From the NCBI GenBank assembly GCA_013696965.1, contig JACCXN010000020.1:88400-152399 (forward strand): DNA of 64,000 nucleotides, in the 5' to 3' direction. The notes beneath the pieces were generated by a model. The model did no database searches, had not been told where the DNA came from, and saw only the letters and a program-made list of their open reading frames with translations. The position numbers were made by a program, and so were the translations under genes. Position 1 is the stretch's first letter. Every line of letters begins with the position of its first letter. This DNA is from Bacteroidota bacterium. Its GTDB lineage: Bacteria; Bacteroidota; Bacteroidia; JACCXN01. Below, one piece after another: positions 1 to 64,000 of the stretch.

Positions 1-1
1 T

Positions 2-1375
2 GAATTGAAAAAATGGGCCAGTGAAAACAAAAAACCTGATGGTAGCTATTACAATATCAACACCGATGGGTTAAAAATATATACGACTATTGATTCTCGA
101 ATGCAGCAATACGCAGAGGAAGCTGTTGCCCAACATATGGGAAAAGAACTTCAGGATGAATTTTTCAAGCACTGGAAAGGCAAAAAAAACGCTCCTTTTT
201 TTCATCTTAATGATCAGCAAACTGAAAATCTCATGAATCAGTCTATGAAACGCTCAGAAAGATACAGGAACCTGGTAAATGAAGGAATTAATAAAGATTC
301 TATTTTGAAGAATTTTAACACTCCTGTCGAAATGGCCATTTTTTCCTGGAAAGGTGATATTGACACCCTGATGAGCCCAATGGATTCCATACTTTATTAC
401 AAGCATTTTTTAAGGACTGGGTTTATGTCTATGGATCCAAAAACAGGAGCTATAAAGGCCTGGGTAGGTGGAATAAATTCCCGCCATTTCTCTTATGATC
501 ATGTAAAGCAGGGAAAACGACAGGTAGGCTCAACTTTCAAGCCTTTTGTTTATGCTCTTGCTATGCAGGAATTTTGGTCTCCGTGTTATAAAGTGCCAAA
601 TGTGCCCGTTAGTTTTGAGTTGCCTGAGGGAAAAGTCTGGACGCCAAAAAATTCTGACGGTAAATATGGGGGGATGATGACTTTAAAGGAAGGCCTTGCA
701 ACTTCTACCAATTCTATTACTGCATACATAATGAAACAGTTCGGTCCAGAGGCAGTTGTTACGCTTGTACGAAAAATGGGTGTTACAGCTCCACTTGATG
801 CAGTTCCCTCGCTTTGCCTTGGAACTGCCGACATTTCTGTTTTTGAAATGGTGGGAGCAAATAGTACATTCGCCAATAAAGGGGTTTGGACTGAACCCAA
901 TTTCATAACCAGGATTGAAGATAAAAACGGGAACGTGCTTAAAACATTTATCCCTCAACAAACAGAGGCTATGAGTGAGGAATCTGCATATCTTACTTTG
1001 AAATTGATGCAGGGAGTAGTTGAATCAGGAACGGGAACCAGGTTAAGATTTAGGTTTAAACTTAGCCCACCCATAGCAGGAAAAACGGGTACAACTCAAA
1101 ACAACTCCGATGGATGGTTCATAGGGCTAACTCCCGATCTGGTATCTGGTGTTTGGGTTGGTGGAGAAGACAGAAGCATACACTTTAGATCAACCCATTT
1201 GGGGCAAGGAGCCAACATGGCATTACCAATTTGGGCATTATACATGCAAAAAGTTTATGCTGATCCAACAATTACAATTTCCAAAGGTGATTTTGAGAGG
1301 CCAACCGGAAAGCTGGATGTTGAAGTGGATTGTGCAGCATATAAAATTCAGAACACGAAATCTAACTTTGAATAA
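2..1375 (+). CDS. Class A penicillin-binding protein (PBP1A-type), 3' part only
   Basis: The reading frame is open to the left window edge, so the N-terminal membrane anchor and glycosyltransferase (GT51) domain lie upstream; about 457 C-terminal residues are present. The transpeptidase domain is complete. Counting from the TTG codon at position 5, the three catalytic motifs are STFK at residues 176-179 (acyl-ester serine S176), STN at 234-236 and KTGT at 360-363, in the usual order and spacing. It would cross-link peptidoglycan stem peptides in the periplasm and, with the missing domain, polymerise glycan strands. The stop is followed after 12 bases by scoA, so the two may share a transcript, though their functions are unrelated. 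The TTG at position 5 is not a likely true start. Confidence 0.93.
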   Translation, partial: ELKKWASENKKPDGSYYNINTDGLKIYTTIDSRMQQYAEEAVAQHMGKELQDEFFKHWKGKKNAPFFHLNDQQTENLMNQSMKRSERYRNLVNEGINKDSILKNFNTPVEMAIFSWKGDIDTLMSPMDSILYYKHFLRTGFMSMDPKTGAIKAWVGGINSRHFSYDHVKQGKRQVGSTFKPFVYALAMQEFWSPCYKVPNVPVSFELPEGKVWTPKNSDGKYGGMMTLKEGLATSTNSITAYIMKQFGPEAVVTLVRKMGVTAPLDAVPSLCLGTADISVFEMVGANSTFANKGVWTEPNFITRIEDKNGNVLKTFIPQQTEAMSEESAYLTLKLMQGVVESGTGTRLRFRFKLSPPIAGKTGTTQNNSDGWFIGLTPDLVSGVWVGGEDRSIHFRSTHLGQGANMALPIWALYMQKVYADPTITISKGDFERPTGKLDVEVDCAAYKIQNTKSNFE

Positions 1376-1387
1376 AAATAGGGCAGT

Positions 1388-2080
1388 ATGAACAAAACAG
1401 TAAAGGACGCAGAAGCTGCTATTGCAGGAATAAAAGACAATATGACTTTAATGCTGGGTGGATTTGGATTATGTGGAATTCCAGAAAACTGCATTTCAGC
1501 ACTTGTTAAAAAAGGAATAATGGGATTAACCTGCATATCCAATAATGCCGGAGTTGATGATTTTGGATTAGGATTACTGCTACACAACAAACAAATAAAA
1601 AAAATGATTGCCTCTTATGTAGGAGAAAATGCGGAATTTGAAAGACAATTGCTAAGTGGGGAATTGGAAGTTGACCTGGTACCACAGGGAACCCTTGCAA
1701 CACGTTGCATGGCCTCAGGATATGGAATACCTGCAGTATTTACACCTGCCGGAGTTGGTACTGAAATAGCCCAGGGAAAAGAAGTAAGAAACTTTAATGG
1801 AAAAGATTACTTACTTGAATTTGCTTTTGACGCTGATTTTGCAATCGTAAAGGCATGGAAGGGTGATACTCAGGGCAATCTAGTGTTCCGCGCAACTGCC
1901 AGAAACTTCAATCCACTTATGGCAATGGCTGGAAAAATAACCATTGCAGAAGTAGAAGAACTTGTCCCAGTAGGCCAACTGGACCCTGATTCCATACATA
2001 CTCCAGGCATTTTTGTTCATAGGATATTTCAGGGAAGTAACTATGAAAAAAGAATTGAGCAAAGAACCCTTAGAAGTTAA
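1388..2080 (+). CDS. scoA: Succinyl-CoA:3-ketoacid CoA transferase, subunit A
   Basis: A 230-aa class I CoA-transferase alpha subunit, full length for the family. The glycine-rich family signature GGFGLCGIP lies at residues 24-32, and the C-terminal NYEKRIEQRT block typical of this subunit is present. With subunit B it moves CoA from succinyl-CoA to acetoacetate (ketone-body or short-chain acid use). The enzyme needs both subunits, and their genes normally lie side by side, often overlapping. Here the next gene is a membrane glycosyltransferase-like gene and the B subunit starts only at 12231, about 10.1 kb downstream on the same strand. Both subunits look intact, so the enzyme should still form. 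Start ATG at 1388 fits the family N-terminus. Confidence 0.93.
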   Translation: MNKTVKDAEAAIAGIKDNMTLMLGGFGLCGIPENCISALVKKGIMGLTCISNNAGVDDFGLGLLLHNKQIKKMIASYVGENAEFERQLLSGELEVDLVPQGTLATRCMASGYGIPAVFTPAGVGTEIAQGKEVRNFNGKDYLLEFAFDADFAIVKAWKGDTQGNLVFRATARNFNPLMAMAGKITIAEVEELVPVGQLDPDSIHTPGIFVHRIFQGSNYEKRIEQRTLRS

Positions 2081-2211
2081 TGGATTTCTATATTTACATC
2101 TAAAATTAAAAAACATCCTGTTGAATTTCCAAAATTAATTGATACACTTGTTTTTATTACTATTTGTATTGCTAATAAAATAAATTCAGTCTGCCTTAAA
2201 TAAATTCCCTA

Positions 2212-4068
2212 ATGAATAAGCTCTCCGCTGGTGTTACCCTGGTATTATCCATAATCCTTGTAACCCTGATTGGACTTAACCCATACCCTAACACTATTTC
2301 CTGGGATGTTTTTGGGTATTACCTGTATTTACCTGCTGTGTTTATTTATCAGGATTTGGGTTTAAAGAATATTGAGGTAATTGAAAACATAATTCAAACT
2401 TATAGCAGCACTTCTACTTTTTACCAGGCAACAAGATTGCCGGAAGGAGTATGGGTTTTTAAATACTCCATGGGCATGGCTGTTTTATATGCCCCGTTTT
2501 TTTTTATTAGTCATTTTTTAGCTTTATTTCTAGACTATGCTGCTGATGGATTCTCTCCTCCCTATCAATGGGGACTAATTGCCGGTAGCTTTTTTTACAC
2601 TTTAGCTGGCCTTTACTTTTTACGAAAAGTTCTATTGAAATTTTTTAATGATCAAATTACTGCTATTGCACTTATTTTAATTGTTGTTGGCACCAATTAC
2701 TTTCATATTGTGATTTACAGCAGTTTAATGCCACATAACTTCCTTTTCACTTTATACACTCTTGTTTTATGGTTTACCTTAAAATGGCATGAAACATTTA
2801 AAATTAAATATATTGTTTTGTGCGGAATAGTTTGCGGACTATGTATCCTGAGCAGGCCTTCAGAAATAGTTTGTCTTTTGATTCCTGCACTTTGGACAAT
2901 AAACAATAAGGAAAGTTTTATTGAAAAAATACGGTTGTTACTAGAAAAAAAAGTTCAAATACTCTTGTTTTTATTGGTTGTATTTACAACCTGTTTGCCT
3001 CAACTTATTTATTATAAAATGATCACGGGCAAATTTTTGTATTCAAGTTATGGAAATTATGGCGAAGGAATGGAGTTTTTGAAGCCATATACCTTAGAAG
3101 TTCTATTTAGTTTCAGGAAGGGATGGTTTATTTATACTCCAATTATGCTATTTGCCATTATTGGACTATTTATGATGCTTAAAAACAAATGGAAACACAG
3201 CTTTGCTATAGTCCTGTTTACAATCGTTAATGTGTATATTGTTTCTAGCTGGTCATGCTGGTGGTATGCCGATAGTTTTGGCCAAAGAGCATTAATGCAA
3301 TCCTTTGCGGTACTTGCCTTGCCTTTGGGCTATTTTATCCTGTGGTTGAAAAGCAAGCAAATTTATCTAAAGGTTTTATCTTCTATTGCTTTTGGTTTTT
3401 TCATTTTATTGAACTTGTTTCAAACCTGGCAAATCAATAATTATATTATTCATTCCTCCAGGATGACTTTTTCCTATTATCTCAAAGTGTTTGGAAAAAC
3501 AACAGTTCAGGAAGAGGACAAAAAACTATTATTGGTGAATAGATTTTTTATTGGAGATGAAACGGTGCAAAACGAAGATGAATTTGCCAAAACTACGCTT
3601 GGTTTTATTGATTTTGAAAAGAATAAAACATATGAACTGAGTTATGAAAAACACCGGAAATATGTATTATCCAAAAAACAGTATTTTTCAGGAAATACCT
3701 CATTAAAGTTAGATAGCAACAATATTTTTTCTCCAAAATATGAAATAACCTACAAGGATCTCACAGACAAAGAATATGCATGGATAAGAGTTTCTGCAAT
3801 GATTTATCCCACAGCAGATTTAAAAAACGATCCGGCAAGTATTGTAATTACTTTTAAGCATAAATGGAACAATTATAAATATGCTGCATTAAATTTTGAA
3901 AATCTACCCCATTTAGAATTAAACAAATGGAACAAAGTAAGTTTTGATTACCTTACACCTGAGGTAAGGAAAAAAAGTGACAACTTAAGTGTTTATGCAT
4001 GGAATAGAGGGAAGAAAAACATATACATTGATGACCTGAAAATTGATGTTTTTGAACCAAAAAATTAA
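2212..4068 (+). CDS. GT-C type polytopic membrane protein with C-terminal beta-domain
   Basis: A 618-aa protein. Residues 1 to about 420 are many hydrophobic helices with an early acidic loop (SWDVFGYYLYLP) and a large aromatic loop near SWSCWWYAD, the layout of GT-C glycosyltransferases that use polyprenyl-phosphate sugars; no named family is assigned. Residues from about 470 to the end are soluble and beta-rich and end in a YAWNRGKKNIYIDDLKI block that recurs in the gene at 9772-11805. The membrane part is a clear paralogue of the gene at 15939-17381 (shared blocks LPQLIYYK / LPQLIYWK, FRKGWFIYTP / YRKGWLVYSP). It sits directly after scoA, which it is not expected to serve. A decayed copy of its 3' end lies just before scoB. 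Donor and acceptor are unknown. Confidence 0.75.
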   Translation: MNKLSAGVTLVLSIILVTLIGLNPYPNTISWDVFGYYLYLPAVFIYQDLGLKNIEVIENIIQTYSSTSTFYQATRLPEGVWVFKYSMGMAVLYAPFFFISHFLALFLDYAADGFSPPYQWGLIAGSFFYTLAGLYFLRKVLLKFFNDQITAIALILIVVGTNYFHIVIYSSLMPHNFLFTLYTLVLWFTLKWHETFKIKYIVLCGIVCGLCILSRPSEIVCLLIPALWTINNKESFIEKIRLLLEKKVQILLFLLVVFTTCLPQLIYYKMITGKFLYSSYGNYGEGMEFLKPYTLEVLFSFRKGWFIYTPIMLFAIIGLFMMLKNKWKHSFAIVLFTIVNVYIVSSWSCWWYADSFGQRALMQSFAVLALPLGYFILWLKSKQIYLKVLSSIAFGFFILLNLFQTWQINNYIIHSSRMTFSYYLKVFGKTTVQEEDKKLLLVNRFFIGDETVQNEDEFAKTTLGFIDFEKNKTYELSYEKHRKYVLSKKQYFSGNTSLKLDSNNIFSPKYEITYKDLTDKEYAWIRVSAMIYPTADLKNDPASIVITFKHKWNNYKYAALNFENLPHLELNKWNKVSFDYLTPEVRKKSDNLSVYAWNRGKKNIYIDDLKIDVFEPKN

Positions 4069-4229
4069 AAAAAACTTCAATAATGAAAATGAATAGGCAA
4101 ATTGTGTGATTTAAATAAAAACAATTCGTTTGAGTTATTAAAAGGCCCAAGACAATAGTGCAACAAAAGTGGTATAGGTTATTCTTATATTAAATAACAG
4201 ATAAAGTTTACATTTGTCAGCTTAAAATA

Positions 4230-4237
4230 TATATTTG
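4230..4237 (+). promoter_or_regulatory. Bacteroidetes -7 box (TATATTTG) before the GT2 gene
   Basis: TATATTTG matches the Bacteroidetes -7 consensus TAnnTTTG. It covers the TTG codon at 4235, so that codon would be in the promoter and not in the message; translation therefore more likely starts at ATG 4256. A TTTG lies at 4213-4216, but the 13-base gap is shorter than the usual 17-23, so the -33 element is uncertain. Confidence 0.45.
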
Positions 4238-4255
4238 CATAGTAAATTATTAAAA

Positions 4256-4990
4256 ATGTTCTATTATAAAAAATGGGCCATCGTTGTTCCTTTGGCTAAT
4301 GAGGAAGCAGATTTTAAACCATTCATTGAAATGGTGAATTTGGTGATAAATGAATTGAACCCAGGAAATGTTTATTTCATAGTTGATAAAGCTTCAAAAG
4401 ACAGGACTCTTGAGCTGTGCCAGGAACTGTCAGCCAGGGATCCAAAATATGTTACTGTATGGGCGCCTGAGAACAAGAATGTTGTAGATGCTTATGTTAA
4501 AGGATTGCGTGTTGCATACGAAGCAGGTCATGAAATAATTATTGAAATGGATGCAGGATTATCCCACGATCCGAGAGCAATTCCAATGTTTTTGCGTGTA
4601 TTGAATGAAGGAAATGAATGTGCATTCGGAAGCAGGTTTATAAATGGAGGTTCTATGGGGGATTCGCCATTTAAACGTAGATTTCTTTCAAAAACGGGAA
4701 CCTTTCTTGCCAATTTTTTACTTGGAACTTCATTAAGGGACATGACCTCAGGATACCAGGGATTCCATAGGGATGTGGTGGCTAAAATAATAGATCATAA
4801 GTTTAGATCAAAAGCTCATTTTTACCAAACCGAATTGCGTTATTTGTTGCGAAATAGAAGAATTTTCGAAGTTCCAATACATTACCAGGCACCTTCACCG
4901 CGTGTTTCAAAAAATGCAATAAAAAATGCCTATCAGTCCTTGTTTTATTATTTCTTTCAACGATTAACTGGAAATAAACCAACACTATAA
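4256..4990 (+). CDS. Family 2 glycosyltransferase, DPM1-like (polyprenyl-phosphate sugar synthase type)
   Basis: A 244-aa GT-A fold enzyme counted from ATG 4256; the frame extends to a TTG at 4235 that overlaps a promoter-like box. The N-terminal strand WAIVVPLANEEADF, the VDKASKDRT loop and the metal-binding region IIEMDAGLSHDP follow the dolichyl-phosphate mannose synthase pattern, in which NDP-sugar is joined to a polyprenyl phosphate at the inner membrane face. The later GSRFINGG and DMTSGYQGF blocks are also typical. It lacks C-terminal membrane helices. It lies between a GT-C membrane protein and a STELLO-like gene and could make the lipid-linked sugar used by the GT-C enzymes here. The sugar cannot be told from the sequence. 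Confidence 0.87.
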   Translation: MFYYKKWAIVVPLANEEADFKPFIEMVNLVINELNPGNVYFIVDKASKDRTLELCQELSARDPKYVTVWAPENKNVVDAYVKGLRVAYEAGHEIIIEMDAGLSHDPRAIPMFLRVLNEGNECAFGSRFINGGSMGDSPFKRRFLSKTGTFLANFLLGTSLRDMTSGYQGFHRDVVAKIIDHKFRSKAHFYQTELRYLLRNRRIFEVPIHYQAPSPRVSKNAIKNAYQSLFYYFFQRLTGNKPTL

Positions 4991-5041
4991 TGAATAGGGT
5001 ATACCCTGGTAATTAGTAGAATTTTCATTCCAAATAAATAT

Positions 5042-6049
5042 ATGTCAAAAACACTTATCATTACCTCAATTGCAAACGATCAAAATGCAATATTAAAACA
5101 ATTTGCAAAGGAATGCAAAGAACAAAACACGCCATTCATTGTAATTGGTGACACAAAATCACCGGAAAATTTCCAATTAGAGGGTTGTGATTACTGGAAT
5201 GTTGAGCGTCAATTGGGCTTGCCTTTTGAACTGGCAAAAATCACCCCCACCCGCCATTATTCAAGAAAAAATTTGGGATATCTTATTGCCATAAAAAACG
5301 GGGCAACGGAACTGGTAGAAACAGATGATGACAATATTCCGCGTAAAGAATTTTGGGAACCAAAATCTCGTGAAGTAAAGAGCCATCAGTTTGAAAACAA
5401 GGGCTGGGTAAATGTATACCATTACTTTAGCAAGCAGATGATTTGGCCAAGAGGCTTTCCTTTGGAGGAGTTACAAAAAAAACAAATTGCACTTTCAGAC
5501 CTGGAAAACAAAAGTACCCTGTGCCCTATTCAACAAGGCCTTGCTGATGAGAATCCGGATGTTGATGCAGTTTACAGACTTACTTACCCCCTGCCATTTA
5601 ATTTTGAATTAAAAGAACGCTTAGCATTAGGCAAAAACGCATGGAGCCCCTTTAACAGTCAGAATACCTATTGGTTTAAAGAAGCTTTTGCATTGATGTA
5701 TTTACCCTCGTATTGCAGCTTTAGGATGACCGACATCTGGCGCAGTTATGTTGCACAGCGTATAGCATGGGAATGCGGCTGGAGCATACTATATCACGAA
5801 CCTACAGTTTGGCAGGAGCGCAACGAACACAATTTGATGAAAGATTTTGAAGATGAAATTCCAGGATACACCAACAACTTTAATATTTGCAAAGAATTAC
5901 AAGCACTTGATTTAAAGCCAGGCCAGGAAAACATCTACCCTAATTTAATAGCCTGTTATCAAAAACTAATTGATATGGGTGTGATTGGAAAAGATGAGAT
6001 GATATTGTTAAAAGCATGGATAAGCGACTTGAAAATAGTATTAAATTAG
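5042..6049 (+). CDS. STELLO-like (DUF288) glycosyltransferase family protein
   Basis: A 335-aa soluble protein. Block LITSI at the N-terminus, the YLIAIKNGATELVETDDDN segment with acidic triad D95-D96-D97 (a DxD-like nucleotide-sugar site), and the W-rich middle part resemble the STELLO/DUF288 family, first described for plant Golgi proteins that act with cellulose synthase and also found in bacteria and nematodes. No signal peptide is visible, so it probably works in the cytoplasm on nucleotide-sugar donors. The next gene begins one base after its stop (6051), so the two are almost certainly co-transcribed and perhaps translationally coupled. Its acceptor is unknown; a role in building the same surface glycan as its neighbours is inference. 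Confidence 0.72.
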   Translation: MSKTLIITSIANDQNAILKQFAKECKEQNTPFIVIGDTKSPENFQLEGCDYWNVERQLGLPFELAKITPTRHYSRKNLGYLIAIKNGATELVETDDDNIPRKEFWEPKSREVKSHQFENKGWVNVYHYFSKQMIWPRGFPLEELQKKQIALSDLENKSTLCPIQQGLADENPDVDAVYRLTYPLPFNFELKERLALGKNAWSPFNSQNTYWFKEAFALMYLPSYCSFRMTDIWRSYVAQRIAWECGWSILYHEPTVWQERNEHNLMKDFEDEIPGYTNNFNICKELQALDLKPGQENIYPNLIACYQKLIDMGVIGKDEMILLKAWISDLKIVLN

Positions 6050-6050
6050 A

Positions 6051-7739
6051 ATGATTCAATCCAAAATTAAAATCTATTCTGCTTTCGTTTTATTGATTAT
6101 TCTTGTTTCTTACCCGCTTTTCTTAAACTTAGACAAACTAAGTGTAAGAATGTGGGATGAGGCTAGAAATGGAATTAATGCAATTGAAATGTTAGGAAAT
6201 GGAAAGCTATTTGTAACCCATTTCGATGATCAGCCTGATATGTGGAACACAAAGCCTCCATTTATGATTTGGATGATTGCACTTTCCATGAAATTTTTTG
6301 GTGTAACTACATTTGCATTAAGATTCCCCTCTGTTCTGGCAGCTCTAACAATTGTTATATATGGTTTTTGGTTTGCAAGAAAATATATTCAATCAACAAA
6401 CCTTGGTTTTATATTTGGATTAGTTTTATGCACATCAATTGGATTCATTGATCATCATGCATCAAGAAATGGAGATTTCGACACAATGCTTGCAATGTGG
6501 ATATTCCTATATGTTACACAGTTTTTTCTGTTTTTAGAAAACAGAAAACAAATAAATTTAATACTTTTCTCCATTTTTTTTGGTCTGGCTTTACTTACCA
6601 AAGGAATTGCAGCATGCATGATTTTACCAGGCCTGGCAATTTATTTTTTTATCGATAAAAAGAATCTCACATTATTAAAGTCAGCAAATTTTTATGTATT
6701 CTCTTTTTTGGGCCTGCTAATTGGGCTCTCCTATTACATTATTCGGGAACAAATGAACCCTGGCTTTATTGAGATGGTAATTTTTAATGAAATAACAGGC
6801 AGATATGCTGAAACAAACGAAGGTCATTCGGGATCAATTTGGTTTTACTATGAATTATTAAGGGACTACCACTATAAGTTTTGGATATATTTTATTCCAT
6901 TGGCACTAGTCCTGATCTTTTTAAGGGCAGATAAAAAATTAAAAAAAATAACAGCATTTATTTTTCTTCAGGCTATAGTATATTTTGCAGTAATTACTTT
7001 TTCAGATACAAAACTAGATTGGTACGACCTCCCATTATTTCCATTGTTTGCCCTAATAATAGCCGCTGGCTTTACTCAATTACAAATACAAATATCAGGT
7101 TTAAGTGTGTTGAAAAAATCTATTTTTAAACAATTTGTTTATCTATCAATAACGTCACTAATTTTTATTATTCCTCTGAAAAATATTTTTGCCACATCCA
7201 TTCAGTTTGAAAAAGAAACCTATTATCCTGAGACGTTTTATGGCGATTTTATAAATGAAATACATGCATTATTTCCCAATCAAAAAAATTTAAAGGTAAC
7301 TTCCGAAGGTTACAATCCGCATCTAATCTTTTATATAAAAGAGAAAGAAATGCATCATTTGAATATTGAAATTGTTCAACCAACCAACCATGATTTTGTA
7401 CAAAATGACACAATTATGGTAACGGAAATGAAATTTTTTCCAACATTGAAGGAAGATTTGGTTTTAGATACTTTAATTATTGCTGAAGGTCCGAAATTAT
7501 TGCTTCGGGTAATTTCCTATGATGAATACTTCAAAAACAAATATGTAAAACTATTTCTAAAAAAAGTTTCAGAAATTAATTCCGACAAGCAGTGGAACCA
7601 AGCAACAAAGCAAAAGGCTCTAAATAATAATGTAACCATAGAAAAACAAGTTATGCTGGAAGCATTGTGGTGTTTAACTAATGCTAAAGAAATTAGCCCT
7701 GAAGAACAAGATTCCATCAAAGTTAAATACAATTTTTAA
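6051..7739 (+). CDS. ArnT-like GT-C membrane glycosyltransferase with C-terminal W-KA-DAxW motif
   Basis: A 562-aa protein with about ten membrane helices. The first periplasmic loop holds MWDEARNG with D36-E37, the acidic pair of ArnT/PMT family (GT83/GT39) enzymes, followed by KPPFMIW and the FGVTTFALRFPSVL helix typical of that family. Such enzymes move a sugar from undecaprenyl phosphate to an acceptor outside the inner membrane. The last 50 residues add a helical motif (W515 to L542, W-x6-KA-x5-T-x-E-x5-EA-x-W-x-L) that recurs with identical spacing in the genes at 7800 and 12964. It follows the STELLO-like gene by one base and converges with the minus-strand gene at 7800-9707. The acceptor (lipid A, glycan or protein) is unknown. 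Confidence 0.85.
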   Translation: MIQSKIKIYSAFVLLIILVSYPLFLNLDKLSVRMWDEARNGINAIEMLGNGKLFVTHFDDQPDMWNTKPPFMIWMIALSMKFFGVTTFALRFPSVLAALTIVIYGFWFARKYIQSTNLGFIFGLVLCTSIGFIDHHASRNGDFDTMLAMWIFLYVTQFFLFLENRKQINLILFSIFFGLALLTKGIAACMILPGLAIYFFIDKKNLTLLKSANFYVFSFLGLLIGLSYYIIREQMNPGFIEMVIFNEITGRYAETNEGHSGSIWFYYELLRDYHYKFWIYFIPLALVLIFLRADKKLKKITAFIFLQAIVYFAVITFSDTKLDWYDLPLFPLFALIIAAGFTQLQIQISGLSVLKKSIFKQFVYLSITSLIFIIPLKNIFATSIQFEKETYYPETFYGDFINEIHALFPNQKNLKVTSEGYNPHLIFYIKEKEMHHLNIEIVQPTNHDFVQNDTIMVTEMKFFPTLKEDLVLDTLIIAEGPKLLLRVISYDEYFKNKYVKLFLKKVSEINSDKQWNQATKQKALNNNVTIEKQVMLEALWCLTNAKEISPEEQDSIKVKYNF

Positions 7740-7799
7740 AACTCTACTTTTTGAATTGCAACTTTAAAAGTAAAAATAGAAACTATTTTAAAACAGATA

Positions 7800-9707
7800 C
7801 TATTTTTTCAGCTCTTCTTCTATAATCCATTTTGCGTCATAATATAAGGCTGTATCCAAACTTGTATTACTTTCTCTGGCTTTTAATTTAATCATTTCAA
7901 GCCATTCTGGGTTAGCTTTTATCTGAACGATTTTAATATTTATTTTTTCTTCTTTAGTGGTTCCTATTTGAATTACTGGATCAATTTTTAAAACATATCT
8001 TGCATCACCAATCAAAGCCTGCTCCTCGGAAACACCCTCCTTTTCAGCTCGTTCAATCACTGAATTATACCAATTGGGAGTGGCTTTTATTATTTCAATC
8101 ATATTTTGTGTTTTTCTTACATTATCAATTTCTATTAGCAATGCTTTAGGTAGAAATTTTGATGAAATATTGTCAACATTTAAATAAGCCCAATTATTAA
8201 TAAAATTAGTATTTTCATTTATTGAATCAATTTGAGCTTTATTCAAGCCTATTATTTCCAAATTATCTGTATGTTGTTTGTGTATAAGTATTTTGGTAAT
8301 AGTACCATCTGTTTTCATGAAATAAGCAGGAGTACTTGAATAATCATAGGCTGCATTAGGAAAATACCTATTTAAGAATATTACTGGGTCCGGGTTGTAA
8401 AATTTGGGATAATTTTCCAACACCCATACTGAAATGGGTTTTGGCACATTTGTGGACCAGTCATAATCACTTAAATTGTTGTGATAAATTACTGTTGCTA
8501 TTTGGGTTATAAGCGCAAAAGAAGCAATACTGATTTTTAACCTCAGGTTTTTAATTTCGTACAGCAAAAACGCAAAATGAACCAAAATCATTCCACTAAA
8601 GTAGGTAACATAACGATTTACAACAGACTGGCCATGATTCCAATTATCAATTGTTGCTGCAATGCAAACAGAAAATACAGTAAAAACCACTATTATTATT
8701 TCTAAAATATATTCCGGAGGTTTAGTTGTGAGAAATTTCCGAATAAGAAGGAAAATATATAAAAACAAAACAAGTGGAATTGCCAATATTGCGCCTTGAT
8801 TAATATCAAAAAACAAACCCAAAACACGATTAACAGTTACATAGTCAAAACTTAAAGCCCCCTGATATTTAATAAGGTTTGTTTCACCAAAATGGTAGTA
8901 GTAGAACAAAGATGGACCAAGCACTATTATTGTGCTTAAGCCCAACTTTACTAGATTTTTAATATTAATTGGTGCTTTAATTAATGTATATACCGCTAAA
9001 CCAGCAATCAAAATAGCCATTGGCTGATTTTGCAATGCAGCAATAGACATTAAAAACAAACCCCAATAACGCCTTTCGGATAGGAATAAAAACAAACCCA
9101 ATGAAGAAAAACAAACTGTAAATACTTCTGGGTGTTGCCAGGATAAATACCAATAGTTTGTTGAAAAATAAAACATGAATACAAAGAGAGTTGTATATAG
9201 CTTATTAAATCCACTATATCTGAAGAATAAAAAACTACAAATAACAATCAACATTAAATTAGTGAGCTGATGGATAATTAATGGATTAAAATCCAATACA
9301 GCACAAAGAATACGGGAAGGCACATTAATTAAAGAGTATGCAAAGAAATGACAACTAAATTTTTTACCCTTTTCACTTACAAAAAAAGCATAATCGTAAT
9401 CCAGAGGTTGATGATTCTTTTCTGAAACAAACTGCTGAGCTGCATCATAAGTTATTGCTTTTTCATTATTGGACCAGTCGGCAATTTTAGTGTATGCTTT
9501 TTTAAAGGTTTCAAAATCACCCTCTCTTACATCAGGTGAAAAATGATTGTAAAAAGCCTCTGTCATTATTGTATATTCAATTACATCCCCCGTAGGATAA
9601 ATTTTATCTTCACTTACTAGTCGAAAAACCCCAAGAATAAAAATAACAATTACAACAAGGGAGGAAATACTAATTAAATTGCTTTTTATATTTTTTATAA
9701 ATTCCAT
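7800..9707 (-). CDS. GT-C type membrane protein with two C-terminal W-KA-DAxW motifs
   Basis: A 635-aa protein. One N-terminal helix is followed by an acidic loop (TGDVIEYTIMTEAFYNH), further hydrophobic helices to about residue 420, then a soluble tail. The layout is that of a GT-C glycosyltransferase-like protein; I do not recognise a named family. The tail carries two tandem copies of the helical motif W-x6-[KR]-A-x5-S-x-[DE]-x5-DA-x-[WY]: W546 to L573 and W602 to I629. The second nearly reaches the C-terminus (residue 635). It is read opposite to the genes on its left and is followed (in its own direction) by the convergent ArnT-like gene. A second minus-strand gene lies 64 bases upstream, so they may form an operon. 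Confidence 0.75.
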   Translation of the reverse strand: MEFIKNIKSNLISISSLVVIVIFILGVFRLVSEDKIYPTGDVIEYTIMTEAFYNHFSPDVREGDFETFKKAYTKIADWSNNEKAITYDAAQQFVSEKNHQPLDYDYAFFVSEKGKKFSCHFFAYSLINVPSRILCAVLDFNPLIIHQLTNLMLIVICSFLFFRYSGFNKLYTTLFVFMFYFSTNYWYLSWQHPEVFTVCFSSLGLFLFLSERRYWGLFLMSIAALQNQPMAILIAGLAVYTLIKAPINIKNLVKLGLSTIIVLGPSLFYYYHFGETNLIKYQGALSFDYVTVNRVLGLFFDINQGAILAIPLVLFLYIFLLIRKFLTTKPPEYILEIIIVVFTVFSVCIAATIDNWNHGQSVVNRYVTYFSGMILVHFAFLLYEIKNLRLKISIASFALITQIATVIYHNNLSDYDWSTNVPKPISVWVLENYPKFYNPDPVIFLNRYFPNAAYDYSSTPAYFMKTDGTITKILIHKQHTDNLEIIGLNKAQIDSINENTNFINNWAYLNVDNISSKFLPKALLIEIDNVRKTQNMIEIIKATPNWYNSVIERAEKEGVSEEQALIGDARYVLKIDPVIQIGTTKEEKINIKIVQIKANPEWLEMIKLKARESNTSLDTALYYDAKWIIEEELKK

Positions 9708-9771
9708 TCTTTTTCGAATTACTAATTATTTACTTACTTTATTTTAAAAAAAATGCATCAAAATTTGAACT

Positions 9772-11805
9772 CTAAAACTCACCTTTTTGTATAACAACTT
9801 TAAAATTTTCAATGTAAAAATTCTCTTTAGCACGGTTCCAAACATATATTTTTAATTCCGCATCATCAGAAATACCGCTAGGCAAGTTTGCTATTAAAGA
9901 AATATTATTCCAGTTATTTGGCACCTTCATTTTTTCCAGAACAATTAAATCAGCTCTGAACAAGGATTCCCCATCTTTTTCAACTGAAATAACCATATGT
10001 CCGATTGATTTTTTTTCATTATAAACTAAAGCGTTTATTGAAATGGCTGTTTTTCCATTCAATTCACTTATTTTTTTTACTATTCCCGGGCTAAACTGAT
10101 TTTGTTCATTAATTAAATAAGATGCCCTTCCAGTATCAGTGAATATAATTGAAGGGTTATCTATATTACAACCTGCATTCATAAAGGAAGAATGAAAAAC
10201 AAGACAAGAATCACCCTTAACATTCTTGCCAATAAAGCTTTTTACCAAATCACAGGGATTGTCTGAGACATCTGCAATAATTTCAATTGGATTACAAGCT
10301 AACTCATTTTTTACAAATACAGTGTAGCCTGTACTGATTCTCTTGTAATAGCTGCATTCTTTAAATCCTTTACTTACAATAAATTCTTCTATTTTATGGT
10401 CAGGATCCTGAAATTGCGAATGAGAATGAACATAAATAACTTTATTTATAGTATCGTAATTTAAATTTTCCCATCCATACAAAGGACACTTCTCACAATA
10501 GTAAACATTGTTTTTTGCCAACATTTCAGCCGATTTTGAATAATTCCTAAAGGATTCGTAATCGTAATAAAAAGCAAAATCCATGTATTTATAAGTGGCG
10601 GAAATAAAAATAACCGTATTCTTATCCTGCTTACTTTTTACAACCGGAACCATTCTTTTCCAATCATCTTCGCGTTCCTGCGTAATTTCAAAAGAAGTGA
10701 GTATCAATAAAGCAAAAGGGATAATAAATAAGAACTTATAAAGAAATTTCATTTTTAGATTTGAAAAAAAGTAAGCAATGCACAAAAACAAACCAATGGT
10801 GGTATACAAAATATACCTTGCATGGAATACCGGGGTTTTCTGAGAAACAATAAAATCCAGAACTATGGGCAGGATATACAGTGTTACAAAAACAAAGTAG
10901 TGTTTGCGATTAAACTCCATGCTAAGAACCTTCAGCTGATTGTTGAAAACAACAATCAAAAATGAAAGCGAAACAAATGCACTAAAAACATAAAACAAAG
11001 TTTCACTTCCCGAAAGAACATTTGTATGGTATCTAAATGCATCAAAATTTGGAGCTATGTTCCAAAAAGAGCCTTCTTTGGGAACATTGGATAAGAGTAT
11101 AGAAACCCAGGGCAAAAAAGAAATTACAAGGAATATTTGACTAACAAAATAATAAACAAAAGCTTTTCTGTTTTCTTTAAAATATCCCCAAATAAAAACA
11201 AACTGAACAACAAGAATAAAAACAGAAAGGTAATGCGTAAAGAGTAAAGACAAATTAATTAACCACAAAAAAATAACATCGCTCTTTTTGGGCTTAGTAA
11301 GCAAATTGAAATAAATATAAAATGAAGAAATGCACAACAATTGAATAAGGGCATAAGGCCTTACCTCTGTAGAGAAATAGTGCTGGGAATTGGAAAACAA
11401 AAACAAGAAAAAAGCAATTACTGCTGTTTGAATGTTCAAAAACTTTTTGGCAAATAAAAATAAAATAAGGCCTGCAAAAACACTACATGCAACAGATAAC
11501 ATTTTAGAAGCTATTTCTGTTACTCCGAAAATTTCCATCCAAAAATGCAACAAAGCAATGTGCATGGGTGGGTTTTGATCATTTAAAAATATTACTTTTA
11601 GTTCAGATAGCGATTTTTGACCATGAAACACACTATACATCTCATCGCCATATAAGCTCTCCAGAGAAAGGCCATATGTACGAATAAACAGTGATAGTAA
11701 AAACAAAAAAAACAACAGTAAAAAGAATATTAATTTACTATTTAATCCTTGTTTTTTATTTGTTGGAATTTCACCCATTGTTGACAAATATTCTCGTGGA
11801 ATCAC
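9772..11805 (-). CDS. PMT/GT39-like membrane glycosyltransferase with C-terminal beta-domain
   Basis: A 677-aa protein. LYGDEMYSV with D54-E55 in the first outer loop, then NPPMHIALLHFWMEIFG and the STEVRPYAL segment, is the signature of PMT_2 family enzymes, which use polyprenyl-phosphate sugars. Membrane helices end near residue 385. The 290-residue outer tail ends in a beta-type block (YVWNRAKENFYIENFKV) homologous to the end of the protein at 2212-4068, although the membrane parts differ. A second in-frame Met (M10, ATG at 11778-11776) is an equally good start. It is the first gene of the minus-strand pair and is divergent from the scoB side. The acceptor is unknown. Confidence 0.8.
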   Translation of the reverse strand: MIPREYLSTMGEIPTNKKQGLNSKLIFFLLLFFLFLLSLFIRTYGLSLESLYGDEMYSVFHGQKSLSELKVIFLNDQNPPMHIALLHFWMEIFGVTEIASKMLSVACSVFAGLILFLFAKKFLNIQTAVIAFFLFLFSNSQHYFSTEVRPYALIQLLCISSFYIYFNLLTKPKKSDVIFLWLINLSLLFTHYLSVFILVVQFVFIWGYFKENRKAFVYYFVSQIFLVISFLPWVSILLSNVPKEGSFWNIAPNFDAFRYHTNVLSGSETLFYVFSAFVSLSFLIVVFNNQLKVLSMEFNRKHYFVFVTLYILPIVLDFIVSQKTPVFHARYILYTTIGLFLCIAYFFSNLKMKFLYKFLFIIPFALLILTSFEITQEREDDWKRMVPVVKSKQDKNTVIFISATYKYMDFAFYYDYESFRNYSKSAEMLAKNNVYYCEKCPLYGWENLNYDTINKVIYVHSHSQFQDPDHKIEEFIVSKGFKECSYYKRISTGYTVFVKNELACNPIEIIADVSDNPCDLVKSFIGKNVKGDSCLVFHSSFMNAGCNIDNPSIIFTDTGRASYLINEQNQFSPGIVKKISELNGKTAISINALVYNEKKSIGHMVISVEKDGESLFRADLIVLEKMKVPNNWNNISLIANLPSGISDDAELKIYVWNRAKENFYIENFKVVIQKGEF

Positions 11806-11894
11806 CCTTATGGGTATTTCTTAATGGTCTGCAATACTCTATATTATCACAAACATAGTATTATTTTTTTTGTTTACACAGGAAACAAATATTC

Positions 11895-12228
11895 ATGAAT
11901 TACAATTCACAATTACTTAACTGGAATTTGAGGATAAGCAGGGGACTAATAACTATCTTATTTTTCAAGGAATTAGCTGTTCATACATTTATACTACAAT
12001 TTGAATTTTTGCAGTTATTAATGAAAATTAGGCTTAAAATAAAGAAACAGGCAACAAAGAGTTTTGAAAATTCAATGAATTTAGAGTTAAATAAATGTAA
12101 TAAAGTTAGTTTTGACTACCTTTCCGCTGAATTCAGATAAAACTGCCTAAAAAAATAAAACCGGTAAAAATCAGAATATTTTCATCCCTGATTATAAAAT
12201 TGATATTTTTGAACCACAAAATTAATTA
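11895..12228 (+). pseudogene. Decayed 3' remnant of a GT-C gene (C-terminal beta-domain) before scoB
   Basis: From about 12058 the DNA and its translation match the last 55 codons of the gene at 2212-4068: LELNKCNKVSFDYL here against LELNKWNKVSFDYL there, then, after a stop at 12138-12140 and small deletions, [11 protein letters not shown] against DLKIDVFEPKN and the same closing TAA at 12226-12228. The short open frame that starts at 11895 has no recognisable N-terminal part. I read this as the scar of a second copy of that gene, or of a duplication of its end, whose body has been lost. Confidence 0.75.
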
Positions 12229-12230
12229 AA

Positions 12231-12890
12231 ATGCCTTTAGATAAGAACGGAATTGCCAAACGCATTGCCCAGGAAGTAAAAGACGGTTTCTATGTAAATT
12301 TAGGAATTGGAATACCTACCTTGGTAGCAAATTATATCCCTGAAGGAGTTGATGTTATACTTCAATCAGAAAATGGCTTATTGGGAATGGGCCCTTTTCC
12401 TTTTGCAGGAGAAGAAGATCCTGATTTGATAAATGCCGGAAAACAAACCATTACAACAATTCCTGGATCTGCTTTTTTTGATTCAGCCATGAGTTTTGGA
12501 ATGATTCGCGCAGGGAAAGTTGACCTTACCATTCTTGGAGCAATGGAGGTGAGTGAAACAGGAGATATTGCCAATTGGAAAATACCGGGAAAAATGGTAA
12601 AAGGTATGGGAGGTGCAATGGATTTAGTAGCTTCGGCCAAAAACATTATTGTTGCCATGCAACATATTAATAAGGCCGGGGAATCAAAATTACTTCCAAG
12701 TTGTTCCCTTCCACTTACGGGAGTTAAGTGTGTAAAAAAAATTGTCACAGAATTGGCTGTAATTGATGTTACTCCCCAAGGTTTTAAACTTATTGAAAGG
12801 GCGCCAGGAGTATCTGTGGAAGAAATAGTAAAAGCCACAGCTGGAAAATTAATCGTTGAAGGAGAAATTCCGGAAATGAAAATTTTTTAA
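12231..12890 (+). CDS. scoB: Succinyl-CoA:3-ketoacid CoA transferase, subunit B
   Basis: A 219-aa beta subunit of full family length. The catalytic glutamate sits in QSENG (E47), and the oxyanion/CoA-binding glycine segments ([22 protein letters not shown]) are in place. It acts with ScoA (1388-2080) to form the class I CoA transferase that activates acetoacetate. It is on the same strand as scoA but about 10.1 kb away, behind the decayed end of a glycosyltransferase-like gene whose stop lies two bases before this ATG. It therefore cannot sit in the usual two-gene transcript unless a very long one exists, and the minus-strand genes between make that unlikely. Its promoter must be local, but I see no clear -7 box. 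Confidence 0.94.
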
Positions 12891-12963
12891 ATTCAAACTT
12901 CCTGTAAATAAATTCAGGCTAAATTATCCGGAAAAACGTTGAATTTAACACCATAAAAAAAAC

Positions 12964-14952
12964 ATGATCAAATTAATTCGTTTTAGTGCCCTATTTATTC
13001 TAATCGCACTTTTTGCCTCATGTAGTAATAGTCCTGAAATTTTAAATGTAAAATACAATTTAGGTGAACTTTCAAATGGAGTTATTCAAGCCGATTTATC
13101 GGGGGTAGTTACCAATGGGATAGAAATTCCAACAGAAAGGCAAACCGCTTCTGGCAATTTCGACATTTCATTTGAGGTAAAAGGAAGCAAAGGCCAGAAT
13201 TATTTTTACAAGATTTATTACCAGAACGAAAGTTACAAATTCCCTGAAATTGCTGATACTGCCCAAAATTACAATGCATTTGCAGATGAAAATTTCTATG
13301 GCTCTTGGAATGATCCATCTATAGGATTTAAAAAAGTGCCTGCAATTGATTTTACTATTAATGAATCCATAAAAATTATTGGCAATCCAAGAGACGAAAA
13401 AAAATATTATGGAATTCCATTCCAAAAAACGTATTACAGTGAGGAAGATATTCAAGCCGTAGGCAAAAACATAAGGGAAACACAAGACTGGTTTGCCGCC
13501 ATAGTTTCAAAAGCAGAAAAAAATAAATTAAGTATCGAAGAACAATTGCTTTTTGATGCTAAGTGGGTTTTGAAAAATGAAACCAGGGGAGAGCATGAAA
13601 ACAACCGGTGGAAAAGAAATCCAAGAATGGGCACTTACAGCCTTATGGTAGTAGTTACTACAGAGGAGGAACTAGCCAAGATCCCTAAACACATCCAATT
13701 TATAAATGAACTTTCAGATAGCGGAATTTTCGTTTCTCCTTATTACTTTTTCAAATACAAAATAAACCCTGATTCTTTTCCTGATACAAAAGTATTTATT
13801 GATAGCTCCTTTGTAAGGGTACAAGCTTCCATGGATGTTGCTGGGGGAATATGTGCCAATCCACTTGAATATCCCTCTTCAGAAAAAATGCCCGATGAAA
13901 AAGCGTGTGGTTGGAATAAGGATTTATTTAACAATGCACATTTCGGCCAGTTTTTTTCCTCCCTGAATAAAAACTTCCACTTAAATACAATACCTCTTAT
14001 TCAAGACGTAAATGATTCCAGTTATACAAAGGATGAATATGATTCAGCAATAAAAAAATATTCAGAAAAACAATTTAAAAAAGATTACATAAGAAGTACT
14101 GAAAATCCGTGTAAATATGTAAGGTATAATGAAAATAAAAAAGCTATTGAGATTGTGAATCCCGGAAATGACAAGCTTGCAGATGCACACAAAGTTAATA
14201 TGGGGATTAAAACAAGAATAGGATTCACTTACGGAAAAATAACTGCTAAAATTAAATTCCCTGAACTGATAAATAAACATAACGTTTGGAATGGATTAAC
14301 AAATGCCTTTTGGTTAATATACCAGGATGAACAGGAATGGAATAATCGCAGGGTTTGTAAAACAGGCTATTCCAAAAAGGGAGAAACCATAAATGATGCT
14401 CCAAGGATTTCTCAGACAAATTATTCAGAAATAGATTTCGAAATAGTAAAAACAAGCCCTAAATGGCCAATAGGTTATTACAAGGGGAGAATAAATGAAA
14501 AGGATGAATCGCAAAGTGATGATATTATTGTTGGATGCACTAACTGGGATTTAACCTGTAAGGATTGCAAAACATATACATGGGGAATTGATACGGTTGA
14601 ATATGAAAATAAAACTTTTGAAACAATGCGATGGGACAGTCATTATCAAGCCCTTACTACCCGAACTGCAGCAAAAGACAATGACTTATTCAAAAGCCCA
14701 TATTACTACTACCAATTTGAATGGACTCCCAACCATATTATTTGGAGAATAGGACCGGAAAAGGATAAACTATCCGTTGTTGGATATATGAACAGTGATA
14801 TAACATCTATTCCCAACAATCAAATGATTGCTGTAATTACCCAGGAATACCACTTATCGGAGTGGTGGCCTCCTATAACCTTTAAGCAAGAATTCATTCC
14901 ATTTCCAAAAAATGATATAATAGGGGAAGTATATGAATTAACGATTGAATAA
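12964..14952 (+). CDS. GH16-like lipoprotein carrying a W-KA-DAxW motif
   Basis: A 662-aa protein with a signal peptide and lipobox (LFASCS), so it should be a lipid-anchored envelope protein. The C-terminal half from about residue 400 resembles glycoside hydrolase family 16: GKITAKIKFP, the catalytic motif EIDFE (E489 nucleophile, D491, E493 acid/base) and FEWTPNHIIWRI are all present, so hydrolysis or transglycosylation of a beta-glucan or galactan is possible. The middle has the helical motif W176 to L203 found in two membrane proteins of this locus. The N-terminal part is unassigned. The GT2 gene follows after 40 bases, suggesting an operon. The family match rests on motifs alone, and the insert-rich sequence may mean a remote GH16 relative. 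Confidence 0.75.
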   Translation: MIKLIRFSALFILIALFASCSNSPEILNVKYNLGELSNGVIQADLSGVVTNGIEIPTERQTASGNFDISFEVKGSKGQNYFYKIYYQNESYKFPEIADTAQNYNAFADENFYGSWNDPSIGFKKVPAIDFTINESIKIIGNPRDEKKYYGIPFQKTYYSEEDIQAVGKNIRETQDWFAAIVSKAEKNKLSIEEQLLFDAKWVLKNETRGEHENNRWKRNPRMGTYSLMVVVTTEEELAKIPKHIQFINELSDSGIFVSPYYFFKYKINPDSFPDTKVFIDSSFVRVQASMDVAGGICANPLEYPSSEKMPDEKACGWNKDLFNNAHFGQFFSSLNKNFHLNTIPLIQDVNDSSYTKDEYDSAIKKYSEKQFKKDYIRSTENPCKYVRYNENKKAIEIVNPGNDKLADAHKVNMGIKTRIGFTYGKITAKIKFPELINKHNVWNGLTNAFWLIYQDEQEWNNRRVCKTGYSKKGETINDAPRISQTNYSEIDFEIVKTSPKWPIGYYKGRINEKDESQSDDIIVGCTNWDLTCKDCKTYTWGIDTVEYENKTFETMRWDSHYQALTTRTAAKDNDLFKSPYYYYQFEWTPNHIIWRIGPEKDKLSVVGYMNSDITSIPNNQMIAVITQEYHLSEWWPPITFKQEFIPFPKNDIIGEVYELTIE

Positions 14953-14992
14953 AAAGAGGCTTTTTAAAATTAAATGAAAAACTAAACCCCTA

Positions 14993-15721
14993 GTGAACAA
15001 AGTCAAGAAACTTTCCATAATAATTCCAGCTTACAATGAGGCTGCTACAATTCATTTAATCCTCAATAAGGTATCAAAAGTTGAACTTGTGGATAACATG
15101 GAAAAGGAAATTATTATTGTAAATGATTGTTCCTCTGATAATACAGCTGAAGTTATAGAAAAATACATGCTTAACAATTCAGGTACTACCATTAGCTTGC
15201 ATAACCAGCCCTACAATCAGGGGAAAGGAGCTGCATTGCACAAAGGTATCAAACTTGCCTCTGGTGATTATGTAATTATCCAGGATGCCGATTTGGAATA
15301 TGATCCTGAAGAATACAATGTGTTGTTAAAACCCCTTATAAACGATGTGGCTGATGTTGTATACGGATCAAGATTTATTGGAGGAAAGCCGCACCGCATT
15401 CTTTTTTTCTGGCATACATTAGGGAATAAATTTTTAACTGCGCTTTCCAATATGTTCACCAATTTGAATTTAACGGATATGGAAACCTGTTACAAGGTAT
15501 TTAGATCGGATATTATAAAAAACATTGATTTTAAGGAAAAGCGATTTGGTTTTGAACCGGAAGTTACAGCAAAAATTGCCAGAGTACCTAAGGTGCGCAT
15601 TTATGAAATAGGAATTTCTTATTATGGCAGAACATACGAAGAAGGAAAAAAAATTGGATGGAAAGATGGTGTAAGAGCAATTTACTGCATTATGAAATAC
15701 AATATTTGGAATCGAAAATAA
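14993..15721 (+). CDS. Family 2 glycosyltransferase, DPM1/DPG synthase-like
   Basis: A 242-aa GT2 enzyme. It shows [13 protein letters not shown] at the N-terminus, [21 protein letters not shown] and the metal site QDADLEYDP (D98, D100), followed by YGSRFIGG and ETCYKVFR. These are the marks of polyprenyl-phosphate glucose/mannose synthases. The start must be the GTG at 14993, because an in-frame TAG lies directly before it and the core strand begins seven codons later. No membrane helices follow the catalytic domain. It probably makes a lipid-linked sugar donor for the GT-C protein encoded next. It is more like classical DPM1 than the other GT2 gene at 4256. Confidence 0.9.
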
Positions 15722-15799
15722 GGATTTTCAATTTCTTTGAAATTATATAACCTTGCTAAAACTTCAGTTTCAATAAAAACATAAAATTGAAGTTTTAAT

Positions 15800-15942
15800 G
15801 CATAAAATTTACAGGAAAAAAGATAAAGACATTAAAAAAAGTATCCTTTGACAACACAATTTCCATATCTGAGTATAATTATTCCTATAAATCAGGAACA
15901 GGTGTTATTGTTAAAAACAACAGGTATTATTTTAAGAAATGA
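15800..15942 (+). pseudogene. Possible decayed gene tail overlapping the next start codon
   Basis: A frame without an ATG, GTG or TTG runs from the stop at 15797-15799 to a TGA at 15940-15942 and encodes a charged, Tyr-rich tail (ending KNNRYYFKK). The TGA overlaps the ATG of the next gene (ATGA), an arrangement seen in coupled operon genes. This suggests that a complete gene once lay here and was translated ahead of the GT-C gene. No family is recognised, and chance cannot be excluded. Confidence 0.3.
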
Positions 15943-17381
15943 CAATGCCTAAACTAAAATTTGATTTTTCCCGGGTAATTCATAAAACAACTATTTCTGG
16001 ATTTATACTTGCATTCATTGTTTCATTTTTAATCTTTGAAACATTTAGTAAAAAACTTTGGGAAACCAGGGAGATTATTATTTCAGATGTAATCTCCTAT
16101 TATGGTTATTTGCCTGCGGCAATAATTCACAATGATTTACACTTAAATTTTATTTATTCCGATCACAAAGGGGTTTATTGGCCTGTTGAGGCTCCAAATG
16201 GAGGGCTGGTGTTTAAAATGACAATGGGACTTTCCATTTTATATTTACCTTTTTTCACAATGGCCCATTTAGAGGCTTTAATATTTGGGTATGAGGCCTA
16301 TGGGTTTTCTATGCCCTATCAGAAATGGATACAGCTTTCCGGATTATTTTATTTTTTTTTCGGACTATTCTATCTTCGCAAAACTCTTAAATTGTTTTTC
16401 AATGATATTACCGTTTCTTCAACACTACTCACTCTGTTGTTTGCAACAAATCTATATTATTTTGTTACGGATTTATCTCCCTACAGCCATAGTTTTAATT
16501 TTACTTTAATTGCAGCATTTACTTATTACAGCATAAAATGGCATGAAGACAAATCGTTTAAAAAATCATTAATAATAGGTGTTATAGGAGGATTAATTGT
16601 TTTGGCCAGGCCTGTTAATATTCTTGTATTTGTATTTTTTGCATTGTATGATGTTAAAAATTTCTCAGACTATAAATACAGAATCAAAGAGGTTTTAATT
16701 TACAAAAAACAATTGCTGATAATAGCCTCAATTTCATTTTTAGTAATTCTCCCTCAGCTAATTTACTGGAAAATTATAACCGATCATTTTTTTTATTACT
16801 CCTATACAAATGCAACCCTTGGAGTGGAAAGGTTTTTTTGGACAAATCCTCATATACTGGAAGGACTTTTTAGTTACAGGAAAGGCTGGCTGGTTTATTC
16901 TCCGGTAATGATTTTTTCTCTAATTGGCTTTATTCTACTTTATAAAAAACAGAAAAAATTTTTCATACCCCTTGTTACTTTGTTTGTTTTGTTCATTTAT
17001 ATAATTTTTTCCTGGTGGAGCTGGTGGTATGGTGGAGGTTATGGTATGCGACCTATGATAGATATTTATCCATTTTTAGCAATCCCTTTTTGCGCTTTTG
17101 TAGAATACATAATCACCCAAAAAAAAATCATTTACAATGCCCTTGTTGCACTAACATTTTCTTTTTGTATTTATCTTAATTTTCATCAAACCAACCAATA
17201 TCGTGTAGGGTTATTGCATTGGGAGAGTATGACTAAGGAAGCCTATTGGATTTTATTCCTAAACAATCAACTCAATGATTCAGATATAAAGGCATTGAGT
17301 GTTGGGTTTAAAGACCCTGATTTTAAAAAGGCAATGAGAGGTGAGGATGAATATGAATTCAAACCTTTTTATAAAAAATAA
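15939..17381 (+). CDS. GT-C type polytopic membrane protein, paralogue of the gene at 2212
   Basis: A 480-aa protein with roughly eleven membrane helices. It is the paralogue of the membrane part of the protein at 2212-4068: the acidic loop IISDVISYYGYLPAAI, the SPYSHSFNFTLIAAF helix, VLARPVNILVF, LPQLIYWKIITDHFFYYSY, YRKGWLVYSPVMIF and the aromatic loop FSWWSWWYGGGYGMRP all align. It lacks the C-terminal beta-domain of that paralogue and ends in a short hydrophilic tail. The start may be ATG 15939 or ATG 15945. It is the last gene of the plus-strand glycan run and converges with aspS, whose stop is only four bases away. The reaction is unknown; a transferase using polyprenyl-phosphate sugar is inferred from the fold type. 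Confidence 0.75.
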   Translation: MTMPKLKFDFSRVIHKTTISGFILAFIVSFLIFETFSKKLWETREIIISDVISYYGYLPAAIIHNDLHLNFIYSDHKGVYWPVEAPNGGLVFKMTMGLSILYLPFFTMAHLEALIFGYEAYGFSMPYQKWIQLSGLFYFFFGLFYLRKTLKLFFNDITVSSTLLTLLFATNLYYFVTDLSPYSHSFNFTLIAAFTYYSIKWHEDKSFKKSLIIGVIGGLIVLARPVNILVFVFFALYDVKNFSDYKYRIKEVLIYKKQLLIIASISFLVILPQLIYWKIITDHFFYYSYTNATLGVERFFWTNPHILEGLFSYRKGWLVYSPVMIFSLIGFILLYKKQKKFFIPLVTLFVLFIYIIFSWWSWWYGGGYGMRPMIDIYPFLAIPFCAFVEYIITQKKIIYNALVALTFSFCIYLNFHQTNQYRVGLLHWESMTKEAYWILFLNNQLNDSDIKALSVGFKDPDFKKAMRGEDEYEFKPFYKK

Positions 17382-17385
17382 GCAA

Positions 17386-19137
17386 CTATTTTTTTACCTC
17401 AAGCTTAATTCCAAGTTCCTGCAACTGTTCAAAACTAATGGGAGAAGGGGAATCAATCATTACATCCCTTCCTGCATTGTTTTTTGGGAATGCAATAAAA
17501 TCCCGGATACTGTCTGAACCACCAAATAAGGAACAAAGGCGGTCAAAACCAAAGGCAATGCCACCATGAGGAGGCGCACCGAATTCGAAGGCATTCATTA
17601 AAAACCCAAATTGTGCCTGTGCTTCTTCTTGGGTAAAACCAAGCTTTTCAAACATCATTGCCTGCAATAAACGATCATGTATACGTATTGACCCGCCCCC
17701 TACTTCAACACCATTGATTACCATATCATAGGCATTTGCCCTTACACTAGCTGGATTGGTGGATAAAAGATCAATATCTTCGGCTTTTGGTGAAGTAAAA
17801 GGATGATGCATGGCATGCCAGCGGTTTGTTTCCTCACTCCATTCCAAAAGAGGAAAATCGAGCACCCAAAGTGCCCTGAAAACGTTTTTATCTCTAAACC
17901 CAAGCCGGGTACCCATTTCCAATCTTAATTCTGATAATGCTTTGCGTGTCTTTGATTCCTCACCTGCCAGAATTAATATTAAATCCCCTGGTTTAGCATT
18001 GAAAACTTCAATTAAATTTCTCAAATCTTCTTCACTGTAAAATTTATCTACTGAAGATTTAATTGTTCCATCTAAATTGTACCTGGCATAAACTAATCCT
18101 GTGGCTCCAAGCTGTGGTCGTTTTACGAATTCCGTAAGTTCATCCACTTGCTTGCGTGTATATTCCGAACAACCCTGGGCACAAATTCCTATAATAGATT
18201 CAGCATCATCAAAAACCTTAAATCCCTTATTTTTTAATGGCTCATTTAGCATTGAAAATTTCATTTCAAATCTTATATCCGGTTTGTCATTACCATAATC
18301 CCTCATTGCCTCGGCATACGTAATCCTGGGAACAAGGGGTAGATCGATATTTTTTACTTTTTTAAACAAATGTCTTGTTAAGCCTTCGAAGGTTTGCAAT
18401 ATATCTTCCTGTTCCACAAATGCCATTTCACAGTCAATCTGAGTAAATTCGGGCTGCCTGTCGGCACGTAAATCCTCATCCCTGAAACATTTTACAATTT
18501 GGTAGTATTTATCAAAACCTGCTACCATCAACAATTGCTTAAAAGTTTGAGGGGATTGTGGAAGGGCATAAAATTCACCGGGATTCATTCTTGAGGGTAC
18601 AACAAAATCACGTGCTCCTTCAGGAGTTGACTTAATAAGACAAGGAGTTTCAACTTCCAGAAAATCCATTGAGTCAAGGTAATTACGGGTAGCAATTCCC
18701 ATTCTATGTCTTAATTCAAGATTTTTTCTTACGTTGTTTCTTCTTAAATCCAGGTAACGGTACTTCATTCTTAATTCATCCCCACCATCGGTTTCTTCTT
18801 CAATAGTAAAAGGAGGTGTTTTGGAAACATTCAATACTTCAAGTTCATTTACACTAATTTCTATTTCGCCAGTTGGTATTTTAAAATTCTTGTTACTTCT
18901 TTCAGTTACTGAGCCTGAAATCTTAAGCACATATTCCCTACCAAGCTTTCTTGCTTTTTCACATAAATCTGAATTCGTATCCATATTGAATACTAATTGT
19001 GAAATACCGTAGCGGTCACGTAGATCTATGAAAGTCATTCCCCCTAAATCTCTTGATTTTTGTACCCAACCGCATAAAGTAACCCTAGCTCCGGTATTTT
19101 TTATATTTAATTCTCCGCAAGTATGTGTTCTGAGCAT
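17386..19137 (-). CDS. aspS: Aspartyl-tRNA synthetase
   Basis: A 583-aa class II synthetase of normal bacterial length. The N-terminal OB fold ([27 protein letters not shown]) binds the tRNA anticodon; motif 2 is [18 protein letters not shown], motif 3 is GIAFGFDRL near the C-terminus, and the bacterial GAD insertion lies between them. It charges tRNA-Asp in the cytoplasm. Whether it is the discriminating or non-discriminating kind cannot be settled here; gatC is present at 22289-22585, so an amidotransferase route for at least one amide aminoacyl-tRNA exists. The gene converges with the GT-C gene at 15939 and is divergent from tadA, with a 97-bp shared upstream region. Confidence 0.98.
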
Positions 19138-19234
19138 ATCTCGTAATTTTATATTAAGTTTGCGAAATTAGCAATTATATTAATGCATAATAGGTTCTCT
19201 TTCTTCAATTAAATACTAATGCGATTTTACAAAT

Positions 19235-19681
19235 ATGGTTTTTTCTATTTTTTCTGATGAACATTTTATGAAAGAGGCTTTAAAAGAAGCGCATAAAGCA
19301 TTTGAAGCTGACGAGGTTCCAGTGGGAGCGATAATTGTTCATGATAATGAAATAATTGCAAGGGCTCACAATTTAACTGAAAGGTTAAATGATGTAACCG
19401 CTCATGCTGAAATGCAGGCAATTACCTCAGCTGCTGGCCACCTTGGCGGCAAATACCTTACTGAGTGCACCCTTTATGTTACTCTTGAACCCTGTGTGAT
19501 GTGTGCCGGGGCTAATTTTTGGGCCCAAATAAGTAGAATAGTTTATGGCGCAGAAGATCCAAAAAGAGGTTTTTTAAAAACCGGATATCCCCTACTCCAT
19601 CCTAAAACAACTCTTGTAGGTGGAATTTTAGCAAATGAAAGTCAGGAATTATTAAAATCCTTTTTTAAAAAAAAGAGGTGA
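19235..19681 (+). CDS. tadA: tRNA-specific adenosine deaminase
   Basis: A 148-aa zinc-dependent deaminase of the CMP/dCMP deaminase fold. Zinc and catalytic residues are H57-A-E59 and P86-C87-V-M-C90. It converts A34 to inosine in the tRNA-Arg(ACG) wobble position. Length and motif spacing fit TadA and not guanine or cytosine deaminases, although the two groups are close. It starts from the region divergent to aspS; a TAAGTTTG box at 19155-19162 inside that region could be its promoter, with a leader of about 65 bases. Confidence 0.93.
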   Translation: MVFSIFSDEHFMKEALKEAHKAFEADEVPVGAIIVHDNEIIARAHNLTERLNDVTAHAEMQAITSAAGHLGGKYLTECTLYVTLEPCVMCAGANFWAQISRIVYGAEDPKRGFLKTGYPLLHPKTTLVGGILANESQELLKSFFKKKR

Positions 19682-19772
19682 AAAAAGCTGATTCCTGAAA
19701 TCAAACTACAAAGAGAGTTTATTTAGGTTTGTTTAGTTTTGATAAAGCAACTATTAATAAAGTTTTTGCTGG

Positions 19773-20171
19773 CTAATACCTAATTAACAAATTTCCCTGC
19801 TCATCAATGTTGCACGCATTTCCTTGCGCATCAATAAATCCATCAGTTAACCTCCAAAGTTGGCCATTTGCCAATTTATACAGCTTTCCCTCGTAATATC
19901 TGTACATTCCCCCATCAATTGTTTCGAAAGTGTTGCCGTAAATCATTTCCCAGTTCTGGCCATCCTTGGATTTCATAACCTGATCCCCATCTAATTTATA
20001 CCACAAATTATCCGCCCCTTTCCATTTTTGTTCCAGAGATAGTTCCCATTCCTGATCTGTTTGAATACTTTGACGGGCTTGTTCGATTTTTACCTGGATT
20101 TGTCCGGAACTAAAGGTTGAATAAAATACACCTATAATTGCCAGGGCTAAAATTATTTTTCTCATTTGCAT
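19773..20171 (-). CDS. Small secreted protein of unknown function
   Basis: A 132-aa protein with an N-terminal signal peptide (hydrophobic stretch IILALAIIGVFYSTFSSG). The mature part is rich in Trp, Tyr and Gly and contains short aromatic repeats (LWYKLDG, MYRYYEGKLYKLANGQLWRL) that could form beta-strands. I do not recognise a family. The first Met is followed by a second at residue 3 (MRKIILA), which is the better start because it gives a normal signal peptide. It stands alone, converging with tadA and with an empty 400-bp region upstream. Confidence 0.6.
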   Translation of the reverse strand: MQMRKIILALAIIGVFYSTFSSGQIQVKIEQARQSIQTDQEWELSLEQKWKGADNLWYKLDGDQVMKSKDGQNWEMIYGNTFETIDGGMYRYYEGKLYKLANGQLWRLTDGFIDAQGNACNIDEQGNLLIRY

Positions 20172-20538
20172 CTATATTTAAAAAATTTGAAATCTTTTCT
20201 AATAGAAATGCAAAAAAACAGCCAGTAGACTAATTCAAAACCATAAATATCTATTTTCCCTCATAGTTTAATTTTTATTCCTTTTTAAAAAATACTTTTT
20301 ATAAAAACCATTATACAATCCTCTATTCACTTTGTGTAAATTTTTCCGCAATGCACCAAAGAGTATTAACAAAGAGATTTTCGTTTGGCTCGCTTTACAA
20401 TTTTTGATTAGAAAACCTTTAGTCAAATACTAATAAAAGAATGTTATAATGCCAAATACTTTGTTTTATATCTTAAAATTCCAACATACACATCATGCCA
20501 AATGATTAAAATCATATTATTTTGCTGATTTTCTTCGT
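20172..20538. other. Intergenic region, nothing recognised
   Basis: About 370 AT-rich bases separate the small secreted protein gene (minus strand) from the bacilliredoxin gene (plus strand). Both genes read away from it, so it must hold their promoters. I see no hairpin, repeat or coding frame worth naming apart from the -7 box at its right edge. Confidence 0.6.
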
Positions 20539-20546
20539 TATATTTG
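20539..20546 (+). promoter_or_regulatory. Bacteroidetes -7 box (TATATTTG) before the bacilliredoxin gene
   Basis: TATATTTG fits TAnnTTTG and lies 33 bases before ATG 20580. It overlaps the earlier in-frame TTG at 20544, so it argues for the ATG start. A TTTTG at 20520-20524 is only 14 bases upstream, shorter than the usual spacer. Confidence 0.5.
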
Positions 20547-20579
20547 CACACTCTATTATATTTAATTAAAACAAAAAAT

Positions 20580-20993
20580 ATGTATCCAGCAGAATTAGTA
20601 GCCCCAATGAAAACAGATTTAACATCAGCGGGTTTTGAAGAATTATTAACATCCCAAGCAGTAGACAATACATTAAACAGTAAATCCGGTACAGTATTAG
20701 TTGTTATAAACTCTGTTTGCGGATGCGCAGCAGGAAATGCACGTCCGGCAGTTAAAATGGCCGTGCAAAATAATAAGCGCCCTGATAAATTAACAACAGT
20801 ATTTGCAGGAGTAGACACAGAGGCTGTTGCTATGGCAAGAAAATTCATGTTGCCATACCCTCCCTCCTCCCCGGCAATTGCTCTATTTAAAGATGGGAAA
20901 CTGGTTCATTTTATTGAAAGGCACCATATCGAAGGAAAAGCAGCAACAATGATTGCTGATAACCTTAAAATGGCTTTTGATCAATATTGTTAA
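20580..20993 (+). CDS. Bacilliredoxin (BrxA/BrxB, YphP/YqiW family)
   Basis: A 137-aa thioredoxin-fold protein. The start MYPAELVAPMK and the redox motif C47-G-C49 are hallmarks of the family, which removes bacillithiol from mixed disulfides on proteins in Firmicutes and Bacteroidetes. The tail ends in DQYC, giving an extra C-terminal cysteine. ATG 20580 is chosen over an upstream TTG because a -7 box covers that codon and the family starts with MYP. The gene is monocistronic: a long hairpin lies 73 bases after the stop. Confidence 0.9.
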   Translation: MYPAELVAPMKTDLTSAGFEELLTSQAVDNTLNSKSGTVLVVINSVCGCAAGNARPAVKMAVQNNKRPDKLTTVFAGVDTEAVAMARKFMLPYPPSSPAIALFKDGKLVHFIERHHIEGKAATMIADNLKMAFDQYC

Positions 20994-21065
20994 ACACAAA
21001 TCAGATTAAATAAAAAAAGCCGGCTTAATTATAAGAGTCCACTGAAAAAGTCTATTAAGAAATTG

Positions 21066-21119
21066 TTAACTAAAAAAGGAGTAGAAAGATAAGTTTTTCT
21101 ACTCCTTTTTTTTAGTTAA
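21066..21119 (+). terminator. Long hairpin with poly-T, likely terminator of the bacilliredoxin gene
   Basis: The arms 21066-21087 and 21096-21119 pair over 22 bases (core GGAGTAGAAA with TTTCTACTCC), with an 8-base loop and a two-T bulge; the right arm contains eight Ts. The A/T-rich flanks make it work in both directions. It is unusually long for a terminator. Confidence 0.65.
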
Positions 21120-21580
21120 AGACTTCCACTAAAAAATTAAGCAAATAAAAAGCATTATAAAAAAAGCAATAGCTAAAGATTGCTTTAAACTTAATCGCTT
21201 TTTAAAAATTAATCAAAGAATGAGATGCTTTTTCAGCAAATCCGGCTTTTTTGTTTAATATTAAATAGAACAGGCTTAAAAATAAAAACTTAAGGAGATA
21301 AAAATTTGTTATTTTATTTTTATTTCCATTCTCCTTGTTGCATGACTTTATGAATAGTTTAGGCTTTGTTTTCGAATTGCATTCAAATTTTATATCTTTA
21401 GTTAAAGAGTGAATTTAGCAAATATCATCTTTTGAAAAGAAAAAAAGTGCTGAAACATTATCACCCGTATCATCTTTTTAATTTTCAACACTAAATTACT
21501 AATAAACAGCACATTAAAATTTTTGTCAATTTAAACAAGTAACTTTTTTATTAAATACATTTGAAACCTAAAATTTTAAT
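21120..21580. other. Intergenic region before the SET-domain gene
   Basis: About 460 AT-rich bases. No coding frame is supported. A TACATTTG box at 21556-21563, 17 bases before ATG 21581, fits the -7 consensus and is the likely promoter of the SET gene. Scattered AGCCGGCTT-like bits (about 21017 and 21239) do not form a clear hairpin. Confidence 0.5.
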
Positions 21581-22180
21581 ATGATTCATCCACATACAGA
21601 AATTAAATTTATTAATGACATAGTGGGCTACGGTGTTGTTGCAACGCAATTTATTCCTAAAGGAACAATAACCTGGGTAAAAGATAAATTAGATAGAACC
21701 TTTAGCCCTTCTGAGGTTGGTGAATTTGATGAAATTTACAAAGGCATCCTTGAAAAGTATTGTTATGTTGACAATAAAGGAAGCTATGTACTTTGTTGGG
21801 ATATTTCCCGCTTTGTAAATCACAGCTTTAACTCAAATTGCTTTTCAACAGCCTATGAATTTGAAATTGCTGTAAGGGATATTCATCCTGGGGAAGAGTT
21901 AACAGATGATTATGGTTATTTGAATGTAAAAGAACCATTTGAATGTATTCAAGAACATGGTTCAGAACGTACTCATGTTTTACCTGATGACTTATTAAAG
22001 TATCATCCAATATGGGATAAGAAAATAAAAGAAGGTTTTCAGTTTTTCAATGATGTTGAGCAGCCATTAATCAAATTACTTCCACAGGAGATTGTTGTTA
22101 AAGCTAAAAATATTGGCCACAAAAAGGAAGAATTGGAATCCATTCTTAATTGTTATTTTGACAGAAATAAGAAGCATTGA
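21581..22180 (+). CDS. SET-domain protein (lysine methyltransferase-like)
   Basis: A 199-aa protein. Residues 1 to about 110 form a SET domain: GYGVVATQFIPKGTITW, then RFVNHSFNSNC (the pseudoknot NHS motif that binds S-adenosylmethionine), then GEELTDDYGYL with the catalytic tyrosine. A mainly helical tail of about 80 residues follows. SET proteins methylate lysines; bacterial targets are seldom known, and this one could act on a ribosomal or other cytoplasmic protein. There is no post-SET cysteine cluster. It stands alone and converges with gatC. Confidence 0.85.
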   Translation: MIHPHTEIKFINDIVGYGVVATQFIPKGTITWVKDKLDRTFSPSEVGEFDEIYKGILEKYCYVDNKGSYVLCWDISRFVNHSFNSNCFSTAYEFEIAVRDIHPGEELTDDYGYLNVKEPFECIQEHGSERTHVLPDDLLKYHPIWDKKIKEGFQFFNDVEQPLIKLLPQEIVVKAKNIGHKKEELESILNCYFDRNKKH

Positions 22181-22288
22181 TTAATCTTATTAATCAACAA
22201 ACAGCAAACAAATTTTATAACAACCAAAAACCATTTGAAATTATAGGGCAAAGCTGAGCTTTAACTTAAAATTCAAACTACTTATTTC

Positions 22289-22585
22289 TTAAATTGGTTT
22301 TTCAAGCACTTTTGGGACTTTAAAATAATCAGAATCTTTTTTGGGGGCATTTTTTAGCGCTTCTATCTGGGTTAATGAAATTATTGCTTCATCTTCACGC
22401 ATTACATTAAACTCATCCGTCATGTATATTAAGGGTTCTACATTTTCTGTATCCAGTTCATTTAGTTTTTCAACGAAAGTAAGAATGTTGTTTAAATCTT
22501 TGGTTATTTCATCCTTTGCTTGTTTATCAAATTCGAGCCTGGAAAGATGTGCCAGGTGATCAACCATTTTATCGTCTATTTTCAT
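22289..22585 (-). CDS. gatC: Asp-tRNA(Asn)/Glu-tRNA(Gln) amidotransferase subunit C
   Basis: A 98-aa protein with the family start (MVDHLAHLSRLEFD), the LNNILTFVEKLNELDT helix and the conserved acidic MREDE. GatC wraps around GatA and GatB and stabilises the enzyme that amidates misacylated Asp-tRNA(Asn) or Glu-tRNA(Gln). gatA and gatB are not in this window, as is common in Bacteroidetes. It follows the acyltransferase gene by 30 bases on the minus strand and is probably co-transcribed with it. Confidence 0.92.
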   Translation of the reverse strand: MKIDDKMVDHLAHLSRLEFDKQAKDEITKDLNNILTFVEKLNELDTENVEPLIYMTDEFNVMREDEAIISLTQIEALKNAPKKDSDYFKVPKVLEKPI

Positions 22586-22615
22586 GTTGATTTCAAGTAT
22601 AATTTTAATTGGTTT

Positions 22616-23368
22616 TTATTTTTCTTTTTCAAGGAACTCTGCCATTTTATTGTCAAGTACAGTATAAACCTGCTCTTTAATTTGAGTCATATTCTTTTCA
22701 TTTACATCCTTGGTTGAAATGGCTTTATGAACATAAATTGTTGATGTTCCCGGGCCGCAAGGAGAACTCCAGAAGGAACCATTTCCAAAAATTTTCCAAT
22801 TACTTAAATAAGAAACAGGAACAAGGGGAACTTGTTTTTCAATTGCAAGTTTAAAAGGACCGTTTTTAAAGGGAGATAAACGGGGAGCAATTTTGGAAAC
22901 TGTTCCCTCCGGGAAAATAATTATGCAATTTCCTTTATCAATCTTAATGCCCAATTGAAGGAATGAGCGATGTGAGGCTGCTTTGCTTTTACGGTCAACA
23001 AGAATATGCATTGTTTTGAAGAAGCCTTTAAAAATAGGTATTTTTCCAAGTTCCTGTTTTCCCATAAAAATAAAATAATCAGGGAAAACACTATAAGCAA
23101 GAATGATATCAAGGAAAGAAGTATGATTTGGACAAATTACATAAGGGGGAGATGGAAGTTCCTCTTCAAAGGTAATTTTTACATTAATTGCCGAACTAAA
23201 GGTTATATATTTAGCCCATACCTGGAAAATCCAGAATGCTCTAGGAAGCCTTTTGTCGTTTAAAAAACACCAATAAAAAAACGGATAAATAAGCAAGAGG
23301 GAGAAACAGAAATTTACAATAACATAAATTTTCCAACACACTTGAAATACTTTGGTAATCTTGTTCAA
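22616..23368 (-). CDS. plsC: 1-acyl-sn-glycerol-3-phosphate acyltransferase
   Basis: A 250-aa membrane-associated acyltransferase. An N-terminal hydrophobic helix is followed by the HX4D catalytic motif NHTSFLD and the substrate-binding motif FPEGTVS, the order and spacing of PlsC. It adds the second acyl chain to lysophosphatidic acid in phospholipid synthesis. Other members of the superfamily (for example lyso-ornithine lipid acyltransferases) share these motifs, so the acceptor is not fully certain. It lies upstream of gatC on the same strand. Confidence 0.87.
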   Translation of the reverse strand: MNKITKVFQVCWKIYVIVNFCFSLLLIYPFFYWCFLNDKRLPRAFWIFQVWAKYITFSSAINVKITFEEELPSPPYVICPNHTSFLDIILAYSVFPDYFIFMGKQELGKIPIFKGFFKTMHILVDRKSKAASHRSFLQLGIKIDKGNCIIIFPEGTVSKIAPRLSPFKNGPFKLAIEKQVPLVPVSYLSNWKIFGNGSFWSSPCGPGTSTIYVHKAISTKDVNEKNMTQIKEQVYTVLDNKMAEFLEKEK

Positions 23369-23523
23369 TTTTATTGTTTTTTCATTTTATTTTCTCTCTT
23401 CAAAATTAAGATAAAAACCTTAAATAGTGGAATCAATTAACAAGCAATTGAAAAAACTGCCTTTTAAGATTTAAATTTTCTAATTTTACTTTTATTTTTC
23501 ACTTTTAATTTACTTTTATTCAA

Positions 23524-24492
23524 ATGGCAAGAATATTAACTGGTGTTCAGAGCACAGGAGTACCTCACCTAGGAAATATTTTGGGGGCAATTATTCCTGC
23601 TATCCGTTTATCTGAAAACCCTGAAAACGAATCTCTTTTTTTTATTGCCAATCTTCATTCTCTTACAACCCTTAAAGATCCCACTATTTTAAAACACAAC
23701 ACCATGGCAACTGCAGCTGCCTGGCTTGCATTTGGTTTTAACACAGAAAAAAATATTTTTTACAGGCAATCTGATGTAACCGAAGTTTGTGAACTTACCT
23801 GGTATTTAAACTGTTTTACACCTTTTCCAATGTTAGCCAATGCGCATTCCTTTAAGGATAAATCAGAACGACTGGCAGATGTTAATGCTGGTTTGTTTAC
23901 CTATCCGGTATTAATGGCTGCGGATATTATTATGTATGATGCGCAAGTGGTTCCTGTTGGAAAAGACCAACTTCAACATCTTGAAATGACGCGGGATATT
24001 GCAGGCAGTTTTAATCATCATTATGGAGATACATTTGTTTTACCTGAACCCCGTATCGATGAGCAAGTAATGACAGTACCTGGAATTGACGGGCAAAAAA
24101 TGAGTAAGTCTTATAATAATTACATCAATATTTTTCTTCCAGATAAAGAATTAAAAAAAGTAGTATTATCCATAGTTACGGATAGCACACCATTGGAGGC
24201 ACCAAAAAACCCAGATACTTGCAATGTATTTGCCCTGTATAAATTACTTGCCACTGAGGAGCAGATAACCCATATGAGAAACAAATACACAGCAGGAAAT
24301 TACGGTTATGGCCATGCAAAAAATGAATTATTTGAATTAATTGTTAAAAAATTCAAGCAGGAAAGGTTGCTTTTCGATTATTATATGAACGATCAAAAAG
24401 CCCTTGAGGAAAAACTACAAAAAGGCGCTGCAAAGGCAAGAATTATTGCAAGGCAAGTGCTTGAAAGGGTTAGAACGAAAATCGGGTATTAA
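23524..24492 (+). CDS. trpS: Tryptophanyl-tRNA synthetase
   Basis: A 322-aa class I synthetase of normal length. The HIGH-type signature is PHLGN (H15) inside TGVQSTGVPHLGNILGA, and the KMSKS loop is present exactly as KMSKS, followed by YNNYI. The NAHSFKDK and PVGKDQLQHLE blocks are also typical. It charges tRNA-Trp. The gene is alone; a gamma carbonic anhydrase gene follows after 71 bases on the same strand. Confidence 0.97.
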   Translation: MARILTGVQSTGVPHLGNILGAIIPAIRLSENPENESLFFIANLHSLTTLKDPTILKHNTMATAAAWLAFGFNTEKNIFYRQSDVTEVCELTWYLNCFTPFPMLANAHSFKDKSERLADVNAGLFTYPVLMAADIIMYDAQVVPVGKDQLQHLEMTRDIAGSFNHHYGDTFVLPEPRIDEQVMTVPGIDGQKMSKSYNNYINIFLPDKELKKVVLSIVTDSTPLEAPKNPDTCNVFALYKLLATEEQITHMRNKYTAGNYGYGHAKNELFELIVKKFKQERLLFDYYMNDQKALEEKLQKGAAKARIIARQVLERVRTKIGY

Positions 24493-24563
24493 AGATTTTC
24501 TAATTCATTAAAATAAGTCAAAACTTAAAAATCATTAAAATTTTACCTGTAACTGATAAAACA

Positions 24564-25076
24564 ATGGCCCTTATAAAAACTGTAAACGGAAAAGAACCCC
24601 AATTTGGAGAAAATTGCTTTTTAACTGAAAATGCTACTGTTGTGGGCGATGTAATTATGGGGAATGACTGTAGTATTTGGTTCAATGCGGTGGTAAGGGG
24701 CGATGTAAACAGCATTCGCATTGGAAACAAAGTAAATATTCAAGATGGAGCTGTTATTCACTGCACTTATCAAAAAACCACTGTTAACATTGGTAATAAT
24801 GTTTCAATAGGTCACAATGCAATTGTTCATGGATGTTTAATTGAGGACAATGTATTAGTTGGTATGGGAGCCATTGTAATGGATAATTGCGAAATTGGGT
24901 CCAATACAATTATTGCAGCGGGAGCAGTTGTACTGGAGGGAACAAAAGTTCCTGCAGGTTGTATTTTTGCTGGTGTTCCGGCAAAAAAAGTCAAGGATAT
25001 AAAACAGGAATTAATTACAGGTGAAATTAACCGAATAGCAGATAATTACCTTAAATATTCCAGCTGGTTTAAATAA
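24564..25076 (+). CDS. Gamma carbonic anhydrase family protein (left-handed beta-helix)
   Basis: A 170-aa hexapeptide-repeat protein. Residues about 20 to 145 are repeats of the [LIV]-G-x4 type (VVGDVIMGNDCSIWFNAVVRGD, VSIGHNAIVHGC) that fold into a left-handed beta-helix. The metal-binding histidines of the family are visible in VIHC and in SIGHNAIVHG. Members (YrdA/PaaY/CaiE) are trimers; some hydrate CO2 and others have metabolic or repair roles, so the reaction here is open. It converges with the methyltransferase gene three bases away. Confidence 0.88.
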   Translation: MALIKTVNGKEPQFGENCFLTENATVVGDVIMGNDCSIWFNAVVRGDVNSIRIGNKVNIQDGAVIHCTYQKTTVNIGNNVSIGHNAIVHGCLIEDNVLVGMGAIVMDNCEIGSNTIIAAGAVVLEGTKVPAGCIFAGVPAKKVKDIKQELITGEINRIADNYLKYSSWFK

Positions 25077-25079
25077 AAA

Positions 25080-25937
25080 CTAAGCGATTTCAATCCAATA
25101 GGAACCACCGTGTTTTTCAACATTTTTCATGTTTGGATGCTCCCAAACTGAGCTTAAAATTTTGCTTAATTCCTTATCTTCAGAAATAAAATAATTTGGT
25201 AAAATAGTTTTGTATTTACCGGGGTTAGCAAGGATGAAAGAAGCAAGGATATACTGTTCATTGTAAAACCTGTCACACATAAACTGGGGATAATCATAGG
25301 GAAGATAAATGTCATGAATATGTACAATTACTCCTTTTTTTAACCTGGGTAACAATTCTAAGAAACAAACGGTTACATCAGAATTTGGAAAACAACGGTG
25401 AGAATTATCAATAAAAAGCATATCGTTCTCATTAAGGCTATCCACAATAAAATCCAGATTACTGATGCTCTCAACGGGTTGCCGGATTACTTTATCTGCC
25501 AGATGATCAATATGTGCCCTTGGATAAGGATCAATTGAGGTTATTTTGGTGTTAAGCTGGTTATCCAGTATACTTTTTCTTGCAACTTTAGTTGAGTTTC
25601 CAGAACCTATTTCAATATATTGAGCTGGTTTTTTCCTGGCAATTAAACCATATAAACCAATAATATCAAGCCCGGGTAAAAAACCATTATTCCAGGCAGG
25701 TTTATTTTCATCCCTTTCCTTACTTGAATCATTAATTTTAAAAAAAACCTCTTTTAATCCACAAAAGAAATTTAAATTATTTTCATATTCCTGCCTGTTG
25801 GAATTAATACTGTCATAAAGAAGTTTGTGAGGAGCTTTTCCATGCCCATACCGTGGCTTGGAATCAACTTTATAATCAAGGTGTATGGATTGGAACCTGG
25901 AGGATAGAAAATGATAAGCTGCCTTTAATTTACTCAT
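25080..25937 (-). CDS. Class I SAM-dependent methyltransferase (Methyltransf_24 type)
   Basis: A 285-aa protein. YIEIGSGNSTKVARKSI is the SAM-binding glycine loop, TSIDPYPRAHID ends in the acidic strand, and NDMLFIDNSHRCF plus VHIHDIYLPYDYP form the later active-site strands of the cephalosporin hydroxylase/methyltransferase-24 group. Such enzymes often modify sugars or O-antigens, but no substrate can be assigned. It lies 68 bases upstream of the end of the murI side, on the same strand, with no clear operon partner. Confidence 0.82.
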   Translation of the reverse strand: MSKLKAAYHFLSSRFQSIHLDYKVDSKPRYGHGKAPHKLLYDSINSNRQEYENNLNFFCGLKEVFFKINDSSKERDENKPAWNNGFLPGLDIIGLYGLIARKKPAQYIEIGSGNSTKVARKSILDNQLNTKITSIDPYPRAHIDHLADKVIRQPVESISNLDFIVDSLNENDMLFIDNSHRCFPNSDVTVCFLELLPRLKKGVIVHIHDIYLPYDYPQFMCDRFYNEQYILASFILANPGKYKTILPNYFISEDKELSKILSSVWEHPNMKNVEKHGGSYWIEIA

Positions 25938-26004
25938 GCTTTATTATTTATTTTTCTTTGAAATTATATTTTTTAAAATACAATAAAAAGGATTGATGTT
26001 AGGA

Positions 26005-26817
26005 CTATTTCCAAATGGAAACTTCTTCCAGATGAATTTTATTTTTAAAGAAAAAACGAGTGCTTTGTTCAAATGAATCAGTAAAATCAGAAACATAAAA
26101 ATGATGGTTCAGGTTTTTTCCCTGATTAAGCATTTTTTTTTCTGCTAAATTTTTTTTTACATGCTGTGCTACAATTTCCGCTGAATCTAAAATATTTACA
26201 TTCTTTTTATAAAACTCTTCAATCTCTTGTTTTATTAAAGGATAATGTGTGCAAGCAAGAATAAGGGAATCGATATTTTTTAATTTAGCTTTACTCAGGT
26301 AGGAGTTAATTATGCTTTTGCTGATTTTATTATTGAACAGCCCCTCCTCGATCATTGGCGCAAGTAAAGGAGTTGCAAGGGAGGCCACTTTAATATTTTG
26401 ATTCACCTGATTTATTTTAGTGGCATAAACGTTTGATTTAATTGTTCCTTTGGTTCCAATTACACCAATTGAGCCAGCTCCGGAAGCAGTAACTTTTTCA
26501 ACTACCGGATCAATAACATTAAAAACAATGGCTTTATCTGCTACAAAATCCTTAACTGTTTCATAAGCCTGAGAGGAAGCAGTATTGCATGCAATTACTA
26601 TTGCCTTACAATTATTGTCAATTAGGAATTTAGCAATTCTTATGCTATAGTATTTAATAGAATCCGGGGATTTGTCACCATAAGGAAAGTGAGCAGTGTC
26701 GCCAAAATAAATAAGTTGTTCATTGGGTAGTATTTTATTTATGGCGTTTGCTACAGTAAGTCCCCCAATACCTGAATCGAATATTCCAATTGGTTGTTTT
26801 GAATTTGTTGTTCTCAA
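26005..26817 (-). CDS. murI: Glutamate racemase
   Basis: A 270-aa enzyme that makes D-glutamate for peptidoglycan. GIFDSGIGGLTV (D14), the first catalytic cysteine in ACNTASS, and the second in LACTHYP are in their usual places. Length is normal. It is the last gene of the long minus-strand envelope cluster, but a strong terminator hairpin at 26841-26862 separates it from the two OmpH/Skp genes, so it may have its own transcript. Confidence 0.97.
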   Translation of the reverse strand: MRTTNSKQPIGIFDSGIGGLTVANAINKILPNEQLIYFGDTAHFPYGDKSPDSIKYYSIRIAKFLIDNNCKAIVIACNTASSQAYETVKDFVADKAIVFNVIDPVVEKVTASGAGSIGVIGTKGTIKSNVYATKINQVNQNIKVASLATPLLAPMIEEGLFNNKISKSIINSYLSKAKLKNIDSLILACTHYPLIKQEIEEFYKKNVNILDSAEIVAQHVKKNLAEKKMLNQGKNLNHHFYVSDFTDSFEQSTRFFFKNKIHLEEVSIWK

Positions 26818-26830
26818 GGCCTAAAAATGA

Positions 26831-26862
26831 ATAAAAAAAAATCCCGGAAGAAATTCCGGGAT
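26831..26862 (-). terminator. Rho-independent terminator after the OmpH/Skp genes
   Basis: A perfect 9-bp stem (ATCCCGGAA with TTCCGGGAT, 26841-26849 and 26854-26862) has a four-base loop. On the minus strand it is followed by a run of eight or more Ts (26831-26840). It lies 17 bases after the stop of the second OmpH/Skp gene and ends the envelope transcript. Confidence 0.88.
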
Positions 26863-26879
26863 CAAAAATAAGAGCTTTT

Positions 26880-27386
26880 TTATTTAATGCCCATTTTCTT
26901 TTTCACCAGGGGCAAAATATCGTCTGATTCTGGAGAGTACAGTAACATTCCTGCTCCTGAGTCAAACACATAGGTGTACTTGTTTTCTTTTGCCACCTCA
27001 TTGATTGCAGCTTTAGCTTTTTCGATCATTGGCTGAAGAAGGTCGTTTTCCTTTTTCTGAAGATCTTCCTGTGCAGTTGTTTGAAAATCTTTAATTCTGC
27101 TTTCAAGATCAGTGATTTCTTTCACTTTTGTCTTTTTAATAGCATCGGATAACATAGCCTCTTTTGATTGGTAATCCTGTACTTTAGATTCCCATTCAGC
27201 ATTCATTGTCTTCAATTGGCTTTCAAGTTGCTTTGCATAGTCTTGAATGGAAGTTTCAGCTGTTTTTCTTTCAGGCATGGCCAATAATAATTCATTAGAA
27301 TCAACATGTCCAAATTTTTGGGCTATGGCCTCTAGTGAAAAAGCAGCAGTTGCTAGTACTATCGCCAGTGTTAAAATTTTTTTCAT
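26880..27386 (-). CDS. OmpH/Skp family periplasmic chaperone (second copy)
   Basis: A 168-aa protein with a signal peptide cut after SLEAIA. The mature part starts QKFGHVDSNELLLAMPE and continues as a long charged coiled coil (KQLESQLKTMNAEWESKVQDYQ region), the tentacle structure of Skp. It should hold unfolded outer-membrane proteins on their way to BamA. It lies 47 bases after a paralogue at 27434-27952, as in most Bacteroidetes genomes, and just before a strong terminator. Confidence 0.9.
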   Translation of the reverse strand: MKKILTLAIVLATAAFSLEAIAQKFGHVDSNELLLAMPERKTAETSIQDYAKQLESQLKTMNAEWESKVQDYQSKEAMLSDAIKKTKVKEITDLESRIKDFQTTAQEDLQKKENDLLQPMIEKAKAAINEVAKENKYTYVFDSGAGMLLYSPESDDILPLVKKKMGIK

Positions 27387-27433
27387 TCTTTGTAAATGGT
27401 TTAAGGTTAATTTGAGGGTTAATTTATAAATTT

Positions 27434-27952
27434 TTATTTAACTGCATCCAGAATTTCATCACTTTTGTCAAATTTGGGATTCGTATATAACATAGTCAGA
27501 GATCCAGCCTTATCAAATACTACCATTAATCTTTCCTTGGTTGCAAGTTCCTGAATTGCATTGTAAACTTTGTCCTGAACTGGTTTTACTAGTTCCTGTC
27601 GCTTTTTAAACAGGTCTCCGTCCACACCGAAACGTTGTTTTTGGAGTTCTTTGGCTTCCTTTTCTTTTGTGATGATTTCATTTTCACGCTTTTTTCTCAT
27701 TTCTTCAGTCAAAAGGATTTGCTCTGCCTGATATGCTTTGTAAAGCTTATCAATTTCAGTGTATTTTGCTTCAATTTCTTTTTGCCATTGAACTGAGATC
27801 ATATCCAGTTGCTTTTGAGCGGAGTTATAATCGGGCAATTTGGCAAGAATGTATTCAGTATCCACAAAAGCGAATTTTTGTGCGAATGTAACAGTTGAAC
27901 AGGCCACTAAAAAAGTGAGAACTAAAGCTGTTTTTTTTATTGAATTTTTCAT
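27434..27952 (-). CDS. OmpH/Skp family periplasmic chaperone (first copy)
   Basis: A 172-aa protein with a signal peptide ending ...STVTFA. The mature start QKFAFVDTEYILAKLPDYN and the long Lys/Glu-rich coiled coil identify it as Skp-like. It is encoded 94 bases after bamA, with which it should work in outer-membrane protein assembly. It differs enough from the next gene that the two are old paralogues and not a recent duplication. Confidence 0.9.
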   Translation of the reverse strand: MKNSIKKTALVLTFLVACSTVTFAQKFAFVDTEYILAKLPDYNSAQKQLDMISVQWQKEIEAKYTEIDKLYKAYQAEQILLTEEMRKKRENEIITKEKEAKELQKQRFGVDGDLFKKRQELVKPVQDKVYNAIQELATKERLMVVFDKAGSLTMLYTNPKFDKSDEILDAVK

Positions 27953-28046
27953 ATCCTTTGAACGTTTTTAATTAATGATAAATTATTGGATGGGTAAAAA
28001 AGTGCGTAAAAACATCCCATTTCTGGGGCGAAAATAAGCAAATTTT

Positions 28047-30590
28047 CTACAACTCTCCAAGATTCATACCAATTGTGAAATGAAACTGTCCCTGAGGCTT
28101 TCCGGTAACAGGATTTAATCCTGAATTAGGTGCCTGATCAAAGCCCCAGCCGTAATCAAGACCAAATAAACCGAACATAGGAAGGAATATTCTAACACCC
28201 ACCCCAGCAGATCTTTTCACATCAAAAGGATCAAACTTTTTAAATGTTGTCCATGTATTTCCAGCCTCAGCAAAACCAAGAGCATAAACAGTGGCACTTG
28301 GATTCAGGGAAATAGGGTATCTTAATTCCATTGTGTATTTGCTAATGATTGTACCCCCGGTTCTAGGGGAAAGGTCTTGTTCTTCATAACCTCTTAATGC
28401 GATAATCTCCCTTCCATCAAGAGCAAATCCGGTTAATCCACTACCCCCAAGGTAAAATCGTTCAAAAGGAGCAGAACCTATCTGGTCGTTGTAATGACCA
28501 AGGAAACCAAAACCAGCCTTAGTATTCAAAACCAGCTTAGGAGCAAGTTCGGTAAACCAGGATGTTGTAAATTTCCATTTATGGTATTCCGCCCATTTGT
28601 ACCTTTCTTCAGCAGACAGGGTAGAATAGTCAATGGGACCACCAGCTGAATCCCTTGCAAACAATGAGTATGGAGGCGTTAACTGTAATGAAAATGATGT
28701 TTGTGAACCTCTTCTTGGATAAATCGGCTGATCAATGGAATTTCTTTGAAGAACAACTTTAAAACTCAGGTTATTGGATGTTCCGTTACTAAAAATAAAT
28801 TGCTGCCAGTTATTCATAGTATAATGCTGATAGGTAAGTTCACGATAAAGGGTGAAAAAATCATCAGGCCACTGGAGGCGACTTCCCAAACCAACTGAAA
28901 CACCGGAAATGGTAATACCTTGTCTTAAAACGTTAGGTATTTTCTCTCCGTCAGTTTTTATAAAACGTGTCTGACCATTGGATTGTATGGAGTGGTAAGC
29001 GCTAACAGATAATGCATTAGGCTTTCTTCCACCAAGCCAAGGCTCAGTAAATGAAGCATTGTAGGATTGAAACCACAATCCATTGGTTTGCCCTCTTAGG
29101 CTAAGCTTTTGCCCGTCACCAGAGGGAAGTGGTCTCCAGGCATTTTTATTGAAAATATTTCTTGCAGAAAAGTTATTAAAAGAAACACCAAGTGTACCTA
29201 CAACGCGCCCTGCACCCCAGCCTCCTGATAGTTCTATTTGATCAGATGGTTTCTCCTCCACAACATATTCAATATCAACGGTACCTTCTGCAGGATTTGG
29301 TGTTGGATTTACCCCAAGTGATTCCGGATTGAAATACCCCAGCTGAGAGAGTTCTCTTTGTGATCTTATTACATCGGCTCTGCTAAATAACTGTCCTGGC
29401 TTTGTCCTGATTTCACGCATGATAACATGATCATTGGTTTTGGTATTACCAACCACAGTAACTTTATTGATAGTAGCCTGTTTCCCTTCATAAATTCTCA
29501 TTTCAATATCAATGGAATCTCCCTCAACCATCACTTCTACTGGTGTTACAGAGAAAAACAAATAACCATCATCCATATATAGCGAAGTAATATCTCTTCC
29601 ATTTGGATTCATGTACAACCTAGACTCAAGAACGGATTGGTCAAAAATATCTCCTTTTTTTATTCCAAGTATTGCATCAAGGGCCTTATTGCTGTATTTA
29701 GTATTTCCCATCCAAACAATGTTTCTAAAATAGTATTGATTACCCTCGCTGATGGTTAGTTCAATATTTAGTAGTTTATCACTTACCCTGTATACAGTAT
29801 CTTTAGTAAATTGAGCATCACGATATCCTTTAGCATTGTATTTAGCAATTACTTTCAATAAATCCTTTTCCAGGTTTTCTTCAAGAAACTTTGAGGTTTT
29901 TAAAATGTTATACCAGCGTTTTTGCTTTGTGTCTTTTAGGTTCCTTCTGATTTTATTATCGGTAAAAGCTTCATTACCATGAATTATAATTTCACCAATT
30001 TTAACTTTGTTGTTTTTTTCCACATCAATTATAAGAATAACATTGTTTTTCAGGGTTGTATCCGTTACCTCCTGAATATTAACTTCTACATTGTAAAAGC
30101 CTTTTTCAACAAAATATTCTTTAACTGTATTCTTTGTTGTTGCTAGCAAATTAGGTGTAACCACATTGCCTTTTATGAGTTTAATTTTTTCTCTTAAATT
30201 ATCCGCTTCCGTTTTTCTTACGCCCTTAAAAGAGAATTTAGAAAGCCGTGGCCTTTCTTCGAGTTCAATTTCAAGAAAAATAATATTGTTTTGAATATTG
30301 GTTGCACTTATTTTAACATCAGAGAAAAGACCTTGCTCCCATAAGGTTTCAATTGCAATTGCTGTTTTTTCACCGGGGATAGATATTTTCTCACCTACTA
30401 CTAATCCTGAAAGTAAAATGAGAACATTTTTATCCAAATGTTCCACTCCCTTAATGGTTATACCACCAATTTCGTATTCTTGAGGGTTTTCGTAATTAAT
30501 ATCCTCATAATCCCCTAAAGGCAACTGCGCAAAAGCCCCGGAAACCAGGACAAGGAATAAAAAAATAATAGTAAATATGCTCTTATGCAT
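28047..30590 (-). CDS. bamA: Outer membrane protein assembly factor BamA
   Basis: An 847-aa protein with a signal peptide ending near SGAFA. Several POTRA domains follow (starts such as YEIGGITIKGVEHLDKNV and KIGEIIIHGNEAF and NKVTVVGNTKTND), then the C-terminal 16-strand barrel from about residue 430. The barrel has the conserved loop RGYEEQDLSPRTGG (VRGF-like) and a closing strand ending FHFTIGMNLGEL. It inserts beta-barrel proteins in the outer membrane. It follows uppS by 25 bases and leads the two Skp genes, the usual Bacteroidetes order. Confidence 0.96.
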   Translation of the reverse strand: MHKSIFTIIFLFLVLVSGAFAQLPLGDYEDINYENPQEYEIGGITIKGVEHLDKNVLILLSGLVVGEKISIPGEKTAIAIETLWEQGLFSDVKISATNIQNNIIFLEIELEERPRLSKFSFKGVRKTEADNLREKIKLIKGNVVTPNLLATTKNTVKEYFVEKGFYNVEVNIQEVTDTTLKNNVILIIDVEKNNKVKIGEIIIHGNEAFTDNKIRRNLKDTKQKRWYNILKTSKFLEENLEKDLLKVIAKYNAKGYRDAQFTKDTVYRVSDKLLNIELTISEGNQYYFRNIVWMGNTKYSNKALDAILGIKKGDIFDQSVLESRLYMNPNGRDITSLYMDDGYLFFSVTPVEVMVEGDSIDIEMRIYEGKQATINKVTVVGNTKTNDHVIMREIRTKPGQLFSRADVIRSQRELSQLGYFNPESLGVNPTPNPAEGTVDIEYVVEEKPSDQIELSGGWGAGRVVGTLGVSFNNFSARNIFNKNAWRPLPSGDGQKLSLRGQTNGLWFQSYNASFTEPWLGGRKPNALSVSAYHSIQSNGQTRFIKTDGEKIPNVLRQGITISGVSVGLGSRLQWPDDFFTLYRELTYQHYTMNNWQQFIFSNGTSNNLSFKVVLQRNSIDQPIYPRRGSQTSFSLQLTPPYSLFARDSAGGPIDYSTLSAEERYKWAEYHKWKFTTSWFTELAPKLVLNTKAGFGFLGHYNDQIGSAPFERFYLGGSGLTGFALDGREIIALRGYEEQDLSPRTGGTIISKYTMELRYPISLNPSATVYALGFAEAGNTWTTFKKFDPFDVKRSAGVGVRIFLPMFGLFGLDYGWGFDQAPNSGLNPVTGKPQGQFHFTIGMNLGEL

Positions 30591-30615
30591 TTGAAAATTT
30601 TTGTGTAAATTTAAA

Positions 30616-31374
30616 TTAAACTTTTTGTGAATTGCTTTTTATTTGTTCACTTGTTTTACCGAATCTTCTTTCTCGCTTTTGAAAATCAGCAATAGCAAGC
30701 AAAAAATCATTTTTCCTGAAATCTGGCCATAATTTTTGTGTAAAATATAATTCGGAGTAAGATATCTGCCACATTAAAAAATTACTGATCCTTAATTCTC
30801 CGCTTGTTCTAATTAAAAGTTCAGGATCTGGTATTCCTGCAGTACATAGATGTTTATTAATTATATCCTCGCTAATGTCTTCAGGGCTTAATTCTCCTGT
30901 TTGCACCTTGGCAGTGATTTTTTTAACTGCTTGTGTAATTTCCCATCTTGAACTATAACTTAGAGCAAGCACAAGAGTCATTTGAGTATTTGAGGCGGTT
31001 TTTTCCATGGCATCATTCAGTTCTTTAAAACATTTTGAAGGGAGACTACTTAAATCACCTATTGCCATTAACCTTATATTGTTTTTCATTAAAGTAGCCG
31101 TTTCTTTATTAATTGTAGAAATCAGCAACTCCATTAAAGCATTTACTTCAAATTTAGGCCGATTCCAGTTTTCTGTGGAAAAGGCATATAAAGTTAAATA
31201 TTTAACACCAATTTCTGCAGCAGTTTCCACAGTTTCTTTCACAGAGCCAACACCGTTAGAATGGCCAAACATTCTTAATTTTCCTTTTTGTTTGGCCCAT
31301 CGTCCATTTCCATCCATGATAATTGCAACATGAACAGGAATATTTTCTTCTCTTGTTTTTTCTTTAAAAGTCAT
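30616..31374 (-). CDS. uppS: Undecaprenyl diphosphate synthase (cis-prenyltransferase)
   Basis: A 252-aa enzyme. The signature HVAIIMDGNGRWAK holds catalytic D21; YLTLYAFSTENWNRP and the C-terminal PDLLIRTSGE-like block (PELLIRTSGELRISNFLMWQ) match the family. It builds the C55 lipid carrier used for peptidoglycan and for the polyprenyl-phosphate sugars needed by the glycosyltransferases in the first 17 kb. It lies between the DUF6089 gene (38 bases upstream) and bamA. Confidence 0.97.
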   Translation of the reverse strand: MTFKEKTREENIPVHVAIIMDGNGRWAKQKGKLRMFGHSNGVGSVKETVETAAEIGVKYLTLYAFSTENWNRPKFEVNALMELLISTINKETATLMKNNIRLMAIGDLSSLPSKCFKELNDAMEKTASNTQMTLVLALSYSSRWEITQAVKKITAKVQTGELSPEDISEDIINKHLCTAGIPDPELLIRTSGELRISNFLMWQISYSELYFTQKLWPDFRKNDFLLAIADFQKRERRFGKTSEQIKSNSQKV

Positions 31375-31412
31375 TTCTCAATTTATAGAACTGCCGCAAA
31401 AGTAATTTATTA

Positions 31413-32150
31413 TTATTTGTAAGCAGGACATTTTGCTATTTTAGGTCCAATTTTATATGTTAACATAATTCCAGCCAGGGAATACCAGTCTTTTGTTTTT
31501 GAATTTCCTCTCTGCAAACCCGAATTTGGGTAAGTAGTACTAACATCATCTAAATAATCGGTGGATGTTTTTCGAAAACCCCATTCAATACCTAAACCAA
31601 CACGATTAGCCAGGGAGATTTTAAGTCCTATTCCAAAAGGAAAAGCAAGTTGGGTTAATGCATATGCACTTTTTCCTGGTGAAGCACCTTGTCCTTCGGT
31701 AGACATTGGCCTTAGATCAACCAATGTATTGTTGATATATGCCTGTGGATTGAATCTAAAAACAGAAATTCCGGCAAAAATGTAAGGTGAAAAAGGATAG
31801 TTAGGATCTCCCAAGTCATAGGGAAGAAAATTAAATTCAATTTGCCCGGAGAGTTCAATAATCTTTGTCCGGAAGTTAAGATTACGTGCTCTTTGAACAG
31901 GATTATTGCTGTCGCTGTCATAAGCCTCTAGATTTCCATAGACAAGATTTGATTTTAAAGCATACCTTGGATTAAGAAGCTTTCGGTAAATAAGGCCAAA
32001 TGCGGGTTTTGTTCTGTAGAACAACTTATTGGGGTTTAAATCACCCATATAAAATGAACCACCACCAAAAACCCCTAATTCTGATCCTTGTGAAAATCCT
32101 GTTAATACAGTAGCAAAAATAAAAAAAAGCAAGAAACTTAATCTTTTCAT
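31413..32150 (-). CDS. DUF6089 outer membrane beta-barrel protein
   Basis: A 245-aa protein with a signal peptide ending ATVLTGFS. Early mature sequence SELGVFGGGSFYMGDLNPN, the alternating beta pattern and the position between nadK and uppS fit the Bacteroidetes DUF6089 family of small outer-membrane barrels. The function is unknown; conserved linkage to bamA and uppS suggests an envelope role. Confidence 0.85.
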   Translation of the reverse strand: MKRLSFLLFFIFATVLTGFSQGSELGVFGGGSFYMGDLNPNKLFYRTKPAFGLIYRKLLNPRYALKSNLVYGNLEAYDSDSNNPVQRARNLNFRTKIIELSGQIEFNFLPYDLGDPNYPFSPYIFAGISVFRFNPQAYINNTLVDLRPMSTEGQGASPGKSAYALTQLAFPFGIGLKISLANRVGLGIEWGFRKTSTDYLDDVSTTYPNSGLQRGNSKTKDWYSLAGIMLTYKIGPKIAKCPAYK

Positions 32151-32266
32151 TAATGGTTTTTAAGTTTAAAAAAACTTAGGCAAAATTAATACCGTAGTAA
32201 CGGAAAAAGGAAAAGTTAATTATATCAGAACAAAAGGGGTGTGAGAACAGCATTAAAACAGGAATA

Positions 32267-33145
32267 TTAATTTCTCAGGTCAAGCCCCCACATGAGCTTA
32301 TTGCGTAGAGTTGTCAAAAAATCATGTCCTGAGAGTCTGATTAAATTAACCTTGAATTTTTCTTCGCTAATGGTAAGTTCTTCGGTAGAATTAACTGTTT
32401 CAGTTCTTGAATCAAGGGCAACAAGATATTTCTTGCTCCTGCCTTCGAATTTCAGGGTAATGGTATTGTTGGCAGGCAACACTATTGGCCGAACATTTAG
32501 GTTATGAGGGGCAATAGGAGTAATAATAAAATTTTCAGAGCCCGGAATAATGATAGGCCCTCCGCAACTTAAAGAATATGCGGTTGATCCTGTAGGGGTG
32601 GAAACTATTAATCCATCGGCCCAATAGGAGTTCAGGTAATTCCCGTTGATATAGGCATGAATGGTCATCATGGAAGCTGAATCTTTTTTATGAATGGTAA
32701 GTTCATTCAGGGCAAAATTCAAATTTCCAAATAAATTGCTTTTTGTTTGCAGTCTTAGCAGGTTTCTTTCATCCAAAGTATACTCTTTGTTTATCAAAGC
32801 ATTAATTGCTGTTTCCGTTTCATTCATGGATACTGTAGATAAAAAACCAAGCCTTCCGGTATTAAAACCAATAACAGGCACTTTTGAATCTCTTATAAAA
32901 GTTACGGTGTCCAACAAAGTTCCATCTCCACCTATACTCAAAATGAAATCAATTTCTGTGGTAATTTGAGTATAATGGTTAAAAGTTGCGTAGTTGGGAA
33001 TATTCTTTATTTTTTCTTTTAGAAAATCATTGAACTTTTCAAACACAACTAATTCTACTCCTTTTTTTTCGAGTATATTGAAAATAAACTGAATAGCCTG
33101 ATCGTACTTTTCATTGAACTCTCTTCCGTATATGGCAATTCTCAT
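32267..33145 (-). CDS. nadK: NAD kinase
   Basis: A 292-aa enzyme that phosphorylates NAD to NADP. The GGDGTLLD motif (catalytic Asp), NTGRLGFL, the LNELTIHKKDSASM strand and STPTGSTAYSLSCGGPII block are all present and in order. Length is normal. It starts nine bases after the stop of the BamA/TamA-like gene and is separated from the DUF6089 gene by 116 bases, so an internal promoter is possible there. Confidence 0.97.
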   Translation of the reverse strand: MRIAIYGREFNEKYDQAIQFIFNILEKKGVELVVFEKFNDFLKEKIKNIPNYATFNHYTQITTEIDFILSIGGDGTLLDTVTFIRDSKVPVIGFNTGRLGFLSTVSMNETETAINALINKEYTLDERNLLRLQTKSNLFGNLNFALNELTIHKKDSASMMTIHAYINGNYLNSYWADGLIVSTPTGSTAYSLSCGGPIIIPGSENFIITPIAPHNLNVRPIVLPANNTITLKFEGRSKKYLVALDSRTETVNSTEELTISEEKFKVNLIRLSGHDFLTTLRNKLMWGLDLRN

Positions 33146-33154
33146 CCTGGTAAA

Positions 33155-34612
33155 TTATAATGCAGCAGCAAAATTGATAAAAAAACCTCGTTCTCCCAAC
33201 TTATTGAAGGAATATTCTAACCGAAGCACCTGATCGTAATACGTTACCCAATCTAATCCCAGCCCATAACCAAAAAGTGCCTGATTGGAAAGAGGATTGT
33301 GCTGAAAGTACAGTTTGTCCTGCACATAACCAGCATCGGCAAACAAATTAAGGTAAATTGCATAATGAAATGCACTGAATTTTTTACTTTTAATAAAATC
33401 AAAATTTTTAACCACCGGTTTTACGAGCTGATATTTAATGTTAGTTCTTGCCATGGCCCAACTTTGCCCGTCAATTACATAATATTCATAGCCCCTAACC
33501 TGTTCATCATAATAACCCAATCCACGCTGAACATAATAAGGCTGGTTATCGGTAATAGAAAATTTGCTTTTACCTGAGGCTGCAAAATAAAATACATCGC
33601 TTATTTTCCAGAACTTTTTTAAAGCACCGGTAAAAAAAACAACATCTTCGGAACCAGGAAGCATACTGTTTCCAATTTTCACAGCTTCAATATCAAAATA
33701 ATAACCCTTTAAAGCGTAAGGCTTAAAATCTCTTCTATCCCTTTTAAATTTATAGGAAAGGGTAAAAAAGCGCGTTTCTGTAAGATTATCAGTAAAATAA
33801 TCATCTGAGATTATTGTAAGTGAATCATCAATAAAGGCGGCATTGTATTTTAGGTAAACCGAATTGCTGTTATAGATTCGTCCTCTGTAGGTTAGCATTA
33901 ATTTGGCATAAAATTCCTCACGAGCAACACTACCGGGTTCAGAAAAGAATACTCTTTTATTTTCAATAGTTTTATACGCAATTTCGTGGTTTTGAAAATA
34001 GCTTAAGGTCGCCTCCATGCCCAAAGTCTGCTTCTGATTTAAATAGGGAATGCTGTATTGGACTGCATATTGATTGGTATAACCTGTTTGAACCTTAAAT
34101 CTGAGGGTTTCTTTCCTTCCCCGGAAATTTCCGCGCTCCACATACAACCCGTAATTTACTCTTTTGAAATCTCTGGTAAGCCACCAGGTATTAAAATTTG
34201 TTTCAGCAAGTTCTACAATTGGAATTGGCCAGGTGTACCATCTCTCAATAAGATCGATCCGAACTTTTAGTAAATCACCATCAATTTCAGGAACAATGGT
34301 AACGAAATTAAAAAGACCTGTATTTAATAAGTTTTGTCTTGCCCTGATTAAATTAGTACTCAACATTCCCTTTTCAATTGTATCTCCAAGTGAAAAGGGA
34401 ATTTCGCGTAAAACTATTCGTTCACGTGTTATTTTATTTCCAAGAATTATTATTTCTGATACGCTAAGAGAAGACTTGTTTTTTACTGTGTCCAGAAGTT
34501 CAATTCCAGGTGCCTTAATGGAATCGGAATTAATAGAATTTTCTTGTCCGAAAATTGAAGTAAACAGAACTGCAGAAAAAACAAACAGTATAAAAAGCAG
34601 CCTTTGGAGCAC
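33155..34612 (-). CDS. BamA/TamA-like outer membrane protein with one POTRA domain
   Basis: A 485-aa protein. After a signal peptide ending near LFTSIFG there is a single POTRA-like domain (about residues 50 to 125, SEIIILGNKITRERIVLREI with RARQNLLNTGLFNFV), followed directly by a 350-residue beta-barrel with Omp85-type strands. The closing strand ends GFFINFAAAL. It is too short to be BamA, which is encoded nearby, and has fewer POTRA units than TamA. Its partner is unknown. The start lies two bases after the stop of the CBS gene and the stop nine bases before nadK, so it is firmly in the operon. Confidence 0.85.
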   Translation of the reverse strand: MLQRLLFILFVFSAVLFTSIFGQENSINSDSIKAPGIELLDTVKNKSSLSVSEIIILGNKITRERIVLREIPFSLGDTIEKGMLSTNLIRARQNLLNTGLFNFVTIVPEIDGDLLKVRIDLIERWYTWPIPIVELAETNFNTWWLTRDFKRVNYGLYVERGNFRGRKETLRFKVQTGYTNQYAVQYSIPYLNQKQTLGMEATLSYFQNHEIAYKTIENKRVFFSEPGSVAREEFYAKLMLTYRGRIYNSNSVYLKYNAAFIDDSLTIISDDYFTDNLTETRFFTLSYKFKRDRRDFKPYALKGYYFDIEAVKIGNSMLPGSEDVVFFTGALKKFWKISDVFYFAASGKSKFSITDNQPYYVQRGLGYYDEQVRGYEYYVIDGQSWAMARTNIKYQLVKPVVKNFDFIKSKKFSAFHYAIYLNLFADAGYVQDKLYFQHNPLSNQALFGYGLGLDWVTYYDQVLRLEYSFNKLGERGFFINFAAAL

Positions 34613-34614
34613 TT

Positions 34615-35280
34615 TTATACGTTCAGGTAGTTCATAAAAGAATCATAACGGTCTTTCATTTCATCGATAAATTCACTTTGGTGGAAGGAAGCCTGAATTG
34701 TATAATTATACCTTATAAAGGTTTGCAAAATAGCAGAAAGATCTGTCCGGTTTATTTTCAATGTAACTTCTAACTTATTTGAATCGACAGAAGAAGTAAT
34801 ATAACTGCTTAAAATTTTACCATCATTACCCTCTACAATTCTTGCTATTTCGCTAAGGGTAAAATCATTAGGATTCATTTCCAAAACTACAATTCCCCCA
34901 GGATCCTTAATAGCAGACATTTCGGCAAAAGATTTAATTAACTGGTTCATGGAAATGGTCCCCAAAAAACGATTATCCTTATCAAGTACCGGTAACAAAG
35001 TAAGATTTAATTTGTAAATTAATTTAATTACCTCATAAATATGCTCATTTTCATATACAAAAGGTCTTGAAAGTGATAAGTTATGCGTACCAATTGCCTC
35101 TTCTGGGGCATTCATGTCTAAAATATCGGCATCGGAAATCATACCCAAAAAATCAACATTATTGACTATAGGCATGTGAGAAACCTTAAACTCTTCCATC
35201 CATGTAAGAGCTTTAAGCCCTGTATCGGAGGTTTTAAGCGGTGGAATATCGTGGGTTATTAAGTTTTTAGCAAGCATCAA
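34615..35280 (-). CDS. CBS-domain protein with C-terminal ACT-like region
   Basis: A 221-aa protein. Two CBS motifs (about residues 1 to 60 and 70 to 130; HMPIVNNVDFLGMISDADIL and LLPVLDKDNRFLGTISMNQL) form an adenosine-nucleotide-binding pair. The last 80 residues look like an ACT-type or regulatory domain (IVVLEMNPNDFTLSEIARI). It is probably a sensor that responds to AMP/ATP or SAM. It heads the nadK-bamA run and is divergent from pdxJ. The first codons could be MM or M; the start is otherwise fixed by the frame. Confidence 0.85.
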   Translation of the reverse strand: MMLAKNLITHDIPPLKTSDTGLKALTWMEEFKVSHMPIVNNVDFLGMISDADILDMNAPEEAIGTHNLSLSRPFVYENEHIYEVIKLIYKLNLTLLPVLDKDNRFLGTISMNQLIKSFAEMSAIKDPGGIVVLEMNPNDFTLSEIARIVEGNDGKILSSYITSSVDSNKLEVTLKINRTDLSAILQTFIRYNYTIQASFHQSEFIDEMKDRYDSFMNYLNV

Positions 35281-35380
35281 TTAGGGTATAAAATGAAAAG
35301 CCAAGAAACAAGCATTGTTTTTCTTTAAATTATTTTTAACGTTAACAGCATAGTTTATATTACAAAAATACTATTTTTTT

Positions 35381-35388
35381 TAGCTTTG
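35381..35388 (+). promoter_or_regulatory. -7 box (TAGCTTTG) before pdxJ
   Basis: TAGCTTTG fits TAnnTTTG and lies 17 bases before the second ATG (35406) and 8 before the first (35397). This supports the later start, which also matches the family N-terminus. No TTG is found 17-23 bases upstream. Confidence 0.45.
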
Positions 35389-35405
35389 CAGAATATATGT
35401 ATATT

Positions 35406-36128
35406 ATGACTAAACTGAGTGTAAATATTAATAAAATAGCGACTTTAAGAAATTCAAGGGGAGGCAATTATCCGAATGTTTTAAAAGTAGCAGTTGATTG
35501 CGAACAATTTGGAGCTCAAGGAATAACTGTTCATCCTCGTCCGGATGAGCGACATATACGATACCAGGATGTACTGGATTTAAAACCCCTGGTAAAAACC
35601 GAATTTAATGTTGAGGGCTATCCTTCAAAAGATTTCATGGATCTTGTATTAAAGGTAAAACCTGTGCAGGTTACCTTGGTTCCTGATCCTCCAGAAGCAC
35701 TAACTTCAAATGCTGGTTGGAATACTGTGAAACACAAGGATTTTTTAAAAGAAATAATAAGCGAATTAAAAAACAAGGGAATACGAACTTCCATTTTCAT
35801 TGATACTGATTTAAGCAATATAAATAATGCATCACTAACTGGAACCGATCGTATTGAACTGTATACAGAAGCCTATGCCAAGGATTTTGCCAATGATCCT
35901 TCAAAAGCCATTTCACCCTATATTATCGCTGCCAGAAATGCCATTGAAGATGGATTGGGAATAAATGCGGGACATGATTTGAATTTAAAAAACCTTAATT
36001 ATTTCGCAAGTAATATACCTGGTCTTCTTGAAGTATCAATTGGCCATGCACTAATTTGCGATTCCTTATATTTGGGCCTTGAAAACACCATACAATTGTA
36101 TTTAAGGCAGTTAATTGTAAAATCTTAA
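35406..36128 (+). CDS. pdxJ: Pyridoxine 5'-phosphate synthase
   Basis: A 240-aa TIM-barrel enzyme counted from ATG 35406. It starts [19 protein letters not shown], and it has [13 protein letters not shown] (His and Arg ligands), and [15 protein letters not shown], the phosphate-binding end. It condenses 3-amino-2-oxopropyl phosphate with 1-deoxyxylulose 5-phosphate in vitamin B6 synthesis. The family N-terminus favours 35406 over the upstream ATG 35397. The esterase gene follows after 75 bases and is likely co-transcribed. Confidence 0.96.
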
Positions 36129-36203
36129 TTTATAGCAACGCATGCTATTTGAGGTTAATAAAATTAAAGCCAAAGCATTGCTAAACTCCTATACTATTAT
36201 AGA

Positions 36204-36986
36204 ATGAAACTAAATTTCAAAAAACTTGGAAGCGGAAAGCCACTAATTATACTTCATGGGCTTTTTGGCTCTTTGGATAACTGGCAAACCATTGGAAAAC
36301 AATTTGCCGAAAAATTTACAGTATATCTTGTTGACCAAAGAAATCACGGGCAATCGCCTCATAATGTTGCATGGGATTACCAGGTAATGGTTGATGATTT
36401 GGATGATTTGATACACGATGAAAATATCCAAAAGCCAATTTTAATCGGACATTCCATGGGAGGAAAAACTGCTATGCTTTATGCGAATCAAAAACCAGAA
36501 AAAATAGCAGGGTTGGTTGTGGTAGACATAGCTCCAAAACAATACGATCCACATCATGAACATATTTTAAAAGCACTCAATGCAGTTGATTTGGATAAAA
36601 TAACAACCCGCAAGGAAGCAGAGGATATCCTTTCAGATTATATTAAGGATTCAGGAACAAAACAATTTTTATTGAAAAGCCTTTATTGGAATGATCTGGA
36701 AAACAAAAAACTTGACTGGAGGTTTAATCGTAAGGTGATAAGCGAAAACATAGCAACAGCAGGACTAGGAATTCAATTCCATAAGCCTTTAACTGGCTTT
36801 GCTGTGTTATTTATTGCTGGAGGAAAATCAGATTATATTACTGAAAAGGATCATGATTTCATAAAAAAGATGTTTCCTGAAGCGGAAATAAAAACGATAG
36901 AAAATGCAGGTCATTGGGTCCATGCAGAGGCTCCTGTTGATTTTTATTCTATTGTGTTTGAATTTATTGAGTCAAGGGTTAAGTAA
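36204..36986 (+). CDS. Alpha/beta hydrolase (YbfF-like esterase)
   Basis: A 260-aa protein. It shows the oxyanion segment LHGLFGSLDNW, the LVDQRNHGQSPH block, the nucleophile elbow GHSMGG, a late catalytic His in NAGHWVHAE, and an Asp before it in the FIAGGKSDYI region. These match the YbfF group of small esterases. The physiological substrate is unknown. It follows pdxJ on the same strand and is followed by a terminator-like hairpin. Confidence 0.9.
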   Translation: MKLNFKKLGSGKPLIILHGLFGSLDNWQTIGKQFAEKFTVYLVDQRNHGQSPHNVAWDYQVMVDDLDDLIHDENIQKPILIGHSMGGKTAMLYANQKPEKIAGLVVVDIAPKQYDPHHEHILKALNAVDLDKITTRKEAEDILSDYIKDSGTKQFLLKSLYWNDLENKKLDWRFNRKVISENIATAGLGIQFHKPLTGFAVLFIAGGKSDYITEKDHDFIKKMFPEAEIKTIENAGHWVHAEAPVDFYSIVFEFIESRVK

Positions 36987-37032
36987 TTCTTTGTTACTGC
37001 TGTCGGGTTAGATTCCTCGCTACGCTACAACA

Positions 37033-37070
37033 GAGGACGAACCGATATTTTTTCGGTTTTGTCCTCTTTT
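37033..37070 (+). terminator. Hairpin with T-tail after the esterase gene
   Basis: The arms GAGGACGAACCGA (37033-37045) and TCGGTTTTGTCCTC (37053-37066) pair with one bulge and are followed by TTTT. It lies 46 bases after the stop of the esterase gene. It separates that gene from the accessory island. Confidence 0.6.
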
Positions 37071-37126
37071 AGCATCTGGCAAATTCTATGAAATAGAGTT
37101 AGTTGCAAGAAAAAAATCATTGACCT

Positions 37127-37290
37127 TTCTTGGTTAGATATTCACGTTTTTCAGGGAGGTATAAAATACCAGTAGGAAATAGCAGGTTTTGAATGCCTTT
37201 TTTTATACCATATTCTCCATTTTCCCAATATTTAGGCAAGTTTTCAAAAAGAAGAAGCGAATAAGGCAGCATAGCAAATAATACTCCCCC
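37127..37290 (-). pseudogene. Decayed C-terminal fragment of a serine recombinase (tentative)
   Basis: On the minus strand a frame without stops encodes about 52 codons: LPKYWENGEY, then GIQNLLFPTGILYLPEKREYLT, then a stop. The segment has the shape of the C-terminal block of large serine recombinases of Bacteroidetes (QxLLFPEGIxYxxxxxxYRT). No catalytic domain lies upstream, so it is a remnant. It would mark an old integration next to the toxin-antitoxin pair. Confidence 0.5.
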
Positions 37291-37352
37291 AAAAAAAAGG
37301 CACTCAAAAAGCGTCTTTTTTTTGCTATATCCCCCCCCTGTTTTTTAGGGTT

Positions 37353-37374
37353 TAAATAAACGGACGTTTATTTA
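37353..37374. promoter_or_regulatory. Candidate operator: perfect palindrome upstream of the toxin-antitoxin pair
   Basis: Ten-base arms TAAATAAACG and CGTTTATTTA enclose a GA centre. It lies 128 bases before the antitoxin start. Antitoxins with an N-terminal DNA-binding domain usually repress their own operon from such a site. A -7 box TACATTTG follows at 37448-37455. Confidence 0.5.
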
Positions 37375-37447
37375 ATTTACCGTATTTATCAAATATCATA
37401 TGTTAAAAACAGTTATCTTTAAAAAAATTATCAATTTCTTTTGGTCT

Positions 37448-37492
37448 TACATTTGCCGTTTTAAGGGTATTAATAAAATTATCAGAAGGAGG
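37448..37492 (+). promoter_or_regulatory. -7 box and strong Shine-Dalgarno site of the antitoxin gene
   Basis: TACATTTG (37448-37455) fits TAnnTTTG. AAGGAGG at 37486-37492 is a full Shine-Dalgarno sequence ten bases before ATG 37503. Such strong sites are rare in this window, where most genes have none, so this is a mild sign of foreign origin. Confidence 0.5.
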
Positions 37493-37502
37493 CTGTTCCT
37501 AA

Positions 37503-38186
37503 ATGAAAGTCATCAATAAAATATCAAAAAAAAATAATATTGGTGCAGGTTTTTATACTGTGTCCGATATAAGTAACCTGCTTGGCATGCCTCAACCCAA
37601 AGTAAGAAGGTATTTAAAAGAGTATTGGGATAATCGTCTCGGCAGAAAACTTTTTAATGACACTTACACTTGGGAAAATTCAAAAAAGACAAAGGCTGTA
37701 AATTTTTATGTGCTAATAGAACTCTTTACATGCTTTCAATTGCAGGAACTTGGTGTTTCTATACAGAAAATTGTAAAAGCACGTGAAGCAATAGCAACCG
37801 AGTTGAATACACAATATCCTTTTGCATCAGCTGGTGTTTTAACCAACGGGAAACGTATTTGGTATGAAGTTAACGACAGTGTTATAAATGCTGACGGCAG
37901 CCGACAATCAAATCTGATTGGGATTATTAAAGAATTTGCAAGTAAAATTGAGTTTAATGACCAAAATTTAGCTGAAAGATTTTATCCTGCGGGCAAAAAG
38001 AATAGTGTAATTGTTGACCCCCATCACCAATTTGGACTTCCTGTTATTAAAGGAACTAATATTAATACCGAAATAATTCTTTCTTTGCTTGAAAGCGGGG
38101 AAAAGATAGAAAGCATTAAAGTTCTTTATGACCTTTCAAATAAGGAAGTGAAGGATGTTATTGAATTTTACCATTTAGCAGGGTGA
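37503..38186 (+). CDS. Antitoxin with MerR-like N-terminus and C-terminal DUF433 domain
   Basis: A 227-aa protein. Residues 20 to 80 look like a winged helix-turn-helix of the MerR type (YTVSDISNLLGMPQPKVRRYLKEYW). The C-terminal 65 residues fit DUF433 (VDPHHQFGLPVIKGTNINTEIIL, then NKEVKDVIEFY), the domain of antitoxins that pair with DUF5615 PIN-like toxins. It would bind DNA at its N-terminus and neutralise the toxin at its C-terminus. Its TGA overlaps the GTG of the toxin by four bases (GTGA), so they are translationally coupled. The palindrome at 37353-37374 is a candidate operator. Confidence 0.82.
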   Translation: MKVINKISKKNNIGAGFYTVSDISNLLGMPQPKVRRYLKEYWDNRLGRKLFNDTYTWENSKKTKAVNFYVLIELFTCFQLQELGVSIQKIVKAREAIATELNTQYPFASAGVLTNGKRIWYEVNDSVINADGSRQSNLIGIIKEFASKIEFNDQNLAERFYPAGKKNSVIVDPHHQFGLPVIKGTNINTEIILSLLESGEKIESIKVLYDLSNKEVKDVIEFYHLAG

Positions 38187-38581
38187 TAACTATTTATCTT
38201 GATGAGAACCTTTCTCATTTTGTGGCTCATGCTCTTAATTCTCTGAACAAAGGTTACTTTAAAGATATACAGGTTCTTTCAACTATTGAAAAATTCGGCA
38301 GAGGGGTAAAGGATGAGGATTTAATTCCTGAAATAGGTAAGGAAGGAGGTGTTTTAATAACCCGTGATATTCGCATTCAAAGAACCCATTTACAATGGGA
38401 ACTTTGTCACGAGTATAAACTGGGAATGTTTTTTTTAACCTTGCCTAAAGGACATACCAGACATTGGGATTTGGTAAAAGCATTAGTTAACCAATGGGAA
38501 GAAATAGCTGAAATTGCCAAAAATAAACGTATTCCTTTTGGTTACAGAGTGCATCTTAAAAAAGTAGAAATTTTAAAATAA
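38183..38581 (+). CDS. DUF5615 PIN-like toxin
   Basis: A 132-aa protein starting at GTG 38183. The N-terminal ITIYLDENLSHFVAHAL and the central GVLITRDIRIQR are the acidic-residue strands of the PIN-like/Mut7-C superfamily, whose members cut RNA; D7 and E8 and the Asp in TRD are likely metal ligands. The gene begins inside the stop codon of the DUF433 antitoxin. Toxin activity has not been shown for this protein and is inferred from family and context. A perfect 51-nt palindrome lies 69 bases downstream. Confidence 0.8.
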   Translation: MITIYLDENLSHFVAHALNSLNKGYFKDIQVLSTIEKFGRGVKDEDLIPEIGKEGGVLITRDIRIQRTHLQWELCHEYKLGMFFLTLPKGHTRHWDLVKALVNQWEEIAEIAKNKRIPFGYRVHLKKVEILK

Positions 38582-38650
38582 AAAAGGGTAATTATTTTAA
38601 AATAGTAATTGGCTTCCCGCTCGGAAAGACAGGTATTCCAAGGATTTTAG

Positions 38651-38701
38651 TTAGGTATTGAGTAAGGTGGCGGCTTTGCCGCCACCTTACTCAATACCTA
38701 A
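38651..38701. terminator. Perfect 24-bp palindrome with 3-base loop after the toxin gene
   Basis: Arms 38651-38674 and 38678-38701 are exact reverse complements (core GTAAGGTGGCGGC partner GCCGCCACCTTAC), enclosing TTT. It lies between the toxin gene and the convergent nuclease-like gene, so a bidirectional terminator is one reading. It lacks a T-run, and its perfection suggests a repetitive element or mobile-element end instead. Confidence 0.5.
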
Positions 38702-38776
38702 ACATATGTTCCTCACCTTCAATGTTCTTCCGAATGAAACGAAGCATAGTGAGAATCCTTTATTTTTCACCAGACC

Positions 38777-40090
38777 TTAATGATTCTTTATCATTTTCCT
38801 ACTAAAGAATGAGCCATCTCTATTAATGATCTTAATTAAATACATTCCTTTTTCAAAGCCCATTACATCTGATTTAAGGAAAAAAATTCCATTTCCACCA
38901 CTTAAATTCTCTTTTAAAACAAGTTTTCCTCCTAAGTTTGTTATTTCCACTGAACTCAAATTGCAGTCAAAGCAATTGATTTTTAATTCCAAAAAATCAG
39001 TAACCGGATTAATGAAAGTGATTTCTGCCTTTCTTTTAACTTTTTCCTTGTTGCTTAAAACTGCATCCACTTCCAGATCAAGATAAACGGGATAATGGTC
39101 CGACATTTCATAAATTGCATTGATTACATTTTGAGGGGCAGAAATATTCGGAGGATCAGTAACGGATTGCTTAAATCTATTTCCATCCTGCCCTGGTATA
39201 GTATGGCTGTCTGTGACATACTTCACTTTTAACAAATCATTATTAATTGCTTGCGAAACAAGTATAAAATCAAAACGATCATCCGTTCCACCACTGGCAA
39301 AGCAACCATTATTTGTATTGCTAACAACACGTGTGGATTGAGTATGGATACTGGCAAAATCAGAATTATTATACCAGGTTCCCAGTTGATTTATGGGATC
39401 GTAAAATCTTAAAGCAGGGTTAGTATTGCTAACTAAATTAACAAATGAAGTTTCATTGCTACTCCTGACATTAAAATCACCTGAAAAAATATAGTTTGCA
39501 GGAGTATCTTTTCCATTTAAATGTTCCATTAATGCCTCTGTTTCCAGCGCCCTGCTTAATTGGTTTGCAGATGAACTTCCGGCTTTAAGGTGAGCCACAA
39601 TAAAAGTAATGAAAATTGTATCATTTGACTGGGCTAAATCAGCATCTTTGAAATAAAGTGTATACAAATCAATAATTCTTGCAAGAGCATTGTTATTACT
39701 ATCTTTTGTGACTTGTTCCTGGGAATAAAGTACTAATTTCTCTGTATTGAAATAAAGCATATTTACAATATCAGAAAATCCGTTGTTGGTTGAAAGGCCT
39801 CTTTCATACTTTCCGGGGTTATCCGAGTTCAAAACATTTTCAAGGATCCTTGAGGCATTTGTATTTCCAGCTCCCAGTTCATTTACACAAAACACATCAG
39901 GGTGAATATAATCTACCAGCGTTTTTAAATATGCATCTTTAAAATCAGGATTATTTCCAGTAATAGGGCACCAGGAGGGATATGAGCCATAATACAAAAG
40001 GTTGTATTGCATAATTCTTAATGATGTTTGGGAAAAAGCAGAAAAAAAAGCAGTTGAAAACAGTAAAAAAGAAAATAAAATTCTTTTCAT
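38777..40090 (-). CDS. Secreted endonuclease/exonuclease/phosphatase family protein with T9SS type A sorting domain
   Basis: A 437-aa protein counted from the Met at 40090, which begins a normal signal peptide (KRILFSFLLFSTAFFSAFS); an upstream Met at 40138 gives a hydrophilic leader and is less likely. The EEP fold shows QYNLLYYG, FCVNELGA, SGDFNVRS and SDHYPVYLD. The last 80 residues (INPVTDFLELKI through GMYLIKIINRDGSFFSRKMIK) are a type A T9SS sorting domain, so the protein should be exported through the type IX system and kept at or released from the cell surface. It could digest extracellular DNA or act as a phosphodiesterase; the substrate is unknown. Confidence 0.87.
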   Translation of the reverse strand: MKRILFSFLLFSTAFFSAFSQTSLRIMQYNLLYYGSYPSWCPITGNNPDFKDAYLKTLVDYIHPDVFCVNELGAGNTNASRILENVLNSDNPGKYERGLSTNNGFSDIVNMLYFNTEKLVLYSQEQVTKDSNNNALARIIDLYTLYFKDADLAQSNDTIFITFIVAHLKAGSSSANQLSRALETEALMEHLNGKDTPANYIFSGDFNVRSSNETSFVNLVSNTNPALRFYDPINQLGTWYNNSDFASIHTQSTRVVSNTNNGCFASGGTDDRFDFILVSQAINNDLLKVKYVTDSHTIPGQDGNRFKQSVTDPPNISAPQNVINAIYEMSDHYPVYLDLEVDAVLSNKEKVKRKAEITFINPVTDFLELKINCFDCNLSSVEITNLGGKLVLKENLSGGNGIFFLKSDVMGFEKGMYLIKIINRDGSFFSRKMIKNH

Positions 40091-40236
40091 TTGAGTTGTA
40101 ATTTTTGACCAATTTATAACTAATTCAGGCATTTCCAATAATCCATCATCAATTTTTCAATAAACAAGGCATTTTGGCAGAATTAATTCTTTAACTATAA
40201 ATAATAAGGGCATAATGGACATTAAAAAAAATCCGT

Positions 40237-40244
40237 TAATTTTG
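40237..40244 (+). promoter_or_regulatory. -7 box (TAATTTTG) before the deoxyhypusine synthase-like gene
   Basis: TAATTTTG fits TAnnTTTG and lies 28 bases before ATG 40273. No TTG is seen at the usual -33 distance. Confidence 0.4.
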
Positions 40245-40272
40245 CGCAAATTTAAAACGAAAACCCAAGAGA

Positions 40273-41247
40273 ATGAAAAGAGGACCAATTTCAGAATTTA
40301 TTGAAAAGCATTATTTGCATTTCAACTCTGCAGCACTTGTGGATGCAGCAAAAGGATATGAAACGCATTTAACAGAAGGCGGAAAAATGATGCTTACTCT
40401 TGCCGGAGCTATGAGTACTGCTGAACTTGGCAAATCACTTGCTGAAATGATCAGGCAAGGTAAAATTGATATTATTTCATGTACAGGGGCAAATCTTGAA
40501 GAAGATATTATGAACCTTGTTGCACACAGCCATTATAAAAGGGTACCAAACTACAGGGATTTAAGCCCACAGGAGGAATGGGATCTTTTGGAAAACGGTT
40601 TTAACCGGGTAACTGATACTTGCATTCCAGAGGAAGAGGCTTTTAGAAGGATACAAAAACATATTTTCAGACAATGGAAAGAGGCAGAAGACAAGGGTGA
40701 AAGATATTTTCCACATGAATTCATGTATAAGCTTTTGCTTTCAGGGGATATGAAAGAACATTATGAAATTGACCCAAAAGATAGTTGGATGATAGCTGCG
40801 GCAGAAAGAAACTTGCCAATTATTTGTCCGGGCTGGGAGGACTCTACCATGGGCAATATTTTTGCATCTTATTGCATAAAAGCCCAGTTAAAGGCATCCA
40901 CAATGAAGTCGGGTATTGAATATATGATGTGGCTGGCTGATTGGTATACTGCAAATGCCGGGGGGAAAGGGATTGGATTTTTTCAGATCGGTGGTGGAAT
41001 AGCAGGAGATTTTCCAATTTGCGTAGTACCAATGCTTTATCAGGATATGGAAAGAACAGATACGCCTTTTTGGAGTTACTTTTGTCAAATTTCTGATTCA
41101 ACCACAAGTTATGGTTCTTATTCCGGTGCTGTTCCCAATGAAAAAATCACTTGGGGAAAGCTTGATATTACAACTCCCAAGTTTGTCATAGAATCTGATG
41201 CTACAATTGTGGCCCCATTGGTTTTTGCCTGGGTTCTTGGTTGGTAG
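40273..41247 (+). CDS. Deoxyhypusine synthase-like protein
   Basis: A 324-aa protein of the deoxyhypusine synthase family. SCTGANLEEDI, PIICPGWEDSTMGN, IGFFQIGGGIAGDFPI and the catalytic lysine block ITWGKL (K296) all line up with eukaryotic and archaeal enzymes, which make the hypusine precursor on eIF5A from spermidine. Bacteria have no eIF5A, and bacterial relatives are thought to act on polyamines (homospermidine-type or agmatine-type chemistry) or on other proteins. The retained lysine implies that the enzyme still forms the imine intermediate. The gene stands alone between the nuclease-like gene (divergent) and the DAHP synthase gene. Confidence 0.9.
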   Translation: MKRGPISEFIEKHYLHFNSAALVDAAKGYETHLTEGGKMMLTLAGAMSTAELGKSLAEMIRQGKIDIISCTGANLEEDIMNLVAHSHYKRVPNYRDLSPQEEWDLLENGFNRVTDTCIPEEEAFRRIQKHIFRQWKEAEDKGERYFPHEFMYKLLLSGDMKEHYEIDPKDSWMIAAAERNLPIICPGWEDSTMGNIFASYCIKAQLKASTMKSGIEYMMWLADWYTANAGGKGIGFFQIGGGIAGDFPICVVPMLYQDMERTDTPFWSYFCQISDSTTSYGSYSGAVPNEKITWGKLDITTPKFVIESDATIVAPLVFAWVLGW

Positions 41248-41447
41248 TTATTGGTATTAATCCTTTTGGGAGATTGATATTGAATTTGGCTTCTTATTGT
41301 CAAAAAGGGTTAATGTTATCTACTTAACAATCGCCTTAAGTGATTGTTAGGAAGATTTGTTTCACATTTCAATTTGAGATTTATTGACTATCAGAAAAGG
41401 TTGAAAAAAGTATTCGATTTTTTTTGTCCTTAATAAAAATTATAGAA

Positions 41448-41481
41448 TTTGTTAAAGTAAGCCTTACAGATCTTACCTTTG
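41448..41481 (+). promoter_or_regulatory. Complete Bacteroidetes promoter of the DAHP synthase/chorismate mutase gene
   Basis: TTTG (41448-41451), 22 bases, then TACCTTTG (41474-41481): both elements and the 17-23 base spacing match the consensus. Only nine bases separate the -7 box from ATG 41491, so the message should have almost no leader. The in-frame TTG at 41479 lies in the box and is ruled out as a start. Confidence 0.65.
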
Positions 41482-41490
41482 CTAAATCTG

Positions 41491-42603
41491 ATGAAATTAG
41501 ATTTAACCATTACTCCTTTAAATTCCTGGATTGCCGGTGCAGGCAAACCCTTAATTATAAGCGGCCCCTGCAGTGCTGAAACTGAAAACCAGGTTTTAGA
41601 AACAGCCAAAGCTATAGCAAAAACAGGCACCAGTACAATTTTCAGGGCAGGAATATGGAAACCCCGAACACGCCCAAATGCATTTGAAGGTATTGGGGTA
41701 AAAGGATTGCCCTGGCTAAAAAGGGTAAAACAAGAAACAGGTTTATTGATTGCTACTGAAGTGGCCAATGCTTATCATGTAGAAGAATGCCTTAAATATG
41801 GTATTGACATGGTTTGGATTGGCGCCAGAACCACTGCAAACCCATTTTCAGTTCAAGAAATAGCTGATGCTTTAAAAGGTGTTGACATTCCGGTTTTTGT
41901 AAAAAATCCAATTCATCCTGATCTTCAATTGTGGATAGGTGCCCTGGAAAGGATAAACAAAGCAGGAATTACCAAGCTTGCTGCCATTCACCGGGGTTTT
42001 CATTCTTATATTGAAAAATTATACCGCAACACTCCAAACTGGGAATTGGCCATAGAATTAAAAATGCTTTGTCCTGAATTGCCTTTAATATGTGATCCAA
42101 GCCACATATGCGGGAACACCACTTTGCTTTTTTCTGTGGCCCAAAAAGCCATGGATTTAGATATGGATGGGCTAATGATTGAATCTCATTGCGCACCCCA
42201 AACAGCATTAAGCGACAAAGATCAGCAAATAACTCCTGATGAATTATTAGAACTGGTTTCAGAGTTGGTAATTCGAGATGCTTCATCAAAAAATGTTTTA
42301 TTTAAAAACAAGCTAGAGGAACTAAGAAGCCAGATAGACAATGTAGATGAAGAAATATTGCTGGCAATGGCAGAAAGGATGATAATTGTGAAGGAAATAG
42401 GAGAATATAAAAAGGAAAACAGTGTTACTATACTGCAAATAAAACGATGGAATAAAATTCTTAAAAATCAACTCAAAACTGCTGAAAAAACAGGGCTGAG
42501 CAAAGAATTCATAAAAGACCTTTACCTGCTTGTTCACAATGAATCCATAAGGATGCAAACTGAAATCATGAACAGAAAAGAGATGGAAATCAAGAAATCC
42601 TGA
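41491..42603 (+). CDS. Bifunctional DAHP synthase / chorismate mutase (AroG-PheA type)
   Basis: A 370-aa fusion protein counted from ATG 41491. Residues 1 to about 260 form the DAHP synthase of the KDPG-aldolase-like type (SGPCSAETENQVL, FRAGIWKPRTRPNAFEG, VKNPIHPDL, HRGF, CDPSHICGN). A chorismate mutase type II helix bundle follows (LEELRSQIDNVDEEILLAMAERM through LQIKRWNKIL). The pair catalyses the first shikimate step and the branch to phenylalanine and tyrosine; the fused mutase can serve as the feedback sensor. The upstream frame from TTG 41479 is not used, because a -7 box covers it. Confidence 0.95.
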   Translation: MKLDLTITPLNSWIAGAGKPLIISGPCSAETENQVLETAKAIAKTGTSTIFRAGIWKPRTRPNAFEGIGVKGLPWLKRVKQETGLLIATEVANAYHVEECLKYGIDMVWIGARTTANPFSVQEIADALKGVDIPVFVKNPIHPDLQLWIGALERINKAGITKLAAIHRGFHSYIEKLYRNTPNWELAIELKMLCPELPLICDPSHICGNTTLLFSVAQKAMDLDMDGLMIESHCAPQTALSDKDQQITPDELLELVSELVIRDASSKNVLFKNKLEELRSQIDNVDEEILLAMAERMIIVKEIGEYKKENSVTILQIKRWNKILKNQLKTAEKTGLSKEFIKDLYLLVHNESIRMQTEIMNRKEMEIKKS

Positions 42604-42946
42604 TTTTTTTCACATTTGGAATTTAAGCTAATTCTATAATACAGATCTCTAACAATCAAATACAAAATTAAGAAGCCAGGCAAAGCTAAATTTACCTTCT
42701 TGATAAGTTAAAATGTTCACTTAAATTAAGCCAATTATAGCGCATGCTGAATTAGCAATTATAGTATCAACGAACATTATCTTTAAATTCAAACTATATT
42801 ATTTTAAATAAAAGGGGGAAATTCCTTGCTAAACCGCTACAACTGCAATAAATAGTGAAAAAAATAAATTTTTTTCTGTTTTGATTTAAAATATTTTTAT
42901 ACCTTTCCGCTTAATTATCATACTACAAACCCAAAATTATTAAGAG
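42604..42946. other. Intergenic region, promoter-like box only
   Basis: About 340 AT-rich bases with no coding frame or strong hairpin. The near-consensus box TACCTTTC (42900-42907) with TTTTG at 42879-42883 (16 bases before) could drive the following gene with a leader of about 35 bases. Confidence 0.45.
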
Positions 42947-43669
42947 ATGAAAAAAAAATTATGCACAGCCATGGTTTTATGCGCTAGTTTTTTATTAACT
43001 ACAGTAAATGCACAAGAAGCAGAACATGTGGTTAAATTAAACATATTTGCATTGGCCTTAAACAATGTTTCTTTACAATATGAAAAACCATTTCATGATA
43101 GAATGTCAGTTTCACTTGGTGTTAGAATGCAGCTTCCGCGCACCTTGCCTAATGTTGTAGGTGGAACAGATGAAGGAAGTGGAACAATAGAATCAAGATT
43201 AACAGGTTATGCTTTAACTCCTGAATTTAGATTTTACACTGGAAGCAAGGGTGCCCCAAAAGGATTTTACCTGGCTCCTTACCTAAGATATACCAATTTT
43301 AAAATAGCTACTCAATCAGAATACAGAGACGATACAGGTGTTGATCGCAAATATGACCTAACCGGGAAATTTACTGGATTTGGCGGAGGATTAATGATTG
43401 GTATGCAATGGCTCATTGCTGATAAATTCTCTATTGACTGGTGGATTTTAGGAGGTCATTATGGTACTGCAAATGCAAAACTTTTTGGCGAAAACAAATC
43501 AGGTACCTGGTCTCAAAAAGAACAAGACGATATAAAAGCTGAATTACAAGCTTTCGATGTTCCTTTTGGTACTACTGATTATACAGTTACTTCTAAAGAA
43601 GCAGAATTAAACTGGAAAATGCCTTTTTTGGGATTACGTTCAGGACTTTGCCTAGGTTGGGCTTTCTAA
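42947..43669 (+). CDS. Outer membrane beta-barrel protein of unknown function
   Basis: A 240-aa protein with a signal peptide ending near TTVNA. Alternating beta patterns (GFYLAPYLRYTNF, GFGGGLMIGMQWLI), aromatic strand ends and a closing strand FLGLRSGLCLGWAF are typical of small Bacteroidetes porin-like barrels (DUF3575-like). No specific function can be given. A perfect terminator hairpin lies 12 bases after the stop. Confidence 0.75.
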   Translation: MKKKLCTAMVLCASFLLTTVNAQEAEHVVKLNIFALALNNVSLQYEKPFHDRMSVSLGVRMQLPRTLPNVVGGTDEGSGTIESRLTGYALTPEFRFYTGSKGAPKGFYLAPYLRYTNFKIATQSEYRDDTGVDRKYDLTGKFTGFGGGLMIGMQWLIADKFSIDWWILGGHYGTANAKLFGENKSGTWSQKEQDDIKAELQAFDVPFGTTDYTVTSKEAELNWKMPFLGLRSGLCLGWAF

Positions 43670-43680
43670 CTAACTTATAT

Positions 43681-43726
43681 AATGCATAAAAAAAGCCGGC
43701 TATTGTGCCGGCTTTTTTTATGCATT
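43681..43726. terminator. Bidirectional terminator between the barrel gene and pyruvate carboxylase
   Basis: Arms 43681-43700 and 43707-43726 are perfectly complementary over 20 bases (core AGCCGGC / GCCGGCT), with loop TATTGT. A-run and T-run at the outer stem give a U-tract in either direction. It lies in the convergent gap. Confidence 0.92.
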
Positions 43727-43817
43727 GAAATTAAAACAACAACATGCAACTTAATTTAAAAAATAAAAAATAAAAAATTACGGGGTGTGCTAATTTCCAT
43801 TCTTTCTTCTAAATCAT

Positions 43818-46800
43818 TTAATGAGCAGATATTGGCTCCTTTTGCTTTTTTTGCTGCTTCTGGGTTTTAGCATCAATATATTCAACCTCCAGCACTAAAT
43901 CATCAGCCTCTGCAAGAGTTGATTCATTTAGAATTATCTTTTTTATCCTACATGGTTTATTTGCAGCAATTGTAGTTTCCATTTTCATTGCCTCAATAGT
44001 GAACAAAGGCGAATTTAATTGCACCTCATCCCCTTCTTTTACAAATACTTTAGCAATCAAGCCTTGTAAAGGAGTCCCAATTTCTTGTTCACTTGTTGCT
44101 TTTTTATTTGCTTTTACCTGAGTGACTGATTTATTGTCTTTTACTTCCACACTTCGGGTTTGGCCATTGAGTTTAAAATAGACAGTTCTGTTTCCATTTT
44201 CATCCGATTCACTAATGTATAAAAGCTTGACAATAATTGTTTTTCCATGGCTTATTTCAATAAGTGTTTCCTGGTTGTTGCTCATTCCATAGAAGAATTC
44301 TAAGGTAGGAATAACACTTACATTTCCATAAACCTGGTAATGTTTTAAATATTCCTCATAAACCTTAGGATAGAATTTCCAGGAAATAAAATCAAGAAAA
44401 CTTAGGTTCTTATTGAATTTATTTTTAAAATCCATGAATTCATTATCAAAATCTACCGGCTTTATATGTGCATTTGGCAATTCAGTATAGGGTTTTTCTT
44501 CCCTTAAAATCAATTTTTGCAACTCTTTTGGAAAACCTCCATAGGGTTGGCCCAAATCGCCTTTAAAAAAACTCTTTACAGATTCAGGAAAAGGAATTTT
44601 GTCGCCTTTTGTAAGAACATCTTCTTTTGACAAACCATTTGAAACCATGTATAAGGTCATATCTCCAACAACCTTTGATGAAGGAGTTACTTTAATTATA
44701 TCTCCAAACAATTCATTCACCTGTTGATATGTCTTTTTTATTTCATTCATTTTACTTCCCAATCCAAGAGACAAGGCCTGAGGTTTTAAATTGGAATATT
44801 GACCACCTGGAATTTCATGTTGAAAAACTTCGGCAGTTCCTGCTTTAAGCCCTGATTCAAAAGGATAATACCATTCCCTAACGGTTTCCCAGTAATTAGA
44901 ATGTGCATTTAAAGATTCCATGTTAAATTCCTGATTTCTTGGATGTCCTTTCAATGCTTCAACTAAGGAGTTAAAATTAGGCTGGGAAGTTAATCCAGAC
45001 ATAGAGCCAAGAGCCACATCAATAACATCCACACCAGCCTCAATGGCTTTTATATAGGTAGCAGATTGAATAGATGATGTATCATGAGTATGCAAATGAA
45101 TAGGGATGTCAACAGATTCCTTTAGTTTTGAAATCAGCTCGAATGCAGCATAAGGTTTTAATAATCCTGCCATATCTTTGATTGCAAGAATATGCGCTCC
45201 TTCATCCTCTAATTGTTTTGCCAGATCAAGGTAATATTGAATGTTGTATTTTGTCTTTGACTTATCCTGCAGGTCACCGGAATAGCAAATACATGCTTCT
45301 GCCAGGCCTCCGGTTCTTTCTCTAACAGCCTTAATGCTCACTTTCATGCTCTCCACCCAATTAAGTGAGTCGAAAATTCTAAAAACATCTACTCCTGTTT
45401 CCCAGGATTTTTCAATGAATTTTTCAACCAGGTTATCCGGGTAGGCTGTGTATCCAATGGCATTGGAGCCTCTAATTAACATTTGCAATAAAATGTTAGG
45501 GACTGCCTCTCTTAAGAGTTTAAGCCTTTGCCAGGGGCATTCATGCAAAAATCTTAATGCCACATCAAAAGTTGCTCCTCCCCATACTTCCATTGAAAAT
45601 ACCTGGGGATGGTTTTTTGCAAAACTCTCTGCAACCATTACCATATCCTTTGTTCGTAAACGTGTTGCAAGAAGGGACTGATGCGCATCACGAAAGGTAC
45701 AATCTGTATATTGAATTTGTTTTTGGTCTTTTAACCATTTGGAAAAATTAAGTGGACCCAGTTGATCCAGTAATTGCTTGGTTCCTGGTTTATATTCTGC
45801 GAGTTTATCAAATTCGGGGATTATTGGCATTTCAAAAACTTTTGCCTGATCAATGGTTTTAATATCAGAATTTCCATTCACGCATACATTAGCCAGAAAA
45901 CGTAAAGCTTTAGTTCCACTATCCGATTTTACTGATATATCAAGTAATTCAGCATGATCATCAATAAATTTCACAGTTGCGTTTCCATCCTGAAATACGG
46001 GGTGGTTTATTACATTTTCCAGGAATTGAATATTGTTTTTCACTCCCCTTATTCTGAATTCACTAAGGGCCCGGTGCAACCTTTGGCTTGCTCCTTTCAG
46101 GGTTCTTCCAGAGGCAGTAACTTTAGCAAGCATAGAATCAAAAAATGGTGAAATTTTCACACCTCCATAAGAACTTCCCTCGTCTATTCGAATTCCATAA
46201 CCTCCAGCATTTCTATAGGCAATGATGGTTCCATAATCGGGTTTAAAATCATTTTGCGGATCTTCGGTAGTAATACGGCATTGAATGGCAAAACCATTGC
46301 ATTTTATCTCTTTCTGTCCGGTAATGTATATGCCTGAGGAAGAAAGGGCATGTCCACTGGCAATTAAAATCTGGCTTCTTACAATATCAATACCTGTAAC
46401 TTCTTCAGTTACCGTATGTTCAACTTGTATTCTTGGGTTAACTTCAATAAAATAAATACTTCCATTTTTATCTACCAGGAATTCAACCGTACCAGCATTG
46501 TTATAATTGGCTTTATGAGCTATTTTTAAGGCATACTCATACAGCTTGTCTTTTATTTCCTGATGTAAATTAGGAGCAGGTGCAATTTCAACAACCTTTT
46601 GAAACCTTCTTTGTACAGAGCAATCCCGCTCATATAGGTGCACAATATTTCCATAATGATCGCCAAGAATTTGAACCTCAATATGCTTTGGACTATCAAT
46701 ATACTTTTCAATAAAAACAGTGTCATCACCAAAAGCATTGGAGGCTTCCCTTCTTGCTTCAGAAAAGGCTTTATCAAGGGTTTCTTCATTTCTAACAATG

Positions 46801-47327
46801 CGCATGCCTCTTCCACCGCCTCCTGCAGAGGCCTTAATCATTACAGGAAAGCCTATTTTTCGAGCTTCACTCAATGCAATTTCAGAGGAGGTTAAAACCG
46901 CAGTACTTCCTACTATAATTGGAACACCAGCATCAATGGCTACTTTTTTTGCAGCCACTTTATCCCCCAACATTTCCATTGTTTGGGGATCTGGTCCAAT
47001 AAAAATAATTCCTTCTTCAGCACAGCGCTTTGCAAAATTCACATTCTCAGAAAGAAATCCATATCCTGGATGAATTGCATCTACTCTTTCTTTTTTCGCT
47101 ACGCGAATTATTTCTTCAATATCCAGGTAAGGTTTTAATGGTTCATTGTCCCTGCCAATCTGAAAAGCTTCATCAGCTTTATACCTGTGCAATGAATAGC
47201 GGTCTTCATAGGTATAAATTGCCGCTGTTTTTATTTTCAATTCAGAGGCTGCCCTTAATACCCTGATTGCTATTTCGCCCCTGTTGGCAACTAATAATTT
47301 CGAAATCTTTTTCTCCATATTCTCCAT
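43818..47327 (-). CDS. pyc: Pyruvate carboxylase
   Basis: An 1169-aa single-chain enzyme. Domains in order: biotin carboxylase/ATP-grasp (residues 1 to about 460; LVANRGEIAIRVLRA, KASAGGGGRGMRIV, EVNPRIQVEHTVTEE), carboxyltransferase (about 540 to 830; DCTFRDAHQSLLATR, KDMAGLLKPYAA, HTHDTS), PYC/OADA conserved domain, and C-terminal biotinyl domain (EAMKMET with biotin lysine K1115). It makes oxaloacetate from pyruvate and bicarbonate. Length is normal for the four-domain form. The tail after the biotinyl domain is a short Lys/Gln-rich extension. MENMEKKIS offers two near starts. Confidence 0.97.
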   Translation of the reverse strand: MENMEKKISKLLVANRGEIAIRVLRAASELKIKTAAIYTYEDRYSLHRYKADEAFQIGRDNEPLKPYLDIEEIIRVAKKERVDAIHPGYGFLSENVNFAKRCAEEGIIFIGPDPQTMEMLGDKVAAKKVAIDAGVPIIVGSTAVLTSSEIALSEARKIGFPVMIKASAGGGGRGMRIVRNEETLDKAFSEARREASNAFGDDTVFIEKYIDSPKHIEVQILGDHYGNIVHLYERDCSVQRRFQKVVEIAPAPNLHQEIKDKLYEYALKIAHKANYNNAGTVEFLVDKNGSIYFIEVNPRIQVEHTVTEEVTGIDIVRSQILIASGHALSSSGIYITGQKEIKCNGFAIQCRITTEDPQNDFKPDYGTIIAYRNAGGYGIRIDEGSSYGGVKISPFFDSMLAKVTASGRTLKGASQRLHRALSEFRIRGVKNNIQFLENVINHPVFQDGNATVKFIDDHAELLDISVKSDSGTKALRFLANVCVNGNSDIKTIDQAKVFEMPIIPEFDKLAEYKPGTKQLLDQLGPLNFSKWLKDQKQIQYTDCTFRDAHQSLLATRLRTKDMVMVAESFAKNHPQVFSMEVWGGATFDVALRFLHECPWQRLKLLREAVPNILLQMLIRGSNAIGYTAYPDNLVEKFIEKSWETGVDVFRIFDSLNWVESMKVSIKAVRERTGGLAEACICYSGDLQDKSKTKYNIQYYLDLAKQLEDEGAHILAIKDMAGLLKPYAAFELISKLKESVDIPIHLHTHDTSSIQSATYIKAIEAGVDVIDVALGSMSGLTSQPNFNSLVEALKGHPRNQEFNMESLNAHSNYWETVREWYYPFESGLKAGTAEVFQHEIPGGQYSNLKPQALSLGLGSKMNEIKKTYQQVNELFGDIIKVTPSSKVVGDMTLYMVSNGLSKEDVLTKGDKIPFPESVKSFFKGDLGQPYGGFPKELQKLILREEKPYTELPNAHIKPVDFDNEFMDFKNKFNKNLSFLDFISWKFYPKVYEEYLKHYQVYGNVSVIPTLEFFYGMSNNQETLIEISHGKTIIVKLLYISESDENGNRTVYFKLNGQTRSVEVKDNKSVTQVKANKKATSEQEIGTPLQGLIAKVFVKEGDEVQLNSPLFTIEAMKMETTIAANKPCRIKKIILNESTLAEADDLVLEVEYIDAKTQKQQKKQKEPISAH

Positions 47328-47539
47328 ATTTATTAAATTCTTTAATTAAAATTAAGGAATTTAATAGGAGTTTAGAAATAGAAAAAGCGAATTTATATAA
47401 AATAAAAGCGGATTTAAAATTGGTGTTTTAAAGGTTTTTTTCGATATTAAGGGAAAGGGGGAATTTTTTAATTTCACTACTAGTATAATCTGAAAATTTT
47501 TCCCATTAATTATACTCTTTTCAATATTTAGTTTAAAAT

Positions 47540-47728
47540 TTAAATTTTGAGTTTTTCTCTTTTTGCACCTGTTGCCAGGGCAATTTTAAATTCGTTGTTT
47601 TTAATGTCGATAAGAAATTCTACATAAGGAATTGCCATTATTCCATTTTTTGTTATTATTTGCTTAAAGTATTCTAATTTCCGGCTTAATAATACTTTCA
47701 TTTCAGATGGTTTAATACGGAGTTTCAT
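47540..47728 (-). CDS. Small basic protein of unknown function
   Basis: A possible 62-aa protein from the Met at 47728 (MKLRIKPSEMKVLL). Its MKLRIK start resembles that of small conserved Bacteroidetes proteins whose function is not known. The remainder has a plausible beta pattern (AIPYVEFLIDIKNNEFKIAL) and a basic tail. An upstream Met at 47761 is less likely. It stands alone between pyc and the SRPBCC gene, without visible signals. Chance cannot be excluded. Confidence 0.35.
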   Translation of the reverse strand: MKLRIKPSEMKVLLSRKLEYFKQIITKNGIMAIPYVEFLIDIKNNEFKIALATGAKREKLKI

Positions 47729-47937
47729 TTGAATAACCTCAGTGCTTTTCACACCAAGCATCTAAAAATAAAAGTTATGAAAATATTAGCAGAATGAATT
47801 CAAGTTTTATTCCAATTTGAATTGCCTGAATGTTCCCAAAATTTCAAAAATCAAGTAAGCTATACTTTTCCATAGGTCTGTTTTTTGACGAGACCATAAT
47901 GTTTTTTAAAAAGAAAAACCATTTAAAAAAGTTAAAA

Positions 47938-48393
47938 TTAATCTTTCAGGAAATCAAATGCTCCTTTTCTTAAGTTAATTCCATATTCAACATAAGCCTT
48001 TAGGCAGGCAAGAAAATTTGCCCATCCTTCTGTGTTTCCTTTTAACCATTTGATGCCTGCTTCATCATTAATTCTGCTTTTTTCCGTAATGCTTACAAGA
48101 GTTGCATTATTGGGTTTTGGAGTAAGGGTTATTTCAACTAAAAGTTCCACATCGCCATCAAACCAATAATAAGAAATGTATTTGTTTTTTTCTATTTTAT
48201 CCACACGAACAGGAACTTCCATCGCAAATTCAGGAAAATGCCAAACAAGTTTTTTTCCTGCTTGCATTTGCCCACTACTTTTTGAAATAAAGTAGTTCGA
48301 CATTTTTTCCGGATCAACAATAGCCTGAAATACTTCCTGCTGTGAACTTAAAATTTGAATGGCGGTTTTAATTTCCAGGTTTTTGTTTTCCAT
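47938..48393 (-). CDS. SRPBCC (AHSA1-type) domain protein
   Basis: A 151-aa protein of the START/SRPBCC hydrophobic-pocket fold. LEIKTAIQILSSQQEVFQAIVDPEKMSNYF is the typical first strand and helix of the AHSA1-like group, and EGWANFLACLKAYVEYGINLR is the C-terminal helix. Ligand and role are unknown. It lies 127 bases downstream of the DUF1569 gene on the same strand, so the two may be co-transcribed. Confidence 0.85.
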   Translation of the reverse strand: MENKNLEIKTAIQILSSQQEVFQAIVDPEKMSNYFISKSSGQMQAGKKLVWHFPEFAMEVPVRVDKIEKNKYISYYWFDGDVELLVEITLTPKPNNATLVSITEKSRINDEAGIKWLKGNTEGWANFLACLKAYVEYGINLRKGAFDFLKD

Positions 48394-48520
48394 GTTTTGC
48401 GACTTTTTTTATGCTCCTTATTTTACCGCAGCATTTTTTATCCTATTATTTCAAATAACCATACAATTTCAGGCTATGAAAGGTTATGTTGTTCCTAAAA
48501 GTCAATTTCGTTTTACAGTG

Positions 48521-48973
48521 TTAAACTCCGAATTGATTCAAATGATGATCAAGATGCTTATAAAACATATTGTTCCATTCCTGCACTGATAGGGCTCCAA
48601 ATGATAGGGATTCCCTACCATCAAAATGTTTTTCTCCCAATTCCTGGGTCTTTTTTATGTAATCAATCAAACGCTTTTTTTCAGCTTCAAAATTTTTATC
48701 TTCCTTAATAATAAACTGAGGAGCTGTTTGTCCATTTTTCTTATAGGACTTTTCACTGATAACTATATTTTTTACAAATAATTTTAAAATAAACCTATTG
48801 AATGCGCTTGGTTTTGCATGTTTGTTATCATATACAAATTCATAGCTAACATTGCAATGGGCTAACATCTGCCCAACTGCCATTTTTCCCCATAAAGGTC
48901 CGGTAGTAGGACTTAATTTATTAATTCGGTTAATTATTTCTTGTGTATCAAGTTGGTTAAAAATATTTTTCAT
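48521..48973 (-). CDS. DUF1569 (DinB-like) protein
   Basis: A 150-aa helical protein. WGKMAVGQMLAHCNVSYEF and MFYKHLDHHLNQFGV place histidines as in DinB/DUF1569 four-helix bundles, which bind a metal and often use bacillithiol or a similar thiol. No reaction is known. The bases right before its ATG belong to a repeat also found in the array at 63.3-64 kb, so its start codon lies at the edge of a repeated element. It is followed by the SRPBCC gene. Confidence 0.85.
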   Translation of the reverse strand: MKNIFNQLDTQEIINRINKLSPTTGPLWGKMAVGQMLAHCNVSYEFVYDNKHAKPSAFNRFILKLFVKNIVISEKSYKKNGQTAPQFIIKEDKNFEAEKKRLIDYIKKTQELGEKHFDGRESLSFGALSVQEWNNMFYKHLDHHLNQFGV

Positions 48974-49045
48974 ATGTATATAATTTGATTTTAAATGTCA
49001 TCCCGATTTATCGGGATTGCCAGGTTATATATTCACTCCTGCATT
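48974..49045 (-). repeat. Dispersed repeat copy supplying the leader of the DUF1569 gene
   Basis: Read on the minus strand it contains the palindrome ATCCCGATAAATCGGGAT (49000-49017) and ends CAAATTATATACAT directly before ATGAAA of the DUF1569 gene. The same order of elements occurs in the tandem array at 63.3-64 kb. The copy is about 70 bp. Confidence 0.8.
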
Positions 49046-49459
49046 GCTATTTTTAACTGTATTTTGATTGCTGTTTTTATTTTATTTTCCAAAAAGTCTG
49101 ATTGGTGAAGTCCAATTTATTTTTATTTTACACCTTTAGTTTCCTTACCCCTGAAATAAGCAGCCAAGGTAATAGAAAGTACAGACTTTTCAAATTCAAA
49201 CATAAGGGCATTTTGCTTAGTTAGCTTAGTAAAAAAGAATGTTATAACAGACAATGCCGCCACAAATTAAACAGTTTGTCCAATTTAAAACTTTTAGAGA
49301 TATTAATTTAATTTTTTTTGTGCGTTCTTTACATTCTTGATTCATTACGAATAGAATAACAATAGAAAAACTGCATTGATTTTTGGCTCTTTTGTTTTTA
49401 GTAAAAAAACGATATTTCTTGAATTAAAAAAAACACCTATTGATTGATTAAAAATACCT
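49046..49459. other. Intergenic region before the TonB receptor gene
   Basis: About 410 AT-rich bases between the repeat and the receptor gene. No coding frame is supported, and I see no clear hairpin or consensus promoter. Confidence 0.5.
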
Positions 49460-51907
49460 ATGGCCAATACTGTTTTAAATAAAGTATTTTTACTCAGAAT
49501 AAATAAACCTGTTTTTTCTATTTCCATTATTCTTTTTTTGCCCTTTATTTTAAATGCACAAACCATAAAAGTGATGGACATAACTTCATTGCAAGCGCTT
49601 CCTTATGTGAATATTTATTCTGATTTTTCTGGCATTTCAACAACAACCGACAATAAAGGGAAGGCAGATATTTCATCTTTTAAAAATGCTGATAGCATTT
49701 GTTTTAAAATGGTAGGTTACAATCCATTCATTTCAAGTTATAATCAATTAGAAAAAAACAATTTCAAAGTACACATGACTGAAAAACAAATCATGATTGA
49801 TGAATTTGTTATTTCTGCACATCGATGGGAAGAAAAACAAGAAGATATTCCTAATCAAATTACTAAAATAACACCCAGGGAAATAACTTTCCAAAATCCT
49901 CAGACTTCTGCTGATATGATAAGCAATACGGGTGAGGTATTTGTGCAAAAAAGCCAGCTGGGAGGAGGAAGCCCTATGATTAGGGGATTTTCAGCAAACA
50001 GCATTTTACTTGTAGTGGATGGTGTGAGGATGAATAACGCAATATACCGCAGCGGAAACCTGCAAAACGTTTTAAATATTGATCCTAATAGCTTAAAGAG
50101 CAGCGAAATTTTATTTGGCCCTGGCTCTGTTCTTTATGGTAGTGATGCTTTAGGAGGAGTGATTAATTTTTCCACCAAAAGCCCGGTTATGGGCGACTCA
50201 AGCTCTTCGCTTATTTTTGGAAATGCTTTAGCCCGTTATGGCTCTGCCAATAACGAAAAGACAGGACATGTGAACATTAATATTGGATTTAATAAAATTG
50301 CCAGTTTTACTAGTTTTAGCTACAGTGATTTTGATAACTTAAAAACAGGGAGAATTAGAAACTCAGCTTATCCTGATTATGGAAAAAGATCCTGGTTTGT
50401 TCAACGAATTGAAAACCAAGATTCCATTGTTCAAAATTCTGATCCGGATATCCAAAAATTTTCTGGTTTCAATCAGTTTAATGGGATGCAAAAACTTCGC
50501 TATAAACCTTCGAAATCACTTGATTTTGAGTATGGTTTTTATTACTCCATTACATCCGATATCCCAAGGTATGACAGATTAATTGAAATCACACCTCAGG
50601 GGCTGCCTAGAAATGCCCAATGGCATTACGGCCCTCAAAACTGGATGATGCATGCTTTAAACACTTCTGTAAATAAATCAACAATTGCTTTTGACAAATT
50701 AAACATAACACTTGCTTATCAAAATTATAAGGAAAGCCGACACGACCGAAGGTTTAATAGTGAGTGGCTTCGTTCTCAAATGGAAGAGGTAAATATATTT
50801 TCTGCAAATATCGATTTGAAAAAAAATGTGGGAAAAAGAAGTGAATTGTATTATGGAATTGAAAATTTTTCAAATTTTGTTGACTCAAAAGCAAACACTA
50901 CAAATATTGTAAATGGTGAGCAAAGAGGCGCAGCAAGCAGGTACCCGGACGGAGGAAGCAAAGTATATTCTGCTTCAGGTTATGTTCAATTTGTAAGAAA
51001 GATTACGAATAAAATTACAGTATCCACTGGTGCAAGATATAACTACTATACCCTAAAATCAAGAATTACAGACAGCACTTTTTTTAATTTCCCATACGAT
51101 CAAATGAGTATAACAACTTCGGCAGTAACTGGGGCTGCTGGATTTGTTTATCTTCCAAATGAAAAATGGAAAATCAATTTTAATGCTGCATCAGGATATA
51201 GGGCTCCTAATGTTGATGATATAGCTAAGGTTTTTGATTCTGAACCAGGAAGGGTAATTGTACCAAACAATGACTTAAAGCCAGAATATTCCTATAATGT
51301 AGAAGTTGGAATTAGCAGGACATTTTTAAGAAAATACACATTGAGTTCTTCAGCCTATTACACCTTGCTTATTGATGCCATTGAAAGAAGAGATGCAAGA
51401 TGGTATGATCAGGATTCAATAGTTTACGATGGTGTTTTAAGCAAGGTAACTTCTAATATAAACATAGGCAAGGGTTATATAAGCGGAATTTCGGCCAATC
51501 TTGCTGCTGAATTTACTCACTATTTAGTTGCCTCTTTTTCTATAACCTATACAGAGGGAATGGATTTAAATAATGCTATTCCTTTAAGGCACATTCCTCC
51601 CCTATTTGGCAGAATCTCTGTGATGTATAAATACAAAGGAATTCGCATGGAGTTGTTTTCCCATTTTAGCGGGTGGAGGTATTATGAACAACTAGCCCCA
51701 GAGGAACAGGCAAAAACGCATTTATACACCCCACAAGGTGCTCCTGCCTGGTTTACACTAAATTTCAGGAGTAGTTTGCAAATTAATGATTTTATACAAA
51801 TTAATGCAGGTATTGAAAATATCCTTGATCATCATTACCGGCCATTTTCTTCTGGCATAAGTGCCCCTGGAAGAAACATTTTTGTGGCATTACGATTAAG
51901 GTTTTAA
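49460..51907 (+). CDS. TonB-dependent outer membrane receptor
   Basis: An 815-aa receptor. A signal peptide (about residues 18 to 34) is followed by a carboxypeptidase-regulatory-like domain (VMDITSLQALPYVNIYSDFSG), the plug (SADMISNTGEVFVQKSQLGG, SPMIRGFSANSILLVVDGVRMNN) and a 22-strand barrel ending ISAPGRNIFVALRLRF. It imports a large substrate (siderophore, vitamin or glycan) with energy from TonB. No SusD-like partner is encoded next to it, so it is not a polysaccharide utilisation pair. The substrate is unknown. Confidence 0.93.
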   Translation: MANTVLNKVFLLRINKPVFSISIILFLPFILNAQTIKVMDITSLQALPYVNIYSDFSGISTTTDNKGKADISSFKNADSICFKMVGYNPFISSYNQLEKNNFKVHMTEKQIMIDEFVISAHRWEEKQEDIPNQITKITPREITFQNPQTSADMISNTGEVFVQKSQLGGGSPMIRGFSANSILLVVDGVRMNNAIYRSGNLQNVLNIDPNSLKSSEILFGPGSVLYGSDALGGVINFSTKSPVMGDSSSSLIFGNALARYGSANNEKTGHVNINIGFNKIASFTSFSYSDFDNLKTGRIRNSAYPDYGKRSWFVQRIENQDSIVQNSDPDIQKFSGFNQFNGMQKLRYKPSKSLDFEYGFYYSITSDIPRYDRLIEITPQGLPRNAQWHYGPQNWMMHALNTSVNKSTIAFDKLNITLAYQNYKESRHDRRFNSEWLRSQMEEVNIFSANIDLKKNVGKRSELYYGIENFSNFVDSKANTTNIVNGEQRGAASRYPDGGSKVYSASGYVQFVRKITNKITVSTGARYNYYTLKSRITDSTFFNFPYDQMSITTSAVTGAAGFVYLPNEKWKINFNAASGYRAPNVDDIAKVFDSEPGRVIVPNNDLKPEYSYNVEVGISRTFLRKYTLSSSAYYTLLIDAIERRDARWYDQDSIVYDGVLSKVTSNINIGKGYISGISANLAAEFTHYLVASFSITYTEGMDLNNAIPLRHIPPLFGRISVMYKYKGIRMELFSHFSGWRYYEQLAPEEQAKTHLYTPQGAPAWFTLNFRSSLQINDFIQINAGIENILDHHYRPFSSGISAPGRNIFVALRLRF

Positions 51908-52098
51908 GGTAAATATTAATCTAAATTAAATCATTTCATTTAGAGGTTATCATTCTTAGATTTTTCAGTTGTACTCCAACTTTTTATTTTATAATTCGAT
52001 TCGTTATCATTGATCTGTAAAATATTCAAGGGTAACACTTGTTGGAGAACTAAAAAACAAACCTATGGCTTGAGTTCGTTTCCTTGAAATGAATCTGT

Positions 52099-53148
52099 TT
52101 AGTTTTGATAATCCACAGTAAGAAATGCAGGAGGGTTAATGATTTTGATTTCAACCCTTCTGTTTTGTTCTCTTCCCTGGATATTGTCTGATCCATCTCC
52201 ATTTTCGTTCGGTGCTAAGGGCTGGGATTCTCCTTTAGAAATTACAGAAATTCTAGATGCACTTATTCCATTATTCATAAAATACCTTTGAACCGTTCTT
52301 GCTCTGTTTTCTCCTAAAATCAAATTGTATTTGTCTGTTCCATTACTGTCGGTATGTCCAGTAAGTTCTAATTTCATTTCTTTATTCTCCTTCATTAATC
52401 CAATCAATTCCTTTAACTCGGATTTATAATTTTCATTAACATCAGATTTAGCATAGGCGTACTTCACATTTTTTATAGGAATAGTTCTTGATACTTGGGT
52501 TTTACTGCGTGCTGTTGAAGTTTTTGTTTTCACCTCAACACTTTTCGCTCCTTTATCAGGTAATCCATTTGTAGCAAGTGTATTTACTGTTTCAGGCTCT
52601 GAACTTTTTAAATTGCTTGATGGATTTTCCACTGCTGCTGTTTTTGCATCAAGATTAGATTTTGCTATTAACGCAATTTTTTCTTCTTCCATTTTTTCCT
52701 CAGCAACGAATTGGGACTGATTCAAAATATCATTTGCCAGTTCAACCCATTTGCTAATCTCAACTTCATCCTCTGATGAAAGAAGAATTTTATAATGCTT
52801 TTCCAAAAGTTCATTGTTTCCCAATAACAAATAAGCCTTCATTAAAAAAACATGTACTTCAACCGATTTTGGCTGAGCATTCAAGGTCATTTTGAGCATA
52901 TCCAAAGCCTTTTCAGGTTCTTGTTCAGTCATAGCAAGGCAAGCGCCTAAACGGTAATAGTAACTTATATTTCCAGGGTCATTCTCGTTGAGTTGTTTAA
53001 AATGAGGAAGGGCTTCGACAAATTTTCTTGCCTCAAAAAATTTTTTTGCTTCCTGAAACAACTTTTTATCATTTTCATTTTGAGCAAATGAACTTACTGT
53101 AAGCAATAATGAAATAAAAATGCTGATAAATGTTTTACCTGGTAACAT
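52099..53148 (-). CDS. OmpA-family protein with N-terminal TPR repeats
   Basis: A 349-aa protein. Signal peptide ends near TVSSFA; TPR units follow (about residues 30 to 140, KFVEALPHFKQLNENDPGN and KALDMLKMTLNAQPKS), then a Lys/Ser-rich linker, then a C-terminal OmpA peptidoglycan-binding domain (LTGHTDSNGTDKYNLILGENRA, RVEIKI). It probably links the outer membrane to peptidoglycan through the OmpA domain and binds a partner through the TPR. Related TPR-OmpA proteins belong to the T9SS/gliding apparatus in this phylum (PorE-like), so a link to the T9SS cargo in this window is possible. The barrel is absent. Confidence 0.9.
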   Translation of the reverse strand: MLPGKTFISIFISLLLTVSSFAQNENDKKLFQEAKKFFEARKFVEALPHFKQLNENDPGNISYYYRLGACLAMTEQEPEKALDMLKMTLNAQPKSVEVHVFLMKAYLLLGNNELLEKHYKILLSSEDEVEISKWVELANDILNQSQFVAEEKMEEEKIALIAKSNLDAKTAAVENPSSNLKSSEPETVNTLATNGLPDKGAKSVEVKTKTSTARSKTQVSRTIPIKNVKYAYAKSDVNENYKSELKELIGLMKENKEMKLELTGHTDSNGTDKYNLILGENRARTVQRYFMNNGISASRISVISKGESQPLAPNENGDGSDNIQGREQNRRVEIKIINPPAFLTVDYQN

Positions 53149-53149
53149 G

Positions 53150-53815
53150 GTTTAATTTTTCTGCAAATTATGTATTTTTTCTGACTTAATGTATTTCTTC
53201 TAAAATTACTAAAAAGTCTTGCCCATTTTTCTTTTGAAAGGCCAAAAGATGCTTGAATAAAGAACTCTTTGCCAAAAAGAATGCATGGAAATAAATTCTT
53301 TTTTTCTATTTTCAACCAATAAACAGGGATCGAAAAAAATATCAGATAAACAACAAGCGAAGGAAGTTTTAACAGTGTTATCATACCTGTTGTTTTTATG
53401 TTTAACGACAAGGCCTGAGAAATACTTATTGAATCGAAAAAACGCTCGCGAACACCATTTCCAGGCCCTAAATAAAGGATAGCAAATGAGGCTGAAAGGC
53501 AAACAAACGAAAAAAGTGTTTTATTAAACAGGCTTTCAAATGAGCCATCCTTTGTATAATGGCTTCTGTTTTTATATAGGAGGGTAATGGCAACAAACTG
53601 AATAAAAAGAACAATAATACTTAGTGCTTCGTTTGCTCCCCCAATAAAACCGGAGCCTAAAAAAACAATCAGATAACTTAAAAAATTTCTATTTTTTTAA
53701 AGGATAAAAGCAATTACAAAAAACAAACTGATTACACTCAAAAGGTAAGTACTGCTAGAGGACAAGATATGTGTGATTTTATAAAATTCTTCCAGCAATG
53801 CGCAAACCGGATTCT
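53150..53815 (-). pseudogene. Decayed polytopic membrane protein (DUF6056-like)
   Basis: On the minus strand, one frame has the stop TAA at 53697-53699 in an otherwise open run. Upstream it reads FYKITHILSSSSTYLLSVISLFF; downstream, FLGSGFIGGANEALSIIVLF, then ILYLGPGNGVRERFF and further hydrophobic residues. GGANE and the PGNxxR motif resemble DUF6056-type membrane proteins, which look like GT-C enzymes. No start codon or N-terminal half is present and the frame closes at 53814-53816 upstream. The 3' end runs into the start of the OmpA gene. This fills what would otherwise be an 845-bp gap. Confidence 0.7.
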
Positions 53816-53993
53816 ATTCTCTGTTTGAAAAAACATTAATTGCAGTAACTTATTGTTAATTCCCTGGCTTCCTTTTCTATTTAATATTAAAGCTTATGTT
53901 TCATCCTGGCATTTGAATTTAAAGTATGCCTGTTGCATTTCAAGTTCAGACCAAACTATTTGTCCAATTAAAATTGCTCCTGTTTCAATCTCA

Positions 53994-54407
53994 TTATTTT
54001 GTCCTTCCCGTTACGATTTTATCATATTCAAAATCATTGGGTTCCCATAATTCAATTTTATTTCCTTCCACATCTAAAATATGAACAAATTTGCCGTATT
54101 CAAAGGTTTCAATGGTGTCGGTAATCGTAACACCTTCCTTTTTCAATTCTTCTACAAGTGCTTCAATGTTTTCAACCCTGTAATTTATCATGAATTCTTT
54201 TGTGGAAGGTTCAAAATATTTTGTTGTTTCTGCAAATGGACTCCATTGTGTGAAACCTTTTTTTAGTGGATCTGCACCTTGTCCCCATTCGAAATTTGTC
54301 CCATATTCATCCGTATCTAAACCCAAATGAGTTTTATACCATTCTTTCATTTTTTGGGGGTCTTTACTTTTAAAAAAGATTCCGCCAATGCCTGTTACTT
54401 TTTTCAT
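53994..54407 (-). CDS. VOC (glyoxalase/bleomycin resistance) superfamily protein
   Basis: A 137-aa protein with two beta-alpha-beta-beta-beta units: GIGGIFFKSKDPQKMKEWYKTHLGL at the start and FVHILDVEGNKIELWEPND at the end. The His/Glu metal-ligand pattern of the glyoxalase fold can be seen only partly, so the reaction is not assigned. Similar small proteins are widespread in Bacteroidetes. It stands alone. Confidence 0.88.
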   Translation of the reverse strand: MKKVTGIGGIFFKSKDPQKMKEWYKTHLGLDTDEYGTNFEWGQGADPLKKGFTQWSPFAETTKYFEPSTKEFMINYRVENIEALVEELKKEGVTITDTIETFEYGKFVHILDVEGNKIELWEPNDFEYDKIVTGRTK

Positions 54408-54542
54408 GTTTGAATTGTTCTTAGTTTGTTTTTATGATCGTGTTTAACTCAAAACCATAGCAGAATAAAATCCCAGGAGCTAAAATTAATATTATTTTCT
54501 TTTTCATATTATGAACCCTTTTAAATACTCAATAAAGCAAGT

Positions 54543-54700
54543 GGATTATTATGCTTTTTTAAAAATTTTTTCTCGCTTCTTTATTAATCCATCTGTTGCA
54601 AGAATTTTATCAATATAATTTTCAAAGCCTGGGGGTAGGAAATCCAAGTAAGGGGCATTGTGGTCTGAACTCAATAATATATTGGAGTTATTATCGTAAA
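54543..54700. repeat. 158-bp direct repeat, left copy, carrying a decayed gene tail
   Basis: Nearly identical to 55417-55574 (five differences in 158 bases). On the minus strand the unit encodes the end of an unidentified protein: ILLSSDHNAPYLDFL, then GFENYIDKILATDGLIKKRE and a TAA at 54549-54551. In this copy the open frame continues upstream through FFSFDVFSKSSIAAMHIYDNN to the 3' end of the hypothetical gene. The repeats flank that gene in the same orientation. Confidence 0.85.
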
Positions 54701-54756
54701 TATGCATGGCAGCAATGGAGGATTTACTAAATACATCAAAAGAGAAAAAAGTAATA

Positions 54757-55377
54757 CTAATAATAATAAGGTTTAATCTCTTTATGAAATAATTTTTTTA
54801 TTGCACCTCTTTTGGCATTTAAATCAATAGTAGTAAGAGAATTTACATCGTTTGTCATTCTTAATATTTCTCCACTTTTTGAATCAATGAATTGTCCACT
54901 TACAATTGCCTCTCCAATAATAATATATCGTATATTAATTCTTAAAATAAAATCTGCCTCATTTTTATTGGAAGTAATTTTCCAAAACCCCCAACTTTGT
55001 ATTAAATTATTTGCATGAACTATAACATTATAATCATCAGATATCACACAAACAGTATTGCCCTTTTTTGTTATATTTTTTAAAATAGATTCATTTATCA
55101 ACTTTTCACCTGATGTATTTATACTAGTATTCGATGGAGGATTAAAATAATCTTTTTCTCCGTTCTTGTATTTAATTTCATTGATTTCCGATTTATTGAG
55201 ATGGTAAATTGGACCATCTAAATGTGTGAATTTTTTATATTTAATTACTTTATCTTCTACTTCAATTACTTTGACAATTAGGGAATCTAAATTCCTCATT
55301 TTTATTATGTCCTGGCCATAAAGCTTATTGAAACAAAAAGCAATTATGATAGTTGAAAGTCGAATAAGAGGGGTCAT
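54757..55377 (-). CDS. Hypothetical secreted protein between direct repeats
   Basis: A 206-aa protein with a signal peptide (IRLSTIIIAFCFNKLYG). The first mature part (RNLDSLIVKVIEVEDKVIKYKK, IYHLNKSEINEIKYKNGEKDYF) is a small beta-domain seen in many Bacteroidetes surface proteins, where it precedes variable parts. The remainder (GFWKITSNKNEADFILRINIRYI) is not recognised. The gene is flanked by two 158-bp direct repeats, each holding the tail of another, lost gene, so it appears to sit in a duplicated or inserted segment. Function is unknown. Confidence 0.65.
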   Translation of the reverse strand: MTPLIRLSTIIIAFCFNKLYGQDIIKMRNLDSLIVKVIEVEDKVIKYKKFTHLDGPIYHLNKSEINEIKYKNGEKDYFNPPSNTSINTSGEKLINESILKNITKKGNTVCVISDDYNVIVHANNLIQSWGFWKITSNKNEADFILRINIRYIIIGEAIVSGQFIDSKSGEILRMTNDVNSLTTIDLNAKRGAIKKLFHKEIKPYYY

Positions 55378-55416
55378 TGAGAATCAGTTAAATTAGAATA
55401 ACTCAACGAAGGTAGC

Positions 55417-55574
55417 GGATTATTATGCTTTTTTTAAAATTTTTTCTCGCTTCTTTATTAATCCATCTGTTGCAAGAATTTTATCAATATAATTTTCAAA
55501 GCCTAGGGGTAGGAAATCCAAGTAAGTGGCATTGTGGTCTGAACTCAATAATATATTGTTGTTATTATCGTAAA
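55417..55574. repeat. 158-bp direct repeat, right copy, carrying a decayed gene tail
   Basis: Second copy of the unit at 54543-54700. The minus-strand tail reads NILLSSDHNATYLDFLP, then GFENYIDKILATDGLIKKRE and ends at TAA 55423-55425. Upstream its frame is soon closed by a stop, so the body of the gene is gone. It lies about 45 bases before the start of the hypothetical gene. Confidence 0.85.
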
Positions 55575-55814
55575 CAAAAGCCGAACATGCTTTTCATAAA
55601 TAATCCAGAATAAAACCCAATAAAAAAAAATTGGAAAAATTAAAAGAAATAAATCAGAGGCGGATCGCCATGCCAATGCACCAAAGCGAAAAAAACCAGC
55701 CCAATTTGAAAGATATTTTTCAAAATTTTAGCAACTCTTTGATATACTTTCGTCTTATAATTAAATATAAAAATCCCTCATAAACATTTAATATACATCT
55801 CTAAAACCAAAACT
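55575..55814. other. Intergenic region before the SprB-repeat gene
   Basis: About 240 AT-rich bases. A TACTTTCG box near 55747 is a weak -7 candidate for the next gene. No coding frame is supported. Confidence 0.4.
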
Positions 55815-58800
55815 ATGAGAATTTCATACTTACTCTCCCTAACATTTATTTTAATTTTTTCGGGGAATGTTTTTTCCTCAGGCCATACTGTTACTACTAC
55901 AGTTGTATCAAATGTAAGCTGCAATGGGATGTGCAATGGTGTTGCTTATGCTACGGTTTCTGGAGGAGTTGGTCCCTTTCAATACCAGTGGAATACAAAT
56001 CCTGTTCAAAACAGTCAAACAATTTCCGGATTATGTGCTGGAACTTATAGTGTGGTAGTAACGGATATGGATGATAACTCTACTTCAACTGCGATAGTTA
56101 CCATAACCCAACCTTCCGTTTTTTTCACCTCAATTTCTCCTGGAAACCAAACTATTTGTGAAGGACAATCTGTGAGTTTATTTGCCGCAACCACCGGTGG
56201 AACAAATCCATATACCTTTAACTGGAGTCCCTCAACTGGTATCAATTCACCAAATCAATCAACAGTAGTTGCCAGTCCGGTTTCTACCACAACATATACA
56301 GTAACAATAACTGACGCTCAGGGTTGTACTGCTACTGATAATGTAACTATTACAGTAAATCCCATCCCTCTTGTTTCAATTAATCCACCTCAAGCAACAA
56401 TTTGCGCAGGCACTTCTATTACCCTTTTTGGTTTTCCTGAAACAGGTGGAGGCTCTTTTGCTTGGAATACAGGAGAAACCACATCACAAATTTCAGTTTC
56501 TCCTAATACCCCAACTACCTTTTCCCTTCAATATACTTTAAATGGATGCATGAGTTCAGCCTCTGCTTTTATAAATGTACAAAACATTTTTGTCAGCCTT
56601 CAGTCTACCCCAGCCACTTGCAATGCTTCAGATGGCTCAATATCTTTAGCTGTTACCGGTGGAAGCCCTCCTTATTCATTTCTGTGGTCAAATGGGTCAA
56701 CAACACAATCCCAAAACAATTTGCCTGCAGGAACATATTCTGTAACTGTTACTGATGCAAATGGTTGTTCAACAACTGCAAGCTCAAGTGTTACAAACAG
56801 TGGAGCATTTACCCTAAGTGGAAATGTAATCAATGCCAGTTGCGCCTCAAGTTGTGACGGTAGTATTGAAGTGACTGTTTCTGGTGGGACTCCGCCATTT
56901 ACTTATTTATGGACTCCTTCTGGAAATACTGTACCTACAATGCAAGGTTTATGCCCTGGCAATTATTCTATTACTGTAACAGACAATTCCGGATGCCAGA
57001 ACGCTCAATCATTTACTGTTAATTCTGTTTCAAACCTGGTAGCAACAATGGTAACTAATGGTAGCACTTGCAATGGCAATACTGGTTCTGCAAACGTAAT
57101 GGTTTCAGGAGGAACTTCTCCTTATTCCTATCAATGGAACCCTATAGTGGGAACAGGAAACACAGCAAATAATTTAAGTGCAGGTACTTATACTGTAATA
57201 GTTACCGATAATGTAGGATGTACTTTTACTACCTCTGGAGTTGTTTCAAATTCTTCAAACCTCACAGTTAATATTGGCAACACCTCTGCTTGCAGTAATG
57301 GTGGTGGAACGGCAAATGCATGGAGTTCCGGTGGCACTCCTCCCTATTCTTATTTATGGAACAATTCAAGTACAGATTCGATTATTACCAATCTCACGCC
57401 AGGAACATACAGTGTAACAGTTACAGATCAAGCTGGATGCTCTTTTTCAATAAGTACAGTTATACAATCAAACTGGGGCTTGTATGTTTCTGGAAGTAGT
57501 ACTCCTTCCAATTGTTCATCAGGGGGTTCCGTTTCAACTTATATTTATGGAGGAACAGCTCCTTATAACTATTCCTGGAATACTGTTCCGGTTCAAACAA
57601 GTTCCACAGCAATTGATCTTCCTTCTGGTCTTTATACAGTTAATATTATGGATCAAAACGGTTGCACTGGCACCGGAAATTTCGCTATCCAAAATTTGCA
57701 AACAAACTTTATTCATGGAAAAATATATACTGATTTGAATGGAAATTGCCAATTTGATGTAGGTGAACCTGTAATTTCAAATAAAATGGTTATAGCCACG
57801 GGCAATCAAATCTATTATGGTTGGACCAATAGCAACGGGGATTATAGTATTAGTGTTCCCTCAGGTAATTACAGTGTGAGTTCAAATTTTAGTCAGCAAT
57901 ATTATCAAAACAATTGTAGTCCAAATGGAATCCCTGTTAATTTTGTAGGCCTTTGTGATACCATTTCAAGCATCAACATAGGTGTAACCGAAATTCCTGA
58001 TTTCAATAACCTTGCAGTTTATTTAAGCGTTGGAGGAGCAAATCCAGGATTTACGAATTACGTTTGGATTACGGCAAAAAACCTGGGAAATACAAGCCTT
58101 AATGCGGTAGTAAAATTAAATTATGATTCCATTCTTTCTTATATAAATGCCTCACCAGCTCCTACTTTGCAGGTGTACCCGGAAATTACCTGGAACATTC
58201 CAAATTTTGCTCCCAACCAAGTAAATTATTATACAATTCAGTTACAAATGCCAACACCTGCAAATGGAGGAACACTAGGTGACATATTAAACTACACTGC
58301 CACCATTGAACCCTTTTCAGGAGATCAGGATCTTTCTAACAATACTGCAAATGCAACAAGAATTGTAACGGGCTCCTATGATCCTAATGAAAAACTTGTT
58401 TTCCCTAAAGGAGATGGGCCAGAAGGAACTATTCAACCCTCTGATTCTCTTTTTACCTATACCATATTTTTTCAGAATACCGGAACAGATACAGCTTTCA
58501 CTGTGGTTGTAATGGATACAATTAAATATCCTTTAATTCTTGAAACCATTGAATTAGGAGGGGCAAGTCATCCTTATACTTTTGATGTGACTTCTGAGGG
58601 AGTTCTTGTGTGGACTTTTAACCAAATTATGCTGGTGGACAGTAATGCTAATGAGCCCGCAAGTCATGGTTTTTGCAACTTTAGAATGAAAACTCTGGCC
58701 AATCTTGCCCCTTTAGAACAAATTATCAATACCGCAGATATTTATTTCGATTTTAATCCTCCTATTATTACAAATACAGTAGTTAATACAATTGCAAATC

Positions 58801-59078
58801 CTGCTACCTTAATTAAAACAGAAAACAGCACAGCTGGTTTACATGTTTTCCCAAATCCAATGCAAGAATCTGCATCCATTGTAATTGGAGATGAGGCATT
58901 GGGAAATGTTTTCACTATTTCAATGTATGATGTTTATGGACATTTAATCTATAAAATAAATACAACAAACCGCAAAAATGAAATTTCTTCCAAAGGTTTA
59001 TCAAATGGGATTTATTTCTTAACAATTGATTCAGATAATGGCTTTTTTGGAAAAAGCAAAATTGTTGTAACAGAATAA
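55815..59078 (+). CDS. SprB-repeat surface protein with T9SS type A sorting domain
   Basis: A 1087-aa protein with a signal peptide ending SGNVFSSG. In order: one SprB repeat (about residues 30 to 98), two PKD-like repeats, then five more SprB repeats (shared core GTYSVTVTDxxGC and GGTxPYxYxW), an SdrD-type B-domain (ILYTDLNGNCQFDVGEP-like, about 635 to 700), a DUF7619 domain (SYDPNEKL, FFQNTGTDTAF), and a C-terminal type A sorting domain (VFPNPMQESASI, LSNGIYFLTI). T9SS should export it to the surface. SprB repeats occur in gliding adhesins, but type A sorting and size differ from SprB itself. Paired cysteines in each repeat may form disulfides. Confidence 0.93.
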   Translation: MRISYLLSLTFILIFSGNVFSSGHTVTTTVVSNVSCNGMCNGVAYATVSGGVGPFQYQWNTNPVQNSQTISGLCAGTYSVVVTDMDDNSTSTAIVTITQPSVFFTSISPGNQTICEGQSVSLFAATTGGTNPYTFNWSPSTGINSPNQSTVVASPVSTTTYTVTITDAQGCTATDNVTITVNPIPLVSINPPQATICAGTSITLFGFPETGGGSFAWNTGETTSQISVSPNTPTTFSLQYTLNGCMSSASAFINVQNIFVSLQSTPATCNASDGSISLAVTGGSPPYSFLWSNGSTTQSQNNLPAGTYSVTVTDANGCSTTASSSVTNSGAFTLSGNVINASCASSCDGSIEVTVSGGTPPFTYLWTPSGNTVPTMQGLCPGNYSITVTDNSGCQNAQSFTVNSVSNLVATMVTNGSTCNGNTGSANVMVSGGTSPYSYQWNPIVGTGNTANNLSAGTYTVIVTDNVGCTFTTSGVVSNSSNLTVNIGNTSACSNGGGTANAWSSGGTPPYSYLWNNSSTDSIITNLTPGTYSVTVTDQAGCSFSISTVIQSNWGLYVSGSSTPSNCSSGGSVSTYIYGGTAPYNYSWNTVPVQTSSTAIDLPSGLYTVNIMDQNGCTGTGNFAIQNLQTNFIHGKIYTDLNGNCQFDVGEPVISNKMVIATGNQIYYGWTNSNGDYSISVPSGNYSVSSNFSQQYYQNNCSPNGIPVNFVGLCDTISSINIGVTEIPDFNNLAVYLSVGGANPGFTNYVWITAKNLGNTSLNAVVKLNYDSILSYINASPAPTLQVYPEITWNIPNFAPNQVNYYTIQLQMPTPANGGTLGDILNYTATIEPFSGDQDLSNNTANATRIVTGSYDPNEKLVFPKGDGPEGTIQPSDSLFTYTIFFQNTGTDTAFTVVVMDTIKYPLILETIELGGASHPYTFDVTSEGVLVWTFNQIMLVDSNANEPASHGFCNFRMKTLANLAPLEQIINTADIYFDFNPPIITNTVVNTIANPATLIKTENSTAGLHVFPNPMQESASIVIGDEALGNVFTISMYDVYGHLIYKINTTNRKNEISSKGLSNGIYFLTIDSDNGFFGKSKIVVTE

Positions 59079-59115
59079 TTTAATGTAATTCAATAAGAAA
59101 TTTTTTGTTTATTTA

Positions 59116-59166
59116 TTTTTGCCTGAACCCTGCTTATCTATATCCTAGGCAGGATTCAGGCAAAAA
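59116..59166 (+). terminator. Hairpin after the SprB-repeat gene
   Basis: Arms TTTTTGCCTGAACCCTGC (59116-59133) and GCAGGATTCAGGCAAAAA (59149-59166) pair with one mismatch and a 15-base loop. It lies 38 bases after the stop. The T-run precedes the stem on the plus strand, so it could also terminate minus-strand transcripts. Confidence 0.7.
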
Positions 59167-59496
59167 TCTATAAAGAGGTTTCCATTTGCCAAAATAAGCA
59201 GTGAAATTATTTAAGTCATTTAACTAGCAATGATTTAATATTGCTATTGAAACTCATACAATAACATTATCCCAAATACCATCTAAATTCCAATTTAGTA
59301 ATTGAGTTAAAGACTATCCCTTTTTCTAGAATGCCAAAATTTGTAATACGCCATTTGTAATTTACATTTACAAAAAGTAGAACAGTATAACTAAAAGCCG
59401 GATTTATTGAAATATATACAACCAAAATGGTTGTGAGAAAAAACGAAAGAAATGAAATAGGATATTTCCTTTTTGAAGAAATAGTAAACGTTGGAA
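59167..59496. other. Intergenic region, nothing recognised
   Basis: About 330 AT-rich bases between convergent genes. No hairpin, repeat or coding frame is supported; the frame seen at 59391-59666 is a shadow of the PorP/SprF gene. Confidence 0.55.
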
Positions 59497-60522
59497 TTAT
59501 CGTTTACCCTTAAACAGAGCACTTTTCCAATTGGTATAACGGATAAAAAATTCAAGGCCACCATTAATACCATAATTGGTGGTTGAAAAAGGGGAGGACA
59601 AATCATAGGAAACACCAAAAGAATAATCGCTAAAATCAATAGCAAATTGTGGTATAATAGCATCATTGTTTCTATATCCAGCTCCGATTGTAAGTGCAGT
59701 TTCCCTTAAAAAAGTAGTAATTTGGCTAGGATTTGTAAGCCTGATTCTTAAGCACAAGCTAGTTAACAATTCAGATGAGGGACCTTGCCTTAGGTAAATA
59801 GCTCCAGGAACAAGGGATACTCTTGTTTCTGGAATATCAAAACGTCCGGTTCCATTAATTACGTATTTTCTTTGCAATCTTTCGGAACCGAAACTATAAA
59901 ATTCAATGCTGGGTTGGTTAACATGAAAAGAAGAAACTCCCACACTAAATCGTATCCCGTCTCTACCTGCAAAATTATTTTGAATATTAGAAAACTCATA
60001 CATTACTCCAAGTCCTAAATCTAAGTACATTCGGGAAGAAAGACTGTTTTGCTCATTAGAGGCAATTGCCGTATTAAATGCGGTTCCGGTAAATTGATTC
60101 CCCCATTGCAGGTTACTAATGTCAGCTGAAAGTTGTCCACCTCCTATTTGCAATCCCCCAGAGATTTTATTCAACTTGTCAATATTCACAATACCTGAAA
60201 CAGAAAGATTCACCTTGGTTGTACCAAATTTTGAATCACCCGCAATATCTCTGTAGGCATTGAGCCCAAATCCAAGGTTCCCTATCTTTTCCTTTGATAC
60301 AAAAGCGGGAAAATCAATAGAAGCAGCCATCGTTTTATATGGGTTTTGCATTCCTGTCCATTGATTTTTATAATTTAATATAACACGCTGGGAGCCGGAA
60401 AAAAAGCCAGCAGATGCAGGATTAAGCAGGAGTGGGGCTTGCTGGTATTGGGAAAAATGAACATCCTGAGAAAAGGATGCAAAGCAAAGAAACATAAAAC
60501 CAATAAAATAAAATTGCTTCAT
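59497..60522 (-). CDS. PorP/SprF family type IX secretion protein
   Basis: A 341-aa outer-membrane barrel protein. After the signal peptide come DVHFSQYQQAPLLLNPASAGFF, the family start, and NQWTGMQNPYKTMAASIDF; the final strands end in SFGVSYDLSSPFSTTNYGINGGLEFFIRY. PorP/SprF proteins work with the T9SS and are often encoded next to a cargo with a type B C-terminus that they help to export or attach. The upstream gene here (60528) ends in just such a domain; its stop lies five bases before this ATG, so the two are translated from one message. Confidence 0.93.
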   Translation of the reverse strand: MKQFYFIGFMFLCFASFSQDVHFSQYQQAPLLLNPASAGFFSGSQRVILNYKNQWTGMQNPYKTMAASIDFPAFVSKEKIGNLGFGLNAYRDIAGDSKFGTTKVNLSVSGIVNIDKLNKISGGLQIGGGQLSADISNLQWGNQFTGTAFNTAIASNEQNSLSSRMYLDLGLGVMYEFSNIQNNFAGRDGIRFSVGVSSFHVNQPSIEFYSFGSERLQRKYVINGTGRFDIPETRVSLVPGAIYLRQGPSSELLTSLCLRIRLTNPSQITTFLRETALTIGAGYRNNDAIIPQFAIDFSDYSFGVSYDLSSPFSTTNYGINGGLEFFIRYTNWKSALFKGKR

Positions 60523-60527
60523 GAGCT

Positions 60528-63119
60528 TTATTTAAAAAGTGTAATATTTCCGCGTTTGTTTTCTTCATCACCATTTATAAACTTAACCTGAATTTGGTAA
60601 GCATAAACTCCCGGATTTAGAAGCTGTCCATTAAATGTTCCATCCCATCCTGTGGATAAACTTGTTGTTTCAAAAACTTTTTGGCCCCATCGGTTAAATA
60701 CCGAAAATTCAATGGATGCAACCTTATTTCCAAAAAGAAACAGCACATCATTGGTTCCATCACCATTTGGAGAAAAAGCATTTGGAATAAAAACACCTGC
60801 CCCTACTCCACCGGGAGGAACAACAATGGTAGTATCATTGGGATCGGGATCAGGATCAGGAGTTGGTGTTGGAGTTGGCGTAGGAACTGGAACAGGTTCG
60901 GTGATTTCAACAAGTTTAAATACAGCTACTATGGAATCTGCCTGCGTAATATTTAATACTGTACTAGAATCATTGTTTGAAGGACTTAAGGTATGATTCT
61001 GTAATTGCCAATAATCAAATTCATAGCCGGGGGCTGAAATTGCATTGAGTAGTATATCAATGCCGCCATAATAATCTCCTGCAAAAGTATAGGTGGAAGG
61101 AATAATTGAATTTATTTTTATATTTCCTGCATTGGCTGGGGAAACATCATATACAATATTATAGGGCCCGCTTAGGGTATAGCAATCATTCAAGCCAGTG
61201 CTTAATGCAGCACAACGATCGTTTATAAAATTTTTCATGGACTGAACATTGTTCTGCCAAGTGTTCATATTTCCTCCCCATTTAGCAATCTGTCCAGGCA
61301 TTTCAGGCGAAATCACACCTACCATACTGTCCAACATATTTATCATGTAAGAACATTGGAAAACAGTATTTGAAAGATCAATAAATCTACTGATATAAAA
61401 CTGCTTAAAGCCCTCATTTGCCATAAGGGCATTTAAAATTTGAGTATGCCCTTGGCCTCCGGGATTAGGCAAAGCCTCAGGATCACATGGCCCAGCAGTG
61501 GCAGAGGTATTGGGGATGTTAGTAAAATTATTGTAATGCCCAAAAGTTGCATCCATATCCCACAAAACATACCTCCATTTTTTTTTATCCCCACTGGGGT
61601 TAAGGCCCCTCCACCAGGCAGTATTCCAATTAAGCCAGTCTCTATTAACTATGTATGAATTAAGAACAAAATAATCCACCAGACTTTTTGTGTTGTAAAC
61701 ACGCTCTACAGAATCATAATTGGCTTGAATTGCCATGTTGTTTGATGAAACAAATGTTCTAAAGGCATTCCAGTCTGCTGTTGCCTGGCCACCCCCATAA
61801 TCGGCCCAGGTTGATCCCCATGTTTTTAAAAACTGTACATCTTTCGGACTATCTTTATAAGGAACGTCCTGATTGTTGTAAAAACTGGTAAAATCACTGT
61901 CATCTACTTTTTCTCTTAAATCATAAACCCCCCAATATGCACCATTCATATATAAAATACAAAATGAAGAGGTTCTTTCATCAAGGTTTAATTTTCCCTT
62001 TTGAGAAAGGGAGTGAACATAAGCATCTCTTATATGTGCCCCACCTGTTTCAAAGGGGTAATTATCACTTGCTGCAGGCTTAATAATAACACGTTGAAAT
62101 TCATCTCTTGATTTATTTGCAAAAAGCTTCTCCTTTATTGAATGATTGTAACCGTGCTGATCTCTTGAAATAAAATCGACTCCACGCTGAGGATATGCCC
62201 AGGAATCATTACCATGCTTGTTAAATTCACCATCTGTTTCGGTTTTAAATAAACCAGTTACATCAAAATATTCAAAACTACCTTCTCTTAGTGCTTGATT
62301 CCCCCCAAAAAGCAGGTTAAGGTTATTTCCAGCAACCGAAATTACAGGAAGTGTGTGGGTTGAATTAATAAAATAAGTATTTGTTTCTGTAAAACTAGCA
62401 GGTGTATTTATGTTGCTGCTTACACCAATTACCCTTAGTACAGTTGTGGAATTAATTACAACAGGGCCTGTATAGGCAGTAGAGGCTGCAGTAGGTACTG
62501 TCCCATTAACAGTATAAAATATTGATGCGCTAGGATCAGAAGTAGTTATTGTTACACTTATTGAAGAAGGATAAAAACCCGGAGCCTTATCAAGTACGGG
62601 TTTAGCTGAGTAATCAGTCTTTGGGTTGGCATTTGAGGCATTTGGGGTAGGTGTTGTAAAAAGGGACCAAAGCGCACTGCCATCTGTTGTTCTGCCTCTG
62701 GAATGATTTTTTTGAGTTGGAACAAGTTCTATACTCTCCAGAAGAACCCCTAAATTATTAGAAAAAACAATAGATTCAGGTTTTGTTTGTGTGAGTTTAA
62801 AATTTGCATGTACATTTGTACCCGCTATACCACTTCTACCCGAACAGAATACCAAAACTTTACCTCCTGCTGCAATGCTCATTGCAGGAAAAGTCCATTT
62901 TGATGGTTTGTTTGGATTATCACTCAAAAAATATCCAAGTAAATTAACAGGTGCTGCACCTGCATTATACAGTTCTACCCAGTCTTCGTATTCATTGAAA
63001 TTATCTGTAATAGTGCTGATATTAGAACAGGAATACTCATTAATAAAAACCTGTGATTTTACGAGTAAGCCGTTTAAAAAAAGGAAGAAAACAAGTAGTA
63101 TTTTTTTTATCATATTCAA
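60528..63119 (-). CDS. CotH-family secreted protein with lamin-tail domain and T9SS type B C-terminus
   Basis: An 863-aa protein. Signal peptide; lamin-tail domain (FINEYSCSNISTITD, EDWVELYNAGAAPVNLLGYFLSD); a chitobiase/FN3-type beta-domain (PGFYPSSISVTITTSDPSASIFYTVNG); CotH kinase-like fold with NGAYWGVYDLREKVDD and WRYVLWDMDATFGH; then a Pro/Asp/Thr-rich linker and a gliding-motility-type C-terminus (IPNAFSPNGDGTNDVL, FNRWGQKVFET, GVYAYQIQ), the type B sorting signal. CotH kinases phosphorylate secreted proteins on serine in spore-formers; the role here is unknown. It overlaps in operon with PorP/SprF. A second Met at residue 3 is the likely start. Confidence 0.92.
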   Translation of the reverse strand: MNMIKKILLVFFLFLNGLLVKSQVFINEYSCSNISTITDNFNEYEDWVELYNAGAAPVNLLGYFLSDNPNKPSKWTFPAMSIAAGGKVLVFCSGRSGIAGTNVHANFKLTQTKPESIVFSNNLGVLLESIELVPTQKNHSRGRTTDGSALWSLFTTPTPNASNANPKTDYSAKPVLDKAPGFYPSSISVTITTSDPSASIFYTVNGTVPTAASTAYTGPVVINSTTVLRVIGVSSNINTPASFTETNTYFINSTHTLPVISVAGNNLNLLFGGNQALREGSFEYFDVTGLFKTETDGEFNKHGNDSWAYPQRGVDFISRDQHGYNHSIKEKLFANKSRDEFQRVIIKPAASDNYPFETGGAHIRDAYVHSLSQKGKLNLDERTSSFCILYMNGAYWGVYDLREKVDDSDFTSFYNNQDVPYKDSPKDVQFLKTWGSTWADYGGGQATADWNAFRTFVSSNNMAIQANYDSVERVYNTKSLVDYFVLNSYIVNRDWLNWNTAWWRGLNPSGDKKKWRYVLWDMDATFGHYNNFTNIPNTSATAGPCDPEALPNPGGQGHTQILNALMANEGFKQFYISRFIDLSNTVFQCSYMINMLDSMVGVISPEMPGQIAKWGGNMNTWQNNVQSMKNFINDRCAALSTGLNDCYTLSGPYNIVYDVSPANAGNIKINSIIPSTYTFAGDYYGGIDILLNAISAPGYEFDYWQLQNHTLSPSNNDSSTVLNITQADSIVAVFKLVEITEPVPVPTPTPTPTPDPDPDPNDTTIVVPPGGVGAGVFIPNAFSPNGDGTNDVLFLFGNKVASIEFSVFNRWGQKVFETTSLSTGWDGTFNGQLLNPGVYAYQIQVKFINGDEENKRGNITLFK

Positions 63120-63320
63120 TTTTGTTGAATAATTACAAGATAAAGATATGATTTTATTAATCTACTTTTAAATAATTAGCCGTTTTATTTTCTGTTATTT
63201 AAAATTGAAATTATCTTTCTGCTGAATTCTTTGTTTCATGAATTCTGGCAAGTTATTCTTAATTTACTATTTTTGTTAAATATTAAAATACATTGAATTT
63301 TTGAAAAAATAAAATAATAT

Positions 63321-63977
63321 GCTCAAACCATGCACAATTACTACTGAATATAACATGGCTATCCAGATAAATCGGGATGAAAATTAAAAACCAAATGCTT
63401 TAGCATTCATGAGTTCCTTAGAGGAATAAAAAAAACGAATAAATTATATCCAAATGAAATAGTCATGCAAATCCCCTGCGCAAACACTTCTGAATATAAC
63501 ATGGCTATCCCGATAAATCGGGATGACAGTTAAAAAATCAAATGCTTTAGCATTCTTGAGTTCCTTAAAGGAAAAATTAAAAACGAACAAATTATATACA
63601 TATGAAATAGCCATGCACGAACCGTTCACAAAAGCTAATGAAGATAACCTGGCGTATTCCATATGACAACTGAAAAAACAAATTATCTACATATGAAATA
63701 GCCATGCACGAACCGTTCACAAACGCTAATGAATATAACCTGGCTATCCCGATAAATCGGGATGGCCTTTAAAAAACAAATTATATACATATGAAATAGC
63801 CATGCACGAACCGTTCACAAACGCTAATGAATATAACCTGGCTATCCCATATGGCCTTTAAAAAACAAATTATATACATGTGAAATAGCCATGCACGAAC
63901 AGTGCACAAACACTAATGAATATAACATGGCTATCCCGATAAATCGGGATGGCCTTTAAAAAACAAATTATATACAT
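63321..63977 (+). repeat. Tandem array of 90-150 bp repeats with start-codon edge
   Basis: At least six units. Each has, in order, CAAATTATATACATATGAAA, ATAGCCATGCACGAAC, TAATGAATATAACCTGGCTA and usually the palindrome ATCCCGATAAATCGGGAT (63507-63524, 63746-63763, 63933-63950; degenerate at 63361-63378; missing in the units starting at 63585 and 63776). Unit starts: about 63437, 63585, 63677, 63776, 63864, 63962. In the inner copies ATGAAA is followed by TAG; in the last it opens a real frame. Two units also carry an AAATGCTTTAGCATTC insert. Confidence 0.9.
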
Positions 63978-64000
63978 ATGAAAACTAAAACAGCAATTCA
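63978..64000 (+). CDS. Start of a gene cut by the window end
   Basis: ATG at 63978 opens MKTKTAI..., a plausible start of a secreted or lipid-anchored protein. The codons come from the last repeat unit, whose bases up to ATGAAA are identical to the other copies. Only 23 bases are visible, so the product is unknown. Confidence 0.4.

Follow-up and report, generated by a model that had tools for sequence, protein, structure and literature searches.

The window analysed here is a 64,000-nucleotide stretch of contig JACCXN010000020.1 (positions 88,400 to 152,399) of a Bacteroidota bacterium, assembly GCA_013696965.1. It contains a glycan gene island in which two membrane glycosyltransferases and a lipoprotein carry a small helical module, next to neighbours that do not:

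4235-4990, plus strand: GT2 glycosyltransferase of the dolichyl/undecaprenyl-phosphate hexose synthase type, island neighbour without module
6051-7739, plus strand: ArnT-like GT-C glycosyltransferase (PMT_2), host; PF13231 at E 3.5e-16, NF009784 below its cut-off
7800-9707, minus strand: GT-C-type membrane glycosyltransferase with two modules; weak match to the LA_3751/LA_3752 family (NF047440, E 1.8e-7, below its cut-off)
9772-11805, minus strand: GT-C protein without module, island neighbour
12964-14952, plus strand: GH16-fold lipoprotein, host; catalytic motif E489-I-D-F-E493, Z 18.3 to 5nbo

The 335-residue product of 5042-6049 matches the STELLO glycosyltransferase family (PF03385, E 3.9e-10); its relatives are found again in the same islands at loci L247, L250 and L290. 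Two CoA-transferase-like genes (1388-2080 and 12231-12890) are separated by about 10 kb of glycan genes in the window and are adjacent in L247 and L257. The glycan island looks as if it had been inserted between two CoA-transferase subunits.

A preliminary description of this DNA had reported a 28-residue helical motif in three unrelated proteins. In a six-frame translation of the window its pattern matched exactly four times, in the three ORFs named, at 7593-7676 (+), 8072-7989 (-), 7904-7821 (-) and 13489-13572 (+), and nowhere else; it was absent in 300 shuffles of all window ORF residues. Two of the three hosts are both GT-C-type membrane glycosyltransferases, albeit members of different families. 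Only four positions are invariant among the four copies. A search of the whole 3.86-Mb assembly with a four-copy profile, lengthened to take in a conserved I at W-6, returned these copies and no fifth. The complete modules are located as follows:

7548-7682, plus strand: module of the ArnT-like GT-C protein (ORF 6051-7739), residues 500-544, W515 central, C-terminal
7983-8117, minus strand: module copy 1 of the minus-strand GT-C protein (ORF 9707-7800), residues 531-575, W546
7815-7949, minus strand: module copy 2 of the same protein, residues 587-631, W602; the C-terminus is 4 residues beyond
13441-13581, plus strand: module of the GH16-fold lipoprotein, residues 160-206

Thus, within the window the module is internal in the lipoprotein, where it occupies one loop, and C-terminal in both GT-C proteins.

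The 28-residue motif exists, but it does not cover the unit, which according to profile columns and AlphaFold models spans about 45 residues and three helices. In the AlphaFold model of the minus-strand GT-C protein each of the tandem copies forms three confidently predicted helices (mean pLDDT 88, and 92-97 over the helices). The lipoprotein copy is likewise modelled as three helices, 160-172, 174-186 and 191-206 (whole-model pLDDT 92.6). On the basis of these models the 28-residue motif corresponds to helices 2 and 3 of a predicted three-helix mini-domain. It starts about 15 residues ahead of the W. In 256 copies the upstream core columns are hydrophobic at -13, -10/-9 and -6, the latter a conserved I. 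W is found at position 0 in 89 percent, followed by an aliphatic or aromatic residue at +1, I/V/L at +4, K at +7, A at +8 (95 percent) and G/N at +12. S/T at +14, V/I/L at +15 and E/D at +16 form a typical helix N-cap, and L/I at +19, D/N at +22, A at +23, W/Y at +25 and I/L at +27 complete the pattern. The column statistics describe a periodic hydrophobic core, and the net charge of the unit is close to -1. It appears to be non-catalytic and shows no obvious catalytic residue. A PDB fold search with the tandem model gave only weak matches, with a best Z of 4.4 over 49-54 residues, as expected for a small helical bundle. A PDB sequence search with the four-copy profile returned designed armadillo repeats; these were rejected, the similarity being compositional only and no single stretch passing alone.

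Is the resemblance of the copies genuine homology? Profile A3 was built from 29 module members, and A4 is A3 read backwards. The reversed profile matched in 0 of 198 genomes at E<=1e-3; above that level it had four weak hits, at 0.02-0.08. When 14,327 ORFs were reversed or shuffled, no domain fell below 1e-5; in the same local test 375 to 423 real domains were below 1e-8. Further, a profile made solely from GH16 lipoproteins, with the window copy left out, detected the three glycosyltransferase copies of the window (iE 7e-14 for the ArnT-like copy, 4e-14 and 5e-14 for copies 1 and 2 of the minus-strand GT-C protein), and profiles made solely from AlgX-like or from other GT-C proteins also detected them (5e-11 to 7e-17). 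The proteins scored in this cross-host test were preselected with A3; the E-values stand by themselves. Because the reversed profile is silent at E<=1e-3 and cross-host iE values are around 1e-14, homology and not chance is indicated: judged from these profiles the modules form one homologous family, in which host classes detect one another above decoys. Convergence or chance among amphipathic helices is hardly credible, for although short helical motifs can match accidentally and the window copies share so few invariant positions, the decoy and cross-profile tests already refute it and the insertion is clean with fixed borders.

The insertion is best seen in the GH16-fold lipoprotein, which matched no Pfam or NCBIfam model up to E 10. 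Its residues 286-662 adopt in the model the beta-jelly-roll fold expected of GH16 (Z 18.3, rmsd 3.0 over 223 residues to the Bacteroides ovatus GH16 enzyme 5nbo), and E489, D491 and E493 of the catalytic ExDxE motif are invariant in 60 relatives. The family has at least 232 relatives; those listed are from Bacteroidota MAGs. The L008/L094 lipoprotein has a degenerate catalytic motif (YSEINMKILK vs YSEIDFEI), still contains the module and is possibly a non-catalytic member, to go by these residues. The module is inserted between the conserved stretches 'GNPRDE' (also given as 'GNPRNE') and 'NNRWKRNPR'. It was present in 90 of the first 90 relatives, a set whose ranking used queries that contain the module. 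When the GH16 domain alone served as query, alignment of the added members revealed more than 20 relatives in which both flanks are joined directly. The L285 lipoprotein, the same gene as L100 and a close relative, has two modules in the same loop. GH16 lipoproteins therefore contain 0, 1 or 2 modules, cleanly, in one loop. In many loci the lipoprotein gene adjoins a protein of roughly 630-790 residues without Pfam match (cluster c25, L257:10747-13113 and relatives; L247, L248, L272, L289-L292, L294-L297, L299-L303, L305).

Module searches alone brought in 121 distinct module proteins, which are envelope glycan enzymes almost throughout. Most common are AlgX-like SGNH acyltransferases (53/121); four representatives matched PF16822 with E 2.7e-15, 3.9e-13, 5e-14 and 4.1e-8. 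A PF16822 search of the window's own genome gave no match, and the control was equally silent. There are 24 GT-C-type glycosyltransferases in several unrelated clusters, some with PMT_2, 21 GH16-type lipoproteins, eight membrane-anchored SGNH-like proteins, seven O-antigen ligases with TPRs (PF04932) and three GDSL proteins. For clusters without a Pfam hit, the SGNH-like and GT-C labels were read from the sequence by the analyst. Two small lipoproteins of 138 and 143 residues consist of two modules and nothing else and are encoded beside module-bearing enzymes. A CotH protein (PF08757), a NAGPA protein (PF09992) and a short ORF occur once each. Two or three copies within one chain are common. 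Excluding GH16 lipoproteins, the last W is at most 65 residues from the C-terminal end in 189 of 201 hosts and at most 45 in 166; the expectation for uniform placement is 10 percent. By a crude hydropathy count, more than 100 residues separate the module of polytopic hosts from the last hydrophobic segment before it. Taken together with knowledge of the families, this count suggests that the module is periplasmic. In the ArnT-like proteins of L268-L271 a second, eroded copy (RWKTDLETRAAAKGISLEAFC..EVEFIF) follows the clear module and forms the very C-terminus. In the AlgX-like proteins of L297 and L305 the C-terminal module is degenerate (about 16 bits), and a count of one module in a genome is therefore a minimum.

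A profile search thus finds the module across Bacteroidia, with a concentration at the C-terminal ends of glycan enzymes, GT-C proteins among them; it is neither confined to the window nor as frequent in shuffled proteins, nor covered by a known domain. The four-copy profile matched in 30 of 99 related genomes (E<=0.1), and A3 in 92 of 395 genomes of the class (E<=1e-3). A draw of 296 mostly near-complete genomes from the phylum gave no match beyond the window's own (295 others negative). The module is therefore patchily distributed, and the rate of 23 percent in the class draw should not be extended to the phylum as a whole. This suggests that the module is scarce in the lineages which dominate the phylum draw, and that scarcity may explain why it went unnamed. 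In sum, many Bacteroidia attach the module, mostly C-terminally, to unrelated enzymes that synthesise, acetylate, ligate or cleave the sugars of the cell envelope.

Module genes are linked. The most common arrangement is GH16 lipoprotein, MBOAT (PF03062) and AlgX-like protein, in which the MBOAT never bears the module. At L080 a stretch of 9.3 kb encodes a two-module lipoprotein, two AlgX-like proteins, a CotH protein, a GT-C and an MBOAT; the module is lacking only in the MBOAT and in the product of one gene of unknown family. In 21 genomes with at least two module proteins, 24 of 59 gene pairs were at most 10 kb apart vs 0.34 expected at random placement; general clustering of glycan genes could produce part of this linkage, and relatedness among the genomes means that they are not independent samples. 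Around the GT-C, Wzy and SGNH hosts, no gene family that lacks the module recurs in every island. The preliminary description had proposed a docking unit joining these proteins. The unit is indeed a genuine homologous module common to otherwise unrelated glycan proteins, and it may plausibly dock. However, a single module protein was above threshold in 66 of the 87 positive genomes listed. By this count, joining of different enzymes, module to module, cannot be general, and an obligatory pairing across different proteins is unlikely.

Different subunits of the same gene island carry the module in different genomes, and its gain or loss is clean. A module-less GH16 lipoprotein is found within a few genes of a module-bearing GT-C protein of the window type (L247, L248), of a module-bearing SGNH protein (L255, L257) or of a module-bearing ArnT-like protein (L272). 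The two-module lipoprotein of L285 is accompanied by an ArnT-like protein that lacks the module; in the window each of these two proteins has a single copy and the second GT-C protein has two. Among the 395 genomes both module and GH16 lipoprotein occurred in 39, the lipoprotein only in 13, the module only in 53 and neither in 290 (Fisher 9e-18, kinship ignored). The module was present elsewhere in 14 of 27 genomes with a module-less lipoprotein vs 53 of 343 without lipoprotein (Fisher 3e-5, kinship ignored); among the 14, the G182 case may come from one gene divided between two contigs, and among the 13 negatives G152 is a fragment and G132 and G390 have a degenerate copy on the AlgX-like neighbour.

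The preliminary description did not recognise a named domain, and none was found. No Pfam or NCBIfam domain is placed at the window copies, and no family recurred at the module when 29 modules and about 30 whole host proteins were compared with Pfam-A. Dockerin, LysM, the Pfam carbohydrate-binding families and T9SS C-terminal domains gave no Pfam match there. It matched no Pfam, NCBIfam or PDB family, and neither these two domain collections nor the papers searched contained a description of it. The three-helix module is a previously unnamed domain. The dockerin modules of cellulosomes are also small helical C-terminal add-ons common to unrelated glycan enzymes. Here, however, a Pfam dockerin match is absent, each genome has one to five module proteins and no receptor family was recognised. 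The closest precedent in kind is SHOCT (PF09851), a short helical domain without known function that sits mostly at the C-termini of many unrelated proteins, is repeated in some and is missing from model organisms (PMC3581485). The present module, too, is mostly C-terminal in diverse hosts (189 of 201 non-GH16 hosts within 65 residues). Yet SHOCT has about 30 residues, two helices and hosts such as band 7, PH and TM2 proteins, whereas our module has about 45 residues, three helices and is tied to envelope glycan enzymes; in the Pfam-A comparison the PF09851 model matched neither the modules nor the whole hosts. In AlgX, too, a C-terminal module comes after the SGNH domain of the O-acyltransferase, but that one binds carbohydrate and presumably guides alginate (PMC4148444); the module here is a three-helix unit and is on many other enzymes as well. 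In MBOAT-SGNH pairs (PatA/PatB, AlgI/AlgJ/AlgX, DltB/DltD) the acyl shuttle is a C-terminal hexapeptide of the MBOAT or of DltX with an invariant Tyr (PMC12148441). The commonest hosts, AlgX-like SGNH proteins, are indeed encoded beside an MBOAT gene, but the module is on the SGNH partner. An acyl shuttle for MBOAT was rejected: the module has no invariant Tyr or Ser and many hosts have no MBOAT neighbour. The AlgX module and the acyl-Tyr hexapeptide are functional parallels of position, not relatives.

What might the module do? As part of the best explanation it would fold independently and be mobile between hosts. We give about an even chance to a role in bringing periplasmic glycan enzymes, by recruitment or docking, to one shared target in the envelope; here the periplasmic location and the binding role are inferred. 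The module would face the periplasm and bring the enzyme that carries it to a common site on a glycan-finishing machinery, where it would meet a protein partner common to the carriers or associate with further copies of the carrier itself. Thereby glycosyl transfer, O-acylation and GH16 trimming would converge on one envelope glycan. A single carrier seems to suffice for each machine. This would account for species that differ in the carrier, the GH16 lipoprotein having the module in one and a GT-C or SGNH protein having it in another. A shared machine is favoured because module genes cluster, because different island subunits carry the module and because two lipoproteins consist of two modules only. 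More specifically, and more tentatively, the module may be an interchangeable assembly tag: whichever periplasmic subunit bears it would tether the whole machine to one receptor, and the two-module lipoproteins would be free adaptors. Members of this conserved machine would be the GT-C protein, the AlgX-like partner of MBOAT, the GH16 lipoprotein, the SGNH protein and the O-antigen ligase, one or more of them tagged per species.

Alternatively, the module is a small carbohydrate-binding unit which keeps the growing surface polysaccharide, or peptidoglycan, close to its carrier's active site. Every host class acts on glycans, one module protein per genome suffices, any enzyme of the machine can carry it, avidity would rise with tandem copies, and aromatic residues (W, Y, F) are frequent at 0, +1 and +25. 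These aromatics, however, fall in the helical core pattern, the carbohydrate-binding module of AlgX is a different domain, the Pfam carbohydrate-binding families do not match and, given the net charge, the module is no obvious polyanion binder. We view glycan binding as a real but rather doubtful option. Improbable in our estimate is a unit for oligomerisation or stability of its own protein, e.g. in homodimerising AlgX-like enzymes, with no common target. Single-module genomes and the frequent two or three copies per chain agree with it, and positions +20 and +21, more hydrophobic in GH16 lipoproteins than in other hosts, suggest packing on the host. But the module is kept in very different hosts, even in lipoproteins with no other domain, its genes cluster, and for SHOCT, which is comparably short and C-terminal, an oligomer hypothesis failed its first test (PMC3581485). 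Recruitment to a common target is favoured over both since the module moves between the enzymes of one machine and can be single; the docking proposed in the preliminary description is a stronger version of this reading.

The module provides a searchable domain for hundreds of unannotated tails in Bacteroidia. It connects enzyme classes that had no known tie before, namely GH16 lipoproteins, MBOAT/AlgX-type acyltransferases, GT-C enzymes and O-antigen ligases, and the idea that they make up a single machine for finishing an envelope glycan becomes testable.
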